Made by a program: the position numbers and the translations under genes
Shown: positions 1 to 64,000 of the stretch, in pieces
How positions within the stretch are numbered: the first letter of the stretch is position 1
Layout: each line of letters begins with the position of its first letter
Origin: Flavobacterium litorale
GTDB taxonomy: Bacteria; Bacteroidota; Bacteroidia; Flavobacteriales; Flavobacteriaceae
Assembly: GCF_019613795.1 (NCBI RefSeq)
Contig: NZ_CP080429.1
Coordinates: forward strand, 835,501-899,500
DNA length: 64,000 nt
Direction of reading: 5' to 3'
Notes under the pieces: model-generated
Database searches by the model: none
The model's input: the letters and a program-made list of their open reading frames with translations, nothing else
What the model was told of the DNA's origin: nothing

Positions 1-1
1 C

Positions 2-547
2 CAAAGTACTAATGAAACGGCTGTAGAAATACCATTGAGTATTGAAGAAAAAGCTGATAGCAGTATTGATGTTGTTGCCTTTAGAGAAGAGTGGATAAAC
101 CTTAAAGATACCCACGACTTTTTTGGAATGCTTAAAAAATACGGCGTAACCCGTACCCAAGCCCTACGCCTTGCCCCCGAAGGCAACTATGCCGAGCAAA
201 TAGATAAATTGGCTATTGTAACCATGCTAGAGGGTGCTGCCGAGCAAAAACTACCTATAATGGTATTTACAGGCAACAGAGGTAATATACAAATACATAC
301 AGGACCCATACGCAAAACCATGTGGCACAACGACTGGTATAACGTTATGGATCCTGATTTTAATATGCATTTGGATATGAGCAAAATTGCTCAGGTATGG
401 ATAGTGCGCAAACCTACCGAAGATGGTATGGTTACTGCCATTGAGGTGTTTAACGAGCTGGGCGAAATTATTGTACAGTTTTTTGGTAAAAGAAAACCTG
501 GTATTCCTGAGTTACAAGGCTGGAGGGATTTAGTTGCCTCGTTGTAA
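2..547 (+). CDS. hmuS: HemS/HmuS-family haem-handling protein, C-terminal part
   Basis: The reading frame is open to the left edge, so only about the last 180 residues are present; the family is usually near 345 residues and built of two homologous halves. The sequence matches the C-terminal half: FNMHLDM, then QVWIVRKPT, then VQFFGKRKPG near the end. HemS/HmuS/ChuS proteins are cytoplasmic haem binders or haem-degrading factors that receive haem after uptake. It converges on an HmuY lipoprotein and a TonB-dependent receptor, which fits a haem-acquisition locus. An internal TTG near position 35 is not a credible start because homology and the frame continue upstream. Family assignment is firm; whether it degrades or only carries haem cannot be told. 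Confidence 0.88.
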   Translation, partial: QSTNETAVEIPLSIEEKADSSIDVVAFREEWINLKDTHDFFGMLKKYGVTRTQALRLAPEGNYAEQIDKLAIVTMLEGAAEQKLPIMVFTGNRGNIQIHTGPIRKTMWHNDWYNVMDPDFNMHLDMSKIAQVWIVRKPTEDGMVTAIEVFNELGEIIVQFFGKRKPGIPELQGWRDLVASL

Positions 548-573
548 GCCCCCTATTTTATACGTTTAGTTTG

Positions 574-605
574 AAACCGCTTCTTTCTTTAGGAGCGGTT
601 TTTTA
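574..605 (+). terminator. Rho-independent terminator of the HemS-like gene
   Basis: An 8-bp stem (574-581 pairs with 594-601) encloses a 12-base loop and runs into a short T tract. It lies 27 bases after the stop codon. Confidence 0.75.
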
Positions 606-969
606 TTGTAACTATGCGTGTTTATTGCAACTATACATAGCGACACCTACAAGGTTTTAAAAACCTTGTAGGTGTGTTTGTTTTAGAATCAGAGCCTCAA
701 CGTCGTTACGAGCGTAGTGGAACGGAGCGTGGCAATCTGTTGAGATTGCTTCGTCGTACCTCCTCGCAATGACGCTTAATCTGTAATAAGAAACAAAAGA
801 AAGTTCGTTCAAAAATCTATCCTACAATACCTACAAGGCTTTAAAAACCTTGTAGGTGTCAGTTCATAAATACAGTGTCATTGCGAGCGGAGCGCGGCAA
901 TCCGAATTAGATTGCTTCGTCGTGCCTCCTCGCAATGACATGTGCCACAACTCCAGAAAATGCATACAT

Positions 970-1010
970 TATAAAACAAAAACCCGATAGTGCACTTACA
1001 CACTATCGGG
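970..1010 (-). terminator. Duplicated copy of the hmuY-side terminator
   Basis: A 10-bp perfect stem (983-992 with 1001-1010) reads on the minus strand into a T-rich tail (complement of 971-982). It is the second copy of the hairpin at 1264-1291 and is no longer directly behind a gene. Confidence 0.6.
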
Positions 1011-1251
1011 CTTACTCAAACAAACATTGGAAGTTCAGAAAATACTTAACATTAAAGCTTATATTACTTTATAATAAGCTGTCTTTTTATTGTAACTATA
1101 TATGGCAACACCTGCAAGGTTTTAAAAACCTTGTAGGTATCAGTTAATAAATACGGTGTCATTGCGAGCGAAGCGTGGCAATCCGAATTAGATTGCTTCG
1201 TCGTGCCTCCTCGCAATGACACGTGCCACAACTCCAGAAAATACATAAATC

Positions 1252-1291
1252 ATAAAATAAAAACCCGATAGTGCACTTACACACCATCGGG
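1252..1291 (-). terminator. Terminator of the receptor-HmuY operon
   Basis: The stem 1264-1273 pairs with 1282-1291 with one wobble and is followed on the minus strand by a T-rich run. It lies about 60 bases downstream of the HmuY stop codon and is the functional-looking member of a duplicated pair. Confidence 0.7.
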
Positions 1292-1352
1292 CTTACTCAA
1301 ACAAACATTGGAAGTTCAGAAAATACTTAACATTAAAACTTCTACTACTATC

Positions 1353-2426
1353 TTATAATAACTTGTACTGAAATAGCGGGAAACCACGCTCGCCATCCGT
1401 ATTAAGCATCGATATAAATTTTATTTTATAGATGTTGCCTGTGCCATCGCGTAGCACAAAAAAAACATCGTTATATACTTGTACGGGCAATACACTACGC
1501 CAGTTAACACCTATAGCACGTTGGTCGTTGCTAAAAGTATAATCGCCTGCCTCTAGGGTTGCTCTGGTAAAGGTTTCATAAGCTGCCGTATCACCCTCTA
1601 CCATTAAAGCGGTTACCCCTGCTACGGTATTGGTAACAATAAAATCGGAATAAAAATACGCTCCTGCTGATGCTCCCGAGTTATCGAAAACTTCATTAGT
1701 AAACGTAGTTAATTTCATATCCCACTGGTCTTTTTGTGGCTCAACGTTTACAATACTCTCCGAAGTAAAACTGAAAAAAGTGTAGTTATAAGCTGGGCTT
1801 TTAGGTATAGTTACCTCTTGGTAGGCACCTACGGCAATATCGCCATACTGCATGGTATAGCTTGTACCATCTTGCCAAATTTTTACCTTTTTCCAACCGC
1901 GTGCATCGCCTGCTGTATTTACCGAGCCTGTTGCTGGTGCGGTAGTAGGCACCTCGTTACCTAGGTTTACTAAAAATACTTTAGCGGTTTCTTCGCTAGT
2001 TGCAATGGTACCAAAGGCAGTACCTGCAAGTGCACCATCGGGGCTATCTACGTAGTTTAAATTCTCTGCCCGAAACGTACCTACAGCTACCGTAGGGTCT
2101 TCGTTATGGCGCTCGGTAATATCAGTAGTTTCAAGCTCTTTTGCTGCCATAAGCAACGAGCCATTTATAATAACACGGAAATCGTTTCCGCCATAAAAGC
2201 CCAAATCCCAACTATCGCGGGCTACAACAAATGCCGCTTCTTCGCTAAGGTTTACAAATACTTGGTTTTGTTGGTTGGGTCCGCCCACGTTTAATGGGTT
2301 CTCGTCGGTGCCAAAAATACCGCCTTCAGAAACAGGTTCTATCGGTGCAATATTACCATTAATATCGTCGCTAGAGCAACCTATTAACGATAGTATGGCA
2401 AACAAAGGGATGATTATTTTTTTCAT
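1353..2426 (-). CDS. hmuY: HmuY-family haem-binding lipoprotein
   Basis: The 357-residue product starts with a lipoprotein signal ending in the lipobox LIGC (Cys17), so it should be anchored in the outer membrane. The body carries HmuY-type stretches such as WDLGFYGGNDFRVIING and later a second conserved block with WDMKLTTFTN. HmuY proteins bind haem at the cell surface and hand it to a TonB-dependent receptor; the receptor gene lies 5 bases upstream, so the two are co-transcribed. The last three codons and stop lie inside a segment that has been duplicated downstream. Family assignment rests on recognised motifs and context; haem ligand residues were not identified. Confidence 0.8.
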   Translation of the reverse strand: MKKIIIPLFAILSLIGCSSDDINGNIAPIEPVSEGGIFGTDENPLNVGGPNQQNQVFVNLSEEAAFVVARDSWDLGFYGGNDFRVIINGSLLMAAKELETTDITERHNEDPTVAVGTFRAENLNYVDSPDGALAGTAFGTIATSEETAKVFLVNLGNEVPTTAPATGSVNTAGDARGWKKVKIWQDGTSYTMQYGDIAVGAYQEVTIPKSPAYNYTFFSFTSESIVNVEPQKDQWDMKLTTFTNEVFDNSGASAGAYFYSDFIVTNTVAGVTALMVEGDTAAYETFTRATLEAGDYTFSNDQRAIGVNWRSVLPVQVYNDVFFVLRDGTGNIYKIKFISMLNTDGERGFPLFQYKLL

Positions 2427-2431
2427 AGTAA

Positions 2432-4585
2432 TTAAAAATTAAGATTGTAGGTTAATTTTAAGAAGTAAGAACGCCCGTACCCCATAAGGATGTTGGTTGT
2501 ACCTGCACTGTGTGCATCGCCACCAGCTACGCTGCTTTGTATGTTAACAACATCCAGCAGGTTACGTGCACCAAGCGTTACATCGAATTTATTTTTAAAG
2601 AACGACTGCCGTATGGACGCATCCATAAGCCCAAACGATTCAATTTCTGATAGGATGAATTGCGGGTCGCTTAACGAGCTGTCCTGTATGTACTGTTGCT
2701 GTTTACCGTTGTGCTTGTAGTATAACGATAGTAAGGTGTTCCACTTGGGTATGGTGTACGCAATGTTGGTATTAAACTGGTAGGTGGTTAAATAACGATC
2801 GTCCGAAGCTACCAAACCCGTATTTATGGCTCTGGATATACCTGTTACCGACACACCTACGTTTGCCTGCCAATTTTTGTAGGCGAATTGGTGCGTAGTA
2901 GCAAGATTCCACATACTGTAGGTATCTATGTTTATAAAACGGTATTGAAATGAAGGGAATGTAGCGGTTATAGCGAGCTCAATACGGTCGCTTACGCTGA
3001 TGAAACCTATAGTAATGTCATTTTTGAGTTGTAACCCAGAATCGAAAAAAGTTTGCTTTTTAAGGCTTGCCTCAACCGAGTGCCCACTTTCGGGTAACAA
3101 ATCGGGGTTACCTTGCAGGTTGTGGTTGGAATCGACAAAAAAGGTATATAATTCTTCGTAATTGGGCGTACGGTACGACCTCCCGTAGCTTAGCCTTGCT
3201 TGAAAACCGTTGCCCAATAATTGGCGTAGCCCCATTGAGGCTGCCCATTGGTTATCGAATTTGGACTGGAAGGAATACCGAAAACCTGGACGTACCGAAA
3301 ATTTATCGGTAACTTTTACCTCAGCAGCTGTAAAAATATCATAATTCTCTAAACGTTTGTTTAGGTTAACATCGCCCTGTTCGGGGTCGTTAAAATTGCC
3401 GCTTAGCGCAGAGGTATAACCGTAGCTGTTAACCAGCTCGTACCCCAACTGAAAATCGAAACCGTCTGCTTTAAAAAAGTTACTTAGCGTTCCAGTAGAA
3501 TAAAGTATTTCGGTTTCTTGGTAGGTTTCAGTATCGTTGCCTGTTTCGGTATCGGTTTGTATGTAGTACCGAAACTGCTCTATGTCGCGTTGTTGTTTTT
3601 GGTGCGATGCCGATACGTTATAATCCAAACCAAACACTTTACCTACCGCGTTAAGGTGGTGGTAAAACTTCTGGGTAAAATAACGCCTATCGTCTGCATA
3701 ACGGAGTATGCCTACGCCCTCTACCAGCTCGCTTGCTACAACGGGGCTGTAAAAATCTATGTTCTCATCAAAATATTCAAACCTGTAAAATATGCGGGTA
3801 TTGTTTTTTTGGTAGCGTACCAGTGCGTTTGTAAATAGCTGCTCTTTGGGTAGCCATGTATAGCCCCTTTGCTGGCTGGGGTTATTAGGGTTATTGGTAA
3901 ACTCTTTACCGCCTAAACCGCCTTTGTAACCGCCAAAATCGTTTCGGTTAGCCCCTAGTGCCACAAACCAATTATTGTTAATGCTGTGGGCTATACGGAG
4001 GGCTTGTATGTGCCTGCCATCCTCATAAAAGGGGTTGTACTCATTGCCTACCGTTTCCTCTTGTGCGGTAGCCGTAATTTCCCATTTGTTTTTGGTACTT
4101 TTTTTAGTGATGATGTTAATAATACCACTTACAGCATTTGCCCCGTGGGTAACGCCCATTGCGCCCTCTATAATTTCTATTTGCTCAATATCGTCAAGGT
4201 TTATTTGGGTAAGGTCTATATTATTACCTAGCCCTGTATCGCTTACTAGCGGAATATTATCCACTAGTACTTTAAGGTATTGCCCATCTAGCCCAAACAT
4301 GGATAGGGTTGAGCGCCCCTCGCCACTTTGGGGTTGTACGTTTATGTTGAGGTACTGGTTCATTACATCGGCAAGGTTATTCCCTGCCTGCCTTTTAATA
4401 TCTTCGGCAGAAATAATCCGTACGTTAAATACCGATTTTTTTATCGATTGGGGTTCTATTTGCCCCGTAACTACTACCTCGTTTAGTTCGGTAGAAACTA
4501 TGGTATCGTTTACGGTTTCCTGCGCTTTTGCGGTATAGGCAGCAACTAAAAGCACAGGTAATAAAACCCTTGTATTAATTTGCAT
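2432..4585 (-). CDS. TonB-dependent outer-membrane receptor, probably for haem
   Basis: The 717-residue protein has a signal peptide ending near AKA-QE, a TonB-box-like segment (LNEVVVTGQ), a plug domain over about residues 45-160 (IIEGAMGVTHGANAVSGIINI is typical of the plug end) and a long beta-barrel ending in aromatic-rich strands with a terminal Phe. It should import a large ligand across the outer membrane using TonB energy. Co-transcription with the HmuY lipoprotein gene and the converging HemS-like gene make haem or a haem carrier the likely ligand; siderophore transport is the alternative. Iron-responsive operator candidates lie upstream. Confidence 0.85.
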   Translation of the reverse strand: MQINTRVLLPVLLVAAYTAKAQETVNDTIVSTELNEVVVTGQIEPQSIKKSVFNVRIISAEDIKRQAGNNLADVMNQYLNINVQPQSGEGRSTLSMFGLDGQYLKVLVDNIPLVSDTGLGNNIDLTQINLDDIEQIEIIEGAMGVTHGANAVSGIINIITKKSTKNKWEITATAQEETVGNEYNPFYEDGRHIQALRIAHSINNNWFVALGANRNDFGGYKGGLGGKEFTNNPNNPSQQRGYTWLPKEQLFTNALVRYQKNNTRIFYRFEYFDENIDFYSPVVASELVEGVGILRYADDRRYFTQKFYHHLNAVGKVFGLDYNVSASHQKQQRDIEQFRYYIQTDTETGNDTETYQETEILYSTGTLSNFFKADGFDFQLGYELVNSYGYTSALSGNFNDPEQGDVNLNKRLENYDIFTAAEVKVTDKFSVRPGFRYSFQSKFDNQWAASMGLRQLLGNGFQARLSYGRSYRTPNYEELYTFFVDSNHNLQGNPDLLPESGHSVEASLKKQTFFDSGLQLKNDITIGFISVSDRIELAITATFPSFQYRFINIDTYSMWNLATTHQFAYKNWQANVGVSVTGISRAINTGLVASDDRYLTTYQFNTNIAYTIPKWNTLLSLYYKHNGKQQQYIQDSSLSDPQFILSEIESFGLMDASIRQSFFKNKFDVTLGARNLLDVVNIQSSVAGGDAHSAGTTNILMGYGRSYFLKLTYNLNF

Positions 4586-4592
4586 TACTAAG

Positions 4593-4664
4593 TTAGATTG
4601 ATTCTAAATTGCAAATCTAAGTGTAGGGTATTACATATCCAAATTATTTTTATTAATTCTAAAT
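4593..4664 (-). promoter_or_regulatory. Candidate iron-responsive operator upstream of the haem receptor
   Basis: TTAGATTGATTCTAA (4593-4607) is an inverted repeat of TTAGA and TCTAA, and a related half, ATTAATTCTAAAT, recurs at 4652-4664. Both lie in the 5' region of the receptor gene. Spaced TTAGA/TCTAA-type repeats resemble Fur-box-like sites, and haem uptake genes are usually iron regulated. Assignment to Fur is inference. Confidence 0.35.
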
Positions 4665-4737
4665 AAAAGAATTGTAGCTTGCCGAAGATTAACTTTTGTT
4701 GAACGTACAGCACGTAAAAAATAATAGGGCTAAAAAC

Positions 4738-4766
4738 AAAAAACGACCTTGAGTAAGGTCGTTTTT
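4738..4766 (-). terminator. Terminator of the suf operon
   Basis: AAACGACCTT (4741-4750) pairs with AAGGTCGTTT (4755-4764) and the stem extends through flanking A/T runs. It lies just past the sufD stop and marks the end of the operon, since no sufS or sufE follows. Confidence 0.75.
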
Positions 4767-4789
4767 CAACTATATATATTCACTAAGTG

Positions 4790-6106
4790 TTAAAGATCAA
4801 AACCCATATTAACTCCTAGTTTTTTGGCAATAAGTTTTGTAATCCTGCTTTTGAGTTCGGGTAGCCTAATACTCTCAATTACTTCGTTGCTAAATGCGTA
4901 CATTAGTAATGCTTTGGCTTCTTTTTTAGGAATACCACGCGACTGCATGTAAAACATAGCACTCTCGTCGAGCTGACCAATGGTACATCCGTGTGAGCAT
5001 TTTACATCATCGGCAAATATCTCTAATTGTGGTTTTGCGTTTATCGATGCTTTTTCGCTCAATAATACGTTGTTATTCTGCTGGAAAGCATCTGTTTTTT
5101 GTGCTTCTTTCTCTACGTATATTTTACCATTAAATACCCCCGTCGACTTATCGCCATAAATACCTTTGTAGTTTTGGTGGCTTTCGCAATTTGGGGTTGC
5201 GTGGTGTACTAGCGTATAATGGTCCACGTGTTGTCTATCGCCAATAATGGTAATACCTTTCATGGTACTCTCTATATGCTCGCCTTTGTGGTAAAAGTTA
5301 AGGTTGTTACGGGTAACATTACCACCAAACGAAAAGGTGTGTACCGATGCGTTACTGTTGCGCTTTTGGCTTATGTAGGTATTATCAATAAGGTTTGCCG
5401 TTTGTACATCGTTTTGTACTTTGTAATAGTCGGCAATAGCATTTTCTGCCACAAACATCTCTGTAACACTATTGGTTAGTACTGGGTTGTTGTTAAGGCT
5501 TTGGTGACGCTCTATAATTTGTACCTGTGCGTTTTCGCCTACTATAACAAGGTTTCGAGGGTTTGTCATTAACGCTGCCTCATTCCCTGTAGAGAGGTAC
5601 ATGATTTCGATTGGTTTGTCGGCTACCTTGTTTTTGGGTACATTAATATAGGCACCCTCTACAGCAAATGCTGTGTTAAGCGATGTAATACTATCTTTAG
5701 TATCGGCTACTTTATTGTAGTAGGTATCTACAACATCCTTGTACTTGGGTTTGTTTAATGCTGATGACATTAGGCAAACATCAATACCCTCGTGCGTAGT
5801 TGATGATAAAAAGGAGCTAAATATACCATCTATAAACACTAACTTATAAGTATCTACATCATGAATAAAGTACTTTTTTACCTCAGGGTAGCTTATTGCG
5901 TTTTCTTGTTTTGGGAATACGCTAAAATCGTTTTTAAGGATGTTATTAAGCGATGTATATTTCCAAGCCTCGTCCTTTTTGGTAGGAAAGCCGTTATATT
6001 CGAAGTTTTTTATGGCATTGGTGCGAATATCGTGTAAATCCGATTCGATATCCAAACGCTCCTCAAACGCCATAAAAGACGATAATAGTTTTTCTTTTAA
6101 ATCCAT
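4790..6106 (-). CDS. sufD: Fe-S cluster assembly protein SufD
   Basis: The 438-residue protein belongs to the SufB/SufD family; it has the beta-helix core and the conserved C-terminal block DDVKCSHGCTIGQLDE, followed by FYMQSRGIPKKEAKALL. SufD forms the SufBC2D scaffold with SufB and SufC in the cytoplasm, on which Fe-S clusters are built and from which they are handed to carriers. It is the last gene of the operon. In many flavobacteria sufS and sufE follow sufD, but here a terminator and the divergent-facing haem locus follow, so the cysteine desulfurase must be elsewhere. Confidence 0.95.
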   Translation of the reverse strand: MDLKEKLLSSFMAFEERLDIESDLHDIRTNAIKNFEYNGFPTKKDEAWKYTSLNNILKNDFSVFPKQENAISYPEVKKYFIHDVDTYKLVFIDGIFSSFLSSTTHEGIDVCLMSSALNKPKYKDVVDTYYNKVADTKDSITSLNTAFAVEGAYINVPKNKVADKPIEIMYLSTGNEAALMTNPRNLVIVGENAQVQIIERHQSLNNNPVLTNSVTEMFVAENAIADYYKVQNDVQTANLIDNTYISQKRNSNASVHTFSFGGNVTRNNLNFYHKGEHIESTMKGITIIGDRQHVDHYTLVHHATPNCESHQNYKGIYGDKSTGVFNGKIYVEKEAQKTDAFQQNNNVLLSEKASINAKPQLEIFADDVKCSHGCTIGQLDESAMFYMQSRGIPKKEAKALLMYAFSNEVIESIRLPELKSRITKLIAKKLGVNMGFDL

Positions 6107-6118
6107 TGTGTGGTTTTT

Positions 6119-6192
6119 AAAGTTTGAATGTTGAACGTTGAAAAGTTTGGGTATCGCTGCTACAACTTTCTAACATTATAACTTTTAACTTT
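6119..6192. repeat. Imperfect inverted repeat in the sufC-sufD spacer
   Basis: Two 30-base arms (6119-6148 and 6163-6192) match at about 20 of 30 positions as an inverted repeat around a 14-base centre. They are built from the same AAAGTTTGAATGTT-like wording that flanks the two four-helix-bundle genes elsewhere in this operon, but here there is no gene between the arms. Confidence 0.5.
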
Positions 6193-6199
6193 TTAACAA

Positions 6200-6949
6200 C
6201 TATAGGTTTTCCGACTTAATCCAGTCGTAACCTTTTTCCTCTAGCTCGTAGGCTAGTTCCTTACCGCCCGATTTTACGATTTTACCGTTGTAAAGTACGT
6301 GTACAAAGTCGGGTACAATATGGTCTAGTAAGCGTTGGTAGTGGGTAATTACTACTACAGCATTATCTTTATTACGGAGCTTGTTAACGCCATTTGCAAC
6401 TATACGGAGCGCATCAATATCCAAACCTGAATCGGTTTCATCCAATATTGCCAGTTTTGGCTCTAGCATTGCCATCTGGAAAATTTCGTTACGCTTTTTT
6501 TCACCACCCGAGAAACCTTCGTTTAACGAGCGCGAAAGGAACTTACGGTCAATCTCCAACAACTCGCTTTTTTCACGGATGAGTTTTAGCATCTCGTTAG
6601 CAGGCATCTCTTCTTTGCCTTGTGCTTTACGGCTTTCGTTAATGGCGGTTTTCATAAAATTGGTTACCGATACGCCTGGTATTTCTACAGGGTACTGAAA
6701 CGAAAGGAAAACGCCTTTGTGCGCTCTCTCTTCGGGAGCTAGCTCGCCAATATCTTCCCCTTCTAAATGAATTCCACCATCGGTAACTTCGTACTCTTCT
6801 TTACCAGCAATTACTGCCGAAAGCGTACTTTTACCCGAACCATTGGGTCCCATTATAGCGTGTACCTCTCCAGCTTTTACTTCAAGATTAATTCCTTTTA
6901 GAATCTCTTTATCTTCAACACTTGCGTGTAGGTTTTTTATTGATAACAT
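6200..6949 (-). CDS. sufC: Fe-S cluster assembly ATPase SufC
   Basis: This 249-residue ABC-type ATPase carries a Walker A motif at residues 34-42 (GPNGSGKST), the signature FSGGEKKR near residue 150, Walker [13 protein letters not shown] and a switch His in [11 protein letters not shown]. SufC is soluble despite its transporter-like fold; it dimerises within SufBC2D and its ATP hydrolysis drives the conformational change needed for cluster assembly. Length is normal for the family. It is separated from sufB by an inserted four-helix-bundle gene and from sufD by a 93-base spacer with an inverted repeat. Confidence 0.97.
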
Positions 6950-6957
6950 TTTTATTG

Positions 6958-7435
6958 GTTTGAAGTTTAAGGTTTAAAGTTGCTTATCGAAACTTTGTGC
7001 CTTTAAAATCTTTATTGTTTAAATAGATTATAAAATTATTTATTTTCCCACTCAAATTTTCAAAATCAGTTTTAAGCGAGTTAAATTCTTCTTCTTTGAT
7101 GTAGCCATAATCAAATAGCCTGTATAACTGCGATCTTGCCTCGCCTGCTGAACCCTTTGCAATAGACAAAAACTGTCTGAATTCAAGATTTCCATTTCTT
7201 TCAAAGCCTTCAGCAATGTTATCCATAACAGAGCCTGAAGAAGCTTTTATTTGGTTACGCAACCTAAAATCTGACTTTAATCCCGTTTCATTCGAAATTT
7301 TATGTATTTGGGTAGTAAGCCTTCTTGCTTCCTTCCAAATCTCTAAATCTTCAAAACGTTTGATTGTGGCCATCAATATATTTTTTGCTTAAGTTTAAGG
7401 AACGTCTTATCGACTTTGAACCCTAAACTTTAAAC
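6958..7435. repeat. Inverted repeats flanking the first four-helix-bundle gene
   Basis: GTTTGAAGTTTAAGGTTTAA (start of the left arm, 6958-6980) is matched by the reverse complement of 7413-7435 at 20 of 23 positions. The pair brackets the gene at 6984-7373 and nothing else, as expected of a small inserted unit. Confidence 0.6.
6984..7373 (-). CDS. Four-helix-bundle protein of the 23S rRNA intervening-sequence family
   Basis: The 129-residue product shows the family pattern: an N-terminal FEDLEIWKEARRL, then LRNQIKASSGSVMDNIAEGF, then FLSIAKGSAGEARSQLY and a helical C-terminus. These proteins were first seen encoded in intervening sequences of 23S rRNA genes but are often free-standing; their function is unknown and pentameric bundles have been described. 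A TTG one codon upstream is less likely than the ATG used here. The gene sits inside the suf operon between sufB and sufC, bracketed by inverted repeats, and a relative lies between sufA and sufB. A role in Fe-S assembly is not implied; insertion as a selfish or neutral unit is equally possible. Confidence 0.85.
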   Translation of the reverse strand: MATIKRFEDLEIWKEARRLTTQIHKISNETGLKSDFRLRNQIKASSGSVMDNIAEGFERNGNLEFRQFLSIAKGSAGEARSQLYRLFDYGYIKEEEFNSLKTDFENLSGKINNFIIYLNNKDFKGTKFR

Positions 7436-7441
7436 TTTTTC

Positions 7442-8890
7442 TTACCCAACACTACCCTCAAGGCTAATTTCGAGTAGTTTTTGTGCTTCTACCGCAAATT
7501 CCATTGGTAATTTGTTTAGTACCTCTTTACTAAAGCCGTTTACAATAAGTGCAATGGCTTTCTCTGTAGGGATACCACGCTGGTTGCAATAAAACACTTG
7601 GTCTTCACCAATTTTACTGGTGGTTGCCTCGTGCTCAATTTTAGCAGTTGTATTTTTCGATTCGATATACGGAAAGGTATGCGCACCACATTCGTTGCCC
7701 ATAAGTAACGAGTCGCATTGCGAGAAGTTACGGGCATTTTCGGCACGACCATTTATTTGTACCAATCCGCGGTAGCTGTTTTGCGATTTCCCTGCCGAAA
7801 TACCTTTGGATATAATGGTACTCTTGGTGTTTTTTCCCAAGTGTATCATTTTGGTACCCGTATCGGCTTGCTGGTAGTTATTGGTTACCGCTATGGAGTA
7901 AAACTCACCTACGGAGTTATTCCCTTTTAATACACAGCTTGGGTATTTCCATGTTACTGCCGAACCTGTTTCTACCTGCGTCCACGATATTTTGGCGTTG
8001 TTTTCGCAAAGCCCACGCTTGGTTACAAAGTTATATACACCACCTTTACCCTCTTTATTACCAGGGAACCAGTTTTGTACGGTGCTGTATTTAATTTCGG
8101 CATCGTCCATAGCAATAAGCTCTACTACGGCGGCGTGCAATTGGTTTTCGTCACGGCTTGGTGCGGTACAACCTTCTAAATAACTTACATAGCTACCTTC
8201 GTCTGCTACTACAAGCGTTCTTTCAAACTGCCCTGTACCTGCTTGGTTAATTCGGAAGTAGGTAGAAAGTTCCATAGGGCAACGTACGCCTTTTGGGATG
8301 TAGCAAAAAGAACCATCTGTAAATACTGCCGAGTTTAGGGCAGCATAAAAATTATCTTTTTGTGGTACTACTGTACCCAAGTGTTTGCGCACTAGCTCTG
8401 GATGCTCTTTTATGGCTTCGGATATGGGGCAGAATATAATGCCTTTTTCCGCTAATGTTTTTTGGAAGGTAGTCGCTACCGAAACAGAGTCTACAACAAT
8501 GTCTACCGCTACATTATTCATCTTCTTCTGCTCATCTACAGAGATGCCCAGCTTTTTGTACATGGCTAAAAGCTCTGGGTCTACATCGTCCAATGTTTTG
8601 TTAGGGTCTGCTTTTTTAGGTGCGGAGTAATAGGATATTGCCTGAAAATCAGGTTTCTCATAATGTACATTTGCCCACTCGGGCTCTTCCATTTGCTGCC
8701 AAACCCGAAAAGCCTCCAATCGCCATTCCGTCATCCATTCCGGCTCTTCTTTCTTTTTAGAAAGCGCACGAACAACATCTTCGTTAAGCCCATTAGGAAA
8801 CGTATCCGATTCTATATCTGTATAAAAGCCGTATTCGTACTCTTTATTCTCGAGCTCAACTTTTAATTCTTCTTCTGTATATTTACTCAT
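7442..8890 (-). CDS. sufB: Fe-S cluster assembly protein SufB
   Basis: The 482-residue protein has normal SufB length and conserved blocks: [59 protein letters not shown] and the C-terminal [20 protein letters not shown]. SufB is the scaffold subunit on which the nascent Fe-S cluster forms, receiving sulfur and pairing with SufD and SufC. It is co-transcribed with sufA upstream and sufC-sufD downstream, although four-helix-bundle genes separate it from both immediate partners. The ATG start is followed by a usual [13 protein letters not shown] N-terminus. Confidence 0.97.
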
Positions 8891-8894
8891 CTTA

Positions 8895-9323
8895 GTTTGA
8901 ATGTTTTAACGTTTGAATGTTATAACGTTCCCGATAGGTACTTTATAAAACCACTCAATAGTTTTGATATATCATTAATCTTAACATTGAGTTTTTTAAA
9001 CTCATCATTAGATATATAATTTAAATCTGATGCCAGATAAAGCTGCGATCTGAATTCTCCTGCCGAAGCCTTTGCTATATACAAAAACCTTATAAACTCT
9101 TTAGTTGTTTCCCTTTCGAAACCTTCCGCAATATTTGAGGTTATAGAAATACTAGCCTTCCTAATCTGATCCCTCAATCCGTAATCCTTAGCAAACAATA
9201 CATTCTCATTTGTAACCTTATATATTTCTGCATTCAGTTCTCTCGATTTTTGCCAGGCAATTATTTCTTCAAATGAATTTAACTTCGCCATACAAAAACA
9301 TTACAACATTACAACTTTCGAAC
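8895..9323. repeat. Inverted repeats flanking the second four-helix-bundle gene
   Basis: The left arm 8895-8923 and the reverse complement of 9295-9323 agree at 22 of 29 positions. The arms are made of repeated (G)AATGTTnTAA(T/C)GTT wording. They bracket one gene (8920-9291), and the left arm covers its stop codon. Confidence 0.55.
8920..9291 (-). CDS. Second four-helix-bundle (23S rRNA IVS-type) protein
   Basis: The 123-residue protein is a diverged relative of the one between sufB and sufC: FEEIIAWQKSRELN at the N-terminus, LRDQIRKASISITSNIAEGF in the middle, FLYIAKASAGEFRSQLYLA before the last helix. It lies between sufA and sufB and has its own flanking inverted repeats, so the operon has acquired two such units. 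No catalytic residues are apparent in the family. The two proteins differ at many positions, which argues against a very recent tandem copy. Confidence 0.85.
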   Translation of the reverse strand: MAKLNSFEEIIAWQKSRELNAEIYKVTNENVLFAKDYGLRDQIRKASISITSNIAEGFERETTKEFIRFLYIAKASAGEFRSQLYLASDLNYISNDEFKKLNVKINDISKLLSGFIKYLSGTL

Positions 9324-9341
9324 TTTACAACAACATTTTAC

Positions 9342-9671
9342 TTATAACGAAAAACTTTCGCCACAACCGCAGGTACGCTGTGCATTAGGGTTGTTAAATA
9401 CAAAGCCCTTACCGTTAAGCCCTCCGCTATATTCTAGTATTGTACCCGCTAGGTACAAAAAGCTTTTTTTATCTACGGCTATTTTAATGTTATTGTCTTC
9501 AAATAGTTTATCGTTTTCGCCCATGGCTTTGTCAAACTTTAGGTCATACGATAAGCCCGAACATCCTCCACTCTTTACGCCTACCCTTACGTAATCCGTA
9601 AAGGCATCAAAACCATCGTCCGCCATTAGCGTAACAATCTTACTCTTCGCTGTTTCAGAAACTTTTATCAT
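9342..9671 (-). CDS. sufA: A-type Fe-S carrier (SufA/IscA family)
   Basis: With the ATG at 9671 the product is 109 residues, the usual length, starting MIKVSETAK. An upstream in-frame start at 9716 would add a non-homologous leader that overlaps the promoter, so it is rejected. The three cluster-ligand cysteines are present: Cys37 in SGGCSG, and Cys101 and Cys103 in TCGCGE. A-type proteins accept clusters from the SufBCD scaffold and pass them to apo-proteins. It is the first gene of the suf operon. The exact subfamily (SufA, IscA or ErpA) is not resolved by eye. Confidence 0.92.
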   Translation of the reverse strand: MIKVSETAKSKIVTLMADDGFDAFTDYVRVGVKSGGCSGLSYDLKFDKAMGENDKLFEDNNIKIAVDKKSFLYLAGTILEYSGGLNGKGFVFNNPNAQRTCGCGESFSL

Positions 9672-9700
9672 AATACTACAAATTTTAATTCGCAATACGG

Positions 9701-9732
9701 CAAAGATACCGCACAAAGTTAGACATTACAAT
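9701..9732 (-). promoter_or_regulatory. Promoter of the suf operon
   Basis: Read on the minus strand, ATTG (9732-9729) is followed after 20 bases by TATCTTTG (9708-9701), matching the Bacteroidota sigma factor pattern TTG-N19-21-TAnnTTTG. It lies about 30 bases upstream of the sufA ATG. Confidence 0.65.
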
Positions 9733-9848
9733 AGCAGTTACCACTTTTATAACTATGTTAACTATAAAGAATATTTATAGTACAACGTTGAGTGCAATAA
9801 TTCGTGTTAAATCCGTAACTTGCTAGCTTTAAAATCCAATACAACACC

Positions 9849-10715
9849 ATGAAATTATACCCAATAGAGAGCGGTAACTTTAAGCTCGATGGCGGTGCTA
9901 TGTTTGGCGTAGTACCCAAAACCATTTGGAACCGTACCAACCCTGCCGATGCCAATAACCAAATAGATATGGCGGCACGTTGCCTGCTTATTGAAGATGG
10001 CAAAAAACTAATACTTATTGATACGGGTATGGGCAACAAACAAAGCGATAAGTTTTTTGGCTATTACGCTATGTGGGGCGACCACTCTATAGATAAATCA
10101 CTGGCGAAATACGGTTTTAATCGTGATGATATTACTGATGTGTTTTTAACCCACTTGCATTTTGACCACGTGGGCGGTGCCATACAATGGAATAAAGACC
10201 GCACGGGATACGAAACGGCTTTTAAAAATGCACATTTCTGGACGAACGACAACCATTGGGAGTGGGCTACACAACCCAACGCCCGCGAAAAAGCATCGTT
10301 TTTAACCGAAAACATAATGCCTATGCAAGAGAGTGGGCAACTAAAATTTATTGAACGCCCACAAGGCGATTTTAAAGAAAATAGCGAACTAGGTTTTGGA
10401 ATATTATTTGCCGATGGGCATACCGAAAAACAAATGCTACCCCACCTAAAATTTATGGGTAAAACATTTGTGTACATGGCAGATTTATTGCCTACCGCAG
10501 GGCATATACCCCTACCCTACGTAATGGGTTATGATACCCGCCCATTGTTAACGATAGACGAAAAAGCAAAATTTTTAAATGCCGCTGCCGATAATAACTA
10601 CCACTTGATATTAGGGCACGATGCGCACAACGAAATAATTACAGTACAGCACACCGAAAAAGGCGTACGCTTAAAAGACGTTTTAACGTGGAGCGATGTA
10701 CTAACAGGATATTAA
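9849..10715 (+). CDS. MBL-fold metallo-hydrolase
   Basis: The 288-residue protein carries the metallo-beta-lactamase metal motif HLHFDH (His102, His104, Asp106, His107), preceded by LILIDTGMGN and followed by later His/Asp ligands in YMADLLPTAGH and LILGHDAH. The overall pattern resembles quinoprotein-relay or lactonase-like hydrolases of the fold. No signal peptide is present, so it is probably cytoplasmic. It is divergent from the suf operon and followed by a secreted protease gene. The substrate cannot be inferred. Confidence 0.85.
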   Translation: MKLYPIESGNFKLDGGAMFGVVPKTIWNRTNPADANNQIDMAARCLLIEDGKKLILIDTGMGNKQSDKFFGYYAMWGDHSIDKSLAKYGFNRDDITDVFLTHLHFDHVGGAIQWNKDRTGYETAFKNAHFWTNDNHWEWATQPNAREKASFLTENIMPMQESGQLKFIERPQGDFKENSELGFGILFADGHTEKQMLPHLKFMGKTFVYMADLLPTAGHIPLPYVMGYDTRPLLTIDEKAKFLNAAADNNYHLILGHDAHNEIITVQHTEKGVRLKDVLTWSDVLTGY

Positions 10716-10783
10716 TTTACCCTAAAGTGTAACAAACCAATAACAAATTATACTAATCTCAATAAAAGTAAACTTAATCGGAT

Positions 10784-12391
10784 ATGAAATTTAAATCAAT
10801 TTACCTGTCGGCAGCCCTCGCGTTATTTCTTGTGGGATGTAGTGCTGGCAAAAAAATTACGGCAGAGCCTATTAGCGTTACTACACCGCTAACCCCTAAA
10901 CAGGCTGAATTAACAGAAACAGAATTAGAGCGTTGGAGTCATCTTGACTTAATGACAGACACTATACCTGGAATGAGTGTAGATAAAGCATACAAACTAC
11001 TTGAAGGCAGAAAGTTTAAAAAAGTTGTTGTAGGCGTTATTGACTCGGGTGTAGATATTGAGCATCCCGACTTGCAACCAGTTATCTGGACGAATGATAA
11101 AGAGGTTGCTGGTAACGGTAAAGATGATGATAAAAATGGTTATGTAGACGATGTACATGGATGGAACTTTTTGGGTGACATTAACCACGAAAATATGGAG
11201 TTTGTACGTATCCTGAAAAAAGGCGACGATGGCTCTGAAACGTACAAAAAAGCAAAAGCAGAATACGACAGAAAGTATGGCGAAGCAATGGCAGGAAAGC
11301 AACGTATGGAAGCTATTGCCAATGCCGATAAAGTGATGCAAGAGGCAACAGGTAAAGAAAACTATACTGCCGAAGATGTTAGAAACATCGAATCGGAAGA
11401 TGCAACGGTAAACCAATTTAAACCCATGTTTGTACAAATACTAAGCAACATTACTCGAAAAGAGCTAATGGAGCAGGTAGAAGGCGGTATGGAATACTTT
11501 GGCGGACAAATGGAGTACCATTTAAATATGGAGTACGATGCCCGTAAAATGCTAGGCGACAACCCTGACGATTTTAACGACAGAGAGTATGGTAACGGCA
11601 ACGTTATTGGTCCAGATAAAGATGGCGCAAAACACGGTACACACGTAGCAGGTATTATAGCACAAGTACGTAATAACGGTATTGGTGGCGACGGTGTTGC
11701 TAGCAACGTGGTAGAAATTATGGCAGTACGTGCCGTACCCGATGGCGATGAGTACGATAAAGACGTAGCACTAGCAATACGCTATGCCGTAGATAACGGA
11801 GCAAAAGTAATTAACGGAAGCTTTGGTAAATACTACGCTACACACAGCGATTGGGTATACGATGCAATTAAATATGCAGCCGAAAAAGATGTACTAATTG
11901 TATGTGCAGCAGGTAACGAGGGTACAGACCTTAACAAACCAGGTGGTGTAGAGCGTTACCCTAACGATAACCGAAATGGCGGTCCTGAAATTTCAGACAA
12001 CTTCCTGTCGGTAGGTGCATTAAACTACCCGTTAGATGCTAACCTTATTGCAAGTTTTTCTAACTACGGTAAAAAAGATGTAGATGTATTTAGCCCAGGA
12101 GTTGAAATTTACGCTACAACGCCAGATAATAGTTACGAGTTTTTACAAGGTACTTCAATGGCATCGCCAAACGCAGCAGGTGTAGCAGCACTTATACGTG
12201 CCTACTACCCTAAGCTAACAGCAGCACAGGTAAAACGCATTATGATGCAGTCAGGACTTCCTATTGATATAGAAGTTGCCGCTGGAGGTAACCCCGAAGA
12301 CATGCGCGCATTTAGCGATGTATCTATGACAGGGCGTATTGTAAACGCTTACAACGCTATTATTCTTGCCGATAAAATGTCGAGAATGTAA
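10784..12391 (+). CDS. Subtilisin-like (S8) protease, lipoprotein
   Basis: The 535-residue protein has a signal peptide ending in the lipobox FLVGC (Cys19). The S8 triad is visible: Asp87 in GVIDSGVD, His284 in KHGTHVAG and Ser458 in GTSMASP, with an oxyanion Asn in CAAGNEG. The Asp-to-His distance of about 197 residues is far longer than in classical subtilisins, owing to a charged, helical-looking insertion (about residues 130-265). Such inserts occur in Bacteroidota members of the family. It is expected to act at the cell envelope or surface. A terminator follows. Confidence 0.92.
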   Translation: MKFKSIYLSAALALFLVGCSAGKKITAEPISVTTPLTPKQAELTETELERWSHLDLMTDTIPGMSVDKAYKLLEGRKFKKVVVGVIDSGVDIEHPDLQPVIWTNDKEVAGNGKDDDKNGYVDDVHGWNFLGDINHENMEFVRILKKGDDGSETYKKAKAEYDRKYGEAMAGKQRMEAIANADKVMQEATGKENYTAEDVRNIESEDATVNQFKPMFVQILSNITRKELMEQVEGGMEYFGGQMEYHLNMEYDARKMLGDNPDDFNDREYGNGNVIGPDKDGAKHGTHVAGIIAQVRNNGIGGDGVASNVVEIMAVRAVPDGDEYDKDVALAIRYAVDNGAKVINGSFGKYYATHSDWVYDAIKYAAEKDVLIVCAAGNEGTDLNKPGGVERYPNDNRNGGPEISDNFLSVGALNYPLDANLIASFSNYGKKDVDVFSPGVEIYATTPDNSYEFLQGTSMASPNAAGVAALIRAYYPKLTAAQVKRIMMQSGLPIDIEVAAGGNPEDMRAFSDVSMTGRIVNAYNAIILADKMSRM

Positions 12392-12416
12392 AACTAATTG
12401 TTAATATATATCCCTT

Positions 12417-12456
12417 AAAAACCCCACGAACCACATTACTTCGTGGGGTTTTTATT
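12417..12456 (+). terminator. Terminator of the S8 protease gene
   Basis: AACCCCACGAA (12419-12430 region) pairs with TTCGTGGGGTT (12440-12450) as a strong stem followed by a T tract. Confidence 0.85.
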
Positions 12457-12459
12457 TTT

Positions 12460-12588
12460 ACACCCTGTTTGTACTTCGCTCTCATATCTGAGCTGATTGA
12501 AGAGTTTAAAAAAACAGTAAAACTAGAACGCGAACAACACAGATTAGGCAAATTATCGCTAATAGACAGTATGATTGTAATAGTATAG
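12460..12588 (+). pseudogene. Remnant of a coding sequence, possibly transposase-derived
   Basis: An open frame without a credible start encodes about 42 residues (ELIEEFKKTVKLEREQHRLG then KLSLIDSMIVIV) and ends in TAG. Charge pattern and codon use look like real protein rather than random sequence. The tail (LSLIDSMIVIV) is weakly reminiscent of the N-terminal part of IS982-like transposases, but this is a guess. The last 22 codons recur in the second copy of the tandem duplication (to 12811) with the same premature stop. Confidence 0.35.
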
Positions 12589-12927
12589 GTTGGAGAAACT
12601 ATATTTCCTGCAAGGTTTTTAAAACCTTGTAGGTACTTCATAACAATTAAATAAATACGTGACTAAAAGATTGCCACGCTCCGTTGCACTACACTCGCAA
12701 TGACCCAAGCCTGAGAGTAACATAGCGGAATGAAAAATATAAAATTTAGAACACAAACAACACAGATTAGGCAAATTATCGCTAATAGATAGTATGATTG
12801 CAATAGTATAGGTTAGAAAAACTGTATTTCACGCAAGGTTTTTAAAACCTTGTAGGTACTTCATAACAATTAAATAAATACGTAATTAAAAAATTGCCGC
12901 GTCCTGTTGCACTACACTCGCAATAAC
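12524..12927. repeat. Tandem duplication of a decayed coding tail plus repeat elements
   Basis: The segment 12524-12704 is repeated at 12747-12927 with a constant 223-base offset and scattered substitutions. Each copy holds the end of the gene remnant, a type A palindrome (12607-12634 and 12831-12857), and a half type B element ending in ACTCGCAATGAC or its variant. The intergenic region 12392-13020 otherwise holds the protease terminator and an AT-rich leader before the M1 peptidase. Confidence 0.85.
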
Positions 12928-13020
12928 GAGTACTGGCACTTTGTTAAAAATAAAAATTTCTATTTGTGCCAATTAGTATTAGTATTACCTTTTCTTTAAA
13001 ACTTTTTATATTTTTAACCC

Positions 13021-14919
13021 ATGAAGAAAATAACGTTACTTACCCTACTAATTACAGGCAGCCTATGGGCACAACACCAACACAATAACCCCAACCCAGG
13101 GTACTGGCAGCAACACGCCGATTATACAATGGAAGTTGCTATGGATGTAAAAACATACCAATACACAGGTACGCAAGAGGTGGTATATACCAACAACTCG
13201 CCCGATACCTTGCGCCATGTATATTACCATTTGTACAACAACGCTTTCCAACCCGGTAGCGAAATGGATGCACGCCTTACTAGCATAGCCGACCCCGACA
13301 AGCGTATGGTTAAAAGCTTTAAACGCGGTACCGAAACCATAACCGAAAGCCGTATTAGCACCCTAAAACCAAACGAAATAGGCTATTTAAAAATAAACAA
13401 CTTAAAGCAAGATGGTACCGCAGCCCGAAACACTGTTGCAGGTACAGTACTGGAGGTAATACTACCCAAACCCATACTACCAGGAGCATCTACCACTTTT
13501 ACCTTGGATTTTGAGGGACAGGTACCGTTACAGGTACGCCGTTCGGGCAGAAACAGCTCGGAGGATGTAGCCTTATCCATGACGCAATGGTACCCTAAAA
13601 TGGCAGAATATGATTTTGAAGGCTGGCACGCCGACCCTTACATTGGGCGCGAATTTCATGGTGTATGGAGTAATTTTGATGTAAAAATTACTATTGATAA
13701 AGAGTACACTATTGGCGGCACGGGCTACCTGCAAAACAAAAACGAAATTGGTAAAGGCTACCAAGACGAAGGTATAAAAGTAAAACACCCACGTAAAGTA
13801 AAAACGCTTACATGGCACTTTGTTGCGCCAATGGTGCACGATTTTGCTTGGGGTGCTGATGACGATTATATACACGATAAAGTAGTTGCCGATAATGGCA
13901 CAGAACTCCACTTTTTTTATAAGGACAATAAGGAGTACAACGAGAACTGGAAAAAAATGCAGCCTAAAACGGTAGAGTTGCTCAATTACTTTAATACTAA
14001 CATCGGGGTATATCCGTACAAACAATACTCGGTAGTGCAAGGTGGCGATGGCGGAATGGAATACGCCATGTGTACCCTTATTACAGGTAATCGCAGCTAC
14101 GGTAGCTTGGTGGGCGTTACAGCACACGAATTTGCACACTCATGGTTCCAACACGTGTTGGCAACCAACGAGGCAAAACACGAATGGATGGATGAGGGCT
14201 TTACCTCGTATATTTCGGATTTGGCTATGGAGGCCGTTATGCCTTCTAAAGAAGAAAACGCCAACCCCCTTGCAGGTGCTTACTCTAACTACTTTTATAT
14301 GGCAGCGTCGGGCAAGGAGCAACCGCTTAGCACACATGCCGACCGTTACGACCAAAACGTATTGTATGGTATATCTGCCTACAGCAAAGGAGAAATTTTC
14401 TTGGCGCAATTGGGTTACCTCATCGGAGAAGATAAACTAAAGGAAACCATAAAACGTTTTTACACCGATTATAAGTTTAGCCACCCAACCCCTAACGATA
14501 TTAAGCGTACTGCCGAACGTGTTAGTGGGGCGCACTTGGATTGGTATTTAACGGATTGGACGCAAACTACCAATACCATAGATTATGGTATTAAAGAAGT
14601 TAAGGCTAACGGGAATACAACCACAATTACGTTAGAGCGTATTGGGCGTATGCCAATGCCATTGGATATTATTGTAGCATACGAAGATGGCTCGCAAGAG
14701 AGTTTTTACATTCCATTACAAATGATGCGTTACGAAAAAGATAACCCCTACCCAAAGCTAAAGCGCACAGTAAAGGCAGACTGGAGTTGGGCGCACCCAA
14801 CGTACGAGTTTACCATTAATCGCCCTAAAAGCGCTATTAAAGTTATGGCTATAGACCCTACCGAAACAATGGCAGATGTAAATAAAGAAAATAACCTGTA
14901 CACACCACAAAATAACTAA
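13021..14919 (+). CDS. M1-family metallopeptidase (aminopeptidase)
   Basis: The 632-residue protein begins with a signal peptide (MKKITLLTLLITGSLWAQ). The zinc site is complete: HEFAH (His369, Glu370, His373) and Glu392 nineteen residues after the second His, in EWMDEGF. The substrate-binding GGMEYA motif lies just before. This is the M1 gluzincin layout; members remove N-terminal residues from peptides, here in the periplasm or at the surface. A short C-terminal beta-rich segment follows the catalytic and helical parts. No partner gene is in the same operon. Confidence 0.92.
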   Translation: MKKITLLTLLITGSLWAQHQHNNPNPGYWQQHADYTMEVAMDVKTYQYTGTQEVVYTNNSPDTLRHVYYHLYNNAFQPGSEMDARLTSIADPDKRMVKSFKRGTETITESRISTLKPNEIGYLKINNLKQDGTAARNTVAGTVLEVILPKPILPGASTTFTLDFEGQVPLQVRRSGRNSSEDVALSMTQWYPKMAEYDFEGWHADPYIGREFHGVWSNFDVKITIDKEYTIGGTGYLQNKNEIGKGYQDEGIKVKHPRKVKTLTWHFVAPMVHDFAWGADDDYIHDKVVADNGTELHFFYKDNKEYNENWKKMQPKTVELLNYFNTNIGVYPYKQYSVVQGGDGGMEYAMCTLITGNRSYGSLVGVTAHEFAHSWFQHVLATNEAKHEWMDEGFTSYISDLAMEAVMPSKEENANPLAGAYSNYFYMAASGKEQPLSTHADRYDQNVLYGISAYSKGEIFLAQLGYLIGEDKLKETIKRFYTDYKFSHPTPNDIKRTAERVSGAHLDWYLTDWTQTTNTIDYGIKEVKANGNTTTITLERIGRMPMPLDIIVAYEDGSQESFYIPLQMMRYEKDNPYPKLKRTVKADWSWAHPTYEFTINRPKSAIKVMAIDPTETMADVNKENNLYTPQNN

Positions 14920-15030
14920 TATACTGCTAACGAGTAGGTTTAACAGAAGTTTAGCACTGCATTATCATATAATTTTGATATGCATGCCTACCTTTGTAGT
15001 GTAATAAAAATTAGTTGGATGTAATTATAT

Positions 15031-15066
15031 AAAAAACCGCCGAAGTAGTGCCCGGCGGTTTTTTTG
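15031..15066. terminator. Bidirectional terminator between M1 peptidase and S24 repressor
   Basis: A 12-bp stem (15031-15042 with 15053-15064) with A and T runs on either side can end transcription from both converging genes. Confidence 0.8.
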
Positions 15067-15085
15067 TGTTTGTACTTTTGCCATA

Positions 15086-15781
15086 TTACGTCATGGCGTT
15101 AATGCGGATGCTTGCTTTTACTAATGCCAATGCTTTTACTTGCGCCAATTGCACCTCTTTATCTTGGTGGTGTTTGTTTTCGCTTACCAGTTTTATGTAT
15201 TGCTTGTCGTCTGCCTTATGCACGTACTTCACGGTAATGTATTCCTCACCACCCATATCAATACTCAACAAGTACATTTCGCCCCAAAAAATACCGTTAG
15301 CAATATCGTTTATGGCTTTATACATTACAATATCGCCGCTTTTTAATAACGGGTACATACTATCGCCTGTTACGTACACCGCACCATCACATTTGGGTAA
15401 ATGGGGTATCATAATATGGTCTACAGGTTTAAAAGCATTGTTATCGCCAAATAAGGGTACTAATCCCGCTACAGCCTCCAAATCGTATAACGGTATTTGT
15501 TGGCTTTCTACAGCAGTATCCGTTTTAAGGCGGTAAGTATTAATACTACTGTTTTGCCAAACAGTATCGGTAAGCAGCATATCGCCCTCGCCCGTAAGCA
15601 ACCACGTAGGGTTAAGGTCGGGGTAAGTAGCATGAATTTTTTCTAGCATATTAGAGCCTATGCTCTTGCCATCCTTTACTGCTTTAGAGATGCTCCCCCT
15701 ACTCGCACCAAGGCTATTCTCAAAAGCATAATAGCTTATTCCTTTTGCCTCTATGTATTTACCCACACGTTCTGATACCAT
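15086..15781 (-). CDS. S24-family LexA/CI-like self-cleaving repressor
   Basis: The 231-residue protein has an N-terminal helix-turn-helix region (about residues 1-65) and a C-terminal S24 peptidase domain. The catalytic Ser lies in GDSMYPLLKSGD and the Lys probably in ITVKYV. The segment EAVAGLVPLF before the peptidase domain contains an Ala-Gly that is a plausible autocleavage site. Such proteins repress phage or stress genes until RecA-stimulated cleavage. No phage genes are nearby, so this is either a host regulator or an orphan phage repressor. A palindromic site lies just upstream. Confidence 0.85.
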   Translation of the reverse strand: MVSERVGKYIEAKGISYYAFENSLGASRGSISKAVKDGKSIGSNMLEKIHATYPDLNPTWLLTGEGDMLLTDTVWQNSSINTYRLKTDTAVESQQIPLYDLEAVAGLVPLFGDNNAFKPVDHIMIPHLPKCDGAVYVTGDSMYPLLKSGDIVMYKAINDIANGIFWGEMYLLSIDMGGEEYITVKYVHKADDKQYIKLVSENKHHQDKEVQLAQVKALALVKASIRINAMT

Positions 15782-15789
15782 AGTGTTAT

Positions 15790-15808
15790 ATTATTTTAGC
15801 ACAATAAT
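15790..15808. promoter_or_regulatory. Candidate operator for the S24 repressor
   Basis: ATTATTTTAGCACAATAAT has perfect 6-base inverted arms (ATTATT/AATAAT) and starts 9 bases upstream of the repressor ATG, where autoregulation would act. The rest of the match is asymmetric and the region is AT-rich. Confidence 0.3.
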
Positions 15809-15861
15809 AAGAAAATAATCTGACATTTACTCGATACTCTTTTCCAGATTTTAAAATAATG

Positions 15862-15869
15862 TACCTTTG
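15862..15869 (+). promoter_or_regulatory. rnpA -7 promoter box next to the start codon
   Basis: TACCTTTG matches the TAnnTTTG consensus and ends only 6 bases before the rnpA ATG. Transcription would start at or within a few bases of the start codon. No clear TTG lies at the -33 spacing. Confidence 0.5.
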
Positions 15870-15875
15870 CGGCGT

Positions 15876-16262
15876 ATGAAACAACCCGATTACACGTACC
15901 CGAAACACGAAAAGCTAAAAAGCAAAACCACTATAGACCGCTTGTTTACCGAAGGTAAAACGGTGGCTAAATATCCGTTGCGGTTGGTGTATGTACCCAT
16001 TACCCATATTAAGGGCGGTGGTACATTGCAAATGGGGGTGTCGGTTTCTAAAAAACACTTTAAAAAAGCGGTAGACCGCAATTATTTTAAGCGTGTACTG
16101 CGCGAAACCTACAGGCTTAATAAGCACATTCTTACCGATAAAATTACCGAACCTACTGCCTTTATGTTTTTTTACCAAACTAAAGACCGCTTAACGTACG
16201 AGCAAATAAATACCAAAACCATACAACTCTTTGAAAAGTTTATAGCACAAGAAGGGCTGTAA
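15876..16262 (+). CDS. rnpA: Ribonuclease P protein component
   Basis: The 128-residue basic protein shows the RnpA pattern: KLKSKTTIDRLFTEGK at the N-terminus, GVSVSKKHFKKAVDRNYFKR in the centre and a basic helix (RVLRETYRLNK). It binds the RNase P RNA and helps 5' maturation of tRNA precursors. The ATG at 15876 is chosen; an in-frame TTG at 15867 lies inside the promoter box. The rpmH gene that often precedes rnpA is absent here. The next gene is a protease about 130 bases downstream. Confidence 0.92.
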   Translation: MKQPDYTYPKHEKLKSKTTIDRLFTEGKTVAKYPLRLVYVPITHIKGGGTLQMGVSVSKKHFKKAVDRNYFKRVLRETYRLNKHILTDKITEPTAFMFFYQTKDRLTYEQINTKTIQLFEKFIAQEGL

Positions 16263-16389
16263 TGTACTAAGTTCTTGGTTTTTTACGTTTTTAAAAAGGT
16301 ATTTAATGGTATAATGCCTATTTTCGTAGTTGCACTAGTTGTAATTCGCAAAAAATTAAATCGCAAAAAACATAAATCACTATAAAATT

Positions 16390-18027
16390 ATGCTTCCTAA
16401 ACTAAAGAAAAGATACATTGTTACCACGTTGGCAGTTGTTTTTCTGTTTGTTGGTACCAGCTTTAAGAGCGACTTTTTTGAAATCGCAAAGCAAATAGAA
16501 ATATTTACCACCCTCTACAAAACAGTAAACACCAATTACGTAGATGATACGAACCCTGGCGAGCTTATGGATACTGCCATAAAAAGCATGCTGGCAGACC
16601 TAGACCCTTACACCAATTATTTTAACGAGGCCGATGTTGCCAAGTTTAAAATTAACAACACGGGCGAGTACACAGGCGTGGGTGCCTTAATTACCCGTAA
16701 AGAGGGTAAACTAATTATTAAAGAGCCGTACAAAGGGTATACTGCCGATAAAGCAGGGCTGAAAGCAGGCGACGAGATAATACAAATTGGCGATATAAAC
16801 CTTACCGATTTTAAAGAGGATGCCCGAGAATTGCTTAAAGGAACACGCAACACTAAAATTAATATTAAGTACAAAAGGCAAGGCAAAGTATACAGTACCG
16901 AATTGGTATTGGATGAGGTAGATTTGCGTGCTGTGCCGTATTACGCTATGGCAGATACCGAAACGGGCTACATTGTGCTATCGCGTTTTAACGCAAAAGC
17001 ATCTTCCGAAACCAAAGCAGCATTATTGGCATTGAAAAAAGAGGGCGCAAAAAAAATAATACTGGATCTTAGGGGCAACCCCGGTGGTTTGCTTAACGAG
17101 GCAGTAAATGTGTGTAACATTTTTATTCCTGCAGGAGAAACCATCGTAACCACAAAATCCAAAAATGCCAAGTATAACAATACGTACATAACGCAAAAGG
17201 CACCTGTAGATACCGATATTCCGTTGGTTGTTTTGGTAGATGGTAAAAGTGCATCGGCATCCGAAATCGTATCGGGCGCATTGCAAGATTTAGATCGTGC
17301 CGTAGTTGTAGGTAGCCGTAGTTTTGGTAAAGGTTTAGTACAACGCCCACTGGAGCTTACCTATGGTACACAGGTAAAAGTAACCATTTCGCGCTATTAT
17401 ACGCCTTCGGGCAGAGGCATACAGGCGTTGGATTATACACATAAAGATGCCGACGGTAAAGCCATTCGTATTGACAAGAAAGATTACAATGCCTTTAAAA
17501 CCCGAAAAGGACGTACCGTGTATGATGGCGGAGGAATATTACCTGATGTGGTACTGGAAGAATCGAAACAAAGTACTATAGCCGATGCCCTACAGCGCAA
17601 CGATGCTATTTTTAACTTTATTACCGATTATTACTACCGCAACCCCAACTTAGGTACTAAAATACCGCAGATAAGCGATAAGGATTTCCAAGATTTTAAG
17701 CATTTCCTTAAAAAAGAAGATTTTGAGTTTGATACCGAAACCGAAAAAGCATTAAAAGCAATGTATGAGGCATCGGTAAAAGAAAAAATTGACGATACTA
17801 TTGCAAAAGAGTACAAAGAACTGGTAATGGCTTTGGAAAAAAGCGAGGAAAAGGAACTGGACGAGCATAAAACCGAAATTAAAAAACTAATGTTGGACGA
17901 AGCCATTAAACGCTACCAGTACCAAGAAGGGCTTTACAAATACTACACTACCAGTAACCCCGAAATTATAAAAGCCACAGCACTACTTAACAATACAAGT
18001 GAGTACAATAAAATACTCTTAAAATAA
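16390..18027 (+). CDS. S41-family C-terminal processing protease
   Basis: The 545-residue protein has one N-terminal membrane segment (about residues 10-25), a PDZ domain (about residues 85-170, GVGALI ... GLKAGDEIIQIG) and an S41 core. The catalytic Ser is in DGKSASASEIVSG and the Lys in SRSFGKGLVQ. Such tail-specific proteases cut envelope proteins at their C-termini in the periplasm. Helical segments follow the core. It has its own terminator, so it is probably monocistronic. Confidence 0.92.
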   Translation: MLPKLKKRYIVTTLAVVFLFVGTSFKSDFFEIAKQIEIFTTLYKTVNTNYVDDTNPGELMDTAIKSMLADLDPYTNYFNEADVAKFKINNTGEYTGVGALITRKEGKLIIKEPYKGYTADKAGLKAGDEIIQIGDINLTDFKEDARELLKGTRNTKINIKYKRQGKVYSTELVLDEVDLRAVPYYAMADTETGYIVLSRFNAKASSETKAALLALKKEGAKKIILDLRGNPGGLLNEAVNVCNIFIPAGETIVTTKSKNAKYNNTYITQKAPVDTDIPLVVLVDGKSASASEIVSGALQDLDRAVVVGSRSFGKGLVQRPLELTYGTQVKVTISRYYTPSGRGIQALDYTHKDADGKAIRIDKKDYNAFKTRKGRTVYDGGGILPDVVLEESKQSTIADALQRNDAIFNFITDYYYRNPNLGTKIPQISDKDFQDFKHFLKKEDFEFDTETEKALKAMYEASVKEKIDDTIAKEYKELVMALEKSEEKELDEHKTEIKKLMLDEAIKRYQYQEGLYKYYTTSNPEIIKATALLNNTSEYNKILLK

Positions 18028-18034
18028 GCAACCC

Positions 18035-18075
18035 AAAAATATCCCCTTTTTATTATAGCAAGGGGATATTTTTTA
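18035..18075 (+). terminator. Terminator of the S41 protease gene
   Basis: AAAAATATCCCCTT (18035-18048) pairs with AAGGGGATATTTTT (18060-18073), 8 bases after the stop codon. Confidence 0.85.
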
Positions 18076-18127
18076 CGCTAAACTTTAAATATAAGGCGTT
18101 AATAAATGCCTAATTGTTAAAAACCTA

Positions 18128-18135
18128 TACCTTTG
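18128..18135 (+). promoter_or_regulatory. kup -7 promoter box
   Basis: TACCTTTG fits TAnnTTTG and lies 20 bases before the GTG start. No clear -33 TTG is seen. Confidence 0.4.
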
Positions 18136-18155
18136 CGCTTTAATTTTTATAAACC

Positions 18156-20123
18156 GTGAGTAGTAATCACAACAACCTAAACAAGGTAACAACAGGAGGA
18201 ATTATTGTTACGTTGGGAATAATTTACGGAGATATAGGTACTTCTCCACTATATGTAATGAAAGCCATAATGGGCGAAGTACCTATAGCCGAAGAAGTAG
18301 TACTTGGTGCATTATCGTGTATTTTCTGGACACTCACGCTGCAAACCACCCTAAAGTACGTACTACTAACACTACAAGCCGATAACAATGGCGAAGGGGG
18401 TATATTCTCGTTATACACACTATTAAAACGCTTTAAGAAAAAATGGATGATAGTACCCGCCATTATTGGGGGTAGCTGCCTTTTGGCAGATGGGTTTATT
18501 ACGCCCCCCATATCGGTAGCCTCTGCCGTAGAGGGTTTGCGGGTATTTAACCCTACCATAAACACCATTGCCATTGTAATTGGTATTCTTTTTGCACTAT
18601 TTTTTATACAACGCTTTGGTACTAAGTTTTTAGGGCGGTTTTTTGGTCCTATGATGCTAGTTTGGTTTAGCATGCTAGGTATACTCGGCTTTATACAAAT
18701 TTTCGATAACTTCTCCGTATTTAAAGCCCTTAACCCGTACTATGCTATTCATTTGCTTAGCATCCACCACGAAGGTTTTTACGTACTGGGCTTTGTGTTT
18801 TTATGTACCACAGGAGCAGAAGCACTGTATAGCGATATGGGGCATTGTGGCAGGAAAAACATTAGGGCAAGCTGGGTTTTTGTAAAAACCATGCTGGTAC
18901 TAAATTACTTTGGGCAAGGTGCCTTTTTAATGAAATATTCGGGGCAAACCCTTGTAGATTTGGGTAGCTCGGGCAACCCTGGTAACCCGTTTTATATGCT
19001 AATGCCCGATTGGTTTTTGCCTGTAGGTATTGTTATTGCAACATCTGCAGCCATTATAGCCTCGCAGGCACTTATTAGCGGTTCGTTTACCATGATTAGT
19101 GAAGCAATGCGCCTGAATTTTTGGCCAAAAGTATCGGTTAAGTTCCCCACAGAGTTAAAGGGACAATTATACATCCCCTCTATTAACTGGTTACTGTTTT
19201 TTGGGTGTTGTTTTATAGTACTGTATTTTGAGGAATCCAGTAAAATGGAAGCAGCCTATGGGTTAGCCATTATTATCTGTATGCTCATGACGACGTCTTT
19301 ACTTGGTATGTTTATGGCAACAAGGCGGTACAACCCGTGGGTTATATTTTTAATAATATCCGTTTATGTAACTATAGAAGGTGCCTTTTTTATAGCCAAC
19401 ATAGATAAATTTAGTAGCGGAGGTTACGTATCGGTAATTATAACAGGGGTACTTGGTATTATAATGACGGTATGGTACACCGCCAAACGCATCCGTAGCG
19501 ATTATACGGAATTTACGAAAGTAGACAATTATAAAACCGTAATATCAGAGCTTAGTAACGACCGCTCTATACCTAAATATGCAACGCACTTGGTGTATTT
19601 AACCAACGCGCAGTTTAGCGATGAGATAGAATCGAAAGTACTGTATTCTATACTCCAAAAACGCCCAAAACGTGCCGATTTGTATTGGTTTGTACACGTT
19701 AACGTAGTAGACGAGCCGTACCGTATGGATTATCGTGTAAGGCATATTATAGAGGGCGACGTTATCCGTGTCGATTTCTATTTGGGCTTCCGTGTAGCAC
19801 CCAGAATTAACCTTATGTTTAAAGAGGTGGTTAAAGATATGGTAGCGCGCGGCGAGGTAGATATAACGAGTAGGTATAAATCGTTAAACCGAAACAATGT
19901 TATTGGCGATTTTAAGTTTATAGTTATAGAAAAATTCATGTCGTACGATAATGACTTGCCTTGGTACGAAAGAATTATTTTGGACATTTACTATGTGCTT
20001 AAAAAAATCAGTCTTTCGGAGGGGCGTGCCTTTGGTTTGGACAGTAGTGCTGTAAAAGTAGAAAAGTTCCCTATAGTAATACATCCGCCCGAAGATATAG
20101 CCTTAAACCGAGTAGATGAGTAA
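18156..20123 (+). CDS. kup: KUP-type potassium uptake protein
   Basis: The 655-residue membrane protein begins at GTG (MSSNHNN) and shows the family hallmarks GIIYGDIGTSPLYVMKA at the N-terminus, NGEGGIFSLYTLL, and TTGAEALYSDMGHCGR, with about 12 membrane segments followed by a cytoplasmic C-terminal domain of about 170 residues. KUP proteins import K+ with protons. The start is set by a -7 box 20 bases upstream and by the usual family N-terminus. It is followed after 24 bases by an OmpA-domain gene, probably in the same transcript. Confidence 0.96.
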   Translation: MSSNHNNLNKVTTGGIIVTLGIIYGDIGTSPLYVMKAIMGEVPIAEEVVLGALSCIFWTLTLQTTLKYVLLTLQADNNGEGGIFSLYTLLKRFKKKWMIVPAIIGGSCLLADGFITPPISVASAVEGLRVFNPTINTIAIVIGILFALFFIQRFGTKFLGRFFGPMMLVWFSMLGILGFIQIFDNFSVFKALNPYYAIHLLSIHHEGFYVLGFVFLCTTGAEALYSDMGHCGRKNIRASWVFVKTMLVLNYFGQGAFLMKYSGQTLVDLGSSGNPGNPFYMLMPDWFLPVGIVIATSAAIIASQALISGSFTMISEAMRLNFWPKVSVKFPTELKGQLYIPSINWLLFFGCCFIVLYFEESSKMEAAYGLAIIICMLMTTSLLGMFMATRRYNPWVIFLIISVYVTIEGAFFIANIDKFSSGGYVSVIITGVLGIIMTVWYTAKRIRSDYTEFTKVDNYKTVISELSNDRSIPKYATHLVYLTNAQFSDEIESKVLYSILQKRPKRADLYWFVHVNVVDEPYRMDYRVRHIIEGDVIRVDFYLGFRVAPRINLMFKEVVKDMVARGEVDITSRYKSLNRNNVIGDFKFIVIEKFMSYDNDLPWYERIILDIYYVLKKISLSEGRAFGLDSSAVKVEKFPIVIHPPEDIALNRVDE

Positions 20124-20147
20124 AAAAATAATTAAATTAGCAGAAGG

Positions 20148-20963
20148 ATGAAGATGATTTTTAACATACTGCTACTACTATTTACTACTGTTGGATTTGC
20201 CCAAGAGGAAACCGTTTATTCTATTTACTTTGAATTCGATAAATACAATCTGGACGATAAACAGGGTAATAACGTTGTGGCTTTTATAAAAGCCATAGAT
20301 ACTACTCGTATTGAAAGCATACAGATATTTGGCTATACCGACGATAGAGGTAAAGACGAATACAACTACAAGCTGTCTGAAAACCGTGCCAATACCATTA
20401 AAAACAAGATGATTGAAAGTGGTATTAAAAACAAAATTATTGTAACCATAGAGGGTAAGGGGCGTATTTTACTGGACGATGATATTGACGATGTATCGGA
20501 AGCGCGCTCTAAAAACCGCCGTGTAGATGTATTGGTTAATTTTGAAATCGCTCCGCCACCCAAGTTAGAGCCTGGTGTGTACAATACCGTAAAAGACGAT
20601 ATGATAGTAGGCGACCGTGTGTACCTACAAAACATCCTATTTCAACGTGGTAGTAGCAAACTTACCCGAAAATCGGTAACCGAGCTGGAACGGATTGCCC
20701 GTTTGTTGCACAAGTACCGAAACTTACATTTTGAAATTCAGGGGCATGTGTGCTGTACACCTACATTCCAAAAAGAAGCTATAGATAAAGATACCCGAAA
20801 GCGCGAACTCTCTATAAACCGAGCGCGTACCGTATATAAATTTTTACTAAAAAAACGAATTCCTGAAAGCCGAATGAGCTACAAAGGCTATGGTAATACT
20901 GTACCACTAGGTAAAGGCTCGGAGTACGACCGCCGTGTGGAATTGGTAATTACTAAAATTTAA
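20148..20963 (+). CDS. Exported protein with two OmpA-like peptidoglycan-binding domains
   Basis: The 271-residue product has a signal peptide (ILLLLFTTVGFAQE) and two OmpA-like modules: the first at about residues 25-125 (IYFEFDKYNLDD ... GYTDDRGKDEYNYKLSENRA), the second at about 165-270 (ILFQRGSSKLTRKSVTEL ... LSINRARTVYKFLL ... GYGNTVPLG). Single-domain OmpA proteins tether the outer membrane to peptidoglycan; tandem domains without a barrel suggest a periplasmic linker. The second module has an inserted segment with a CC pair. It lies 24 bases after kup. Confidence 0.85.
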   Translation: MKMIFNILLLLFTTVGFAQEETVYSIYFEFDKYNLDDKQGNNVVAFIKAIDTTRIESIQIFGYTDDRGKDEYNYKLSENRANTIKNKMIESGIKNKIIVTIEGKGRILLDDDIDDVSEARSKNRRVDVLVNFEIAPPPKLEPGVYNTVKDDMIVGDRVYLQNILFQRGSSKLTRKSVTELERIARLLHKYRNLHFEIQGHVCCTPTFQKEAIDKDTRKRELSINRARTVYKFLLKKRIPESRMSYKGYGNTVPLGKGSEYDRRVELVITKI

Positions 20964-21018
20964 TTACCGTTTCCAGTTACAGTAAACAGCCACAGTTCTT
21001 AAGCATAATGAGCAATAA

Positions 21019-21465
21019 TTATGTCCGTTTCATTCTAATGTGGGGTATGCCATCCTCTAAGTAGTCCTCGCCTACCTGCACAAAACCATGTGTTTCGTAA
21101 AACTTTTTTAAGTATAATTGCGCCGATATGGTAATCGCGGTAGTATTGTAATGCTCCTTAATGCCTGCTATAGCAGCCTCCATTAGGTTATGCCCCCATT
21201 TGCGGTCGCGGTATTTTTCGCTAATAACTACTCTGCCTATAGCGGGTTCGTCAAAATAATCGCCTGCTGCAAAAATACGGGCATAGGCAACTACACTACC
21301 GTTATAAGTGCCTACAAGGTGTAATGCCTTTTCATCCTTACCGTCAATATCTTGGTATACGCAATCCTGCTCCACCACAAACACTTCGCTACGCAATTGT
21401 AGTACATTATATAGTTCTTGTAACAAAAAGGCGTTAAATGGCTTTATTTTGAATTGGATGCTCAT
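21019..21465 (-). CDS. GNAT acetyltransferase, ElaA-like
   Basis: Using the ATG at 21465 the protein has 148 residues. ElaA-type features are visible: LYNVLQLRSEVFVVEQDCVY, the acyl-CoA-binding strand IGRVVISEKYRDRKWGHNLM, and a C-terminal FYETHGFVQVGEDYLEDGIP. Its ATG overlaps the stop of the DUF4837 gene (TAATG), which shows translational coupling and rules out the longer open frame that runs back into that gene. The acetyl acceptor is unknown. Confidence 0.88.
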   Translation of the reverse strand: MSIQFKIKPFNAFLLQELYNVLQLRSEVFVVEQDCVYQDIDGKDEKALHLVGTYNGSVVAYARIFAAGDYFDEPAIGRVVISEKYRDRKWGHNLMEAAIAGIKEHYNTTAITISAQLYLKKFYETHGFVQVGEDYLEDGIPHIRMKRT

Positions 21466-22442
21466 TACTGGAATTCTAATGATTTTATAATCGATTCTAA
21501 TTCGATGATGAGGTCGCGTTTGGGCGACGACGGGCTGTATATAAAACCCTCTATTACCAAATAGCACTGGTGTTTGTTATCGCGAATGGCATAGTTAAGA
21601 AAAGGACCATTCATAAAATCGTTTTCCATATCCCAATTACCCCGTGTTTCAAAAGCACGCTTGTCTTTAAAACTCGTCATAAAAAGGTAGGGCGAATAGG
21701 CTTCTTCCGTTTTCATGTGCGTACCTTTTTCTTGCCCGTGTATGTACAAGCTGCCTATAGAGTCGCGCATGCTAATAATATTACCGAGTATTGTTTTTTC
21801 GTGCTCTATACGGTGGTAAGGCACACTGTACAACAAAATATTGGTATTACCACTAGGAATATCTTTTTTAAGCCAAACAAAGTTATCGTTTTGTATGGCG
21901 TAGGTGTAGGTTGTGGGTACCATTAAGCCTACATTAAATTGCTGCCGAATGTGGGTTATATCTAGCAGCCCCTCTTCTTCGTTACGTTTTTGGTTCTCGG
22001 CAATTTCGGTTTCTTTTATCTTCATGATAATATCGTACGAGTACATATCAATGAGTTCTAAAAGCTCTTCTACGGTTTCGCCACTAAAAGTAAACACGTT
22101 TTGAGGGGAACAAAACGTATCTTTTTTCGAGGTAAAATTTTTATCGCTGCCTTCGTTTACAATAATAATGTTTCTACCTTTTTTAAGTACGGCATCAAAG
22201 GTGGTGTCGTGGTATTGGTTAAGGGTAAAAAGAGGTTCTTCTTGCGTAAGCCCATCTACAGGGGCAGCTAGTTTTCTGCGTAAGCTATCGCCAACATCGC
22301 CATTCCAGAGCGCATCGTTTATAATGATGTATATCTCGTTAATGTTGCTTTTGGATGCTGTAGCTTCAGCATCGTTAGTGTTGTTGCAGCCTACGGCACA
22401 AAGAACAAAAACAAAAAATAGTATTTGTTTTATTCTTATCAT
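21465..22442 (-). CDS. DUF4837-family lipoprotein
   Basis: The 325-residue protein has a lipoprotein signal ending in CAVGC (Cys19). The rest matches the DUF4837 pattern as I remember it, a Bacteroidota family of unknown function: IYIIINDALWNGDVGDSLRR near the N-terminus, then DIPSGNTNILLYSVPYHR and a C-terminal FLNYAIRDNKHQCYLVIEGF. It lies 25 bases after a lytic transglycosylase gene and overlaps the acetyltransferase gene, so it is part of a minus-strand operon. Envelope location is expected. No catalytic site is recognisable. Confidence 0.75.
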   Translation of the reverse strand: MIRIKQILFFVFVLCAVGCNNTNDAEATASKSNINEIYIIINDALWNGDVGDSLRRKLAAPVDGLTQEEPLFTLNQYHDTTFDAVLKKGRNIIIVNEGSDKNFTSKKDTFCSPQNVFTFSGETVEELLELIDMYSYDIIMKIKETEIAENQKRNEEEGLLDITHIRQQFNVGLMVPTTYTYAIQNDNFVWLKKDIPSGNTNILLYSVPYHRIEHEKTILGNIISMRDSIGSLYIHGQEKGTHMKTEEAYSPYLFMTSFKDKRAFETRGNWDMENDFMNGPFLNYAIRDNKHQCYLVIEGFIYSPSSPKRDLIIELESIIKSLEFQ

Positions 22443-22467
22443 GATATATTTACCCTCTTTTTCATCC

Positions 22468-24276
22468 TTAGTTCAGAATTACCCTCAGCTCCATACCTGG
22501 TTGTAGGTTGTCGCCCTCTATGGTATTCTTATTCCAGTTTTTTAGGTTTTCTACGGTTACACCAGGCAGTTTTTTAGCAATGCTAAACAACGAGTCGCCT
22601 TTTTTAACAATGTACATACGTTCTTCTTCGTAATTAGCGGCTTCGGCTCTTTTTTGCTTTGGTGTTTCGGCAACAGCTACCTCGGTAGTAGGTGCTATTT
22701 CGGGTTCGGTTGGTGTCTCAACGACAGCAGGAGTATCCTCGCTATTTTGTTCGTCTGTTGTGGCTACTGTTTCGGTTTGCTCCGCTATGGGTGCTTTTGT
22801 ATTCTCGGCAATAGCCTCCTCTGGTTTTGGTGTTGCAACCTCAACAGTTACAGGTTTTACTTCTTGCTGTTTTTGTTCCTTCTTTTTGGCGGCAGCTATG
22901 GCTTCTTTTTCCTTTTTAGGAATAGCTACTATTTTAGTTTTGTATATTTTTAGGCGTTGCCCCACTCTAATCATAGTGCCTCTAATACCATTCCACCGTT
23001 TTAGCTTGGCTACCGATACACCGTGCTTTTGAGCTATTGCACCCAAGTTGTCGCCACTACGTACGCGGTAGGTTTTGGTGGTGGTTATTTTCTTTTTACC
23101 GTTTTGGAGTAATACTACGGCATCGTTACCATCGTATATGGGTTGTTCGCGCTGGCTAGCCTCGTAATCTATATAGGCATATATACCTTCCTCATTTGCT
23201 GTAAACAGCCCTATTTTATTTTTGGGCAACCTTAAATAAAAGGGTTTGGTAGAGCTGTACGGAACAACATCGAGCTTGTAAACGGGGTTGAGTAGTTGTA
23301 ACTCGGCTACAGGGATATCGAGCAGGTTGGACACTTGCGCAAACGACATTTGGCGTTGCACTTGTACAGTATCTGTTTCGGCATACGCAATAGGTGCTTT
23401 GCCTGCGGGTTTAATACCATGTGCATCGGCATAGTCAAACATATACATGGTAGCTAAAAAAGCGGGTACATAACCACGCGTTTCTCTGGGTAGTTTGCGC
23501 CTAATGTTCCAGTAATTCTTTTTCCCGCCCGAGCGTCGCATGGCTTTGGTTACGTTACCTGGCCCTGCATTGTAGGATGCAAGTACCAAATCCCAATCGC
23601 CAAACATTCTGTAAAGGCTGGATAGGTATTGGCAGGCTGCCTCGGTAGCCTTTAACGGGTCGTAACGCTCATCAATATACGAGTTTACTTCGAGCTTAAA
23701 CTGTTTGCCAGTAGGGTACATAAACTGCCAAAGCCCTGATGCGCCAACTCTTGATTTTGCGCGTGGGTTAAGTGCCGACTCTACAATGGCAAGGTATTTT
23801 AACTCCATGGGTATATCGTACTTTGCCAAATGTTCCTCGAACATCGGGAAATAGTATTCTGATAATACCATGATGCGCTCTATGGTTTTTTTTCTGTTTT
23901 TTAAGTACGATTTTATAACGTTTTCTAACGATGCATTGTACTCGATATGGAAAGGCGAAAGTGCATCCATAGCTGCTAACCTTTGTTTCAACACTTCGCT
24001 AGAAAGTTCGGGGTACACTACTACCGAATCGGGATTTACGTTGTGTATTTCTTCTTGCATGGTTGCAAAAAGAGCATCGTTAGTAAGCTCTTTTACCCAA
24101 AGGCTATCTATACGTGCAAGTGCCTCATTATGGGTAAATGTTGCTTTTAAAGAGTCGATATACGATAGTTTTACCTCTGCCTTTGGCACACTTATAGGTG
24201 CCTGAGCACTCTCTTGTGCAAACGCAGTGCAAGAAAGTATCCCAGCAACAAACAACAGCATTCTTTTCATCTTCAT
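22468..24276 (-). CDS. MltD-like lytic transglycosylase with LysM domains
   Basis: The 602-residue protein has a signal peptide (MLLFVAGILSCTAFAQ), a lytic transglycosylase domain with the catalytic Glu in LAIVESALNP and the fold motif VGASGLWQFM, and at least two LysM domains (TYRVRSGDNLGAIAQKHGVS at mid-protein and MYIVKKGDSLFSIAKKLPGV at the C-terminus). A long Glu/Ala/Pro/Thr-rich linker (about residues 455-545) separates them. It should cleave peptidoglycan in the periplasm. The gene is probably co-transcribed with the DUF4837 and ElaA-like genes downstream. Confidence 0.9.
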   Translation of the reverse strand: MKMKRMLLFVAGILSCTAFAQESAQAPISVPKAEVKLSYIDSLKATFTHNEALARIDSLWVKELTNDALFATMQEEIHNVNPDSVVVYPELSSEVLKQRLAAMDALSPFHIEYNASLENVIKSYLKNRKKTIERIMVLSEYYFPMFEEHLAKYDIPMELKYLAIVESALNPRAKSRVGASGLWQFMYPTGKQFKLEVNSYIDERYDPLKATEAACQYLSSLYRMFGDWDLVLASYNAGPGNVTKAMRRSGGKKNYWNIRRKLPRETRGYVPAFLATMYMFDYADAHGIKPAGKAPIAYAETDTVQVQRQMSFAQVSNLLDIPVAELQLLNPVYKLDVVPYSSTKPFYLRLPKNKIGLFTANEEGIYAYIDYEASQREQPIYDGNDAVVLLQNGKKKITTTKTYRVRSGDNLGAIAQKHGVSVAKLKRWNGIRGTMIRVGQRLKIYKTKIVAIPKKEKEAIAAAKKKEQKQQEVKPVTVEVATPKPEEAIAENTKAPIAEQTETVATTDEQNSEDTPAVVETPTEPEIAPTTEVAVAETPKQKRAEAANYEEERMYIVKKGDSLFSIAKKLPGVTVENLKNWNKNTIEGDNLQPGMELRVILN

Positions 24277-24370
24277 AAATTACTTTTTAAGGGTTATAGG
24301 TTTGCACAAAAAGTGTATGCAAACCTATAACTTTACATAGTGCGTATTTCGTATAAATTTTAACAACGTT

Positions 24371-25558
24371 TTATGCCTGTATTGCAGCAATACCAGGTAG
24401 GGTTTTACCCTCTAACATTTCGAGCATGGCACCACCTCCTGTGGACACATAGCTCATTTTTGGCTCTAAACCGAATTGTTTTACGGCTGCTACCGAGTCG
24501 CCACCCCCAACAAGCGAGAATGCTCCGTTTTTGGTAGCTTCAGCAATAAATTCGCCTAGTGTTATTGTACCTTTAGCAAAGGTTTCCATTTCAAAAACGC
24601 CTAACGGTCCGTTCCATAATATTGTTTTAGAATCTAGTATTACCTGCCTAAGGTTCTCTAACGATTTTGGTCCTGCATCAAGCCCTTGCCATCCGTCTGG
24701 AATTTCGTTAGTGTTAACCACCATAGTGTTAGCATCGTTTTTAAAAGCATCGGCAGCCACAACATCTACAGGTAAGTGTACTTGTACGTTTTTGGCTTTG
24801 GCTTTTTCTAATATTTCTAACGCCAGTTCCTGCTTATCGTCCTCACAAATAGAGTTTCCTATTTTTCCGCCTAATGCCTTTATAAATGTAAAGGTCATAC
24901 CACCACCAATAATTAGGTGGTCTACCTTATCCAGTATATTCTCGATAACGGTAATTTTAGACGATACTTTGCTTCCGCCCAAAACTGCTGTAACAGGTTT
25001 TTCGCTATTTTTTAATACCTTGTCTAAACTTTCAATTTCTTTAGCAAGAAGCGCACCAAACACCTTATTTTTTGGGAAAAACTTTGCCACTATTGTTGTA
25101 GAGGCATGGGCGCGGTGTGCTGTACCAAATGCATCGTTTACATAAACATCGCCTAGTTTGGCTAATTTTTCGGCAAAAGCCTCATCGCCTGCTGTTTCTT
25201 CTTTATAAAATCGGAGGTTTTCCAACAGCAAAATTTCGCCCGCTTTTAGGTTCGCTGCGGCTGTTTCGGCATCAGTACCAATACAATCGTTTACAAAATG
25301 TACTTGTTTTCCTAAAACTTCACTTGTTTTATCTACTATATGTTTTAGAGAGTATTGGTCTTCTTTCCCTTTAGGTCTGCCCAAGTGGCTCATTAAAATA
25401 ACACTACCTCCATCGTTTAAAATTGTATCAATTGTTGGTTTTGCTGCCTCAATGCGGTTGGCATCGGTAACGTTAAAATGCTCGTCGAGTGGTACATTAA
25501 AATCTACTCGTATTAATGCCTTTTTACCTGCAAAATTAATATCAGAAAGCGTTCTCAT
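24371..25558 (-). CDS. pgk: Phosphoglycerate kinase
   Basis: The 395-residue enzyme starts at [20 protein letters not shown], the family N-terminus; an upstream in-frame start at 25597 adds 13 residues and is unlikely. Conserved blocks include [36 protein letters not shown] and the nucleotide-binding [15 protein letters not shown]. It makes ATP and 3-phosphoglycerate from 1,3-bisphosphoglycerate in glycolysis. TATATTTG on the minus strand (25602-25595) is a plausible -7 box about 37 bases upstream of the ATG. Confidence 0.97.
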
Positions 25559-25594
25559 CTCTATACGTTTATTTAGGTTTTTGTTTGAAGAAAA

Positions 25595-25602
25595 CAAATA
25601 TA
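25595..25602 (-). promoter_or_regulatory. pgk -7 promoter box
   Basis: On the minus strand TATATTTG matches TAnnTTTG, 36 bases before the pgk ATG. No TTG at the expected -33 distance was found. Confidence 0.4.
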
Positions 25603-25727
25603 ACTTTTTATGTTTTATGGTGTATTGATTGCAGGTATAAAATAGATTGGGATTGTTTGGTCTGCCTTTTAATAACCGCCATTCGGGGCATGAAGCAACC
25701 TGTTAATGCCTAGTAATACTATCCTGT

Positions 25728-25966
25728 ATTTTAGATTACTTTGTTGTGCCTCCTCGTAACGACGCATTGGTCATTGCGAGCGTAGTGTAACGGAGCGCAG
25801 CAATTTAGTTTGTTCGTTGCTCCAAGAACAATCAATATAACGTACCTCAACAGATTATTTCGTTATACTTCCTCCTAATGACGCATTGGTCATTGCGAGT
25901 GCAGTGCAACGGAGCGCGGCAATCTACCTGTAACAATCAAAAGATTGCTTCGTGCCTCGCAATGAC
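25728..25966. repeat. Type B inverted-repeat elements before the GIY-YIG gene
   Basis: The spacer 25603-25979 carries two or more type B elements: half-elements with CCTCCTCGTAAC-like and GTCATTGCGAGCG-like wording meet around a shared GACGCATTGGTCATTGCGAG core at 25761-25780 and again, slightly altered, at 25880-25899. A third half (GATTGCTTCGTGCCTCGCAATGAC without the central CC) ends at 25965. No gene is seen in the rest of the spacer. Confidence 0.8.
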
Positions 25967-25979
25967 AGTACGCAGCAGC

Positions 25980-26279
25980 TTACAAATATTGCTCAATCTC
26001 AAAATACAAATCCTTCCATTCTGGGTTTAGCTTTTGGATTAATGCAATCTTATTCGCTCTCGAGCCTGCTTTTAGTTGTTTTTCTCGTGCAATGGCATCT
26101 TCTATCATCTGAAAGGCTTCAAAATAAACCAGTTTATTAAGATTATACCGTGCAGAAAATGAATTTGCGTAACGCTTGTGCTTGTGTTCTTTTATACGTT
26201 CGTGTAAATCAGAAGTTACACCTATGTACAATGTGGTATTGGTATAATTGGTAATAATGTAAATGTAACCAGGTTTCAT
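25980..26279 (-). CDS. GIY-YIG nuclease superfamily protein
   Basis: The 99-residue protein has the GIY-YIG core: GYIYIITNYTN, then LYIGVTSDLHERIKEHK with the catalytic Arg, then a Glu in VYFEAF and AIAREKQLKAG. It resembles the small stand-alone UPF0213/YhbQ-like group. Such proteins are predicted endonucleases with unknown substrates. The gene stands alone, bracketed on both sides by type B repeats, which suggests it moved with, or acts on, those elements. Codon use resembles its neighbours. Confidence 0.85.
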   Translation of the reverse strand: MKPGYIYIITNYTNTTLYIGVTSDLHERIKEHKHKRYANSFSARYNLNKLVYFEAFQMIEDAIAREKQLKAGSRANKIALIQKLNPEWKDLYFEIEQYL

Positions 26280-26317
26280 TCAACTTATATATTTTGGTAC
26301 AATGATAAACTAAAGTA

Positions 26318-26541
26318 ATAAAAAGATTGCCACACTCTATTATACTACGCCTGCAATAACACGAACTGTCATTGCGAGGCACGAAGCAATCTGTTTTGTA
26401 GTTAACAAGAGCATCGTGTAGTGAGTAGATTACTTCGTCGTACCTCCTCGTAATGACGCATTGGTCATTACGAGTGTAGTGCAGCGGAGCGGAGCAATCT
26501 ACTACCCTCTTTTTAAAGATTGCTTCGTACCTCGTAATGAC
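26318..26541. repeat. Type B repeats between the GIY-YIG gene and holB-like gene
   Basis: The spacer 26280-26586 holds GATTGCCACACTCT ... GTCATTGCGAGGCACGAAGC (26325-26390) and a second unit TTACTTCGTCGTACCTCCTC ... GACGCATTGGTCATTACGAG ... CCTCGTAATGAC (26430-26541). It mirrors the array on the other side of the GIY-YIG gene. The holB-like promoter follows. Confidence 0.8.
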
Positions 26542-26574
26542 AAACGAAATCATAGTACATACGTGAAATTGCCC

Positions 26575-26582
26575 TATATTTG
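26575..26582 (+). promoter_or_regulatory. -7 promoter box 4 bases before the holB-like start
   Basis: TATATTTG fits TAnnTTTG and ends 4 bases before the ATG at 26587, so the transcript would begin at or inside the start codon. No -33 TTG is obvious. Confidence 0.4.
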
Positions 26583-26586
26583 TGCT

Positions 26587-27735
26587 ATGCTTTTCTCAGA
26601 AATTTTAGGACAGGAACATATTAAAAGCCACTTAACGGCAAGTGCCGATGCTGGCAGAATACCGCATGCACAACTGTTTGTGGGGCCTGAGGGTTCGGGT
26701 ACATTGCCTATGGCAATTGCCTACGCACAATATATTTTGTGCAGCAATGCCAACGGAGAAAACAATGGCGGTAACGATGCCTGTAACCTAAAGTTTAGCA
26801 ACCTATCGCACCCCGATTTGCATTTTGTGTTCCCTGTAGCACCTAATAGCGAGGTAAAAAGCCACCCCGTAAGTGCCAATTTTTTAAAGGCTTGGCGCGA
26901 GTTTGTAACCCAAACGCCCTACGGTAGCCTTTTTGACTGGTACAACAAAATTGATATTGCCAAAAAGCAAGGGCAAATTGGTGTTGATGAAGCGCAGGAA
27001 ATTGTAAAATCGCTTTCGCTGAAAGCCTATGAGGGCGGCTATAAAGTGATGATTATTTGGATGGCAGACCGTATGAATATCCCTACTGCCAACAAGCTAT
27101 TAAAGTTACTAGAAGAACCACCCGAAAAAACGATTTTTTTACTGGTTACCGAAGATGAAGATAATATACTACAAACAATAGCATCGCGCTGCCAAGTACT
27201 GCATTTTGGCGGGTTAAGCGAGCAGGCTATAACAGATGCCTTAGTTACTCGTGAAAATATGTTGCCTGCTAATGCCAAGAAATTAGCCCACCAAGCACAG
27301 GGCAATTACAATAAGGCTTACCATTTAATCCATAAAAAAGGTGATGAATACCCTTTTGAGGAGTGGTTTGTGCAATGGGTACGCGCTGCCTTTAGGGCTA
27401 AGGGTAATGCTGCTGCCATACAGGATTTAATTGTTTGGAGCGAACAAATTGCTGGTATTGGGCGCGAAGCGCAAAAGCAATTCCTCGATTTTTGTATTAC
27501 CATGTTTAGGCAAGCACTCATGCTCAACTATCAGGCTAAGGAATTGGTTTATGTTGAGCCTACTGTGGAGAAATTTAAACTGGAAAATTTTGCTCCGTTT
27601 GTAAACGGTAACAACATCAGTGGTATCTTTACAGAACTTTCGGATGCTATTTATCATATAGAGCGCAACGGAAATGCTAAAATTATTTTAACTGATTTAT
27701 CTATTAAATTAACACGACTAATCCATAAAAAATAA
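26587..27735 (+). CDS. holB: DNA polymerase III delta-prime-type clamp-loader subunit
   Basis: The 382-residue protein has the AAA+ clamp-loader layout: MLFSEILGQEHIKSHLTASA, a P-loop-like GPEGSGTLPMAI that lacks the Lys and so should not hydrolyse ATP, KVMIIWMADRMNIPTANKLL (DEAD-box counterpart degenerate) and LKLLEEPPEKTIFLLVTED then ASRCQVLHF. Delta-prime is the non-ATPase stator of the loader that places the beta clamp. The ATG at 26587 is chosen because the open frame upstream runs into repeats. The zinc-binding Cys cluster is reduced. Confidence 0.88.
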   Translation: MLFSEILGQEHIKSHLTASADAGRIPHAQLFVGPEGSGTLPMAIAYAQYILCSNANGENNGGNDACNLKFSNLSHPDLHFVFPVAPNSEVKSHPVSANFLKAWREFVTQTPYGSLFDWYNKIDIAKKQGQIGVDEAQEIVKSLSLKAYEGGYKVMIIWMADRMNIPTANKLLKLLEEPPEKTIFLLVTEDEDNILQTIASRCQVLHFGGLSEQAITDALVTRENMLPANAKKLAHQAQGNYNKAYHLIHKKGDEYPFEEWFVQWVRAAFRAKGNAAAIQDLIVWSEQIAGIGREAQKQFLDFCITMFRQALMLNYQAKELVYVEPTVEKFKLENFAPFVNGNNISGIFTELSDAIYHIERNGNAKIILTDLSIKLTRLIHKK

Positions 27736-27740
27736 CAACC

Positions 27741-28121
27741 ATGACTTATGCAGCTATAATTGCCGTACTACTATTTTTGGCAATAACATTTATACAATCG
27801 GGCTACGATAAAGCTACAGATTGGAAAGGGAATATTAATTGGCTTAAAGGACACTTTGCCGATACATTTTTAAAGGACCAAGTGCCTTTGGCACTACTTA
27901 TTATCCTTATAATGGAAGTAATTACAGGGTTTTTCTCGTTAATGGCAATTATAAAACTATTGATGTTTGACGATCCTTATTTTGCATTCCTAGCAGCGTG
28001 TTTCTCGTGTGCTACACTCCTAATGTTACTTTTAGGGCAACGTGTTGCTAAAGATTACGATGGCGCACGTACCATTGTAATTTACTTTATCCCAACAGTG
28101 TTATTACTAGCTTGGTTATAA
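27741..28121 (+). CDS. DoxX-like small membrane protein
   Basis: The 126-residue protein has four predicted membrane segments (residues 3-18, 48-70, 80-98, 108-125) and the DoxX-like QSGYDKATDW near the first loop. Homologues sit in the cytoplasmic membrane; some act with quinone or redox enzymes, but the function here is unknown. It starts 5 bases after the holB-like stop, so the two are probably co-transcribed. The family assignment is by pattern only. Confidence 0.7.
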   Translation: MTYAAIIAVLLFLAITFIQSGYDKATDWKGNINWLKGHFADTFLKDQVPLALLIILIMEVITGFFSLMAIIKLLMFDDPYFAFLAACFSCATLLMLLLGQRVAKDYDGARTIVIYFIPTVLLLAWL

Positions 28122-28153
28122 TTTAAGATTATTGGATTTATTAGATTTTCAGA

Positions 28154-30439
28154 CTAATCGTTAGCTAAACTAGCTCGGTATAACCTAAGTTCGCCCCAAG
28201 TAAATTGGTCGCCACTCTTTTGTTTTATATCTGTTAGGGTTTGCCCTTCTTTAAAATCGGCAAAAGCAGCCTTTAAGGCTTCTATTTTATCGTTGGGTAA
28301 AGCATCGGTTACTTTTACCTTGCCCTGCTGTATTAAGCCTGCAAAATGGCTTTGTATGGTGGTTTCGGTAAGTTTACGTTTAGCAGCAATTTCGGGTATG
28401 GATAGCTTTTGTTGCCAGAGTTCAAAAGTTTCTTCAAGAGTCGATTTTTTAGGTACTTTAGGCTTTTTCTTTTTAGCAGTATAGCGTTCTGTATAATCGT
28501 CCTCAAAAGCATCATCCAAAATGGTGGGTGCGGCAGGCATTGTTTTACGAATGGCTGCCACCTTATCTTTTTTATACGATTGTATTTCGGGCGATGTTAG
28601 TTGCTGTCGGTTTATCTCCACCCCTGCTGCTACGGCTTGCATTAGTAATTTTGCTCGCATTAACTGGAGTACGGTAGTGGTTTGTATATCCTCGAGTTCG
28701 GCAAGTTCTTCATAAAAACCTTTGGCTTTGCGTTGGCGTTTTATTGCTTCCATCTTGCTTACTATCTCGGTTGCTAAACCATCTAACGTAGGGAAAAAAT
28801 AATTGTACGCTGCCATTACCCTTTCTTTTACAAATTCCATATCAGTAGCTGGATTCCGAAACAAACTACTAAGCTGGTTAACAAATTTAGCTGCGGGGCT
28901 TAGTAATTTATGTATTTTATCGTCTTGCTGTTGTGCCCATTGCCTATGGCTGCTTTTTAGTGCTTTACTCCCCTCATGCAAATAACTCATTTTGTGTTTT
29001 TGCCATGCTTCGGCGAGTTCTTGCCAACTAAAACCACTTTTTAGGAAATCGAATATATAACGCTTTGTTTCTTGTTGTAACGATGCCTCCAAATCGTCCT
29101 CTTTGGCTTTTGCCGTAGCATAATTCATTACATCGGCATCGTTTAGTATGCCATTCATTTGCATTGGGGAGAGCAATACAAGCCCCTGTAACGAACGCAA
29201 TCGGGATAAGGCTACATACGCCTGCCCTGGCATAAAAACACGCGATACATCCAGCACCGCTTTATCAAACGTTAAGCCTTGGCTTTTGTGTACGGTTATT
29301 GCCCAAGCGAGCTTTAACGGGTATTGTACAAACGTACCCATTATATCTTCTTTTATTTCTTTGGTTTGCGGGTCCACGTAGTAGCGTATGTTTTGCCACT
29401 CGTATTTTTCGGCTTCTATGGTGCGGTTCTCCTCAGGAAAATGTACTAATATTTCTCCTTCGGATAACGACTCAATGATTCCAATTTTACCGTTATAGTA
29501 GTTTTTATCGGGCGAGGTATCGTTTTTTACAAACATTACCTGCGCACCTACTTTTAGTTGTAACTCTTCCTCTACGGGGTATATCTTTTCGGGGAAATCA
29601 TCTACAATTTCGGGGAAATAGGTATGTACTTTACCCTTTAGGTCGTTAAGCGCGTTGGCATTCATAGCATCTGCCTTAGCATTGTGCGTGGTAAGGGTAA
29701 TGTAGCCCGTATGCTGGTTAACATCAAAATTGGGGTTTACAAACTGGTTAAGTATTTGTAAATCGTCTTTGGTTATAACGTTATTCCTTAGGTTGTTGAG
29801 TACGCCTATAAACTGCTCGTCGGTTTGGCGGTATATTTTGCTAAGCTCTATGTATAAGGGTGGGCTTTGCTGCACTACATGCGAGTGAAAAAAGAATTTA
29901 CCGCTGTAAAACTGCTTTAGTACCTCCCACTCCTCGTTACGTACAACGGGGGGCAACTGTAATAAATCGCCTATATAGAGTACTTGTACACCGCCAAAGG
30001 GTTGTTCGTTTCGGCGTACGCTTCGTAACATAAAATCAATGGCATCCAGTAAGTCGGCACGGAGCATACTAACCTCGTCTATCACCAATAATTGCAGGTT
30101 TTGCAGTATGGTTTTTTTGTCTCCTCGCATTTTAAAATGCCTGCGTAGGGTGTTTTTGGTTTCGAACTTTACCCTATCGGAAAATTGGGGTGGGTGGTTT
30201 GCATCGGGTATAAACCCCGCAAAGGGCAACTGAAACATGGAGTGTATGGTTACCCCACCTGCATTTAGGGCTGCTATGCCCGTTGGTGCCACTACCACCA
30301 CATTTTTATGGGTGGTTTTTATAATTTCCTTTAACAATGTGGTTTTCCCTGTACCTGCCTTACCTGTTAGGAATATTGACCTATTGGTTTGGTTAATAAA
30401 ACGTAGCGCATATTGGGCAGTTGTGGATAAGGATTGCAT
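28154..30439 (-). CDS. PIF1-type superfamily 1B helicase with C-terminal HTH domain
   Basis: The 761-residue protein has Walker A at 26-33 (GKAGTGKT), VVVAPTGIAALNAGG, Walker B LLVIDEVSML, GDLLQLPPV and the late motif AWAITVHKSQGLTFD followed by YVALSRLRS, all typical of PIF1/RecD-like helicases. The last 120 residues contain a helix-turn-helix of the RecQ-C-terminal (HTH_40-like) type: LPIPEIA-like SIPEIAAKRKLTETTIQSHF. It unwinds DNA 5' to 3' in relatives. It is monocistronic, with an inverted repeat just upstream of its ATG. Confidence 0.9.
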   Translation of the reverse strand: MQSLSTTAQYALRFINQTNRSIFLTGKAGTGKTTLLKEIIKTTHKNVVVVAPTGIAALNAGGVTIHSMFQLPFAGFIPDANHPPQFSDRVKFETKNTLRRHFKMRGDKKTILQNLQLLVIDEVSMLRADLLDAIDFMLRSVRRNEQPFGGVQVLYIGDLLQLPPVVRNEEWEVLKQFYSGKFFFHSHVVQQSPPLYIELSKIYRQTDEQFIGVLNNLRNNVITKDDLQILNQFVNPNFDVNQHTGYITLTTHNAKADAMNANALNDLKGKVHTYFPEIVDDFPEKIYPVEEELQLKVGAQVMFVKNDTSPDKNYYNGKIGIIESLSEGEILVHFPEENRTIEAEKYEWQNIRYYVDPQTKEIKEDIMGTFVQYPLKLAWAITVHKSQGLTFDKAVLDVSRVFMPGQAYVALSRLRSLQGLVLLSPMQMNGILNDADVMNYATAKAKEDDLEASLQQETKRYIFDFLKSGFSWQELAEAWQKHKMSYLHEGSKALKSSHRQWAQQQDDKIHKLLSPAAKFVNQLSSLFRNPATDMEFVKERVMAAYNYFFPTLDGLATEIVSKMEAIKRQRKAKGFYEELAELEDIQTTTVLQLMRAKLLMQAVAAGVEINRQQLTSPEIQSYKKDKVAAIRKTMPAAPTILDDAFEDDYTERYTAKKKKPKVPKKSTLEETFELWQQKLSIPEIAAKRKLTETTIQSHFAGLIQQGKVKVTDALPNDKIEALKAAFADFKEGQTLTDIKQKSGDQFTWGELRLYRASLAND

Positions 30440-30443
30440 AGGT

Positions 30444-30488
30444 GTGTACTAAAGCCGAAAAATAAGGATTTTTTAGGCTTTAGTACAC
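30444..30488. repeat. Inverted repeat upstream of the helicase gene
   Basis: GTGTACTAAAGCC (30444-30456) and GGCTTTAGTACAC (30476-30488) are perfect 13-base inverted arms around a 19-base centre. It is 5 bases from the helicase ATG. There is no T tract on the minus strand after it, so it is not a classic terminator for the gene upstream; an operator or mRNA structure is possible. Confidence 0.65.
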
Positions 30489-30522
30489 AAAAAAACCAAA
30501 TAATACCCAACTGCCTTTGCCC

Positions 30523-31143
30523 TTAAACTTTGGTAGCTATTGCTGTTTTAAATGTATTTATAAGGTGTTCTTTATATGCCTGCTTATACTCATCTACCAT
30601 TTGCTGGGTTACATTTTTTTCTAAGTCATGGAAATGGATGCCGTTTATCTTTTCTAATGATGCAAACTGATTCATTTTATGGAAACCGAACAGTACGCCG
30701 TCATCTACGCTTTTCATATCAAAAAACTCACCAGGAAGTGTAAATGATGTTTTAGGAGCGTTCCACGTGGTTGTTACCATGTATTTTCTGCCTTGCAGGC
30801 TTCCTCCTGTACCATAGTTAACATCAGGGTTATAATTTTTACGCCCGTCGCTGTAGTAAATTCCTTTTTTGTGTCCTGCCGTAAATACCACATCTATATA
30901 CTCTTTCAGCTTATAGGGCATAGAAAACCACCAAACGGGGAAATGATACATAATAACATCTGCCCAAACGTATTTCTGTACCTCTTCATCGGGGTTATAC
31001 GCTTCATTAATGTCGGTTACCTTCAACTCAAAACCGTTTTCCTGTGTAAAAAAGGCTATATCCAGCGCTGTAAGTGTTTTATTGAACTTACCGCCCGAGT
31101 GCCCAAAGTGCTGTCCTCCGTTAATTACAAATATTTTTGCCAT
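30523..31143 (-). CDS. NAD(P)H:quinone oxidoreductase, MdaB-like flavodoxin fold
   Basis: The 206-residue flavoprotein resembles MdaB/YwrO-type quinone reductases: KIFVINGGQHFGHSGGKFNK at the N-terminus, VIMYHFPVWWFSMPYKLKEY and GRKYMVTTTWNAP. It reduces quinones with NAD(P)H, two electrons at a time, protecting from redox stress. It is transcribed divergently from a LysR regulator 96 bases away, the usual arrangement for a regulator and its target. A minus-strand TAATTTTG (31179-31172) is a plausible -7 box. Confidence 0.88.
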   Translation of the reverse strand: MAKIFVINGGQHFGHSGGKFNKTLTALDIAFFTQENGFELKVTDINEAYNPDEEVQKYVWADVIMYHFPVWWFSMPYKLKEYIDVVFTAGHKKGIYYSDGRKNYNPDVNYGTGGSLQGRKYMVTTTWNAPKTSFTLPGEFFDMKSVDDGVLFGFHKMNQFASLEKINGIHFHDLEKNVTQQMVDEYKQAYKEHLINTFKTAIATKV

Positions 31144-31171
31144 GTTTCTTTTGCTTTACTAATTACAGGGA

Positions 31172-31197
31172 CAAAATTAGAGTGCATCAATCACTAA
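31172..31197. promoter_or_regulatory. Divergent promoter region with candidate LysR box
   Basis: TTAGAGTG (31177-31184) and CACTAA (31192-31197) form an imperfect inverted repeat overlapping the minus-strand -7 box TAATTTTG (31172-31179). The plus-strand TAAATTTG at 31209-31216 is a -7 box for the LysR gene. Binding by this LysR protein is inference. Confidence 0.35.
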
Positions 31198-31239
31198 TAA
31201 AAATAATGTAAATTTGCATAAAGTATAATAATTATTATA

Positions 31240-32169
31240 GTGAAAGCTAATCTTGAGTGGTTCAGAACTTTTAGGGCGATATACGAAACGGGAACAATGA
31301 GCGGTGCCGCCAAGCAATTATATGTTTCGCAACCGGGTATAGGGCTGCACTTAAATGCACTGGAAGCTTATACAGGGTTTCCTTTATTTGAGCGTACTGC
31401 CCGAAAAATGATTCCTACAGAAAAGGGTAAGCTTCTTTATCAGCAGATGATAAACTCATTGCTATGTATGGAAGATATTGAAAGCCGTTTTCAGCGCAAA
31501 TCTGGTAACGACAGGGCTACTGTAAATGTGGGGATGTGTGTAGAAACTTTTCAGCAAGCACTGGAAAAACATATTCCTGACTTTGGGTTTAATTTAATTA
31601 TGCAGTTTGGCAATAATGACGCGTTGATTCAGGCATTGGAACACGGTTCTGCCGACCTGATATTAACTACCTCTACCACACTTGCCAATAGTTTAATTTA
31701 TAATCCTTTTGCCACAGAACGGTTTATAGTGGTGGCAGGAAACAGTACTGATGTTTCAGCATTTGAGCGTTTGGATAAAAGCAACAAAAATGAGGTGATG
31801 GGCTGGCTGAAATCGCAATTATGGTACAGTACTGCTGCTGATATGCATGTTTTAAACCTGTTTTGGGAAAACAACTTTAACGAACGCCCTAATTTTTTAC
31901 CTAACTACATTGTTCCCAATAAGTTTTCTATAATCAGATGTTTATCAAAAGGAAAAGGTATTGCCATTTTACCCGATTTTTTGTGTAAAGAGGCAATAGA
32001 TAACCAAGAGGTATTTAAGATATGGGAAGGCTATAAACCCCTTACAAATATACTATATTTTGGCAAACGCAAGCAGTCTTTACTTATGGACGAAATAAAG
32101 TGTATTGAAGCTATATTATTCGGCGAATTTGGAAACGAAATAAAGGGTAATCCCGAAACCATTAAATAA
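31240..32169 (+). CDS. LysR-family transcriptional regulator
   Basis: The 309-residue protein starts at GTG and has the LysR N-terminal helix-turn-helix (about residues 3-62: EWFRTFRAIYETGTMSGAAK then LYVSQPGIGLHLNALEA) and a periplasmic-binding-protein-like effector domain. The end GEFGNEIKGNPETIK lies just before a terminator. It likely regulates the divergent quinone reductase gene and itself. The inducer is unknown; quinones or electrophiles are likely from the context. Confidence 0.9.
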   Translation: MKANLEWFRTFRAIYETGTMSGAAKQLYVSQPGIGLHLNALEAYTGFPLFERTARKMIPTEKGKLLYQQMINSLLCMEDIESRFQRKSGNDRATVNVGMCVETFQQALEKHIPDFGFNLIMQFGNNDALIQALEHGSADLILTTSTTLANSLIYNPFATERFIVVAGNSTDVSAFERLDKSNKNEVMGWLKSQLWYSTAADMHVLNLFWENNFNERPNFLPNYIVPNKFSIIRCLSKGKGIAILPDFLCKEAIDNQEVFKIWEGYKPLTNILYFGKRKQSLLMDEIKCIEAILFGEFGNEIKGNPETIK

Positions 32170-32170
32170 A

Positions 32171-32202
32171 AAAAGCGAGATATAAATATATCCCGCTTTA
32201 AT
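32171..32202 (+). terminator. Terminator between the LysR gene and OmpH-like gene
   Basis: AAAGCG(A)GATATA pairs with TATATC(C)CGCTTT, an 11-bp stem with one mismatch, right after the LysR stop; both strands can use it. Confidence 0.65.
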
Positions 32203-32223
32203 CTGTTTATATAAAAATTATTT

Positions 32224-32814
32224 TTATTCCGCTGCAACTGGATCTTCTTCTTTAGCCTCAAGAGTTCCTTCTGTTTTTGTAGCTCCGTTTTTGTACCTGT
32301 CGTTTAATTCTTTAAGGATAACATCGGTAATATCGTACTCCTCTTTTCCGTATAATATACTAGCAGCATCGCCTGTACCATACACATAGTCGTAGCCTTC
32401 CTTTTTGGCGTACTCCTTAATGTAATCTTTCATCTGTATAATAATGGTATCACGTTGTACACCAAATTCTTTTTGCAACTGCACGTACATACTTTCTTGC
32501 TTAATACCTAAATCACGCTGTCTTTTTTGTAGCTCTTGGTATTTCAACTCTGCCCACTGCATTCCTTTCGATTTTGCTTCGTTCTGGAAGCTCGCAGCGT
32601 CAAGCTCTAACTGGCGCCCTTCTTCTGTAAGTTCACGCTCCATCTCCGCCTTTTTTATATTTCCTTTAGACTCCCAATCTTTCAACTCCTCGTATTCATT
32701 CATTAACTCTATCGTATCGATATAAGCCGTTTTTAAACCTGAAGTTGATGTAGTTTCTTCTTTACAAGAAATCATGGCAAAGGCAGCAGCCAAAAGTATA
32801 AGTGATTTTTTCAT
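32224..32814 (-). CDS. OmpH/Skp-family periplasmic chaperone-like lipoprotein
   Basis: The 196-residue protein has a lipoprotein signal ending FAMISC (Cys17), then an OmpH-like body: TAYIDTIELMNEYEELKDWE, a charged coiled coil (residues 50-125), and VQRDTIIIQMKDYIKEYAKK leading into a compact end with a short Ala/Glu-rich tail. Skp/OmpH proteins hold unfolded outer-membrane proteins. A lipid-anchored form is common in this phylum. TACTTTTG on the minus strand (32853-32846) is a plausible -7 box. Confidence 0.85.
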   Translation of the reverse strand: MKKSLILLAAAFAMISCKEETTSTSGLKTAYIDTIELMNEYEELKDWESKGNIKKAEMERELTEEGRQLELDAASFQNEAKSKGMQWAELKYQELQKRQRDLGIKQESMYVQLQKEFGVQRDTIIIQMKDYIKEYAKKEGYDYVYGTGDAASILYGKEEYDITDVILKELNDRYKNGATKTEGTLEAKEEDPVAAE

Positions 32815-33054
32815 TTTCTGAATTTAGTTGTTTTAAAAATTTCGACAAAAGTAATAATTACTTCCTAAACTACAACACAACCCTTTTTATTGCTTTTTAT
32901 TGTTATTTCAGTACTATAAGTTTTACTTATTGTTTTTTAAATTAAAATAGCTGTAGTAAATTAAAATAGGCTTTTTATTTTGCGCGCTGCTTTATTTTTG
33001 CTTTAAAGCTAATGGTAATTGTTATTGGCAAGTACAAAACGCGCTTAAATAGTC

Positions 33055-33915
33055 TTATTTTGCGTTTTGGTTGTTTTTTATGATGTAAATGTGCGATGAG
33101 TACTCCGAATTTTGTTTTCCTTTGATGTTGGACTTTAATCCGACCCAAAATCCTTTTACAAAATTCATTTTTCCTGTTTTGTATTTTTCCGATAGTAAAC
33201 TCACATAAAAACTATCAAACAGCATGGGGCGTATTTTTACCACCTGCATGCCCTGCATACCAAAAAGTTTTTTGATGGCTGTTTTACTAAAATGCCATAA
33301 GTGTCTCGGCACATCGTAGGCTGCCCAATACGTACCATAGTATTTTGCATCGTACGATTTAAAGTTGGGTACTGCTACAACAATAACGCCATCGGGTTTT
33401 ATAATACGCTTTAGTTCGGTTATTTGTTTTGCTACATCGGGTACATGCTCTAAAACGTGCCATAGGGTTAAGGCATCCAACGAAGCATCTGGAATACTAG
33501 CCAAATCATCAGTAAATACCACACCTTTATTTTGTGCTATGTTTTTGGCTTTTTGACTCGGTTCTATACCCGTTATATCCCAACCGCTTTGTTTGGCTGC
33601 TAGTAAAAAATCGCCTGTACCTGCGCCAATATCCAGTAGCTTTCCTTTTTGGGGTTTAAATTGTTGTACGAGTTTTATTTTATCACGAAGTGCTTTTTGC
33701 TTTACAGTGTGGTACAGTTTCTCAAAAAGGGAACGCTTACCATCGGTATGCGAAATGTAATCGTCGCTCTCATAATAACGCCCTAAATCTGATGCGCTGG
33801 GTTGCGGATGTGTTTTTAAAAGTTGTAGTTCTTCGTTACATAATAAATCGAATGTTTCGCCCGAAACCGAGTGATCTTTTACAGTACAATAAATGTTGGC
33901 GTTGGTAAAGTCCAT
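33055..33915 (-). CDS. Class I SAM-dependent methyltransferase
   Basis: The 286-residue enzyme shows the SAM-binding motif GKLLDIGAGTGDFLLAAK (about residues 89-106), GIEPSQKAKNIAQ as the acidic ribose contact, and LDALTLWHVLEHVPD as the later motif, typical of Methyltransf_11/23 family members. A C-terminal tail follows. The substrate is unknown; similar genes adjacent to mnmG occur in flavobacteria and their role is not established. Its start touches the stop of the lipoprotein gene upstream. Confidence 0.88.
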   Translation of the reverse strand: MDFTNANIYCTVKDHSVSGETFDLLCNEELQLLKTHPQPSASDLGRYYESDDYISHTDGKRSLFEKLYHTVKQKALRDKIKLVQQFKPQKGKLLDIGAGTGDFLLAAKQSGWDITGIEPSQKAKNIAQNKGVVFTDDLASIPDASLDALTLWHVLEHVPDVAKQITELKRIIKPDGVIVVAVPNFKSYDAKYYGTYWAAYDVPRHLWHFSKTAIKKLFGMQGMQVVKIRPMLFDSFYVSLLSEKYKTGKMNFVKGFWVGLKSNIKGKQNSEYSSHIYIIKNNQNAK

Positions 33916-34437
33916 TTAATTATTCAGGTATTCGTCCTTTAATCGCTTTAGGTAGTTTACGGCAATGTTTTGAAACAACGAATCATCCGCTAGGCAATCG
34001 TCATTCGATTCATTAATCATCGATAGGCATATAAATTTAGCCATAGATCCTCTAATATTGGCATCTGTTTCGGCATTGGTAACAATATACTCCGAAGTAT
34101 CAAAATACTTTTCTACCTCTGCATTTTCGTATAAAAAAACTTTGTATCGGCTGCCCTCTACGGTTACCCAATAGCTCACATCCCGATAACTGCCTACATT
34201 GTACTTATCGGCTAAAAACTGCTGAAACGGAATGTTTCTGGGGTTGTTCTCAAACATAAAGGCGGTTAAGCCCTGCTCCTTGCCTAATATTTCTTTTCCG
34301 TTGTTGAGCAATATATAATCGGTAATCTCTACGGTACGCCGTTGTGTAATGCACGATGTAGCAAACGCGAGCATAAAAAACAGCAAAAACCCTCTTTTAA
34401 AAAGGGTTTTTGTAGTATGTTTCACGTGGAACATCAT
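33916..34437 (-). CDS. Small lipoprotein of unknown function
   Basis: The 173-residue product has a basic N-region (HTTKTLFKRG), a hydrophobic stretch and the lipobox FATSC, so it is an envelope lipoprotein. The body is not recognised; it contains YKVFLYENAEVEKYFDTSEY and a Cys pair in the last third. The ATG overlaps the mnmG stop (ATGA), and the methyltransferase gene follows without a gap, so mnmG, this gene and the methyltransferase form an operon. Its first residues (MMFHVKH) are encoded by a parS site, and a terminator-like hairpin sits within codons 10-18. Confidence 0.75.
   Translation of the reverse strand: MMFHVKHTTKTLFKRGFLLFFMLAFATSCITQRRTVEITDYILLNNGKEILGKEQGLTAFMFENNPRNIPFQQFLADKYNVGSYRDVSYWVTVEGSRYKVFLYENAEVEKYFDTSEYIVTNAETDANIRGSMAKFICLSMINESNDDCLADDSLFQNIAVNYLKRLKDEYLNN
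34385..34411 (-). terminator. Terminator-like hairpin inside the lipoprotein gene
   Basis: AAAAACCCT (34385-34393) and AGGGTTTTT (34403-34411) are perfect 9-base arms around 9 bases. On the minus strand the stem ends in TTTTT. It lies 24 bases after the mnmG stop and inside the next open frame, so it could attenuate transcription between them or be a chance effect of the signal-peptide codons. Confidence 0.4.
34418..34433. other. parS site 1
   Basis: TGTTTCACGTGGAACA is the exact reverse complement of the parS consensus TGTTCCACGTGAAACA bound by ParB in Bacillus. It overlaps the start of the lipoprotein gene behind mnmG. Confidence 0.9.
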
Positions 34438-36305
34438 CGTCCCATGTGTATTAATAGTACCGAAACATCACTTGGCGATACACCGCTAATGCGGGATGCT
34501 TGCGATATGGTAACGGGACGTATGTTCTTTAATTTTTCGCGTGCTTCCATCGAGATGGACTTGATTCCATCAAAATTGAAGTTTTCTGGAATTTTTACGT
34601 CCTCTAGCCTATTGAGCTTATCGGCATTGTTTTTTTCTTTTTCGATGTAGCCTGAATATTTTACTTGTATTTCGGCTTGCTCTATTACTTCGTTATCCAA
34701 ATTGTGTTCAGCAATGTATTCCTTTACCTTATCAAAAGCAACAATATCGTTGAGTTCAATTTGTGGTCGTGAAAATAGCTTGAACATTTTATCGGACTGC
34801 GTCATTAACGACGAGTTTTTAGCCTCCAATATTGGGTTAGCTTCTGCAGGGCTAATACTGGTTTCTTTAAAAAAGTGTACAAAAGCATCACTTTGGTCGC
34901 GTTTGCGTTCCATTCTGCGCAAGCGTTCTTCATTAGCCAAACCTATCTCGTAGGATAATGGCGTAAGCCTAAAGTCGGCATTATCTTGTCGTAACAACGT
35001 ACGGTACTCCGCACGCGACGTAAACATCCTATACGGCTCTTCTGTGCCTTTTGTAATCAGGTCGTCTATCAGTACGCCAATATAAGCTTCGTTACGTTTT
35101 AGTATAAAGGGGTCTTTATCGTGTACTTTTAAGTGGGCATTGATACCTGCCATTAAACCTTGCGATGCTGCCTCTTCGTATCCTGTTGTACCATTTATTT
35201 GCCCTGCAAAATATAAGCCCTCTACTAACTTTGTTTCGAGGGTATGCTTCAATTGTGTAGGCGGAAAGTAATCGTACTCTATGGCATAGCCTGGTCGGAA
35301 AAACTTCACGCTCTCAAAGCCTGCTACTGATTTTAATGCTTTGTACTGCACATCTTCGGGTAAGGAAGTAGAGAAACCATTTACATACACTTCTACGGTA
35401 TTCCAGCCTTCGGGTTCTACAAAAAGTTGATGCCTGTCTTTATCGGCAAAGCGATTAATTTTATCTTCGATAGATGGGCAATAACGGGGTCCTAAACTTT
35501 TAATGCGTCCGTTGAACATGGGCGAACGGTCGAAACCTTCGCGCAATACATCGTGTACTGCTTCGGACGTGTACGTCATGTGGCAGGAGCGTTGGTGTGT
35601 TAAGGGTTTTGTTATATCGAGATACGAGAACTTATCGGGATTTTCGTCGCCAGGTTGTTCTATCATTTTAGAGTAATCTAAGGAGCGTCCATCTACACGC
35701 GGTGGTGTACCTGTTTTCATTCTGCCCGCTTCAAAACCTGCCTTTACTAAATCTTCGGTAATACCAAACGATGCTCCTTCGCCTGCTCTACCACCACCAA
35801 AGTTTTTATCGCCAATATGGATTAATCCGTTTAAGAATGTACCATTGGTTAGCACTACGGTTTTGGCTTTTATGGTTAAGCCTAACGATGTTTTTATACC
35901 TGTTACTTTACCCTTTTCGATAACAATACCCGAAACCATTTCTTGATAAAAATCGAGGTTATTGGTTTGCTCTAACATCAATCGCCACTCTTCGGCAAAG
36001 CGCATTCGGTCGCTCTGTACGCGCGGACTCCACATAGCGGGTCCTTTGGATTTGTTGAGCATCCTGAACTGTATGGCTGTTTTATCGGATACTATACCCG
36101 AGTAACCACCCAAAGCATCTATTTCACGTACTATTTGCCCTTTGGCAATACCGCCCATAGCGGGATTGCACGACATTTGGGCAATGTTTTGCAAGCTCAT
36201 AGTAACCAACAAGGTTTTAGAACCCATGTTGGCAGCAGCAGCAGCAGCCTCCGAACCAGCGTGCCCTGCACCTACTACTATAACATCATATACATCCTGA
36301 AACAT
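34434..36305 (-). CDS. mnmG: tRNA uridine carboxymethylaminomethyl-modification enzyme MnmG
   Basis: The 623-residue protein has the FAD-binding DVIVVGAGHAGSEAAAAAA at the N-terminus, MSCNPAMGGIAKGQIVREID, FRMLNKSKGPAMWSPR and the late FAGQINGTTGYEEAASQGLM, all standard for MnmG/GidA. With MnmE it modifies the wobble uridine of certain tRNAs. The ATG has a rare clear Shine-Dalgarno (AGAAGGAG, 7 bases upstream), which fixes the start. The gene is bracketed by parS sites: one just past its end and three upstream. It opens a three-gene operon. Confidence 0.97.
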   Translation of the reverse strand: MFQDVYDVIVVGAGHAGSEAAAAAANMGSKTLLVTMSLQNIAQMSCNPAMGGIAKGQIVREIDALGGYSGIVSDKTAIQFRMLNKSKGPAMWSPRVQSDRMRFAEEWRLMLEQTNNLDFYQEMVSGIVIEKGKVTGIKTSLGLTIKAKTVVLTNGTFLNGLIHIGDKNFGGGRAGEGASFGITEDLVKAGFEAGRMKTGTPPRVDGRSLDYSKMIEQPGDENPDKFSYLDITKPLTHQRSCHMTYTSEAVHDVLREGFDRSPMFNGRIKSLGPRYCPSIEDKINRFADKDRHQLFVEPEGWNTVEVYVNGFSTSLPEDVQYKALKSVAGFESVKFFRPGYAIEYDYFPPTQLKHTLETKLVEGLYFAGQINGTTGYEEAASQGLMAGINAHLKVHDKDPFILKRNEAYIGVLIDDLITKGTEEPYRMFTSRAEYRTLLRQDNADFRLTPLSYEIGLANEERLRRMERKRDQSDAFVHFFKETSISPAEANPILEAKNSSLMTQSDKMFKLFSRPQIELNDIVAFDKVKEYIAEHNLDNEVIEQAEIQVKYSGYIEKEKNNADKLNRLEDVKIPENFNFDGIKSISMEAREKLKNIRPVTISQASRISGVSPSDVSVLLIHMGR

Positions 36306-36328
36306 TTATTCTCCTTCTTTTTATTTGT

Positions 36329-36344
36329 TGTTCCACGTGGAACT
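36329..36344. other. parS site 2
   Basis: TGTTCCACGTGGAACT differs from the palindromic 16-mer form only at the last base. It lies in the mnmG upstream region. Confidence 0.8.
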
Positions 36345-36373
36345 TTTTGTATATCGCACTCTAAAAATTAGTT

Positions 36374-36395
36374 ATGTGTTCCACGTGGAACACAT
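36374..36395. other. parS site 3
   Basis: The core TGTTCCACGTGGAACA (36377-36392) is a perfect palindrome that extends to 22 bases (36374-36395). It is 48 bases from site 2. Confidence 0.9.
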
Positions 36396-36415
36396 AAATG
36401 CCGGAACAAAACAAC

Positions 36416-36835
36416 CTAACGTTCCACGTGGAACATCTGTATTTTCTCTTCCTCTTTACTACGCATTAGCGCAGCGTCATCTTCTGCTTTATCTTTGTAA
36501 CCACAGTAGTGTAACACTCCATGTGCCATAACGCGTTTTAGTTCTTCTGTAAAAGCTACACCGTACTCTGAGGCATTATCACGCACCCGCTCTACCGATA
36601 TAAAAATATCGCCGCTAATGAGGTTGCCCATCGTATAATCAAAACTTATAATGTCTGTTAAGGTATCGTGGTTTAGGAACTCTATATTTTTCTGGAGCAA
36701 GTAATCGTCATCGCAAAAAACATAGTTTATTTCGCCCGTAGTTTTCTCTTCCGATGTTATTACACGCTCAATCCAATCTTCAAATTGGGCTTCGTTATCC
36801 AGCTCAAAATCGGTTTCGTAATTAAAACTAATCAT
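36416..36835 (-). CDS. ybeY: Endoribonuclease YbeY (rRNA maturation)
   Basis: The 139-residue protein matches YbeY: an N-terminal beta segment, NTD-like DTLTDIISFDY, GDIFISVERVRDNASEYGV, then the metal motif MAHGVLHYCGYKDKAEDD. The usual third His of HGxLHLxGYDH is replaced by Lys-Asp, as often in this phylum. YbeY acts in 16S rRNA 3' maturation and ribosome quality control. Its last residues (MFHVER) are encoded by a parS site. It overlaps the preceding DUF4175 gene by 8 bases, so the two are translationally coupled. Confidence 0.92.
   Translation of the reverse strand: MISFNYETDFELDNEAQFEDWIERVITSEEKTTGEINYVFCDDDYLLQKNIEFLNHDTLTDIISFDYTMGNLISGDIFISVERVRDNASEYGVAFTEELKRVMAHGVLHYCGYKDKAEDDAALMRSKEEEKIQMFHVER
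36420..36435. other. parS site 4
   Basis: CGTTCCACGTGGAACA matches the palindromic form with one difference at the first base. It lies within the last codons of ybeY. Confidence 0.8.
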
Positions 36836-39800
36836 CTTTCCTAAAATAGGTTTGCACCCTTTGGTTAAAATTCGGGCGCAAAGGTAAGGCTTGGCGGTTT
36901 AATATTTCAACACTATTTAAATATTCTTTTAAGGCTTCGGGCAACTGTTTTACCTGACTGTTAAACTCCTTACGGTTGGTTTGCGACTGCCTTTTCTTCT
37001 CTTCGCCCTGCTGTTGTATGGCTTTATCGAGTTTTAAAAGCTCGTGTTTTAGGTTTTGCATGCGCTCCATGGTTTCGTTACGGAAACCTTTGTTGAGCAA
37101 CTGCTTTTCTATTTCTTTCATTTGGCGCATGGCGTTCTGCCCTGCTTTGCCCAAACCTTCTTTCTCTAGGGCTTTTTGTAAGGCTTCTCGAAGTTGTTGT
37201 TGCTCTTTATAAATTTCAAGGAGTTTTCCTGCATCGCCTTCCGAGCCATCTTGCCCTTCGCCCCCTTCGCCTTTACCGCCAGGTCCTTCGCCGTTGGGTT
37301 TGCCTTGTTCGCCTTCTTGTCCTTCCTCGCCTTCCTTTTTACCGTCTTTCATACCCTTTTTCATCTTCTCGGATAGACCTTCTTGCTTCTGGATAATATC
37401 GGGTAGCTGCATACCCTGCCCCTGCCCTGGCATGGGTTTGCCCATACCTTGCCCTTGTAGTTGCATTTGCATGCTGTTAAGCATATCACTAAGCATGTCC
37501 GCTAGTTTATTTGCCGATGTTACCGCATATTGCTGGCTCGATACGCCACGTGGTACTTGGTTATCGGCAAGGTCGGTTAAGGCTTTGTCCATATAATAAT
37601 GTACTTCGCCTACCTCCTTAGTAACTTCTTCGGTAATTTTTGGATTACGAAGCGATAATGCAAAGATACTATCGTCTACATGGCGGAATTGTTGTTTTAA
37701 ATCTTGTTGGCGTTTTAGGTATTTACTAAACGATGCCGAGCGTGAGGTGCTAACTTTAAATTGCTCCATTACGTCTTCTTGCGAGAAAGAATATGCTAGT
37801 AAGTTATCTAATATCTGGCGGAGCATTTTTACATCTTCCTGCATCATTTCCATATCGGCACTCATCATCATTTGCATCATTTTGCCACCCATTTGTTTCA
37901 TCTTTTCGCCTGCCGATTTTTGCTTGGGTTTGGCTGCACCTTTATTTTGTTTTTGCAACTCCTCCTTTGCCTTTTCCATATCTTCCTCTATGTTTTCCTC
38001 CTCCAATTCGTCGGTAGGTAAATCCATAGGTTTTTTAAGCTCTTCATTCTGCTTTTCGAGTTCGCGCATCTCTTCTTGCATCTTATCAAACTCCTTATTA
38101 ATGTCCTCTTGCTTTTCAGCAGAATTCTCTTTATCGTCGGCAAGTTGCTCCTGCTTTTCGCCTAACTTTTGCAATTTATCCGCAAGTTGTTCGGCTTTTT
38201 TCTCTACATAAAAACGCTTGGTAAGCTCTACCAGTTGCTCTAAATTTTTAGTTTGATTCTTCGCTTTTTGTTTGAATTTATCAATCTTTTCAGCAAGTTC
38301 TTCTTTCTTAATTTTATCGGCAAGCTCTTTAAGTTCGTCCAGTAGTTTTTTGTTTTTCTCTGCCTCTTCTTCATTCTTATCAAGACGTTTCATAAGTTCT
38401 TCTTTAAACTCGTCTTTCTTTTCGGGGTTAAACTGTTCCAAGTTTTCTTCTAATTTCTTAGAAAACTCTTTCATCATATCTTCCTGCTGCTTTTGCCTGT
38501 TGATGAATTCCTGAATTTTCTTTTGGTCTTTAAAATCAAGCTCCGTTTTCTCCTTGTTCATTTTACGGAGTTTATCTAACTCAGTAAGTTGCTTGTCTTG
38601 ATTTTTAATCGACTTTTCGAGGCTATTTATATTGCTGTTTTGCTCTTGCAATACTTGTTGTTCCTTTTCGTCTGCAGTTAACTCTCTATTCGAAAACACA
38701 GACGATTTTGTACTTTTATAATTATGTACGGCATCGTTATCAAACACTTCAAAGTAATATTCGTAATTAATACCTGCTTTAATATCCAATCCTTCGGGGA
38801 ATGTATATACAAAGCGGTCGTAGGTGTCTTTTTGTACGGGTATAGTAAATTTTTTAGCACTATCGGGGGTATCCTGCGGATAATAGACCAATCGTAACTT
38901 GGTAAGCCCATAATCGTCGGATACTTGCCCTACCAATACCTCTTGCTTTAGCTTTAAGCTATCGGGTGCGGTATTAACTGTTATGGTTGGGTATTGATCT
39001 TTTATAGTGGTTATTTGGTACTGTAATTTTTCGTGATGCTTTACTTTTTTGTTAGATGTAAGTATCTGATATTCAGTATTATTGTATATGTTTTTAGTCA
39101 GTACAAAATCGTTCGCCGTGTTCTCAAAAGGAACAATTCCCTTATCCGAAGCCCACTCTACACCCGTAGTTGCTAATGCTTTAACTTTCCATGTAACTTT
39201 AGTGCCTTCGGGTACTACGGCATTACCTGTACCGCGCACAACCTCATCAGTTTTGCGCAGGTAGTTAGGATAATCTAATACCATCTCGAAATTGGCAATG
39301 GTAGGTACAGCAATTACATTTAGTTGGTACGGTTGCGATATTACATTGTTAGCCGTAAGCTGAAATAAAATATCTTTTGATGGCTTCTCAAACGTATATT
39401 CAAATACACCCGAACCTGTATTTTGCAAGTAATAGTTCTCCTTACCTATGGTTATCATGGCATTTTCAGGTATTACATTACCCTGCGTACGTACTTCGAG
39501 CTTAAAATCTTTGTCCTGTTGTGCCGTAAGGTTTTTATTTACCAGCACAAACTCAAACGGTGCGGGGGGTGCATAATGTTTATCGTAGTGCACTACCCTA
39601 TCAAAACTTTGGGTAATAACCCCGCTGTTACCGCTTATCATAAAAAATAAAATAAGCAATAAGGGTACGGCGGCATAGGGTACGTATTTTACATTCTTTT
39701 TAAAACTAACGGCATTGGTAAACGGTACAGGTTGCAGGCTGTTTGCCTTTTGCTCGATGGAAGCAGCAAGTAGCTCCGATTGGTACGATTCGCCACTAAG

Positions 39801-40139
39801 CTGCAAAAAGTTAGTTAGCTTATCGGAAACCTCCGTAAAATGATTCCCGATAATTGCCGATGCTTGTTTATAGTCGATACCCTTTTGTAGTTTAAACAAT
39901 TTAAACAATGGGAAAAGTATAAACCGAAACAATAAAAAGGCTTCTACCCCGATAAACACCCAAAACAATGCGGTACGCCCTGTTTGGGGCAACCACAAAA
40001 AGTATTCTATTAGTAGGGTTACTATAAAATACAGCAAGCCAAGACCCACAAAAAAGATACTCCCCCGAATAAGCTCGTTGGTGTAATACTTTTTTATAAA
40101 GTCCTCCAGCTTTTGATATATACTATTTTTTGCTTCCAA
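36828..40139 (-). CDS. Large DUF4175-like membrane protein with coiled coils
   Basis: The 1103-residue protein has two membrane segments near the N-terminus (about residues 25-45 and 58-76) and a third at about 150-166, a long beta-rich periplasmic part (residues 170-480), then about 400 residues of charged coiled coil (EKQEQLADDKENSAEKQEDI and similar), a Gly/Gln/Met-rich patch near residue 910 and a Glu/Gly-rich patch near 945-970. The domain order fits DUF4175-type Bacteroidota proteins, of unknown function. It overlaps ybeY, so they share a transcript. Confidence 0.75.
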   Translation of the reverse strand: MEAKNSIYQKLEDFIKKYYTNELIRGSIFFVGLGLLYFIVTLLIEYFLWLPQTGRTALFWVFIGVEAFLLFRFILFPLFKLFKLQKGIDYKQASAIIGNHFTEVSDKLTNFLQLSGESYQSELLAASIEQKANSLQPVPFTNAVSFKKNVKYVPYAAVPLLLILFFMISGNSGVITQSFDRVVHYDKHYAPPAPFEFVLVNKNLTAQQDKDFKLEVRTQGNVIPENAMITIGKENYYLQNTGSGVFEYTFEKPSKDILFQLTANNVISQPYQLNVIAVPTIANFEMVLDYPNYLRKTDEVVRGTGNAVVPEGTKVTWKVKALATTGVEWASDKGIVPFENTANDFVLTKNIYNNTEYQILTSNKKVKHHEKLQYQITTIKDQYPTITVNTAPDSLKLKQEVLVGQVSDDYGLTKLRLVYYPQDTPDSAKKFTIPVQKDTYDRFVYTFPEGLDIKAGINYEYYFEVFDNDAVHNYKSTKSSVFSNRELTADEKEQQVLQEQNSNINSLEKSIKNQDKQLTELDKLRKMNKEKTELDFKDQKKIQEFINRQKQQEDMMKEFSKKLEENLEQFNPEKKDEFKEELMKRLDKNEEEAEKNKKLLDELKELADKIKKEELAEKIDKFKQKAKNQTKNLEQLVELTKRFYVEKKAEQLADKLQKLGEKQEQLADDKENSAEKQEDINKEFDKMQEEMRELEKQNEELKKPMDLPTDELEEENIEEDMEKAKEELQKQNKGAAKPKQKSAGEKMKQMGGKMMQMMMSADMEMMQEDVKMLRQILDNLLAYSFSQEDVMEQFKVSTSRSASFSKYLKRQQDLKQQFRHVDDSIFALSLRNPKITEEVTKEVGEVHYYMDKALTDLADNQVPRGVSSQQYAVTSANKLADMLSDMLNSMQMQLQGQGMGKPMPGQGQGMQLPDIIQKQEGLSEKMKKGMKDGKKEGEEGQEGEQGKPNGEGPGGKGEGGEGQDGSEGDAGKLLEIYKEQQQLREALQKALEKEGLGKAGQNAMRQMKEIEKQLLNKGFRNETMERMQNLKHELLKLDKAIQQQGEEKKRQSQTNRKEFNSQVKQLPEALKEYLNSVEILNRQALPLRPNFNQRVQTYFRKDD

Positions 40140-40314
40140 AGTATTGACGATTGTTAATAACCCATAAAATTACAATTTATATTGGATAGATAAACGTTAA
40201 ATATCGGTTTATATGACAGATAGCCCTGCCACGAAATTGTTAATAACTCTGGTATTAGTGAAACAGCAGCAAAATATCTGCCATAAATAGCTACAGCAAA
40301 AAATTACATAATTG

Positions 40315-40322
40315 TATCTTTG
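40315..40322 (+). promoter_or_regulatory. gltX -7 promoter box
   Basis: TATCTTTG fits TAnnTTTG, 18 bases before the gltX ATG. Confidence 0.4.
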
Positions 40323-40340
40323 CGCCAAAACTACATTACA

Positions 40341-41852
40341 ATGTCAAGACAAGTACGTGTGCGTTTTGCACCGAGCCCCACAGGACCGTTACATATAGGC
40401 GGTGTACGCACAGCCCTTTTCAACTATTTATTTGCTAAAAAGCACAACGGTATTTTTTACCTAAGAATTGAAGATACCGACCAAAACCGCTATGTAGCAG
40501 GTGCCGAAGATTATATTGTAGAAGCCCTAAACTGGTGTGGTATTCCGTTTGACGAGGGTATAGGTAAAGAGGGCAAGTTTGCACCCTACCGCCAAAGCGA
40601 ACGCAAAGGTATGTACCAAAAATATGCACAACAACTTATTGATAGCGGTTGGGCGTACTATGCTTTTGATACTGCCGAAACATTAGACGCTGCACGAAAG
40701 GAAGCCGAAGGCAAAGGCGAAACATTTATGTACAACCATGCCACACGCGATAATCTGGACAACTCGTTAAACATTTCTGCGGAAGCAACACAGCAGCGTA
40801 TAGCCAATGGCGATGCTTATGTTATCCGTTTTAAAATGCCTGTAGGCGAAACCCTGCAGCTAACCGATATGGTACGTGGCGATGTAAAGTTTGAAACGAG
40901 CCTGCTAGATGATAAGGTATTGTTTAAAAGTGATGGTATGCCTACGTACCACCTTGCCAACATAGTAGATGATTACTTAATGGAAACCAGCCATGTAATT
41001 CGTGGTGAGGAATGGTTGCCTTCACTCCCACTCCACGTACTTTTATACAAAGCATTGGGTTGGGAAGCACCCGAGTTTGCCCACCTACCGCTAATACTAA
41101 AACCCGTAGGTAATGGTAAACTAAGCAAGCGCGATGGCGATAAATTTGGTTTCCCTGTGTTCCCATTGGAATGGAATGCTCCCGACGGAAGTACATCTAT
41201 GGGGTACCGCGAAGAGGGCTACCTGCCCGAAACCGTAATTAATTACTTAGCTTTATTAGGTTGGAATCCCGGTAACGACCGTGAATTTTTTACTTTAGAA
41301 GAATTAATACAGGAGTTTGACATTAATAAAGTACAAAAAGGCGGTGCCAAGTTTGACCCTGACAAGATAAAACACATTAACAAACACTACGTACAACAAA
41401 CCGATAACAGCATACTGGCTGCACACTTTACAAAAGTGCTTGAGGAAAAAGGCATTACCATGCCTATGGATAAGGTTACCGAAATTGTAGGCTTGGTAAA
41501 AGAGCGTGCTGTATTCCTTAATGAGCTGTGGGATTTAAGCGATTACCTTTTTGTAACGCCAACAAGCTACGACGAAAAAGCAGCCCAAAAACAATGGAAA
41601 GCTGATACAGGCGAAATACTAACGGAGTTGGTTACCGTACTGCAAAATACTACTGATTTCTCGTCGGCTAACACCGAGAGTGTTACCAAAACATGGATGC
41701 AGGAAAAAGAGTTGGGTATGGGCAAAGTAATGCCACCACTCCGCTTAAGCCTAGTAGGTGCCATGAAAGGCATACACGTATTTGATATTATGGCATTACT
41801 AGGAAAAGAAGAAACCCTTAACCGAATTAACAAAGCCATTAACACACTATAA
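40341..41852 (+). CDS. gltX: Glutamate-tRNA ligase
   Basis: With the ATG at 40341 the enzyme has 503 residues and begins MSRQVRVRFAPSPTGPLHIG. The HIGH-type motif is HIGG (residues 18-21) and the KMSKS-type motif is KLSKRDG. Conserved GVRTALFNYLFA and RIEDTDQNRYV follow. It charges tRNA-Glu. A TTG-initiated extension to 40320 would start inside the promoter box and is rejected. It has its own terminator. Confidence 0.97.
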   Translation: MSRQVRVRFAPSPTGPLHIGGVRTALFNYLFAKKHNGIFYLRIEDTDQNRYVAGAEDYIVEALNWCGIPFDEGIGKEGKFAPYRQSERKGMYQKYAQQLIDSGWAYYAFDTAETLDAARKEAEGKGETFMYNHATRDNLDNSLNISAEATQQRIANGDAYVIRFKMPVGETLQLTDMVRGDVKFETSLLDDKVLFKSDGMPTYHLANIVDDYLMETSHVIRGEEWLPSLPLHVLLYKALGWEAPEFAHLPLILKPVGNGKLSKRDGDKFGFPVFPLEWNAPDGSTSMGYREEGYLPETVINYLALLGWNPGNDREFFTLEELIQEFDINKVQKGGAKFDPDKIKHINKHYVQQTDNSILAAHFTKVLEEKGITMPMDKVTEIVGLVKERAVFLNELWDLSDYLFVTPTSYDEKAAQKQWKADTGEILTELVTVLQNTTDFSSANTESVTKTWMQEKELGMGKVMPPLRLSLVGAMKGIHVFDIMALLGKEETLNRINKAINTL

Positions 41853-41862
41853 AGCGCACTTA

Positions 41863-41890
41863 AAACCTCCTTAATCGGGAGGTTTTTTTA
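41863..41890 (+). terminator. gltX terminator
   Basis: AAAACCTCC (41863-41871) pairs with GGAGGTTTT (41879-41887) and is followed by T residues, 10 bases past the stop. Confidence 0.85.
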
Positions 41891-41998
41891 TAAGCCTGCA
41901 TGTTATATAGCAACAGTATGTAACATTTATGATTATTTACATACCTATAACGTAACAGAAACGCTATTTTTAACAATCAAATTAAAAACACTACAACC

Positions 41999-43018
41999 AT
42001 GGAAAATATTGGCATTTATTTATTTCTCTTTCTCGCCGTTATTATTTTACTACTATCGTTTTTTACGGTAAAGCAACAAACGGCTGCTATAGTAGAGCGT
42101 TTCGGGAAATTTAATACCATTCGTAATGCAGGTTTACATTTAAAAATACCTGTTATCGATAAAATTTCGGGGCGTATTAACTTAAAAATACAGCAGCTTG
42201 ATGTTATCATCGAAACCAAAACGAAAGAAAATGTATTCGTAAAAATGAAAGTTTCGGTACAGTTTAAAGTACTACAAGAAAAAGTATACGAGGCTTTTTA
42301 CAAGCTAGAATATCCGCACGATCAAATTACATCGTACGTATTTGATGTAGTACGTGCCGAAGTGCCGAAGTTAAAACTGGACGATGTTTTTGAGCGTAAG
42401 GATGATATTGCGATAGCCGTAAAACGGGAATTAAACGAGGCAATGACTACGTATGGCTACGATATTATTAATACGCTTATTACAGATATTGACCCTGATA
42501 TTCAGGTTAAAAATGCGATGAACCGTATTAATGCCGCAGATAGGGAGAAATCGGCAGCAGAATACGAAGCAGAAGCATCGCGTATTAGAATTGTGGCTAA
42601 AGCAAGAGCAGAAGCAGAAAGCAAAAGACTACAGGGACAGGGTATTGCCGACCAACGTAGAGAAATTGCACGCGGATTGGTGGAGAGTGTAGATGTGCTA
42701 AATAAGGTGGGTATTAACTCACAAGAGGCCTCTGCCCTAATTGTAGTAACACAACACTATGATACGTTACAATCTATAGGGTCCGATACCAACTCCAACC
42801 TGATATTATTACCCAACTCGCCACAAGCAGGTAGCGAAATGCTAAATAACATGGTAGCATCGTTTACGGCATCCAACCAAGTGGGGGAAGCAATGAAACG
42901 TGGTAATGAAGAGCGATTACAGCAACAAAATGCAAAAACGCAACAGTTACCTCCTGAAATAGCACCTGAGGATAACTACGATGATGCTATTGACGATGAG
43001 AATGAGAATAAACAATAA
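41999..43018 (+). CDS. SPFH-domain (stomatin/prohibitin-like) membrane protein
   Basis: The 339-residue protein has a single N-terminal membrane segment (residues 4-24), then an SPFH/band-7 domain starting VKQQTAAIVERFGKFNTIRNAGLHLKIP-like (shown in part: AAIVERFGKF), a coiled-coil stretch with AEAESKRLQGQGIADQRREI, and an acidic tail. SPFH proteins form large membrane-associated assemblies that organise lipids or regulate proteases. It is followed by a bidirectional terminator and stands alone. The specific partner is unknown. Confidence 0.9.
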   Translation: MENIGIYLFLFLAVIILLLSFFTVKQQTAAIVERFGKFNTIRNAGLHLKIPVIDKISGRINLKIQQLDVIIETKTKENVFVKMKVSVQFKVLQEKVYEAFYKLEYPHDQITSYVFDVVRAEVPKLKLDDVFERKDDIAIAVKRELNEAMTTYGYDIINTLITDIDPDIQVKNAMNRINAADREKSAAEYEAEASRIRIVAKARAEAESKRLQGQGIADQRREIARGLVESVDVLNKVGINSQEASALIVVTQHYDTLQSIGSDTNSNLILLPNSPQAGSEMLNNMVASFTASNQVGEAMKRGNEERLQQQNAKTQQLPPEIAPEDNYDDAIDDENENKQ

Positions 43019-43050
43019 TAAAAAAGCCCGTTATACAACGGGCTTTTTTT
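43019..43050. terminator. Bidirectional terminator between SPFH and YtxH-operon genes
   Basis: A 12-bp stem (43021-43032 with 43037-43048) with A/T runs on both sides lies between convergent genes. Confidence 0.85.
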
Positions 43051-43292
43051 TATTTGAATATCCTTTTAATAAGTAGTGTAAGTGCTACGTTTTTTAAAGG
43101 TTTGGCTAAAGCAGCGGCATAGCCTATAATTTTAGCAGGCGTAGACCCTATTAGGTTTTTAGCTTCCAAACTATCTTTTGTTGCCTCAAATTCTTTCTTA
43201 AACTTTAAGTGCGATATGTCGCGCTCGATTTTAAATATCTCAAGATCTTTATTAATATCGGCGAATGACTTATATTCTTTTCTCAACTCCAT
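43050..43292 (-). CDS. Small protein of the YtxH/holin-like operon (DUF6327-like)
   Basis: The 80-residue protein has a charged N-terminal helix (ELRKEYKSFADINKDLEIFK) and a hydrophobic, possibly membrane-associated C-terminal half (PAKIIGYAAALAKPLKNVAL). It starts 5 bases after the holin-like gene, in an operon order seen in other flavobacteria as far as I recall. Function unknown. Confidence 0.6.
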   Translation of the reverse strand: MELRKEYKSFADINKDLEIFKIERDISHLKFKKEFEATKDSLEAKNLIGSTPAKIIGYAAALAKPLKNVALTLLIKRIFK

Positions 43293-43297
43293 ACAAA

Positions 43298-43654
43298 TTA
43301 ATCTTCATCACTCAAAAGTATCTTTGAGAAGTTAACAATTAGTGGTTTTTCAACAATTTCATTTCTAAATTTGTAAGCAATAAATGTTACTATTAGATAG
43401 AAACCTCCAACAATAAAGAAGCCTAAACCGTAGCTATCTAGCGCCGAGCCTATAAAAAATGCTAAACCAAACGAAAAGAAAAATAGTACTAAAAGTAATA
43501 GTACCCCAATCATAACAGCTTTAACAACTGCTGTATTAGTTTTAATGAACGTTTTAAATAACAGTAGCTTATAATATTTTAAGTTGGCACTTACTACATC
43601 TTCACCACGGTCTTTAAGTGTTCCAAAATTTTCTTTTACGTCTTCAAAAGCCAT
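43298..43654 (-). CDS. Holin-X/phage-holin-like membrane protein
   Basis: The 118-residue protein has two membrane segments (about residues 42-68 and 74-95) and the charged ends typical of the phage holin 3-6/Actinobacterial Holin-X-like group. In this operon it is more likely a general envelope protein than a phage lysis factor, since no phage genes are present. It lies 8 bases after the YtxH gene and 5 bases before the DUF6327-like gene. Confidence 0.7.
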   Translation of the reverse strand: MAFEDVKENFGTLKDRGEDVVSANLKYYKLLLFKTFIKTNTAVVKAVMIGVLLLLVLFFFSFGLAFFIGSALDSYGLGFFIVGGFYLIVTFIAYKFRNEIVEKPLIVNFSKILLSDED

Positions 43655-43662
43655 ATTGCTGC

Positions 43663-44028
43663 TTATAAGTTAGTTGATGGTGTTTTGGTATGCAAATTTT
43701 TATTTGCGTGCAAGTCTTTATTGGTCGACTTTAATGTTTCTAATTTTCTTTCTAACGTAGTAATAATATCGTCTTTCTTCTCCTCTACGCTTGCTACAAG
43801 TCTATCAAAACCTTCTTCAAGATTTTCTTTAGATGAACCAAACTTATCCTTTACTTGGTGCGTAAGCTCATCAATTTTATCTTTTAGCTCGTCGCGTTTT
43901 GCATCGTAACCATCACGAAGCTTTTTTCTTGTTTTACTACCCTCTTCAGGTGCAAATAAAACTCCTACTACTGCTCCTACCGCAGCTCCTGCAAGTGCAG
44001 CAACTAAAACATCTGATTTACCAGCCAT
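43663..44028 (-). CDS. YtxH-domain protein
   Basis: The 121-residue protein opens with a short hydrophobic glycine-rich segment (LVAALAGAAVGAVVGVLFAP) followed by EEGSKTRKKLRDGYDAK, the YtxH signature, and a charged coiled coil. Members are small stress-related membrane proteins of unclear action. It is the first gene of a three-gene envelope operon. Its ATG is preceded by an AT-rich leader. Confidence 0.82.
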   Translation of the reverse strand: MAGKSDVLVAALAGAAVGAVVGVLFAPEEGSKTRKKLRDGYDAKRDELKDKIDELTHQVKDKFGSSKENLEEGFDRLVASVEEKKDDIITTLERKLETLKSTNKDLHANKNLHTKTPSTNL

Positions 44029-44342
44029 AATTTATATTTATTTAATTTATCGTTATTTATTTTTGTAAAGGTATGTACTTTAACATTTGTTGCATGTTAA
44101 GATGTAGTTAATTGAAATATAAAGTATGTAAAAGCTAAACTATTAGCATTTGGTGGCATTTTGCTTACTAAGGCAGTACATAGCATTATTTGCTTTAAAA
44201 AACGCACTGTAAAAGCTTTATATAAAGCCATTTTTAATAAATAACACTTATTGGTACTTGTTAGTAGTATTACAAAAATTAATACTAAACAAACAGCCTG
44301 CAATAGCAGGCTGTTTATAAGTAAAATGTATGGTTGTGTATT
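44029..44342. other. Gene-free spacer between YtxH operon and glnS
   Basis: The stretch holds the AT-rich leader of the YtxH gene (minus-strand TACCTTTA at 44073-44066 is a weak -7 candidate) and the glnS-side hairpin at 44291-44316. Short open frames here have no coding signal that I can see. Confidence 0.6.
44291..44316 (-). terminator. glnS terminator candidate
   Basis: AAACAGCCTGC (44291-44301) pairs perfectly with GCAGGCTGTTT (44306-44316); the T tract after it is short, so strength is uncertain. Confidence 0.6.
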
Positions 44343-46025
44343 TTATTTGCTTTCTACTTTTGCCCAAGTATCCCTAAGCCCTACTGTTTTATTAAAAACA
44401 ATTTTTTCGGGTGTGGTATCGCGGTCTACACAAAAGTAACCCAGTCGCTGAAACTGGTATTGCTCGCCCTCTTTGGCTTTTTTTAGGCTTGGCTCCATAT
44501 AGCCTGTAATTACTTTTAAAGAGTCGGGGTTAATGTATTCTTTAAAATCTACCTCTTTATCGCCATCAGGGTTTTCGTGGGTAAATAACCTGTCGTATAC
44601 GCGTACCTCAGCAGGTATAGCGTGTTGTACCGATACCCAATGCAAGGTACCCTTTACTTTGCGCATACTGGCTTCGGTACCACTACCACTACGGCTATCA
44701 GGGTCGTACGTACAATGTATTTCGGTAATGTTACCTTTTTCATCTTTTACTACGCTTTCGCCTTTAATTATATAGGCGTTTTTAAGGCGCACTTCTTTCC
44801 CTAAGGTAAGACGGAAGAATTTTCGGGAAGCTTCTTCTTTAAAATCTTCACGCTCTATGTACAGTTCTTTAGCAAAAGGTACTTTTCTAGATCCTGCGCT
44901 TTCGTCCTCAGGGTTATTTTCGGCATCAAGCCATTCCTCCTCCCCTTCTGGGTAATTGTCTATAATAAGTTTTACGGGGTCTAGCACCGCCATTACACGG
45001 GGTGCTATTTTATTTAAATCTTCGCGTACGCAAAATTCTAAAAGCGAAACATCTACTAAATTGGTGCGTTTTGCAATACCAATGGTATCGGCAAAATTAC
45101 GTATTGCCATTGGGGTATACCCTCGGCGGCGTAAGCCTGAAATGGTAGACATACGTGGGTCGTCCCACCCTGTTACATGCCCCTCTTGCACCAATTGCAA
45201 TAGTTTACGTTTGCTTACTACGGTATGGCTTAGGTTTCTGCGGGCAAATTCACGCTGTTTTGGGCGTGTTTGTGTAGCATCGTAAACGGTATCTAAAAAC
45301 CAATCGTAAAGCTCTCTGTGCATGGCAAATTCCATAGTACAAAACGAATGCGATACACCTTCGATGTAATCACTCTCGCCATGCGCCCAGTCGTACATGG
45401 GGTATATGTGCCAGTTACTGCCTGTACGGTGGTGCGATTTGTTTAAAATACGGTACATAATAGGGTCGCGCATTAGCATATTGCTAGACGTCATGTCTAT
45501 TTTAGCCCTAAGTACATGGGTGCCTTCGGCAAACTCGCCATTTTTCATTTTCTCAAAAAGTTCCAAGTTTTCCGCTACAGGTCGGTTTCTAAAGGGGCTG
45601 GCTGTACCATGTTGTGTAGGTGTACCTTTTTGTTTTGCCATTTCCTCGCTGCTTTGGCTATCTACATAGGCAAGGTCGCGTTTAATTAAATCTATAGCCC
45701 AATCGTATAATTGCTGAAAATAATCAGATGCATACCGTTCTTCTGCCCATTCAAATCCAAGCCATTCTACATCGCGCTTAATAGCATCTACATATTCCTG
45801 CTCCTCTTTGGCTGGGTTGGTATCATCAAAACGTAGGTTTACGGGTGCGTTGTATTTTAGCCCTAAACCAAAGTTTAGGCATATAGAGCTGGCATGCCCA
45901 ATGTGCAGGTAACCATTTGGCTCTGGTGGGAAACGAAAACGGAGTTTGTCCTGTTCAAATCCTCGTTTTAAATCTTCTTCTATGATCAGCTCAATAAAGT
46001 TAAGCGATTTCTCTTCGTTTGACAT
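44343..46025 (-). CDS. glnS: Glutamine-tRNA ligase
   Basis: The 560-residue enzyme starts MSNEEKSLNF (an ATG two codons earlier is also possible). The HIGH-type motif is in FPPEPNGYLHIGHA (about residues 32-45), followed by FDDTNP, and the KMSKS-type motif is VVSKRKLLQLV. The C-terminal anticodon-binding beta-barrels end near the last 30 residues. It charges tRNA-Gln. TAACTTTG on the minus strand (46059-46052) is a plausible -7 box about 27 bases upstream of the ATG. Confidence 0.96.
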   Translation of the reverse strand: MSNEEKSLNFIELIIEEDLKRGFEQDKLRFRFPPEPNGYLHIGHASSICLNFGLGLKYNAPVNLRFDDTNPAKEEQEYVDAIKRDVEWLGFEWAEERYASDYFQQLYDWAIDLIKRDLAYVDSQSSEEMAKQKGTPTQHGTASPFRNRPVAENLELFEKMKNGEFAEGTHVLRAKIDMTSSNMLMRDPIMYRILNKSHHRTGSNWHIYPMYDWAHGESDYIEGVSHSFCTMEFAMHRELYDWFLDTVYDATQTRPKQREFARRNLSHTVVSKRKLLQLVQEGHVTGWDDPRMSTISGLRRRGYTPMAIRNFADTIGIAKRTNLVDVSLLEFCVREDLNKIAPRVMAVLDPVKLIIDNYPEGEEEWLDAENNPEDESAGSRKVPFAKELYIEREDFKEEASRKFFRLTLGKEVRLKNAYIIKGESVVKDEKGNITEIHCTYDPDSRSGSGTEASMRKVKGTLHWVSVQHAIPAEVRVYDRLFTHENPDGDKEVDFKEYINPDSLKVITGYMEPSLKKAKEGEQYQFQRLGYFCVDRDTTPEKIVFNKTVGLRDTWAKVESK

Positions 46026-46159
46026 ATACAATAGGGTTGTTTAAAGTAGTGCAAAGTTATTTAAAAAAAACTGATATAAATTGACGCCTTTAAAAGATTT
46101 AAACTGCGGTATAACGCTTAGAAATGTTTATTTTTACATTAGGAAATTTACAGGATACG

Positions 46160-46519
46160 ATGGGAATAATACGATTACAGGACATACGCACCTTTAGTTA
46201 CCATGGGTGTTTGGTGGAGGAGGCTAAAATAGGCTCGGACTACTTGGTGAATTTGGAGGTAAAAACGGATTTGCGTAAGGCTAGGCATACGGATGATTTG
46301 AATGATACGGTTGATTATGTACACCTAAACAGCATTGTGGTTGAGGAAATGGCTATACGTGCCCAATTGCTGGAGCATGTGGCAGAACGGATTATTAAGC
46401 GTATTTTTGAGGAGCTTGCTGCGGTATCTCGAATTAAAATAGCCGTATCTAAGGTAAACCCGCCTATTGGTGGCGATGTAGCTGCGGTTACGGTACAAAT
46501 TGAGGAATACCGCAACTAG
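46160..46519 (+). CDS. folB: Dihydroneopterin aldolase
   Basis: With the ATG at 46160 the enzyme has 119 residues, the normal length, starting MGIIRLQDIRTFSYHG. FolB motifs follow: YHGCLVEEAKIG, a V-type tract YLVNLEVKTDL, DDLNDTVDYVHLN, QLLEHVAERI and a C-terminal KVNPPIGGDVAAVTVQIEE. It makes 6-hydroxymethyl-7,8-dihydropterin for folate. The longer open frame adds 12 unrelated residues. A tRNA-Cys gene follows. Confidence 0.95.
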   Translation: MGIIRLQDIRTFSYHGCLVEEAKIGSDYLVNLEVKTDLRKARHTDDLNDTVDYVHLNSIVVEEMAIRAQLLEHVAERIIKRIFEELAAVSRIKIAVSKVNPPIGGDVAAVTVQIEEYRN

Positions 46520-46549
46520 TAAGAAATACTAAATTTTAGGGTAAATTTG

Positions 46550-46579
46550 TTGCGATAGTCCAAAATATATGTAAATTTG
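46550..46579 (+). promoter_or_regulatory. tRNA-Cys promoter
   Basis: TTG (46550-46552) and TAAATTTG (46572-46579) are separated by 19 bases, an ideal match to the Bacteroidota pattern. A second TAAATTTG lies 30 bases upstream (46542-46549). Confidence 0.7.
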
Positions 46580-46593
46580 CCATCCATAAAAAT

Positions 46594-46664
46594 GGCATCG
46601 TGGCCGAGTGGCTAGGCAGAGGTCTGCAAAACCTTGTACAGCGGTTCGAATCCGCTCGATGCCT
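46594..46664 (+). tRNA. tRNA-Cys (anticodon GCA)
   Basis: GGCATCG (46594-46600) pairs with CGATGCC (46657-46663); the discriminator is U, the usual Cys identity base. The anticodon loop CTGCAAA carries GCA at 46626-46628 and the T arm contains GGTTCGAATCC. The cloverleaf is 71 bases and CCA is not encoded. Confidence 0.95.
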
Positions 46665-46668
46665 CTAC

Positions 46669-46705
46669 AAAAAAAGCTGTTACTAAAAAGTAACAGCTTT
46701 TTTTA
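46669..46705. terminator. Terminator after tRNA-Cys
   Basis: AAAAAAAGCTGTTACT and AGTAACAGCTTTTTTT form a perfect 16-bp stem around a 4-base loop with flanking A/T runs, usable from both strands. Confidence 0.85.
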
Positions 46706-46726
46706 TTTGGGTGTATATGATATATT

Positions 46727-47407
46727 CTATTCGTCTGCTTCTAACTGATCCATTACAAATACTCTTTCGGACGGCGACCATGCTTGTGCTAACAGGGCTA
46801 TACCAAAAATCATGAGTATAATGCTTATTACTTTTTTAATTTTAAGTATGTTGCCTGCTGTTAACTTGCTACGCAGTTGTTTGGCTAGTAGTATTTTAAA
46901 AATATCGGTAATAAAATAGGCTGCTAGTATGGAGGCAAAAAATACAGCCATTCTGCTTTTTTCCATATCCAATTGTGGTCCTACTGTTATTAGTATTGCC
47001 AACCAAAACCCGAGTACGCCTACGTTGATAAAATTGAGCAAAAAGCCCTTTAAAAAAAGCCCCAAGTAATCTTTTTTCATGATTTCTTTGGACTCGCTTT
47101 TTTTTATCATTTCGTTTTTGCCTACCCGCTTTTGCTTTATAAAGGATATTAGCCCGTAGGTAAGCAGTATTAGCCCGCCAAATACAAATAGTGCAGGTTC
47201 GTCTTTAATGCTTTGTATAAGCCTGTAGCTGCTAAAATAGGCAATGCAAATAAAAACCAAGTCGGCAATTACTACCCCTATATCAAATGTTAGGGCTGCT
47301 CTAAATCCTTTTACAACACTGGTTTCAAGAAGTACAAAAAATACAGCCCCAGGCATAAAACTAAGCATAAATCCTAATGGTAGCGCCGCAAAAATATCGT
47401 CAATCAT
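46727..47407 (-). CDS. LysE-family exporter
   Basis: The 226-residue membrane protein has about six membrane segments and the LysE/RhtB-like opening LPLGFMLSFMPGAVFFVLLETS and AALTFDIGVVIADLVFI. Family members export amino acids or related small molecules. The charged loop in the middle (KKSESKEIMKKD) interrupts segments three and four. Substrate unknown. It stands between the tRNA terminator and two head-GIN genes. Confidence 0.85.
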   Translation of the reverse strand: MIDDIFAALPLGFMLSFMPGAVFFVLLETSVVKGFRAALTFDIGVVIADLVFICIAYFSSYRLIQSIKDEPALFVFGGLILLTYGLISFIKQKRVGKNEMIKKSESKEIMKKDYLGLFLKGFLLNFINVGVLGFWLAILITVGPQLDMEKSRMAVFFASILAAYFITDIFKILLAKQLRSKLTAGNILKIKKVISIILMIFGIALLAQAWSPSERVFVMDQLEADE

Positions 47408-47465
47408 TCAGTATCAAAATAAGAAACTGCAAGTTAACATTTATATTTTTAAAGCAGAAATATTA

Positions 47466-48140
47466 CTATCGCATTATAGTAATTTCGGCATCGGACGACT
47501 TGGATTCATTAACGTTTCTTGGGTTACCGTATATGGTAAGTTCACCGTCAGAGGCTACTGTAGCATCTACATTTCCTTTGCAGTATATACTAGCTTCGCC
47601 ATCGGATGCTATGGCAATACTGCAATTGTTTTTGGTTTTAAGTTCGTTGCCGTTCAGTTCAGCATCAGAAGCTACGGCTGCATTAAAATTCCTTGCACTA
47701 CCCGATAGTGTTATCTCAGCATCGGATGCTGCTACAAGCGTAAAATTATTAGTATCTACTTTTAATTGTACTACTACATCGCTATTGGCACTTAACATAA
47801 AATTTCTGGATTTTATAGTATCCTCACACGTAATTTCTACATCGCCCGAAACTGTCATTTCATTTATATCATCCGTGTAGTATACTATCATCTCTAAATC
47901 ATCATAATCGTTGGATATAGCCAAATATCCTCCTGCTGAAGAGACTCTAAAATCATCCGATAAATCTTCGTTATCTGCTCCCGAAATAACAAGTTTATTT
48001 TCAGATGATTTAACAAGTTGTAACTCCATATCGGCATCGCCACTAATGGCTATTTTATTAAAGCTATCTAATTCGTAGGTTTTTTGTGCTGTTGCGAACT
48101 GAAATGTTGCTATGGCAGCTAGTAATAAAAATGTTTTCAT
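47466..48140 (-). CDS. Secreted head-GIN (DUF2807-like) protein A
   Basis: The 224-residue protein has a signal peptide ending FATAQ and a body of short repeated beta-strands, many carrying SDAE or SDGE (VAASDAEITLSG, VASDAELNG, IASDGEASIY, VASDGELTIYG). The layout is that of the head GIN/DUF2807 family, a right-handed beta-helix-like fold of unknown function. Cysteines are few. A paralogue (48272-48943) lies just upstream in the same direction with different repeat wording. Confidence 0.8.
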   Translation of the reverse strand: MKTFLLLAAIATFQFATAQKTYELDSFNKIAISGDADMELQLVKSSENKLVISGADNEDLSDDFRVSSAGGYLAISNDYDDLEMIVYYTDDINEMTVSGDVEITCEDTIKSRNFMLSANSDVVVQLKVDTNNFTLVAASDAEITLSGSARNFNAAVASDAELNGNELKTKNNCSIAIASDGEASIYCKGNVDATVASDGELTIYGNPRNVNESKSSDAEITIMR

Positions 48141-48204
48141 AATTGGAATGTTTTATTGTTTTGTAGTAAAGACAGTGCTTAATAGTAAATGTTACAGTAT
48201 TTTG

Positions 48205-48251
48205 TAAAAAATATAACCCCAGCATATTATTTTATATATACTGGGGTTATA
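48205..48251 (-). terminator. Terminator after the head-GIN protein B gene
   Basis: TATAACCCCAG (48212-48222) and CTGGGGTTATA (48241-48251) form an 11-bp stem, followed on the minus strand by a run of T residues, so the two paralogues are separate transcription units. Confidence 0.75.
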
Positions 48252-48271
48252 AATATATGATTTTTAGTGTG

Positions 48272-48943
48272 TTACTTTATTCTGATTCTGCCTCCAAAAG
48301 TTGTTTTTTTATCTACTTGCGATGGATTACCATACACATCTATATCACCACCTGCTGTTACTTTAGCATTTACGTAATCGGTAGCGTATATTTCTACTTC
48401 GCCACCAGCACTTACTTTTATCTCGGTTTGCTCGGTAATTAGTTGTTTTGCCTCAAGTATACCCCCTGAGTTTATTTTAACCTCGTGGTTAATGCATTTA
48501 CCATAAAGCTCTGCAATACCACCTGAGCTAATTTTAGAATTTAAATGCTGTACGTCCATCTCTACTTTTATAGTAGCACCTTCTTTAGCATTTAAATCGA
48601 GCGAAGTAACTTTTAAAACGTCTGAAGAGCCTATGTACGAACCTTCGTTGGCTTCTATTTCTCTTATTGTGCCCGTGTAGTATAAAGTAGCCTCAATGTC
48701 TTCGCCAGCTAGTAATTTTGTAAACTCCATTTTTATTTTGAGTTTACCGTTTTTGTTTACTACCACTACTTCGTTAGCTCTGTCGCCTACAATTTCTATT
48801 TTATTTTCGGATGATTTAACGAGCGTTACGTTAATCATATCGAATACTTTTACGACTGAAAAATCGCCTAGCTTTTTGGTTACCTCCTGCGCATTAATAC
48901 ATTGACTTATAGTTAATAATGCTACTAAAATTAACTTTTTCAT
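48272..48943 (-). CDS. Secreted head-GIN (DUF2807-like) protein B
   Basis: The 223-residue paralogue has a signal peptide (LILVALLTISQCINAQ) and repeats with SGG or AGG turns (ISSGGIAELYG, INSGGILEAKQ, VSAGGEVEIYA, VTAGGDIDVYG) where the neighbouring copy has SDAE. The strand lengths are the same, so the fold should be shared and the turn chemistry changed. Function unknown. It has its own terminator. Confidence 0.8.
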   Translation of the reverse strand: MKKLILVALLTISQCINAQEVTKKLGDFSVVKVFDMINVTLVKSSENKIEIVGDRANEVVVVNKNGKLKIKMEFTKLLAGEDIEATLYYTGTIREIEANEGSYIGSSDVLKVTSLDLNAKEGATIKVEMDVQHLNSKISSGGIAELYGKCINHEVKINSGGILEAKQLITEQTEIKVSAGGEVEIYATDYVNAKVTAGGDIDVYGNPSQVDKKTTFGGRIRIK

Positions 48944-49063
48944 TTTGTGATTGGATTTAATTTGATGATTTTATATGTTTCATTACATATACAAAGACGA
49001 GATTAAACTGCCAAAGGTTACAGGTTTTGGTAAAAAATTTTGCTTTTAGCTTATTTTAAGCAG

Positions 49064-51253
49064 CTAATCATCATCTTTTACTGTTCCTACCAACTGAAAA
49101 TCAAGCTGTTTCTTAACCAAGTCGGCATTTTTTACTTTTACATAAACTTCGTCGCCCAATTGTAATAAGTTGCCTGTAACTTCGCCTACTAAGGCGTATT
49201 GCTTATCATCAAACGTATAATAATCGTCTTTAATTTCGCGTATACGGCACATACCTTCGCATTTGTTAGATACTATTTCTACGTAAATACCCCACTCGGT
49301 AACGCCCGATATTACACCCAAAAACTCCTCATCCTTATGGTCCAGCATGTACTTAACCTGCATGTATTTAATGCTATCGCGCTCGGCGTTTACTGCAAGG
49401 TATTCCATGCCTGAACAGTGGTTGCATTTATCTTCGTACACCTCTTCATCTACTGATGCACCTCCATCTAAATAATATTGCAATAAGCGGTGTGCCATAA
49501 CATCGGGGTAACGGCGTATGGGCGATGTAAAGTGCGAGTAATAATCGAATGCTAAACCATAATGCCCAATATTATCTGTGGAGTATTTGGCTTTGCTCAT
49601 ACTCCTAATAGCAAGGGTATCTACAAGGTTTTGTTCTTTTTTACCACGAGCATCTACCATTAATTGGTTTAAGGATTGCGATATGGTTTGCTTTGTTTTA
49701 AAGTTAACGCTATACCCAAACTTGGATATTACCGTTTGCAAATTCATTAATTTATCGGTATCGGGTTCATCGTGAATACGGTATACAAAGGTTTTCTTTT
49801 GTTTGCCAATATACTCGGCTACTTTTCGGTTTGCCAACAGCATAAATTCTTCGATAAGATGATTGGCATCTTTAGATTCTTTAAAGTACACGCCTATAGG
49901 TTCGGCATTTTCGTCGAGGTTAAATTTTACTTCTACTTTATCAAACGATATGGCTCCTTTTGCCATGCGTTTTTTACGCATTATTTTAGCAAGTGCATCC
50001 ATTTTTAGTATGGTAAACTGTATATCATCACTAACAGTATATGCTTCTCCAGTTAACGAAATATCAGCTGGTATGGTAGCCTCTTTGGTTTCAATAATGT
50101 GCTGTGCTTCCTCATAGGCAAAACGCTGATCGGAATAAATAACCGTACGCCCAAACCATTGGTTTACAAGCTCTGCTTTATCGTTAAGCTCAAATACTGC
50201 CGAAAACGTATATTTTTCCTCGTGTGGACGTAACGAACAGGCAAAGTTAGAGAGTACTTCGGGTAACATGGGTACTACCCTATCTACTAAATATACCGAT
50301 GTAGCACGGTTGTATGCCTCATCATCCAATATAGTGCCCTCTTTTAAGTAATGCGATACATCGGCAATGTGTATGCCTATCTCATAATTACCATTGTCTA
50401 GTTTCTGGAATGATAATGCATCATCAAAATCCTTAGCATCCTTAGGGTCTATAGTAAGCGTTAATGTTTTACGCATATCCCTCCTACGGGCAATTTCATC
50501 TTCGTGTATTTCGGTATCTATCTTTTGCGCATACGCCTCTACATCTACAGGAAAATCATACGGCAATCCGTACTCTGCCAGTATAGCATGTATTTCGGTA
50601 TCGTGTTCGCCAGGGCGTCCTAACACACGGGTTACCTCGCCAAAAGGGCTATCGGCTTTAGCAGGCCAATCTTCTATTCTTACCAATACTACATCGCCAT
50701 CCTGAGCATTACCCAATTTGTTTTTCGGGATAAAAATATCGGTATACATTTTTGGGTTGGCGGTAGATACAAACGAAAAATTCTTTTGTACATCTATTAC
50801 CCCCACAAAGTCGGTTTTAGCGCGCTCTAGTATCTCTACTACTTCACCCTCAGGGCGTTTGCCCCTACGGCGGTTATAAATATAAACCTTAACCCTATCG
50901 CCATCCAAAGCCTTATTCAGGTTGTTGGTAGGGATAAAAATATCGTCTTCCAATTCTGTCGATACAAAATAAGCAGTCCTCCTGCTCGTCATATCAATAA
51001 CGCCTTCTATGTAATCGTTTTTAGCAATTACAGTATATTTTCCGCGTTCTGTTTCTTCAATTTTTTGTTTGGCAGCAAGATATTTGAGTTCTTTAATAAT
51101 TTCATTACGTCCTTTGGTATCGGTAACGTGAAATGCAGCTGCAACTTGTTTGTAGTTGAATGATTTGTTGGGATCTTTAGCTAGTAGTTTATAAATTTTT
51201 CGTGAAAAATCTTTTTCTTTCTTAGCCGAAGGTCTTCCGTTGTTTTTACTCAT
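49064..51253 (-). CDS. rnr: Ribonuclease R
   Basis: The 729-residue enzyme has cold-shock-type N-terminal domains (SRRTAYFVSTELEDDIFIPT and after), an RNB catalytic domain with TIDPKDAKDFDDALSF (the metal Asp cluster), and a C-terminal S1 domain (FLGVISGVTEWGIYVEIV). It degrades structured RNA from the 3' end. A Lys/Arg-rich start (KNNGRPSAKKEKDF) is typical. It is the last gene before the AT-rich region and its upstream side faces DUF2007. Confidence 0.95.
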   Translation of the reverse strand: MSKNNGRPSAKKEKDFSRKIYKLLAKDPNKSFNYKQVAAAFHVTDTKGRNEIIKELKYLAAKQKIEETERGKYTVIAKNDYIEGVIDMTSRRTAYFVSTELEDDIFIPTNNLNKALDGDRVKVYIYNRRRGKRPEGEVVEILERAKTDFVGVIDVQKNFSFVSTANPKMYTDIFIPKNKLGNAQDGDVVLVRIEDWPAKADSPFGEVTRVLGRPGEHDTEIHAILAEYGLPYDFPVDVEAYAQKIDTEIHEDEIARRRDMRKTLTLTIDPKDAKDFDDALSFQKLDNGNYEIGIHIADVSHYLKEGTILDDEAYNRATSVYLVDRVVPMLPEVLSNFACSLRPHEEKYTFSAVFELNDKAELVNQWFGRTVIYSDQRFAYEEAQHIIETKEATIPADISLTGEAYTVSDDIQFTILKMDALAKIMRKKRMAKGAISFDKVEVKFNLDENAEPIGVYFKESKDANHLIEEFMLLANRKVAEYIGKQKKTFVYRIHDEPDTDKLMNLQTVISKFGYSVNFKTKQTISQSLNQLMVDARGKKEQNLVDTLAIRSMSKAKYSTDNIGHYGLAFDYYSHFTSPIRRYPDVMAHRLLQYYLDGGASVDEEVYEDKCNHCSGMEYLAVNAERDSIKYMQVKYMLDHKDEEFLGVISGVTEWGIYVEIVSNKCEGMCRIREIKDDYYTFDDKQYALVGEVTGNLLQLGDEVYVKVKNADLVKKQLDFQLVGTVKDDD

Positions 51254-51393
51254 ATAATTTTAAATATTGCTGAAAATTACGAATTACTAGACTATTAACC
51301 TGCCTATTTAATGAAATAATAACTTTTTTGAGATAGAATTAATTTATAAGAAACAACAAAAAAGAGTACCTTTAGTAGCATAACTGTTTCTAT

Positions 51394-51633
51394 ATGAAAG
51401 ATTTTATTACAGCAGCCGTATTTACCTATCCGCACGAAATTACCATACTAAAGCACTTACTTACCGAGGCAGGCATTAGCTACTTTTTTGAGAACGAAAC
51501 CATGACATCCATAGTACCCATGTACTCGGCAGCATTGGGTGGCATTAAACTAAAAGTACACCCCAACGACTTAGAGGACGTAAAAGCAATACTAAACAAT
51601 TTTTCGTCCAACAGTAACCTCAAAATTGTATAG
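51394..51633 (+). CDS. DUF2007-family small protein
   Basis: The 79-residue protein matches the DUF2007/putative signal-transducing family: FITAAVFTYPHEITILKHLL, then EAGISYFFENETM and GGIKLKVHPNDLEDVKAIL. Such proteins are often found beside aminoacyl-tRNA or protease genes; function unknown. It has an upstream spacer shared with rnr and lies just before a 600-base AT-rich stretch. Confidence 0.8.
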   Translation: MKDFITAAVFTYPHEITILKHLLTEAGISYFFENETMTSIVPMYSAALGGIKLKVHPNDLEDVKAILNNFSSNSNLKIV

Positions 51634-52259
51634 CCACTCCCTCCTATTCCATTTTAAAGTTGTTAACATTTATTAAAAATACTATAATAACTTTTTTAAA
51701 TTTTAAAATAAAATGATGGTTATTATAGCGTGTTAATAAGAGGTAAAACTTTATTGTATTTTTTTGCATTACTTACTTAACGGTATTTATACAAAATAAT
51801 CAACAATGTTAACTTAATGTAAAATACTGTATCGTAACCATTTTTACAACACTTAGGGTAGTTATTAACAATGGTTAACAACAAAAAATGCTAGTGTTTA
51901 TTTAATAATTTACCTTATTAATTACTGTTAATAACTGCTAGTAAACTGCTGATAAAAAAATATGAAAAAGTAAAAACTTTGCTTGCATTTTTAGTTTTAC
52001 TTTCTGTATGTAAAAAAATTGTTAAGAACCTGAATATTTTTATAAAATTCGTTATCAACTTATCAACAATATCATTCATTTTGTAACTACTTTATTTACA
52101 ATAGGTTTTAAAATTTATAAACATTACAGTATTTTAACATATATATTACTATATTAATGGCGACACCCACCCTAAAAAAGATTACCGTATTGAGTACTAG
52201 TATATTAGTAATTGTTTGGTAACTTTGCCCGAAATAAACAACATAACACAACAAGAATA
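51634..52259. other. Long AT-rich gene-free stretch (candidate origin or control region)
   Basis: No coding signal is seen between DUF2007 and rpiB. The sequence is markedly AT-rich and contains five 9-mers of the form TTAT(C/T)AAC(A/T) or complement: TGTTAATAA at 51731-51739 and 51926-51934, TTATTAACA at 51862-51870, TTATCAACT at 52052-52060 and TTATCAACA at 52060-52068. These resemble, but do not equal, the DnaA box TTATnCACA. The rpiB promoter box TAACTTTG (52220-52227) lies at the right end. Confidence 0.6.
52220..52227 (+). promoter_or_regulatory. rpiB -7 promoter box
   Basis: TAACTTTG fits TAnnTTTG, 32 bases before the rpiB ATG. Confidence 0.4.
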
Positions 52260-52691
52260 ATGAAAATTTCGATAGGAAACGACCACGCTGCTCCCGACTA
52301 TAAAAAAGCAATTGTACAGCACCTAGAGCAAAAAGGCATAACCGTTATTAACCATGGTACTGATACTTTTGATAGCGTAGATTACCCCGATTTTGTATAC
52401 CCTGTAGCCAACGATGTAACCAATGGTACTGCCGATTTTGGTATACTATTGTGTGGTAGTGGTAATGGCGTATCTATGACGGCTAACAAGTACTCCAATA
52501 TTCGTGCTGCACTATGTTGGACCAAAGAAATTACCGAACTGGCCCGCCAGCATAACGATGCTAATATATTAAGTATACCAGCTCGTTATACCTCCGTACA
52601 ACAAGCTATAGCAATGGTAGATGCTTTTATTAACACTGATTTTGAAGGTGGACGCCACCAAAACAGAGTTGCTAAAATTGCTTGTAAGTAA
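52260..52691 (+). CDS. rpiB: Ribose-5-phosphate isomerase B
   Basis: The 143-residue enzyme starts MKISIGNDHAAPDYKKAIVQ, the family N-terminus (a longer frame from 52212 adds unrelated residues). The active-site Cys lies in FGILLCGSGNGVSMTANKY and the conserved NDANILSIPAR follows. It interconverts ribose 5-phosphate and ribulose 5-phosphate. A terminator follows, facing a toxin-antitoxin pair on the other strand. Confidence 0.94.
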   Translation: MKISIGNDHAAPDYKKAIVQHLEQKGITVINHGTDTFDSVDYPDFVYPVANDVTNGTADFGILLCGSGNGVSMTANKYSNIRAALCWTKEITELARQHNDANILSIPARYTSVQQAIAMVDAFINTDFEGGRHQNRVAKIACK

Positions 52692-52715
52692 TAGTTAGTA
52701 GCTTTTAGATATAAA

Positions 52716-52741
52716 AAATCCGCTTGGAAGAGCGGATTTCT
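52716..52741. terminator. Bidirectional terminator after rpiB
   Basis: AAATCCGCT (52716-52724) pairs with AGCGGATTT (52731-52739), between converging genes. Confidence 0.75.
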
Positions 52742-53059
52742 TTATTTATTACGTTTGAGCTTAATGGGATTTTGCCGAGTATCGAAAACATCAGCAATTT
52801 TAATTAATTGTAGCTTTTTGTCTACCGAATAGATAATTTTATAGTTATCGCAAAGTAAACTAAAATAGTCAATTTCACGATTTAAAAGTAATTCCTCACG
52901 CTGGCTAATTTCAGGATTATTTATTAGTCTATCAGGTTCAGAAATTATTTTTTGAACTATTTTCTTGGCAAAATTTGTACTAGCATTTTCACAATAATAT
53001 TCAAATATTTTATCCAATTCGCTTTTCGCAAAGTCAGACCAAACAACTTTAAAACCCAT
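52742..53059 (-). CDS. RelE/ParE-type toxin
   Basis: The 105-residue basic protein has the RelE/ParE fold pattern: FKVVWSDFAKSELDKIFEYY with the conserved helix, then NYKIIYSVDKKLQLIKIADV and DTRQNP near the C-terminus. ParE-like toxins inhibit gyrase; RelE-like toxins cut mRNA at the ribosome; which one this is cannot be decided. Its ATG overlaps the stop of the antitoxin gene upstream (TAATG), the usual coupling of such pairs. Confidence 0.85.
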   Translation of the reverse strand: MGFKVVWSDFAKSELDKIFEYYCENASTNFAKKIVQKIISEPDRLINNPEISQREELLLNREIDYFSLLCDNYKIIYSVDKKLQLIKIADVFDTRQNPIKLKRNK

Positions 53060-53292
53060 TATTCGTATTTAGAAAGTAATTCTTGGCTGGTTGAGTACCT
53101 ACCGTTTTTAAAATCCTCTTCCGATTTATCAATTCTCGCATTGAGTTCTGTTACCGTTGTAGGAGTAAAACTTTCACTTTTAGTAGTAATGGTTTGTTTT
53201 TTTAGTACATTTTCGAGGAGCGTAACAATTTCCTCACTCTGAAGTTTTAAAAACTCCTGTACAAATTCTATTTTTCGGGTTTTTAAATCCAT
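53059..53292 (-). CDS. Antitoxin of the RelE/ParE-type pair
   Basis: The 77-residue protein is encoded directly before the toxin. It has a helical N-terminal half (KTRKIEFVQEFLKLQSEEIV) and a C-terminal segment with LNARIDKSEEDFKNGRYSTS that fits a toxin-binding arm. No DNA-binding ribbon-helix-helix motif is obvious. Identity as antitoxin rests on gene order, size and overlap. Confidence 0.75.
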   Translation of the reverse strand: MDLKTRKIEFVQEFLKLQSEEIVTLLENVLKKQTITTKSESFTPTTVTELNARIDKSEEDFKNGRYSTSQELLSKYE

Positions 53293-53466
53293 AGCAGTAT
53301 AATTTATATCAAAAATACTAAATTATTTTTTGCTATTATTTTTGGTTTTATATTTTTGGAATTTTGTAATGAAGTAAAGATTTATAAGTATCAAAAATTC
53401 ACTACAAGAGGATTAAATTAATTTTTTGCTTTTAATATTAGTGGTTTATCATTAACTCCTATTCAT

Positions 53467-54207
53467 TTAGACAATGATGATATTCTTGAGAACATGTAAC
53501 GTATTATCAACATATTTTCTAGGCGAGCCACTAGCAGTCATTCGAAACTTTTTTATAGTTTCATTAATAATTTTCTTTTTTTCATCTTTATCTGTCATTT
53601 CCATTACGCCACCAATTTTGATAAACCAGTTTACATTCGTATGCTCAACTTTACCACATTTTAGAGGTGTTAAACAATCGAATAAAATTTCATTTATATA
53701 TTTCATGTCCAAAGAATCATGATTTTGATTAATATAGTTATTTATACTATTATGCGCTGTAACTCCAAAATAATACACATCTTCTTCTATTAAATAAGCA
53801 TCTATAATAGGTTGACCGAAATATATTTGTTCGGATTTATTTAAACTTATTTGACCGTATGCCATTCCTCCTTTCATTGGAATATCATTTTCGATGGCTT
53901 TTGCCAAAAACCATCTTACTGCAACTAAAAAAAACCTAAAATTTTCACTATCGCCATTCTTTGAAAATAGTACAATCGAATCTGAGAAACTAACAGTATA
54001 AATTTCAGCATTTCCAACTTTTTCTTGTATTTCATCATCAGCAGTAAGCTTTTCTAACCATTTCTTAATTCTTGAAATCTCATTTAGTTTGTCGTAAATC
54101 TCATTATGGGTTGATCTCATAACCATATCTTTAAATCCGAGAATATCAAAAAAGGCTACAAATCTTTTATCCGTAGGAATCCACTTTGTTTTATTACTCT
54201 TTGCCAT
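53467..54207 (-). CDS. Class III nucleotidyl-cyclase-like protein
   Basis: The 246-residue protein has the two Asp positions of class III cyclase homology domains: Asp21 in FFDILGFKDMV and Asp76 in FSDSIVLFS, followed by PMKGGMAYGQISLNKSEQIY, the equivalent of the GGxxxG beta-strand and loop, and YFGQPIIDAYLIEED. The arrangement could bind metal and nucleotide. Relatives include Pycsar-type cyclases that signal phage infection, but no TIR or membrane effector is adjacent, so this may be an isolated enzyme or inactive. It lies 174 bases upstream of the antitoxin in the same direction. Confidence 0.65.
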   Translation of the reverse strand: MAKSNKTKWIPTDKRFVAFFDILGFKDMVMRSTHNEIYDKLNEISRIKKWLEKLTADDEIQEKVGNAEIYTVSFSDSIVLFSKNGDSENFRFFLVAVRWFLAKAIENDIPMKGGMAYGQISLNKSEQIYFGQPIIDAYLIEEDVYYFGVTAHNSINNYINQNHDSLDMKYINEILFDCLTPLKCGKVEHTNVNWFIKIGGVMEMTDKDEKKKIINETIKKFRMTASGSPRKYVDNTLHVLKNIIIV

Positions 54208-54318
54208 TATTAAATTTTTTAGTTAGATTACTAACTTACAAAAACTTTCTTAAAATCATAATTTAAATATTACTCCAAAAATATCCCGTTATCTTTGTAA
54301 ACCTTAGAATTACAAAGC

Positions 54319-56442
54319 ATGACAAACATTCAATATATAGCGGGGGTGGTAACTGCACCCGTAAAAAGCATAACCGCCACACTACAATTACTAAACGAAG
54401 ACTGTACCATACCCTTTATAGCCCGTTATCGTAAAGATGCTACAGGTAACCTCGATGAGGTAGTAATAGAGCAAATAGCCAAGCTCAACCAAGCCTATGA
54501 GGCAATTGTAAAGCGAAAAGAAGCGATACTTAAAAGCATTGAAGAACAAAACGCACTTACACCCGAATTACAGGATAAAATTAATAGTAGTTTCGACCTT
54601 ATAGCGTTAGAAGACTTATACCTGCCCTACAAAAAACGCCGAAAAACCAAAGCTGATACGGCGCGCGAAAATGGATTAGAGCCGTTGGCAAAAATAATTA
54701 TGGCACAAAACGCTGATGATATTGATTATGTAGCGGGTAAATACCTTAATAACAAAGTAGTTAACGAAGATGATGCCCTACAAGGTGCACGCGACATTAT
54801 AGCCGAGTGGATTAACGAGAATATGTACATAAGGAAAAACCTGCGTCGTATTTTTAACCGTAATGCAACAATAACAACCAAAGCCGTTAAAACTGCCGAC
54901 CCCGAAAAAGCACAAAAATTTTCGCAATACCTCGATTGGAGCGAGAACCTAACCAAAGCACCATCGCATCGACTGTTGGCAATGCTACGGGCAGCCGAAG
55001 AGGGGATTATAAAATTTAAAATAGAAGTGGATAAAGATGCTGTTTTGGCTTTTATGGAGCAAACGGTTATTAAAAACCCCAAAAAAGAAACGGCACCACA
55101 CCTGCAAAAAGCCATAGCCGATAGTTACAAACGTTTGCTAGCACCTGCCATAGGCAACGAGGTATTGCAAGAAGCCAAGACGAAAGCCGATGCTACAGCC
55201 ATACATGTATTTGCCGATAATTTACAGCAATTATTACTTGCACCACCATTGGTAGGAAAACGCATACTTGCCATAGACCCTGGATTCAGGTCGGGTTGTA
55301 AAGTAGTCTGCCTCGACGAAAAAGGCGATTTGTTATATAACGAAACGATATTTCCGCATCCGCCACAAAAAGAGAGCGCCATTGCCATGAAAAAAATACG
55401 TTCTATGGCAAATGCTTACAAAGTAGAAGCCATAGCCATTGGTAACGGTACAGCAAGCCGCGAAACCGAACATTTTATTAAAAAAATAGCCTGGGACACG
55501 CCACCACAAGTATTTATAGTAAACGAGGCTGGTGCATCGGTATATTCGGCATCAAAAATTGCACGTTCAGAATTCCCAAATTACGATGTTACCGTGCGTG
55601 GTGCAGTATCCATAGGGCGTAGGCTGTCCGACCCACTTGCCGAACTGGTAAAAATAGACCCCAAAGCCATAGGCGTAGGGCAGTACCAACACGATGTAGA
55701 CCAAACCAAACTAAAAGAAGAACTCGATACGGTAGTAATGCGTTGTGTAAACGCGGTGGGTGTAAACATAAACACCGCTAGTAAATCGTTGTTAAGTTAT
55801 GTATCGGGCATAGGGGATAAGCTCGCCGAAAACATCGTGGCGTATCGTACCGAAAATGGTGCTTTTGAGGACAGAAAACAACTTAAAAAAGTACCTCGAC
55901 TAGGAGAAAAAGCCTACCAACAGGCAGCAGCGTTTGTACGCATACCCAATGCTAAAAACCCGTTGGATAATAGTGCTGTGCACCCAGAAGCCTACCTGAT
56001 TATTGAGAAAATGGCAAAGGACTTAAAGTTAAAAACGGCGGAGCTAATTTCGAATAAAGTGGCTAGTGCAAAAATTAATATTGATGATTATGCTACTGAA
56101 AATATTGGTGTACTGGGTTTACAAGATATTTTAAAAGAGCTTGAAAAACCTGGGCTAGACCCGCGTAAATCGGTTAAAATGTTTGAGTTCGACCCCAATG
56201 TAAAATCGATTACCGACCTCAATACAGGTATGATTTTACCTGGTATAGTAAACAACATTACCAATTTTGGTTGCTTTATTGATGTAGGCATTAAGGAGAG
56301 TGGACTGGTACATATATCGCAATTAAAAGAAGGTTTTGTGAGCGATGTAAACGAAGTTGTAAAATTACACCAGCACGTTACCGTAAAAGTGATGGAAGTG
56401 GACGAAGCCCGAAAAAGGGTACAGTTAAGTATGATAGTATAA
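54319..56442 (+). CDS. tex: Tex-family RNA-binding protein
   Basis: The 707-residue protein has the Tex layout: N-terminal helical region (TGNLDEVVIEQIAKLNQAYE), the YqgF-like RNase H fold with ILAIDPGFRSGCKVVCLDEK, helix-hairpin-helix motifs (LLSYVSGIGDKLAENIVAYR), and a C-terminal S1 domain (GIVNNITNFGCFIDVGIKES). Tex is a cytoplasmic transcription-accessory/RNA-binding protein. The gene is upstream of a palindromic repeat pair. Confidence 0.95.
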   Translation: MTNIQYIAGVVTAPVKSITATLQLLNEDCTIPFIARYRKDATGNLDEVVIEQIAKLNQAYEAIVKRKEAILKSIEEQNALTPELQDKINSSFDLIALEDLYLPYKKRRKTKADTARENGLEPLAKIIMAQNADDIDYVAGKYLNNKVVNEDDALQGARDIIAEWINENMYIRKNLRRIFNRNATITTKAVKTADPEKAQKFSQYLDWSENLTKAPSHRLLAMLRAAEEGIIKFKIEVDKDAVLAFMEQTVIKNPKKETAPHLQKAIADSYKRLLAPAIGNEVLQEAKTKADATAIHVFADNLQQLLLAPPLVGKRILAIDPGFRSGCKVVCLDEKGDLLYNETIFPHPPQKESAIAMKKIRSMANAYKVEAIAIGNGTASRETEHFIKKIAWDTPPQVFIVNEAGASVYSASKIARSEFPNYDVTVRGAVSIGRRLSDPLAELVKIDPKAIGVGQYQHDVDQTKLKEELDTVVMRCVNAVGVNINTASKSLLSYVSGIGDKLAENIVAYRTENGAFEDRKQLKKVPRLGEKAYQQAAAFVRIPNAKNPLDNSAVHPEAYLIIEKMAKDLKLKTAELISNKVASAKINIDDYATENIGVLGLQDILKELEKPGLDPRKSVKMFEFDPNVKSITDLNTGMILPGIVNNITNFGCFIDVGIKESGLVHISQLKEGFVSDVNEVVKLHQHVTVKVMEVDEARKRVQLSMIV

Positions 56443-56454
56443 GTTACCTATCAT

Positions 56455-56534
56455 CCTGCAAGGTCTTTACGACCTTGTAGGTATAAACTACATAACAGCA
56501 GAGTAAACCTACAAGGTCGTAAAGACCTTGCAGG
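56455..56534. repeat. Two perfect inverted copies of a variant type A palindrome
   Basis: A 28-base arm (56455-56482) and its exact reverse complement (56507-56534) are separated by 24 bases. Each arm is itself nearly palindromic, with AAGGTCTTTACGACCTT at its centre instead of the AAGGTTTTAAAACCTT centre used elsewhere in the window. It lies 13 bases after the tex stop codon and could act as a strong terminator-like structure. Confidence 0.85.
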
Positions 56535-56564
56535 TGTCCAAAATAAATTTGTCAAATGAAATGG

Positions 56565-56650
56565 TTTGTAGGTTGCCCACGCTCCATTACGCTTTGCTCG
56601 TAATGATATACTAGAAAAAACATTACGAGGCACTAAGTAATCTATTTATA
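56565..56650. repeat. Degenerate type B element between tex and tatA
   Basis: GCCCACGCTCCATTACGC ... CTCGTAATGA and the inverted CATTACGAGGCACTAAGTAA are diverged type B halves. No gene is seen here. Confidence 0.6.
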
Positions 56651-56658
56651 AACAAAAA

Positions 56659-56692
56659 ACCCTATAGCACTGCTATAGGGTTTGGGTTAATT
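56659..56692 (-). terminator. tatA terminator
   Basis: AAACCCTATAGC and GCTATAGGGTTT form a perfect 12-bp stem with a T run on the minus strand, 12 bases past the tatA stop. Confidence 0.85.
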
Positions 56693-56703
56693 GCAAGTAT
56701 GTA

Positions 56704-56916
56704 TTACAATTTATTGTCTTCTTGTGTTTGTTGCTTTTTAGACGTTGCGGGCTGCTCATCCTCTTTAGCAGCATTTTTAAACTCTTTAATACCAGAACCA
56801 AGTCCTTTCATTAGTTCAGGAATTTTTCTTCCGCCAAAAAGTAAAAGTAAAACCACAACAATCAATATGATTTGTGGTGTGCCAATCATTCCCAGAAAAA
56901 ATGCTAATGAATTCAT
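56704..56916 (-). CDS. tatA: Twin-arginine translocase subunit TatA
   Basis: The 70-residue protein has a short N-terminal membrane helix ([19 protein letters not shown]), the [20 protein letters not shown] hinge and amphipathic helix, and a polar tail. TatA oligomers form the pore for folded proteins with twin-arginine signals. The start is fixed by the Bacteroidota-type promoter 26 bases upstream. Confidence 0.93.
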
Positions 56917-56941
56917 AATAATAGAATATATATTTTCGCTA

Positions 56942-56970
56942 CAAAGTTAAACATAAATTATTTACAACAA
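56942..56970 (-). promoter_or_regulatory. tatA promoter
   Basis: On the minus strand TTG (56970-56968) is followed after 18 bases by TAACTTTG (56949-56942), a good Bacteroidota match. Confidence 0.55.
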
Positions 56971-57077
56971 TTGCATACGCTAATTATTTGGTTATAGTTT
57001 GCGTTAAATGTTGTTTATTTAACGTTATGTGCTATGCTTTTCGCGTATGTACAATTTCATTCTGCTCACGAGATTAG

Positions 57078-57085
57078 TATATTTG
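57078..57085 (+). promoter_or_regulatory. -7 promoter box of the M23 peptidase gene
   Basis: TATATTTG fits TAnnTTTG, 18 bases before the ATG at 57104. Confidence 0.4.
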
Positions 57086-57103
57086 TATATTAAACTGTTA
57101 TGT

Positions 57104-57973
57104 ATGGCAAAAAAAAGGCTCAAGAGAAAGGTAATCAAAAAAAAGCTATTTAACAAAAGCCGTTTGGTTATACTGGATGAGGATAACTTTGAGGAAAAAT
57201 TTTCGCTCAAGCTTAACCTCATGAATGTTTTTGTGGTACTTACTACGGTAAGTATTGTAATGATAGCACTTACCACCTACATTATTGCCTTTACACCCTT
57301 ACGGGAGTACATACCAGGGTACAACTCTACCAAACTAAAACGAGAAGCTACGGAAAATGCTATAAAAACAGACTCGTTAACACAAGAACTGGAGGCGAAT
57401 AAAGCCTACCTAGCCTCTATAAAAAAAGTGCTTACAGGCGATTTGGAGCTGACGAAATTAAATAGAGATTCGATTTACGTACCCGAACAAAAAGAAACAC
57501 CTCATATAGACGTATCGCCATCTGAAGCTGAGCTGAAGTTAATGGAAGAGGTAGCACTAGAGGATAAGTATAATTTATTTGAAGAATCCAAGCCACGTGT
57601 AAACCTCGTACTATTTTCTCCTGCAAAAGGGCACATTACCGAGCCGTACAACTCTAAAAATAAACATTTTGCTGTAGATGTTGCTTTGGCTAAAGATACA
57701 CCTATAAAATCGGTAGCCGCAGGTACCGTATTGTTTGCCGATTGGACGCCTACCAACGGTAACGTAATTATAGTACGCCATAACGATGGTATTATATCGG
57801 TGTACAAACATGCTGCTACATTAACCAAAGAACAAGGCGATATAGTGCACTCGGGCGAGGCAATAGCTCTTGCAGGCTCTACGGGCGAACAATCTACAGG
57901 AGTACATTTACATTTTGAGCTATGGAAAGACGGTTACCCTATAAACCCCACCCAATATATTAATTTTGAATAG
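57104..57973 (+). CDS. M23-family murein peptidase, membrane-anchored
   Basis: Starting at 57104 (MAKKRLKRKVIKKKLFNKSR), the 289-residue protein has one N-terminal membrane segment (about residues 42-64), a coiled coil, and a C-terminal M23/LytM domain with HFAVDVA (first Zn ligands) and VHLHFELW (last His). It should cleave peptidoglycan cross-links in the periplasm or act as an activator if the Zn site were incomplete, but the visible ligands look intact. The upstream frame to 57029 is rejected because it would span the promoter box. The SdpI-like gene follows with no gap. Confidence 0.9.
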   Translation: MAKKRLKRKVIKKKLFNKSRLVILDEDNFEEKFSLKLNLMNVFVVLTTVSIVMIALTTYIIAFTPLREYIPGYNSTKLKREATENAIKTDSLTQELEANKAYLASIKKVLTGDLELTKLNRDSIYVPEQKETPHIDVSPSEAELKLMEEVALEDKYNLFEESKPRVNLVLFSPAKGHITEPYNSKNKHFAVDVALAKDTPIKSVAAGTVLFADWTPTNGNVIIVRHNDGIISVYKHAATLTKEQGDIVHSGEAIALAGSTGEQSTGVHLHFELWKDGYPINPTQYINFE

Positions 57974-58324
57974 ATGCAAGATATACTAAATGCAATAACA
58001 AGTATTTTTTTCTTAAGTGGCTTTGTACTACTTGTAACGGCTATACTAATGCATTTTTTTCCACCAAAAAAAATTAACGATTTATATGGTTATCGTTCCA
58101 AACGCTCCAAGCAATCGCAGGAAAATTGGGATTTTGCTCAAAAATTTTCCACCAAACAAATGCTAAAAGTAGCTATATTTATGCTGATTTCAGGAGGGGT
58201 TAATGCCATGCTTGATTTAGAGCAACAAACAGAAGCCATTTTTGGAATACTAATGCTACTAGTAGGTATGGCTTACCTTTTTTATACCACCGAGAACGAA
58301 CTAAAAAACCGTTCTACCGATTAA
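57974..58324 (+). CDS. SdpI-family small membrane protein
   Basis: The 116-residue protein has three membrane segments (about residues 8-28, 63-82, 90-107) and the SdpI-like loop PPKKINDLYGYRSKRSKQSQ. The founding member gives immunity to the SdpC toxin; most homologues have no known partner. It directly abuts the M23 peptidase stop and is followed 12 bases later by a GH3-family gene, so these three are one transcript. Confidence 0.75.
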   Translation: MQDILNAITSIFFLSGFVLLVTAILMHFFPPKKINDLYGYRSKRSKQSQENWDFAQKFSTKQMLKVAIFMLISGGVNAMLDLEQQTEAIFGILMLLVGMAYLFYTTENELKNRSTD

Positions 58325-58336
58325 TAAACGCAAAAC

Positions 58337-59818
58337 ATGTCATTAAAATCGTTCGCTGCAAAGCTATTCGCTCGTAACGTATACAACACTACCCAAAAAT
58401 GGGCACAAAACCCTGTAGCTACCCAGCAAAAGGTATTTAAGCAATTGCTAAAAAAAGCAGCGCATACGGCTTTTGGTACCGACCATAACTTTAGCACCAT
58501 ACAAAACTATACCGATTTTGCAACCCATGTACCCGTACGCGATTACGAGGCTTTAAAACCGTATGTAGAACGTGTTGTAGCAGGCGAAGCTGATGTATTA
58601 TGGGTAGGCAAACCCCTTTATTTTGCAAAAACATCGGGTACAACATCGGGTGCGAAGTATATTCCGCTTACCAAAGAGTCCATGCCCTACCACATAGAAG
58701 CAGCCCGTAACGCCATATTGCTGTATGTGCATGAAACAGGTAATGCCGATTTTGTAGATGGCAAAATGATATTTTTACAGGGTAGCCCCGTGTTGGAGGA
58801 GAAAAACGGACTCAAATTTGGGCGGCTCAGCGGTATCGTGGCGCACTACGTACCCAGTTACCTACAACGCAACCGCATGCCCAGTTGGGAAACCAATATT
58901 ATTGACGATTGGGAAACCAAAGTAGATGCCATTGTAGAAGAAACCTACCCCGAAGATATGCGGGTAATATCGGGCATACCCTCGTGGGTACAAATGTACT
59001 TTGAGCGTTTGCAGAAAAAAGGAAACAAAAAAGTAGGCGATATTTTTAAGAATTTCAGCCTGTTTATTTACGGTGGGGTTAATTACGAACCCTACCGTGC
59101 AAAATTCGAAAATTTAATAGGACGTAAAGTAGATAGTATTGAGTTATTCCCAGCTTCCGAAGGTTTTTTTGCCTACCAAGACAAACAGGGCGAAAAAGGG
59201 ATGTTGTTGCTCTTAAATGCAGGTGTTTTTTACGAATTTATAAAATCGGATGAGTTTTTTACCGATAATCCAAAACGCTATACCATAGGCGAGGTAGCAC
59301 TGGGTGTTAACTACGTACTCATAATTTCTACCAACGCAGGGCTATGGGCATACAATACAGGCGATACTGTTGCGTTTACATCATTGCAACCCTACAGGGT
59401 AATTGTAACAGGCAGGATAAAACATTTTATTTCGGCATTTGGCGAGCACGTTATAGGCAAAGAGGTGGAAAGTGCCCTTAACGAAGCTATGGAGGGAACA
59501 CAAGTACGTGTAAACGAATTTACCGTTGCACCACAAATAAACCCTGTTAACGGTTTGCCGTACCACGAATGGTTTATTGAGTTTGAAAACGAACCTGATG
59601 ATATGGAGGCTTTTGCCATAGCAATAGACGAAGCCATGCGCAAGCAGAACACCTATTACGACGATTTGATACGAGGGAGTATACTCCGTACCGTAGTAAT
59701 AACCAAGGTAGGTAAAAACGGTTTTCAGGAGTACATGAAATCTATTGGTAAATTAGGAGGGCAAAACAAGCTACCCCGATTGAGTAACGATAGGAAAATA
59801 GCCGATGCATTAAGCTAA
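58337..59818 (+). CDS. GH3-family acyl-adenylating enzyme
   Basis: The 493-residue protein shows GH3/JAR-like adenylation motifs: LYFAKTSGTTSGAKYIPLTK (nucleotide binding), FIYGGVNYEPYRAKFENLIG, FPASEGFFAYQD and the C-terminal KVGKNGFQEYMKSIGKLGGQ. Plant relatives conjugate amino acids to plant hormones; bacterial members are common in this phylum and their acyl substrates are unknown. It follows the SdpI-like gene after 12 bases. Confidence 0.88.
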   Translation: MSLKSFAAKLFARNVYNTTQKWAQNPVATQQKVFKQLLKKAAHTAFGTDHNFSTIQNYTDFATHVPVRDYEALKPYVERVVAGEADVLWVGKPLYFAKTSGTTSGAKYIPLTKESMPYHIEAARNAILLYVHETGNADFVDGKMIFLQGSPVLEEKNGLKFGRLSGIVAHYVPSYLQRNRMPSWETNIIDDWETKVDAIVEETYPEDMRVISGIPSWVQMYFERLQKKGNKKVGDIFKNFSLFIYGGVNYEPYRAKFENLIGRKVDSIELFPASEGFFAYQDKQGEKGMLLLLNAGVFYEFIKSDEFFTDNPKRYTIGEVALGVNYVLIISTNAGLWAYNTGDTVAFTSLQPYRVIVTGRIKHFISAFGEHVIGKEVESALNEAMEGTQVRVNEFTVAPQINPVNGLPYHEWFIEFENEPDDMEAFAIAIDEAMRKQNTYYDDLIRGSILRTVVITKVGKNGFQEYMKSIGKLGGQNKLPRLSNDRKIADALS

Positions 59819-59911
59819 TGTAAAATAGCAATAACAAGTAGTGCCGTAGCGTTGCTACTTTAAACAACTAAAAAAATAAATCCTACATTTGCGGATAAAA
59901 CAACAATTAGA

Positions 59912-61597
59912 ATGCGAAGCACCAGAAATATATCGCGTACACGCGCACAAGAATCTTCGGCAGCCATAGAACGACTGTATATTACAATGCGTCATCTATT
60001 TAACCGAGGTTTTTACAAACCCATGGGTGTATCGGGCGAAACACTTAGGGAAGCACTTTTGGAGTTGCGCCCCGAAATATATGGCTCTATAGCCGACGAA
60101 AAAGCCGAGCTTAACGGACTATTGTATGTTATAGAGCGTTTGCCTATAGGTATAGAGGAATGCCGTTTTATAAACCTCACTTCGGACGAAGGCTACTCGA
60201 AATCGCATTTCCAAGCCATAGTACCACCCAAACGCCGCCGTAACTGCTACCGTATTGATGAGGAGCAGATGAATGTAGATATTACACGAGGCAGGTCGGA
60301 CATTTACGATATTCTTACGCACCTTACCTTTATATTTATAGAGTCGCACAAAATACGAAACCGCGTATTGATAGATGAATCGGGCGAAATGACCCGCGAC
60401 TGGCAAAAACTGGAGCAGGTAATTTTGCAAAACAAAAAATTAAACCTCGAAGGCCGCGAAACAGCCATTTCACATGTATCCAACATATTAGGGCGTACCT
60501 TTGCTGAGGTTACCGATATTTACGATGCGTTTGGTAACGCCACCACCCCCGACAGGTTTTTACACGTAGTGTATTGGCTGGGCAAATTGGCTATAGATGA
60601 GGCTTTGGGCGGACCAAAACGCGCCATAACGTTTAGCCCTATATTGCGTGAAAGGCTAGGGCACCACATACATGGCGAAATATGGGCCGATAATATTAAG
60701 GCAGTACTAAAGCAAAACGGATTACTGCAACGCCCCATACATATTATTAGTGCCAACATGCACAGTGTAATGAACTCCATATACGCACCGCACGTACTTA
60801 AAACCAAATATAAAGATAAACCCGACTTTTTTATTTACGAGGAGCTAAGCAAATCGGGTAATAAGGACAGGGACAAGGTAGAGGCATTTGCCCTTAAAAA
60901 TGGCATGATTGCCATGCCCGATACCTCAGGGACTAATATTGACGTACAAATATTCGATTCCGCTAAAATCGATTTCTCAAAATCGGCATTTCCATCGGCA
61001 AACGTAGGGGAGGATAAACCCGTTATTATCGTAATGGATTATGCTTTTGGTGAGCAAGCCTATGAAACGATTGATGAGTTATTAAAACCGTATAAAGAAA
61101 ACAGTACCAAAACCTTCCTTAATGTAGATTCTGTTTCCATAATGGGTAAAGCAGGAATCTTGGAAGGCAATAAGGGCGATATCATGATACCATCCGCACA
61201 CGTTAACGAGGGTACAGGCGATAATTACCCGTTTAATAACGAGCTTACTGCCAAAATGTTTGAGGGCGAGGGGATACCCGTATATACAGGCTCTATGGTA
61301 ACGGTATTGGGTACATCACTCCAAAATAAAGACCTACTCAAGTTTTTCCATAAATCAACATGGGGTGTTATAGGGCTGGAAATGGAAGGTGCCTATTACC
61401 AAAAAGCCATTCAATCGGCATCTAAAATCAGAAAAAGCATCAACCCCGATGTAAAAGTGCGCTATGCCTACTATGCATCGGATAATCCGTTAGAAACGGG
61501 TAGTACACTCGCATCGGGCGGATTGGGCACAACAGGTGTAAAACCAACATATTTAATTACGATAAAAATTTTAGAACAACTTTTTAACTGTAAATAA
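59912..61597 (+). CDS. DUF6909-like protein with nucleoside-phosphorylase-like C-terminus
   Basis: The 561-residue protein has a helical N-terminal half (ITMRHLFNRGFYKPMGVSGE and after) and a C-terminal half with nucleoside phosphorylase/nucleosidase features: GDIMIPSAHVNEGTGDNYPF, FEGEGIPVYTGSMVTVLGTS and GLEMEGAYY, the latter like the EMEG nucleoside-contact motif of purine phosphorylases and MTA/SAH nucleosidases. In this phylum it is, as I remember, annotated as an uncharacterised DUF6909. It precedes a polysaccharide gene by 5 bases. Confidence 0.6.
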   Translation: MRSTRNISRTRAQESSAAIERLYITMRHLFNRGFYKPMGVSGETLREALLELRPEIYGSIADEKAELNGLLYVIERLPIGIEECRFINLTSDEGYSKSHFQAIVPPKRRRNCYRIDEEQMNVDITRGRSDIYDILTHLTFIFIESHKIRNRVLIDESGEMTRDWQKLEQVILQNKKLNLEGRETAISHVSNILGRTFAEVTDIYDAFGNATTPDRFLHVVYWLGKLAIDEALGGPKRAITFSPILRERLGHHIHGEIWADNIKAVLKQNGLLQRPIHIISANMHSVMNSIYAPHVLKTKYKDKPDFFIYEELSKSGNKDRDKVEAFALKNGMIAMPDTSGTNIDVQIFDSAKIDFSKSAFPSANVGEDKPVIIVMDYAFGEQAYETIDELLKPYKENSTKTFLNVDSVSIMGKAGILEGNKGDIMIPSAHVNEGTGDNYPFNNELTAKMFEGEGIPVYTGSMVTVLGTSLQNKDLLKFFHKSTWGVIGLEMEGAYYQKAIQSASKIRKSINPDVKVRYAYYASDNPLETGSTLASGGLGTTGVKPTYLITIKILEQLFNCK

Positions 61598-61602
61598 AAC
61601 CA

Positions 61603-62595
61603 ATGGCAAACCAAACAAACAACAACCAAGACGTAGATTTGGCAATGGTATCTGGAAAAATAAGAGGCTATTTTACCCGTGCTAACGATTCCTTTTTTGA
61701 TGGAATACTGTATTTAAAACGCAATATTTTGTGGGTAGCCCTAGTTATTATAGCAGGTATTGCATTAGGCTACTATATGGACCAAGGTAAAAAAGTTTAT
61801 GAGCAACGCGTAGTGGTAATTCCTAACTTTGATAGTGTTGATTATTTGTACGATAACGTAAACCTCATCAGTCAAAAAATAAAAGAAAGTGACAGCGATT
61901 TTTTAAACAAAATTGGTTTGGGTGGTGCACGCATTGGTGATATAAAAATAGAGCCTGTTATAGAAATTTATGATTTTATTGATGATCGTGATGATGAGCA
62001 ACAGCGCAGAATGCAAGTATTTAAATTACTAGCAGAAGGTGATAATATAGAGGATGTTTTGGAGGACATGCCCACAGCACGAAACTACCCAAAACACCTT
62101 ATTACCATTTACACCTCGGGTAACGCGGAGCGTAAAACAACCGTAGATCCTATAATGGACTACCTAAACTCTGATTCGTATTTTTTGGAGATGAAAGTGG
62201 AGTATACCAAAAGCCTCCAAGCCGAAATTGCAGCTAACGATACTACTATTGCACAAATAAACAATATGCTAAACGATTTTTCGGGTACTACACGTAAAGG
62301 TGCTGATAATTTAATTTATTACAACGATAATACCCCCATGAATGAGGTTATCAAGCTCAAAAACAGCCTCTTAAAAAAGCAAGCAAAAAATAAAGTAAAC
62401 CTTTTAAATTACGATAAAATTGTTAAAGAGAGCAGCGTAATACTCAACACAAAAAGGAAATCATTTATTTCGGGCAGAATGAAGTTTGTAGTACCACTCG
62501 TTTTCTTCTTCTTTCTTTTTGTGCCTATTGCAATGTTTGTAAGTTACTATAAAAGGCAAGTAAACAAACGAAAAATAATTATTACTAATGAATAA
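61603..62595 (+). CDS. Wzz-like polysaccharide chain-length regulator
   Basis: The 330-residue protein has membrane segments near residues 43-60 and 288-308 with a large, partly coiled-coil extracytoplasmic part between, the topology of Wzz/PCP proteins that set chain length of surface polysaccharides. The overall sequence is not strongly conserved, so it is a topological call. It overlaps the rfbB start by 8 bases, so translational coupling to the dTDP-sugar genes supports the role. Confidence 0.6.
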   Translation: MANQTNNNQDVDLAMVSGKIRGYFTRANDSFFDGILYLKRNILWVALVIIAGIALGYYMDQGKKVYEQRVVVIPNFDSVDYLYDNVNLISQKIKESDSDFLNKIGLGGARIGDIKIEPVIEIYDFIDDRDDEQQRRMQVFKLLAEGDNIEDVLEDMPTARNYPKHLITIYTSGNAERKTTVDPIMDYLNSDSYFLEMKVEYTKSLQAEIAANDTTIAQINNMLNDFSGTTRKGADNLIYYNDNTPMNEVIKLKNSLLKKQAKNKVNLLNYDKIVKESSVILNTKRKSFISGRMKFVVPLVFFFFLFVPIAMFVSYYKRQVNKRKIIITNE

Positions 62596-63604
62596 GGCAT
62601 TATTAATTACAGGAGGTGCAGGTTTTATAGGCGCAAACTTTGTAGTACATTTTTTAGCAAACAACCCCGATTATTTTGTAGTAAACCTCGATTTGCTTAC
62701 TTATGCTGGTACACTAGATAACCTGACTGAAGTAGAGGGCAACCCCAACTACAAATTTGTACAAGGCGATATTTGCGATAAAGCATTAGTAGCAAAATTA
62801 TTTGCAACGCACAATTTTAAAGGCGTTATACACTTTGCTGCCGAGTCGCACGTAGATAATTCCATCTCAGGACCCGAAGCCTTTATGCAAACCAACGTAA
62901 TGGGTACCTTTACCCTGCTGGAAACGGCAAGGCAACACTGGATGAGTGCACCCAATACCTACAAAACAGGGTACGAGCTGTGTCGTTTCCACCACATCTC
63001 TACCGATGAGGTATACGGTACGCTTGGCGCAGAAGGACTTTTTACTGAAGAAACACCCTATGCACCCAATAGCCCATACAGTGCCTCAAAAGCAGCGTCG
63101 GATATGGTAGTGCGTAGCTATTTCCATACCTATGGGATGAATGTAGTAACCACCAACTGCTCCAACAACTACGGACCAAAACAACATAATGAAAAACTCA
63201 TACCTACCATTATACGCAAAGCCGTAGCGGGAGAGAATATTCCCATTTATGGCGATGGGCAAAATGTGCGCGATTGGCTGTACGTAACCGACCATTGTAC
63301 AGGAATTGAATTAGCCTATAAAAACGGTAAGGCAGGCGAAACCTATAATATAGGCGGACGTAATGAGCGAAACAATTTATATATTGCCAACACAATATGC
63401 GAATTGCTAGACGGTATGTACCCTAAAAAAGATGGTAGCTACAAAGACCAAATTACTTTTGTGACTGACAGACCGGGGCACGATTTGCGTTACGCCATTG
63501 ATGCCAACAAAATAGAAAGTGAATTGGGCTGGAAAGCCGATGAAAATTTTGAAACAGGAATTGTAAAAACCATACAATGGTATTTGCACAAACTAACCAA
63601 ATAG
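62588..63604 (+). CDS. rfbB: dTDP-glucose 4,6-dehydratase
   Basis: The 338-residue enzyme has an N-terminal Rossmann motif ([20 protein letters not shown]), [10 protein letters not shown], and the catalytic YSASK in [20 protein letters not shown], then [20 protein letters not shown]. It makes dTDP-4-keto-6-deoxyglucose for rhamnose and other deoxysugars. It overlaps the Wzz-like gene and is followed by rfbA after 1 base. Confidence 0.95.
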
Positions 63605-63605
63605 T

Positions 63606-64000
63606 ATGAAAGGAATAATACTAGCAGGAGGTTCGGGTACAAGGCTGCACCCCCTTACGCTTGCCGTAAGTAAGCAACTTATGCCCATTTACGATAAGCC
63701 CATGATTTACTATCCGTTATCTACCCTAATGTGGGCAGGTATTAAGGAAATATTAATTATATCCACCCCGCACGATTTACCACTGTTTCGTCACCTACTA
63801 GGCGACGGTAGCACATTAGGCTGCCGTTTTGAGTATGCCGTACAAGAAGAACCCAACGGTTTGGCTGAAGCCTTTATTATAGGTAAAGAATTTGTAGGTA
63901 ACGATAAGGTAGCCCTAATACTAGGCGATAATATTTTTTACGGTACAGGGCTTGCCGATTTATTACAATCCAACAACAACCCAGATGGCGGTATTATATA
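63606..64000 (+). CDS. rfbA: Glucose-1-phosphate thymidylyltransferase, N-terminal part
   Basis: Only the first 131 codons are in the window; the frame is cut by the right edge. The start [20 protein letters not shown] carries the nucleotidyltransferase signature, followed by [20 protein letters not shown] and [10 protein letters not shown]. It activates glucose 1-phosphate to dTDP-glucose, the substrate of RfbB. It continues the dTDP-sugar operon started upstream. Confidence 0.93.

Follow-up and report, generated by a model that had tools for sequence, protein, structure and literature searches.

Genes and parS-like sites at the mnmG locus

We analysed a stretch of 64,000 nucleotides (the window, positions 835,501-899,500) of the genome of Flavobacterium litorale, which is a single contig of 2,725,095 bp and 99.9% complete. 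Four parS-like sites bracket mnmG (gidA), three of them between the start of mnmG and the end of ybeY and one behind the mnmG stop codon (Table 1). The preliminary description had reported an exact reverse complement of the ParB site consensus at 34418 and three close variants at 36329, 36377 and 36420, and all four were found where it had placed them. The first lies immediately 3' of the mnmG stop codon and overlaps the opening codons of the open reading frame that follows (33916-34437). The palindrome at 36377 reads TGTTCCACGTGGAACA, and the sites at 36329 and 36420 each differ at one outer base; its perfect symmetry, claimed for 22 bases, is real but extends over 26 bp.

Table 1. Features of the locus and of the origin candidate (window coordinates).
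Feature	Position	Strand	Remarks
Class I methyltransferase	33055..33915	-	homologue adjoins parS sites in a Capnocytophaga MAG with mnmG elsewhere
parS-like site 1	34418..34433	-	exact TGTTCCACGTGAAACA match on the minus strand
mnmG (gidA)	34434..36305	-	TIGR00136, 834.8 bits; flanked by sites
parS-like site 2	36329..36344		ybeY-mnmG gap; one outer-base mismatch
parS-like site 3	36372..36397		perfect 26-bp palindrome enclosing the core 36377-36392
ybeY (rRNA maturation RNase)	36416..36835	-	TIGR00043; upstream neighbour of mnmG
parS-like site 4	36420..36435		overlaps the 3' end (final codons) of ybeY; one outer-base mismatch
oriC candidate	51731..52123		AT-rich DUF2007-rpiB intergenic stretch; nine TTATCAACA-like 9-mers
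rpiB	52260..52691	+	marker gene adjoining the oriC candidate; linkage with mnmG in relatives

The 16-bp palindrome TGTTNCACGTGNAACA, characteristic of parS, is present in full in two of the sites and with one mismatch in the other two. Neighbouring sites 2-3 and 3-4 start 48 and 43 bp apart. With up to three mismatches allowed, the window holds 8 matches (the four sites on both strands) versus 0.40 expected, and none of 100 dinucleotide shuffles of the window reached this number. In the whole genome, exact GTTNCACGTGNAAC was found five times, four of them in the window, where 0.11 would be expected from base composition (38% G+C). The sole other genome site within one mismatch is at 1,493,248, within an open reading frame, and the genome motif scan detected no parS within two mismatches in the par operon. 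An even spread of the motif over the genome, which had been named as evidence against a centromere, was looked for; the motif turned out to be confined to the mnmG locus and position 1,493,248.

Conservation of the sites beside mnmG

A search with the MnmG protein of the window yielded 588 confirmed candidates, the best 80 of which (a sample biased to close relatives, with up to 84% identity to named Flavobacterium) were analysed. An exact site was present within 1.2 kb of mnmG at 79 of these 80 loci and on both sides at 67, and no exact sites were detected inside mnmG at any of them. There were 190 exact sites in 337 kb near mnmG versus none in 1,253 kb further out, with a boundary that was first set at 700 bp (181 near, 9 far) and widened post hoc to 1.2 kb, all nine far sites having been found within 1.2 kb before the widening. 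The adjacent spacings below 250 bp (117, from 168 distinct loci) are concentrated at 35-50 bp, and all but two are at least 33 bp; helical phasing of adjacent sites is weak and confounded by kinship.

Among the 40 nearest genomes (F. litorale included), exact GTTNCACGTGNAAC was present in 37 and ParB in 39; the sole genome that lacks ParB (G038, 300 kb) also lacks a site. In 16 other genomes among those listed, every site lies within 2 kb of mnmG. The placement at mnmG was then followed across the phylum in 69 genomes other than that of F. litorale, using mnmG with 1.5-kb flanks (a few of them shorter). An exact site was found at mnmG in 62 of the 69 (family 6/6, order 1/1, class 6/9, rest of the phylum 49/53); one genome (G054) has four sites, one of them inside mnmG. 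Of the 53 genomes from the rest of the phylum, none showed ybeY or the methyltransferase in the 1.5 kb on either side of mnmG, and 49 have sites nonetheless. That the sites are chance matches or relics with no present function might be suggested by some ParB-bearing lineages that lack exact copies. Such a reading is hard to reconcile with 1.25 Mb of outer flanks devoid of sites, with the recurrence over the phylum sample and with the joint lack of site and ParB in the only ParB-less genome of the 40, and we give it next to no credence.

The palindromes can fold, and at the best 80 of the 588 loci many sites end 6-16 nt ahead of the mnmG start codon; the downstream sites start at a median of 12 nt past the last sense codon, stop codon counted. 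This arrangement would suit RNA stem-loops around mnmG with an effect on termination, translation or the stability of the mRNA. At pair 5/12 on the mnmG sense strand, however, the RNA-breaking C-A combination occurs in 44 of the 190 sites and the RNA-tolerated T-G in 25 of the 190 (counts uncorrected for kinship), and RNA hairpins are disfavoured because the pair-breaking C-A outnumbers the wobble T-G. The sites, moreover, come in clusters, and in one MAG they are separated from mnmG, which makes RNA stem-loops a very improbable explanation.

Some loci deserve mention for other reasons. A dozen or so sites precede mnmG at one Flavobacterium locus (L103), among them four copies of TGTTCCACATGGAACA spaced 116-118 bp apart, a group that looks like a tandem array. 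At two other loci (L134, L151), one of a Kordia MAG and the other of a Flavobacteriaceae isolate, variant sites T/CGTTCCACATGGAACA with an altered centre lie upstream of mnmG. Two MAG records (L109, L110), named Limnohabitans and Chitinophaga pinensis in their titles, encode MnmG proteins 81% and 84% identical to that of the window, and these names may be wrong.

Exceptions and an apparent separation of the sites from mnmG

Seven of the 69 genomes of the phylum sample are without exact sites at mnmG. Three (G070, G084 and G092) have no exact site genome-wide and only one-mismatch variants, which are at mnmG. A site pair was found between murQ and an mfd-like open reading frame in G051, and behind a SIS-domain open reading frame of the same kind in G071. 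Two exact sites were present in G101, one of them within a threonine synthase (thrC) open reading frame, as is the single exact site of G074; the thrC-internal sites may be due to chance. Of the 40 nearest genomes, G028 and G033 have ParB and no exact site anywhere.

The single miss among the best 80 of the 588 MnmG loci is a Capnocytophaga MAG in which ParB is present. It has three exact sites (L369, 1273-1586) on a contig other than that of mnmG, next to a methyltransferase that is 55% identical to the one beside the sites of the window. Its mnmG is without sites, and no ybeY or methyltransferase gene was detected around it. In this MAG, mnmG may have been relocated while the centromere stayed put (one MAG; misbinning is possible). 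Because the sites occur here without mnmG, the position rather than mnmG itself probably matters, and mnmG more likely marks the place than accounts for it. The same MAG bears on the proposal that the sites are operators for the control of mnmG by ParB or by a different regulator, so that regulation would explain the conserved position. Sites are indeed conserved at positions only a few bases away from the ends of the gene, but some sites lie behind mnmG, in the MAG the sites and mnmG each occur without the other, and the sequence matches the parS consensus exactly; we therefore regard operators as unlikely.

Position relative to the replication origin

In F. litorale, dnaA is at genome position 25, 870 kb from the sites. 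The preliminary description had considered the segment probably origin-proximal, and this is supported by a cluster of DnaA-box-like sequences in the window and by a GC-skew reversal in five genomes. The cluster lies in the DUF2007-rpiB intergenic stretch, where TTATCAACA-like 9-mers reach 9 per 600 bp, the highest density in the 864 kb scanned (runner-up 5), although the count is biased towards this region as TTATCAACA was picked after reading it. The classical DnaA box, TTATCCACA, does not cluster at the oriC candidate with one mismatch allowed. We examined 30 rpiB loci from 38 genomes with an rpiB match; 12 of them (that of F. litorale included) have at least five TTATCAACA-like boxes in 600 bp, and at four there is no such box. 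The two genes mnmG and rpiB are on the same contig in 31 of the 40 genomes and at most 25 kb apart in 26 of these 31 (the outlier is G034 with 420 kb). A ParE-type toxin gene (PF05016, window 52742-53059) adjoins the oriC candidate, and a small open reading frame seemingly upstream of it, noticed by eye, is a possible antitoxin.

Total GC skew gave the best origin fit at 880-900 kb in F. litorale (t 3.4-3.6). For G009 the best fit was at 1,040-1,050 kb (t 6.9), and for G036 it was at 760-780 kb (t 4.4), the sites of this genome being at 749 kb. In G009, the cumulative skew, followed over 40 kb, has its minimum at 1,040,000, the box cluster begins at 1,040,034 and rpiB, beside it, is at 1,040,728. 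In two genomes of the phylum from outside the class (G044 and G102), all five stretches to the left of mnmG have negative skew, and to the right the skew is positive in five of five stretches (G044) or in four of five with the fifth about zero (G102), at a resolution set by the nearest stretches, which are 80 kb from mnmG. GC skew thus reverses at or near the parS-mnmG locus in all five genomes sampled.

Total GC skew turns near the sites, but gene direction and AT skew partly disagree. In F. litorale, the best fit of gene direction was at 1.25-1.28 Mb (t 1.8, weak, with the parS-mnmG locus close behind at t 1.5). In G009 it was at 1.27-1.30 Mb (t 3.2, the locus ranking 62 of 346), and in G036 it was at the parS-mnmG locus itself. 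AT skew placed the origin elsewhere in all three genomes fitted (F. litorale, G009 and G036), the skew at four-fold sites (GC4, TA4) was uninformative in F. litorale, and a stretch of N around 1.66 Mb disturbed a scan for the lowest GC. Total GC skew is the only measure that agrees throughout with an origin near the locus. From these sequence features, the parS-mnmG locus is likely near the origin, with the DUF2007-rpiB stretch as a candidate for oriC itself. The sites are, as is typical of parS, clustered near oriC (here the candidate, as indicated by total GC skew and DnaA-box evidence) and rare elsewhere.

ParA and ParB

One ParB above the family cut-off was found in the genome of F. litorale, at 138,447 (TIGR00180, 171 bits), with the N-terminal, HTH and dimerisation domains. 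The open reading frame directly upstream encodes a ParA-type ATPase (AAA_31, 230 bits), the expected partner. Residues were numbered by gapless placement on the residue numbers given in the available text of PMC7383237, which sets the parS-type recognition pair R173/G201 against the Noc-type pair Q173/R201. On this numbering, the ParB of F. litorale has the parS-type pair, R173/G201, and further Q162, G170, K171, N178 and R204; it carries K in place of S at position 172, and K at 184. The lack of a ParB homologue, which would have spoken against the sites being parS, is excluded by this protein.

The single ParB match also fits the earlier remark that neither parA nor parB is in the window and that ParB would act from elsewhere, its gene being about 730 kb from the sites. 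The par operon is about 749 kb from the oriC candidate (27.5% of 2.725 Mb), i.e., outside the usual ori domain according to the rule on the position of par operons relative to this domain in the available part of PMC7022226. Among six single-contig genomes of the 40 nearest, parB and mnmG are 731 kb apart in F. litorale (of 2.73 Mb), 851 kb in G009 (of 3.45 Mb), about 897 kb in G019 (of 3.0 Mb, rounded), about 1.18 Mb in G026 (of 3.1 Mb, rounded), about 796 kb in G036 (of 2.84 Mb, treated as a circle) and only 169 kb in G034 (of 1.9 Mb, rounded), so that five of the six, but not all, have parAB outside the ori domain. In the 69 genomes of the phylum sample, no ParA or ParB was detected up to 1.5 kb from mnmG, and none was detected in flanks of up to 10 kb at the best 80 of the 588 MnmG loci.

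The sites as a probable chromosomal centromere

We consider it very probable that the four sites are chromosomal parS, i.e., nucleation sites for a ParB that is supplied by a distant parAB operon. ParB from this operon would bind the four sites, load there as a CTP clamp and slide or spread across mnmG and its neighbours. Situated some 15 kb from the oriC candidate, the ParB complex would be drawn by ParA after origin firing, and this movement would separate the sister origins. We infer binding, clamp sliding and ParA-driven movement from established knowledge of ParABS systems and not from the sites alone. The position of the centromere is probably inherited, having been kept in place while parAB sits elsewhere.

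In Firmicutes and Proteobacteria, a gidA-gidB-parA-parB cluster is found near oriC, with parS near gidA/mnmG. At the locus described here, by contrast, parAB is far off and only the sites are by mnmG; if that linkage is right, the mnmG-parS pair may be a remnant of an older gidA-parAB cluster which parAB left. The Spo0J-parS system of Bacillus subtilis and the ParB-parS system of Caulobacter crescentus share with that of F. litorale the 16-bp site, the ParB domains, the parS-type residues and the clustering of sites near oriC (here a probable one). They differ in that here parAB is outside the ori domain and the sites bracket mnmG.

The available text of PMC10197239 describes parS clusters located at ori for the 12 genomes it covers, with ori calls that combined parS clusters with GC skew. 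Two of these genomes, Bacteroides caecimuris and Muribaculum intestinale, are Bacteroidetes too; the genes beside their sites go unnamed in this part of the source, and no occurrence of 'mnmG' was counted in the paper. The presence of parS near an origin is ordinary. In the literature searched, we found no paper that combines 'parS sites' with 'Flavobacterium' or with 'mnmG', and no account of a phylum-wide placement of parS at mnmG with parAB apart. Priority is uncertain because Livny et al. 2007, reportedly the main survey of parS sites, may contain an earlier description. The analysis locates the probable centromere together with a specific oriC candidate in a lineage in which dnaA is no guide, and it suggests that a motif combined with a gene could serve as a rule for finding origins across a phylum.

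Condensin and the wider distribution of the arrangement

In the species studied, SMC-ScpAB is recruited at parS. No SMC above the cut-off was found in the genome of F. litorale (three weak matches) and ScpA was detected in none of the 40 genomes; a SMC-ScpAB that could be loaded by ParB was thus not seen in these searches, unlike in the systems of B. subtilis and C. crescentus. This agrees with the two Bacteroidetes of PMC10197239, for which its available text gives no known condensin, and it also states that ori is not always at dnaA. The results point to a natural ParABS system apparently without SMC-ScpAB, in which the roles of ParB and of condensin could be studied separately.

Whether Bacteroidota as a whole have an old, fixed centromere, with parS at the flanks of mnmG by oriC, an unlinked parAB and no SMC-ScpAB, seems to us evenly balanced, as the mnmG placement of parS was examined phylum-wide and the distance of parAB and the absence of ScpA in the order only, from which the extension to the phylum is an extrapolation. 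If true, this would be a split, condensin-independent ParABS system whose position outlasted the reshuffling of neighbouring genes, and the sites would provide a simple sequence mark of the origin for draft and metagenomic genomes.

Upstream of ybeY, the window encodes a DUF4175 protein of 1103 amino acids (36828-40139) with a weak match to an SMC model (E 2e-5), which is probably due to a coiled coil.
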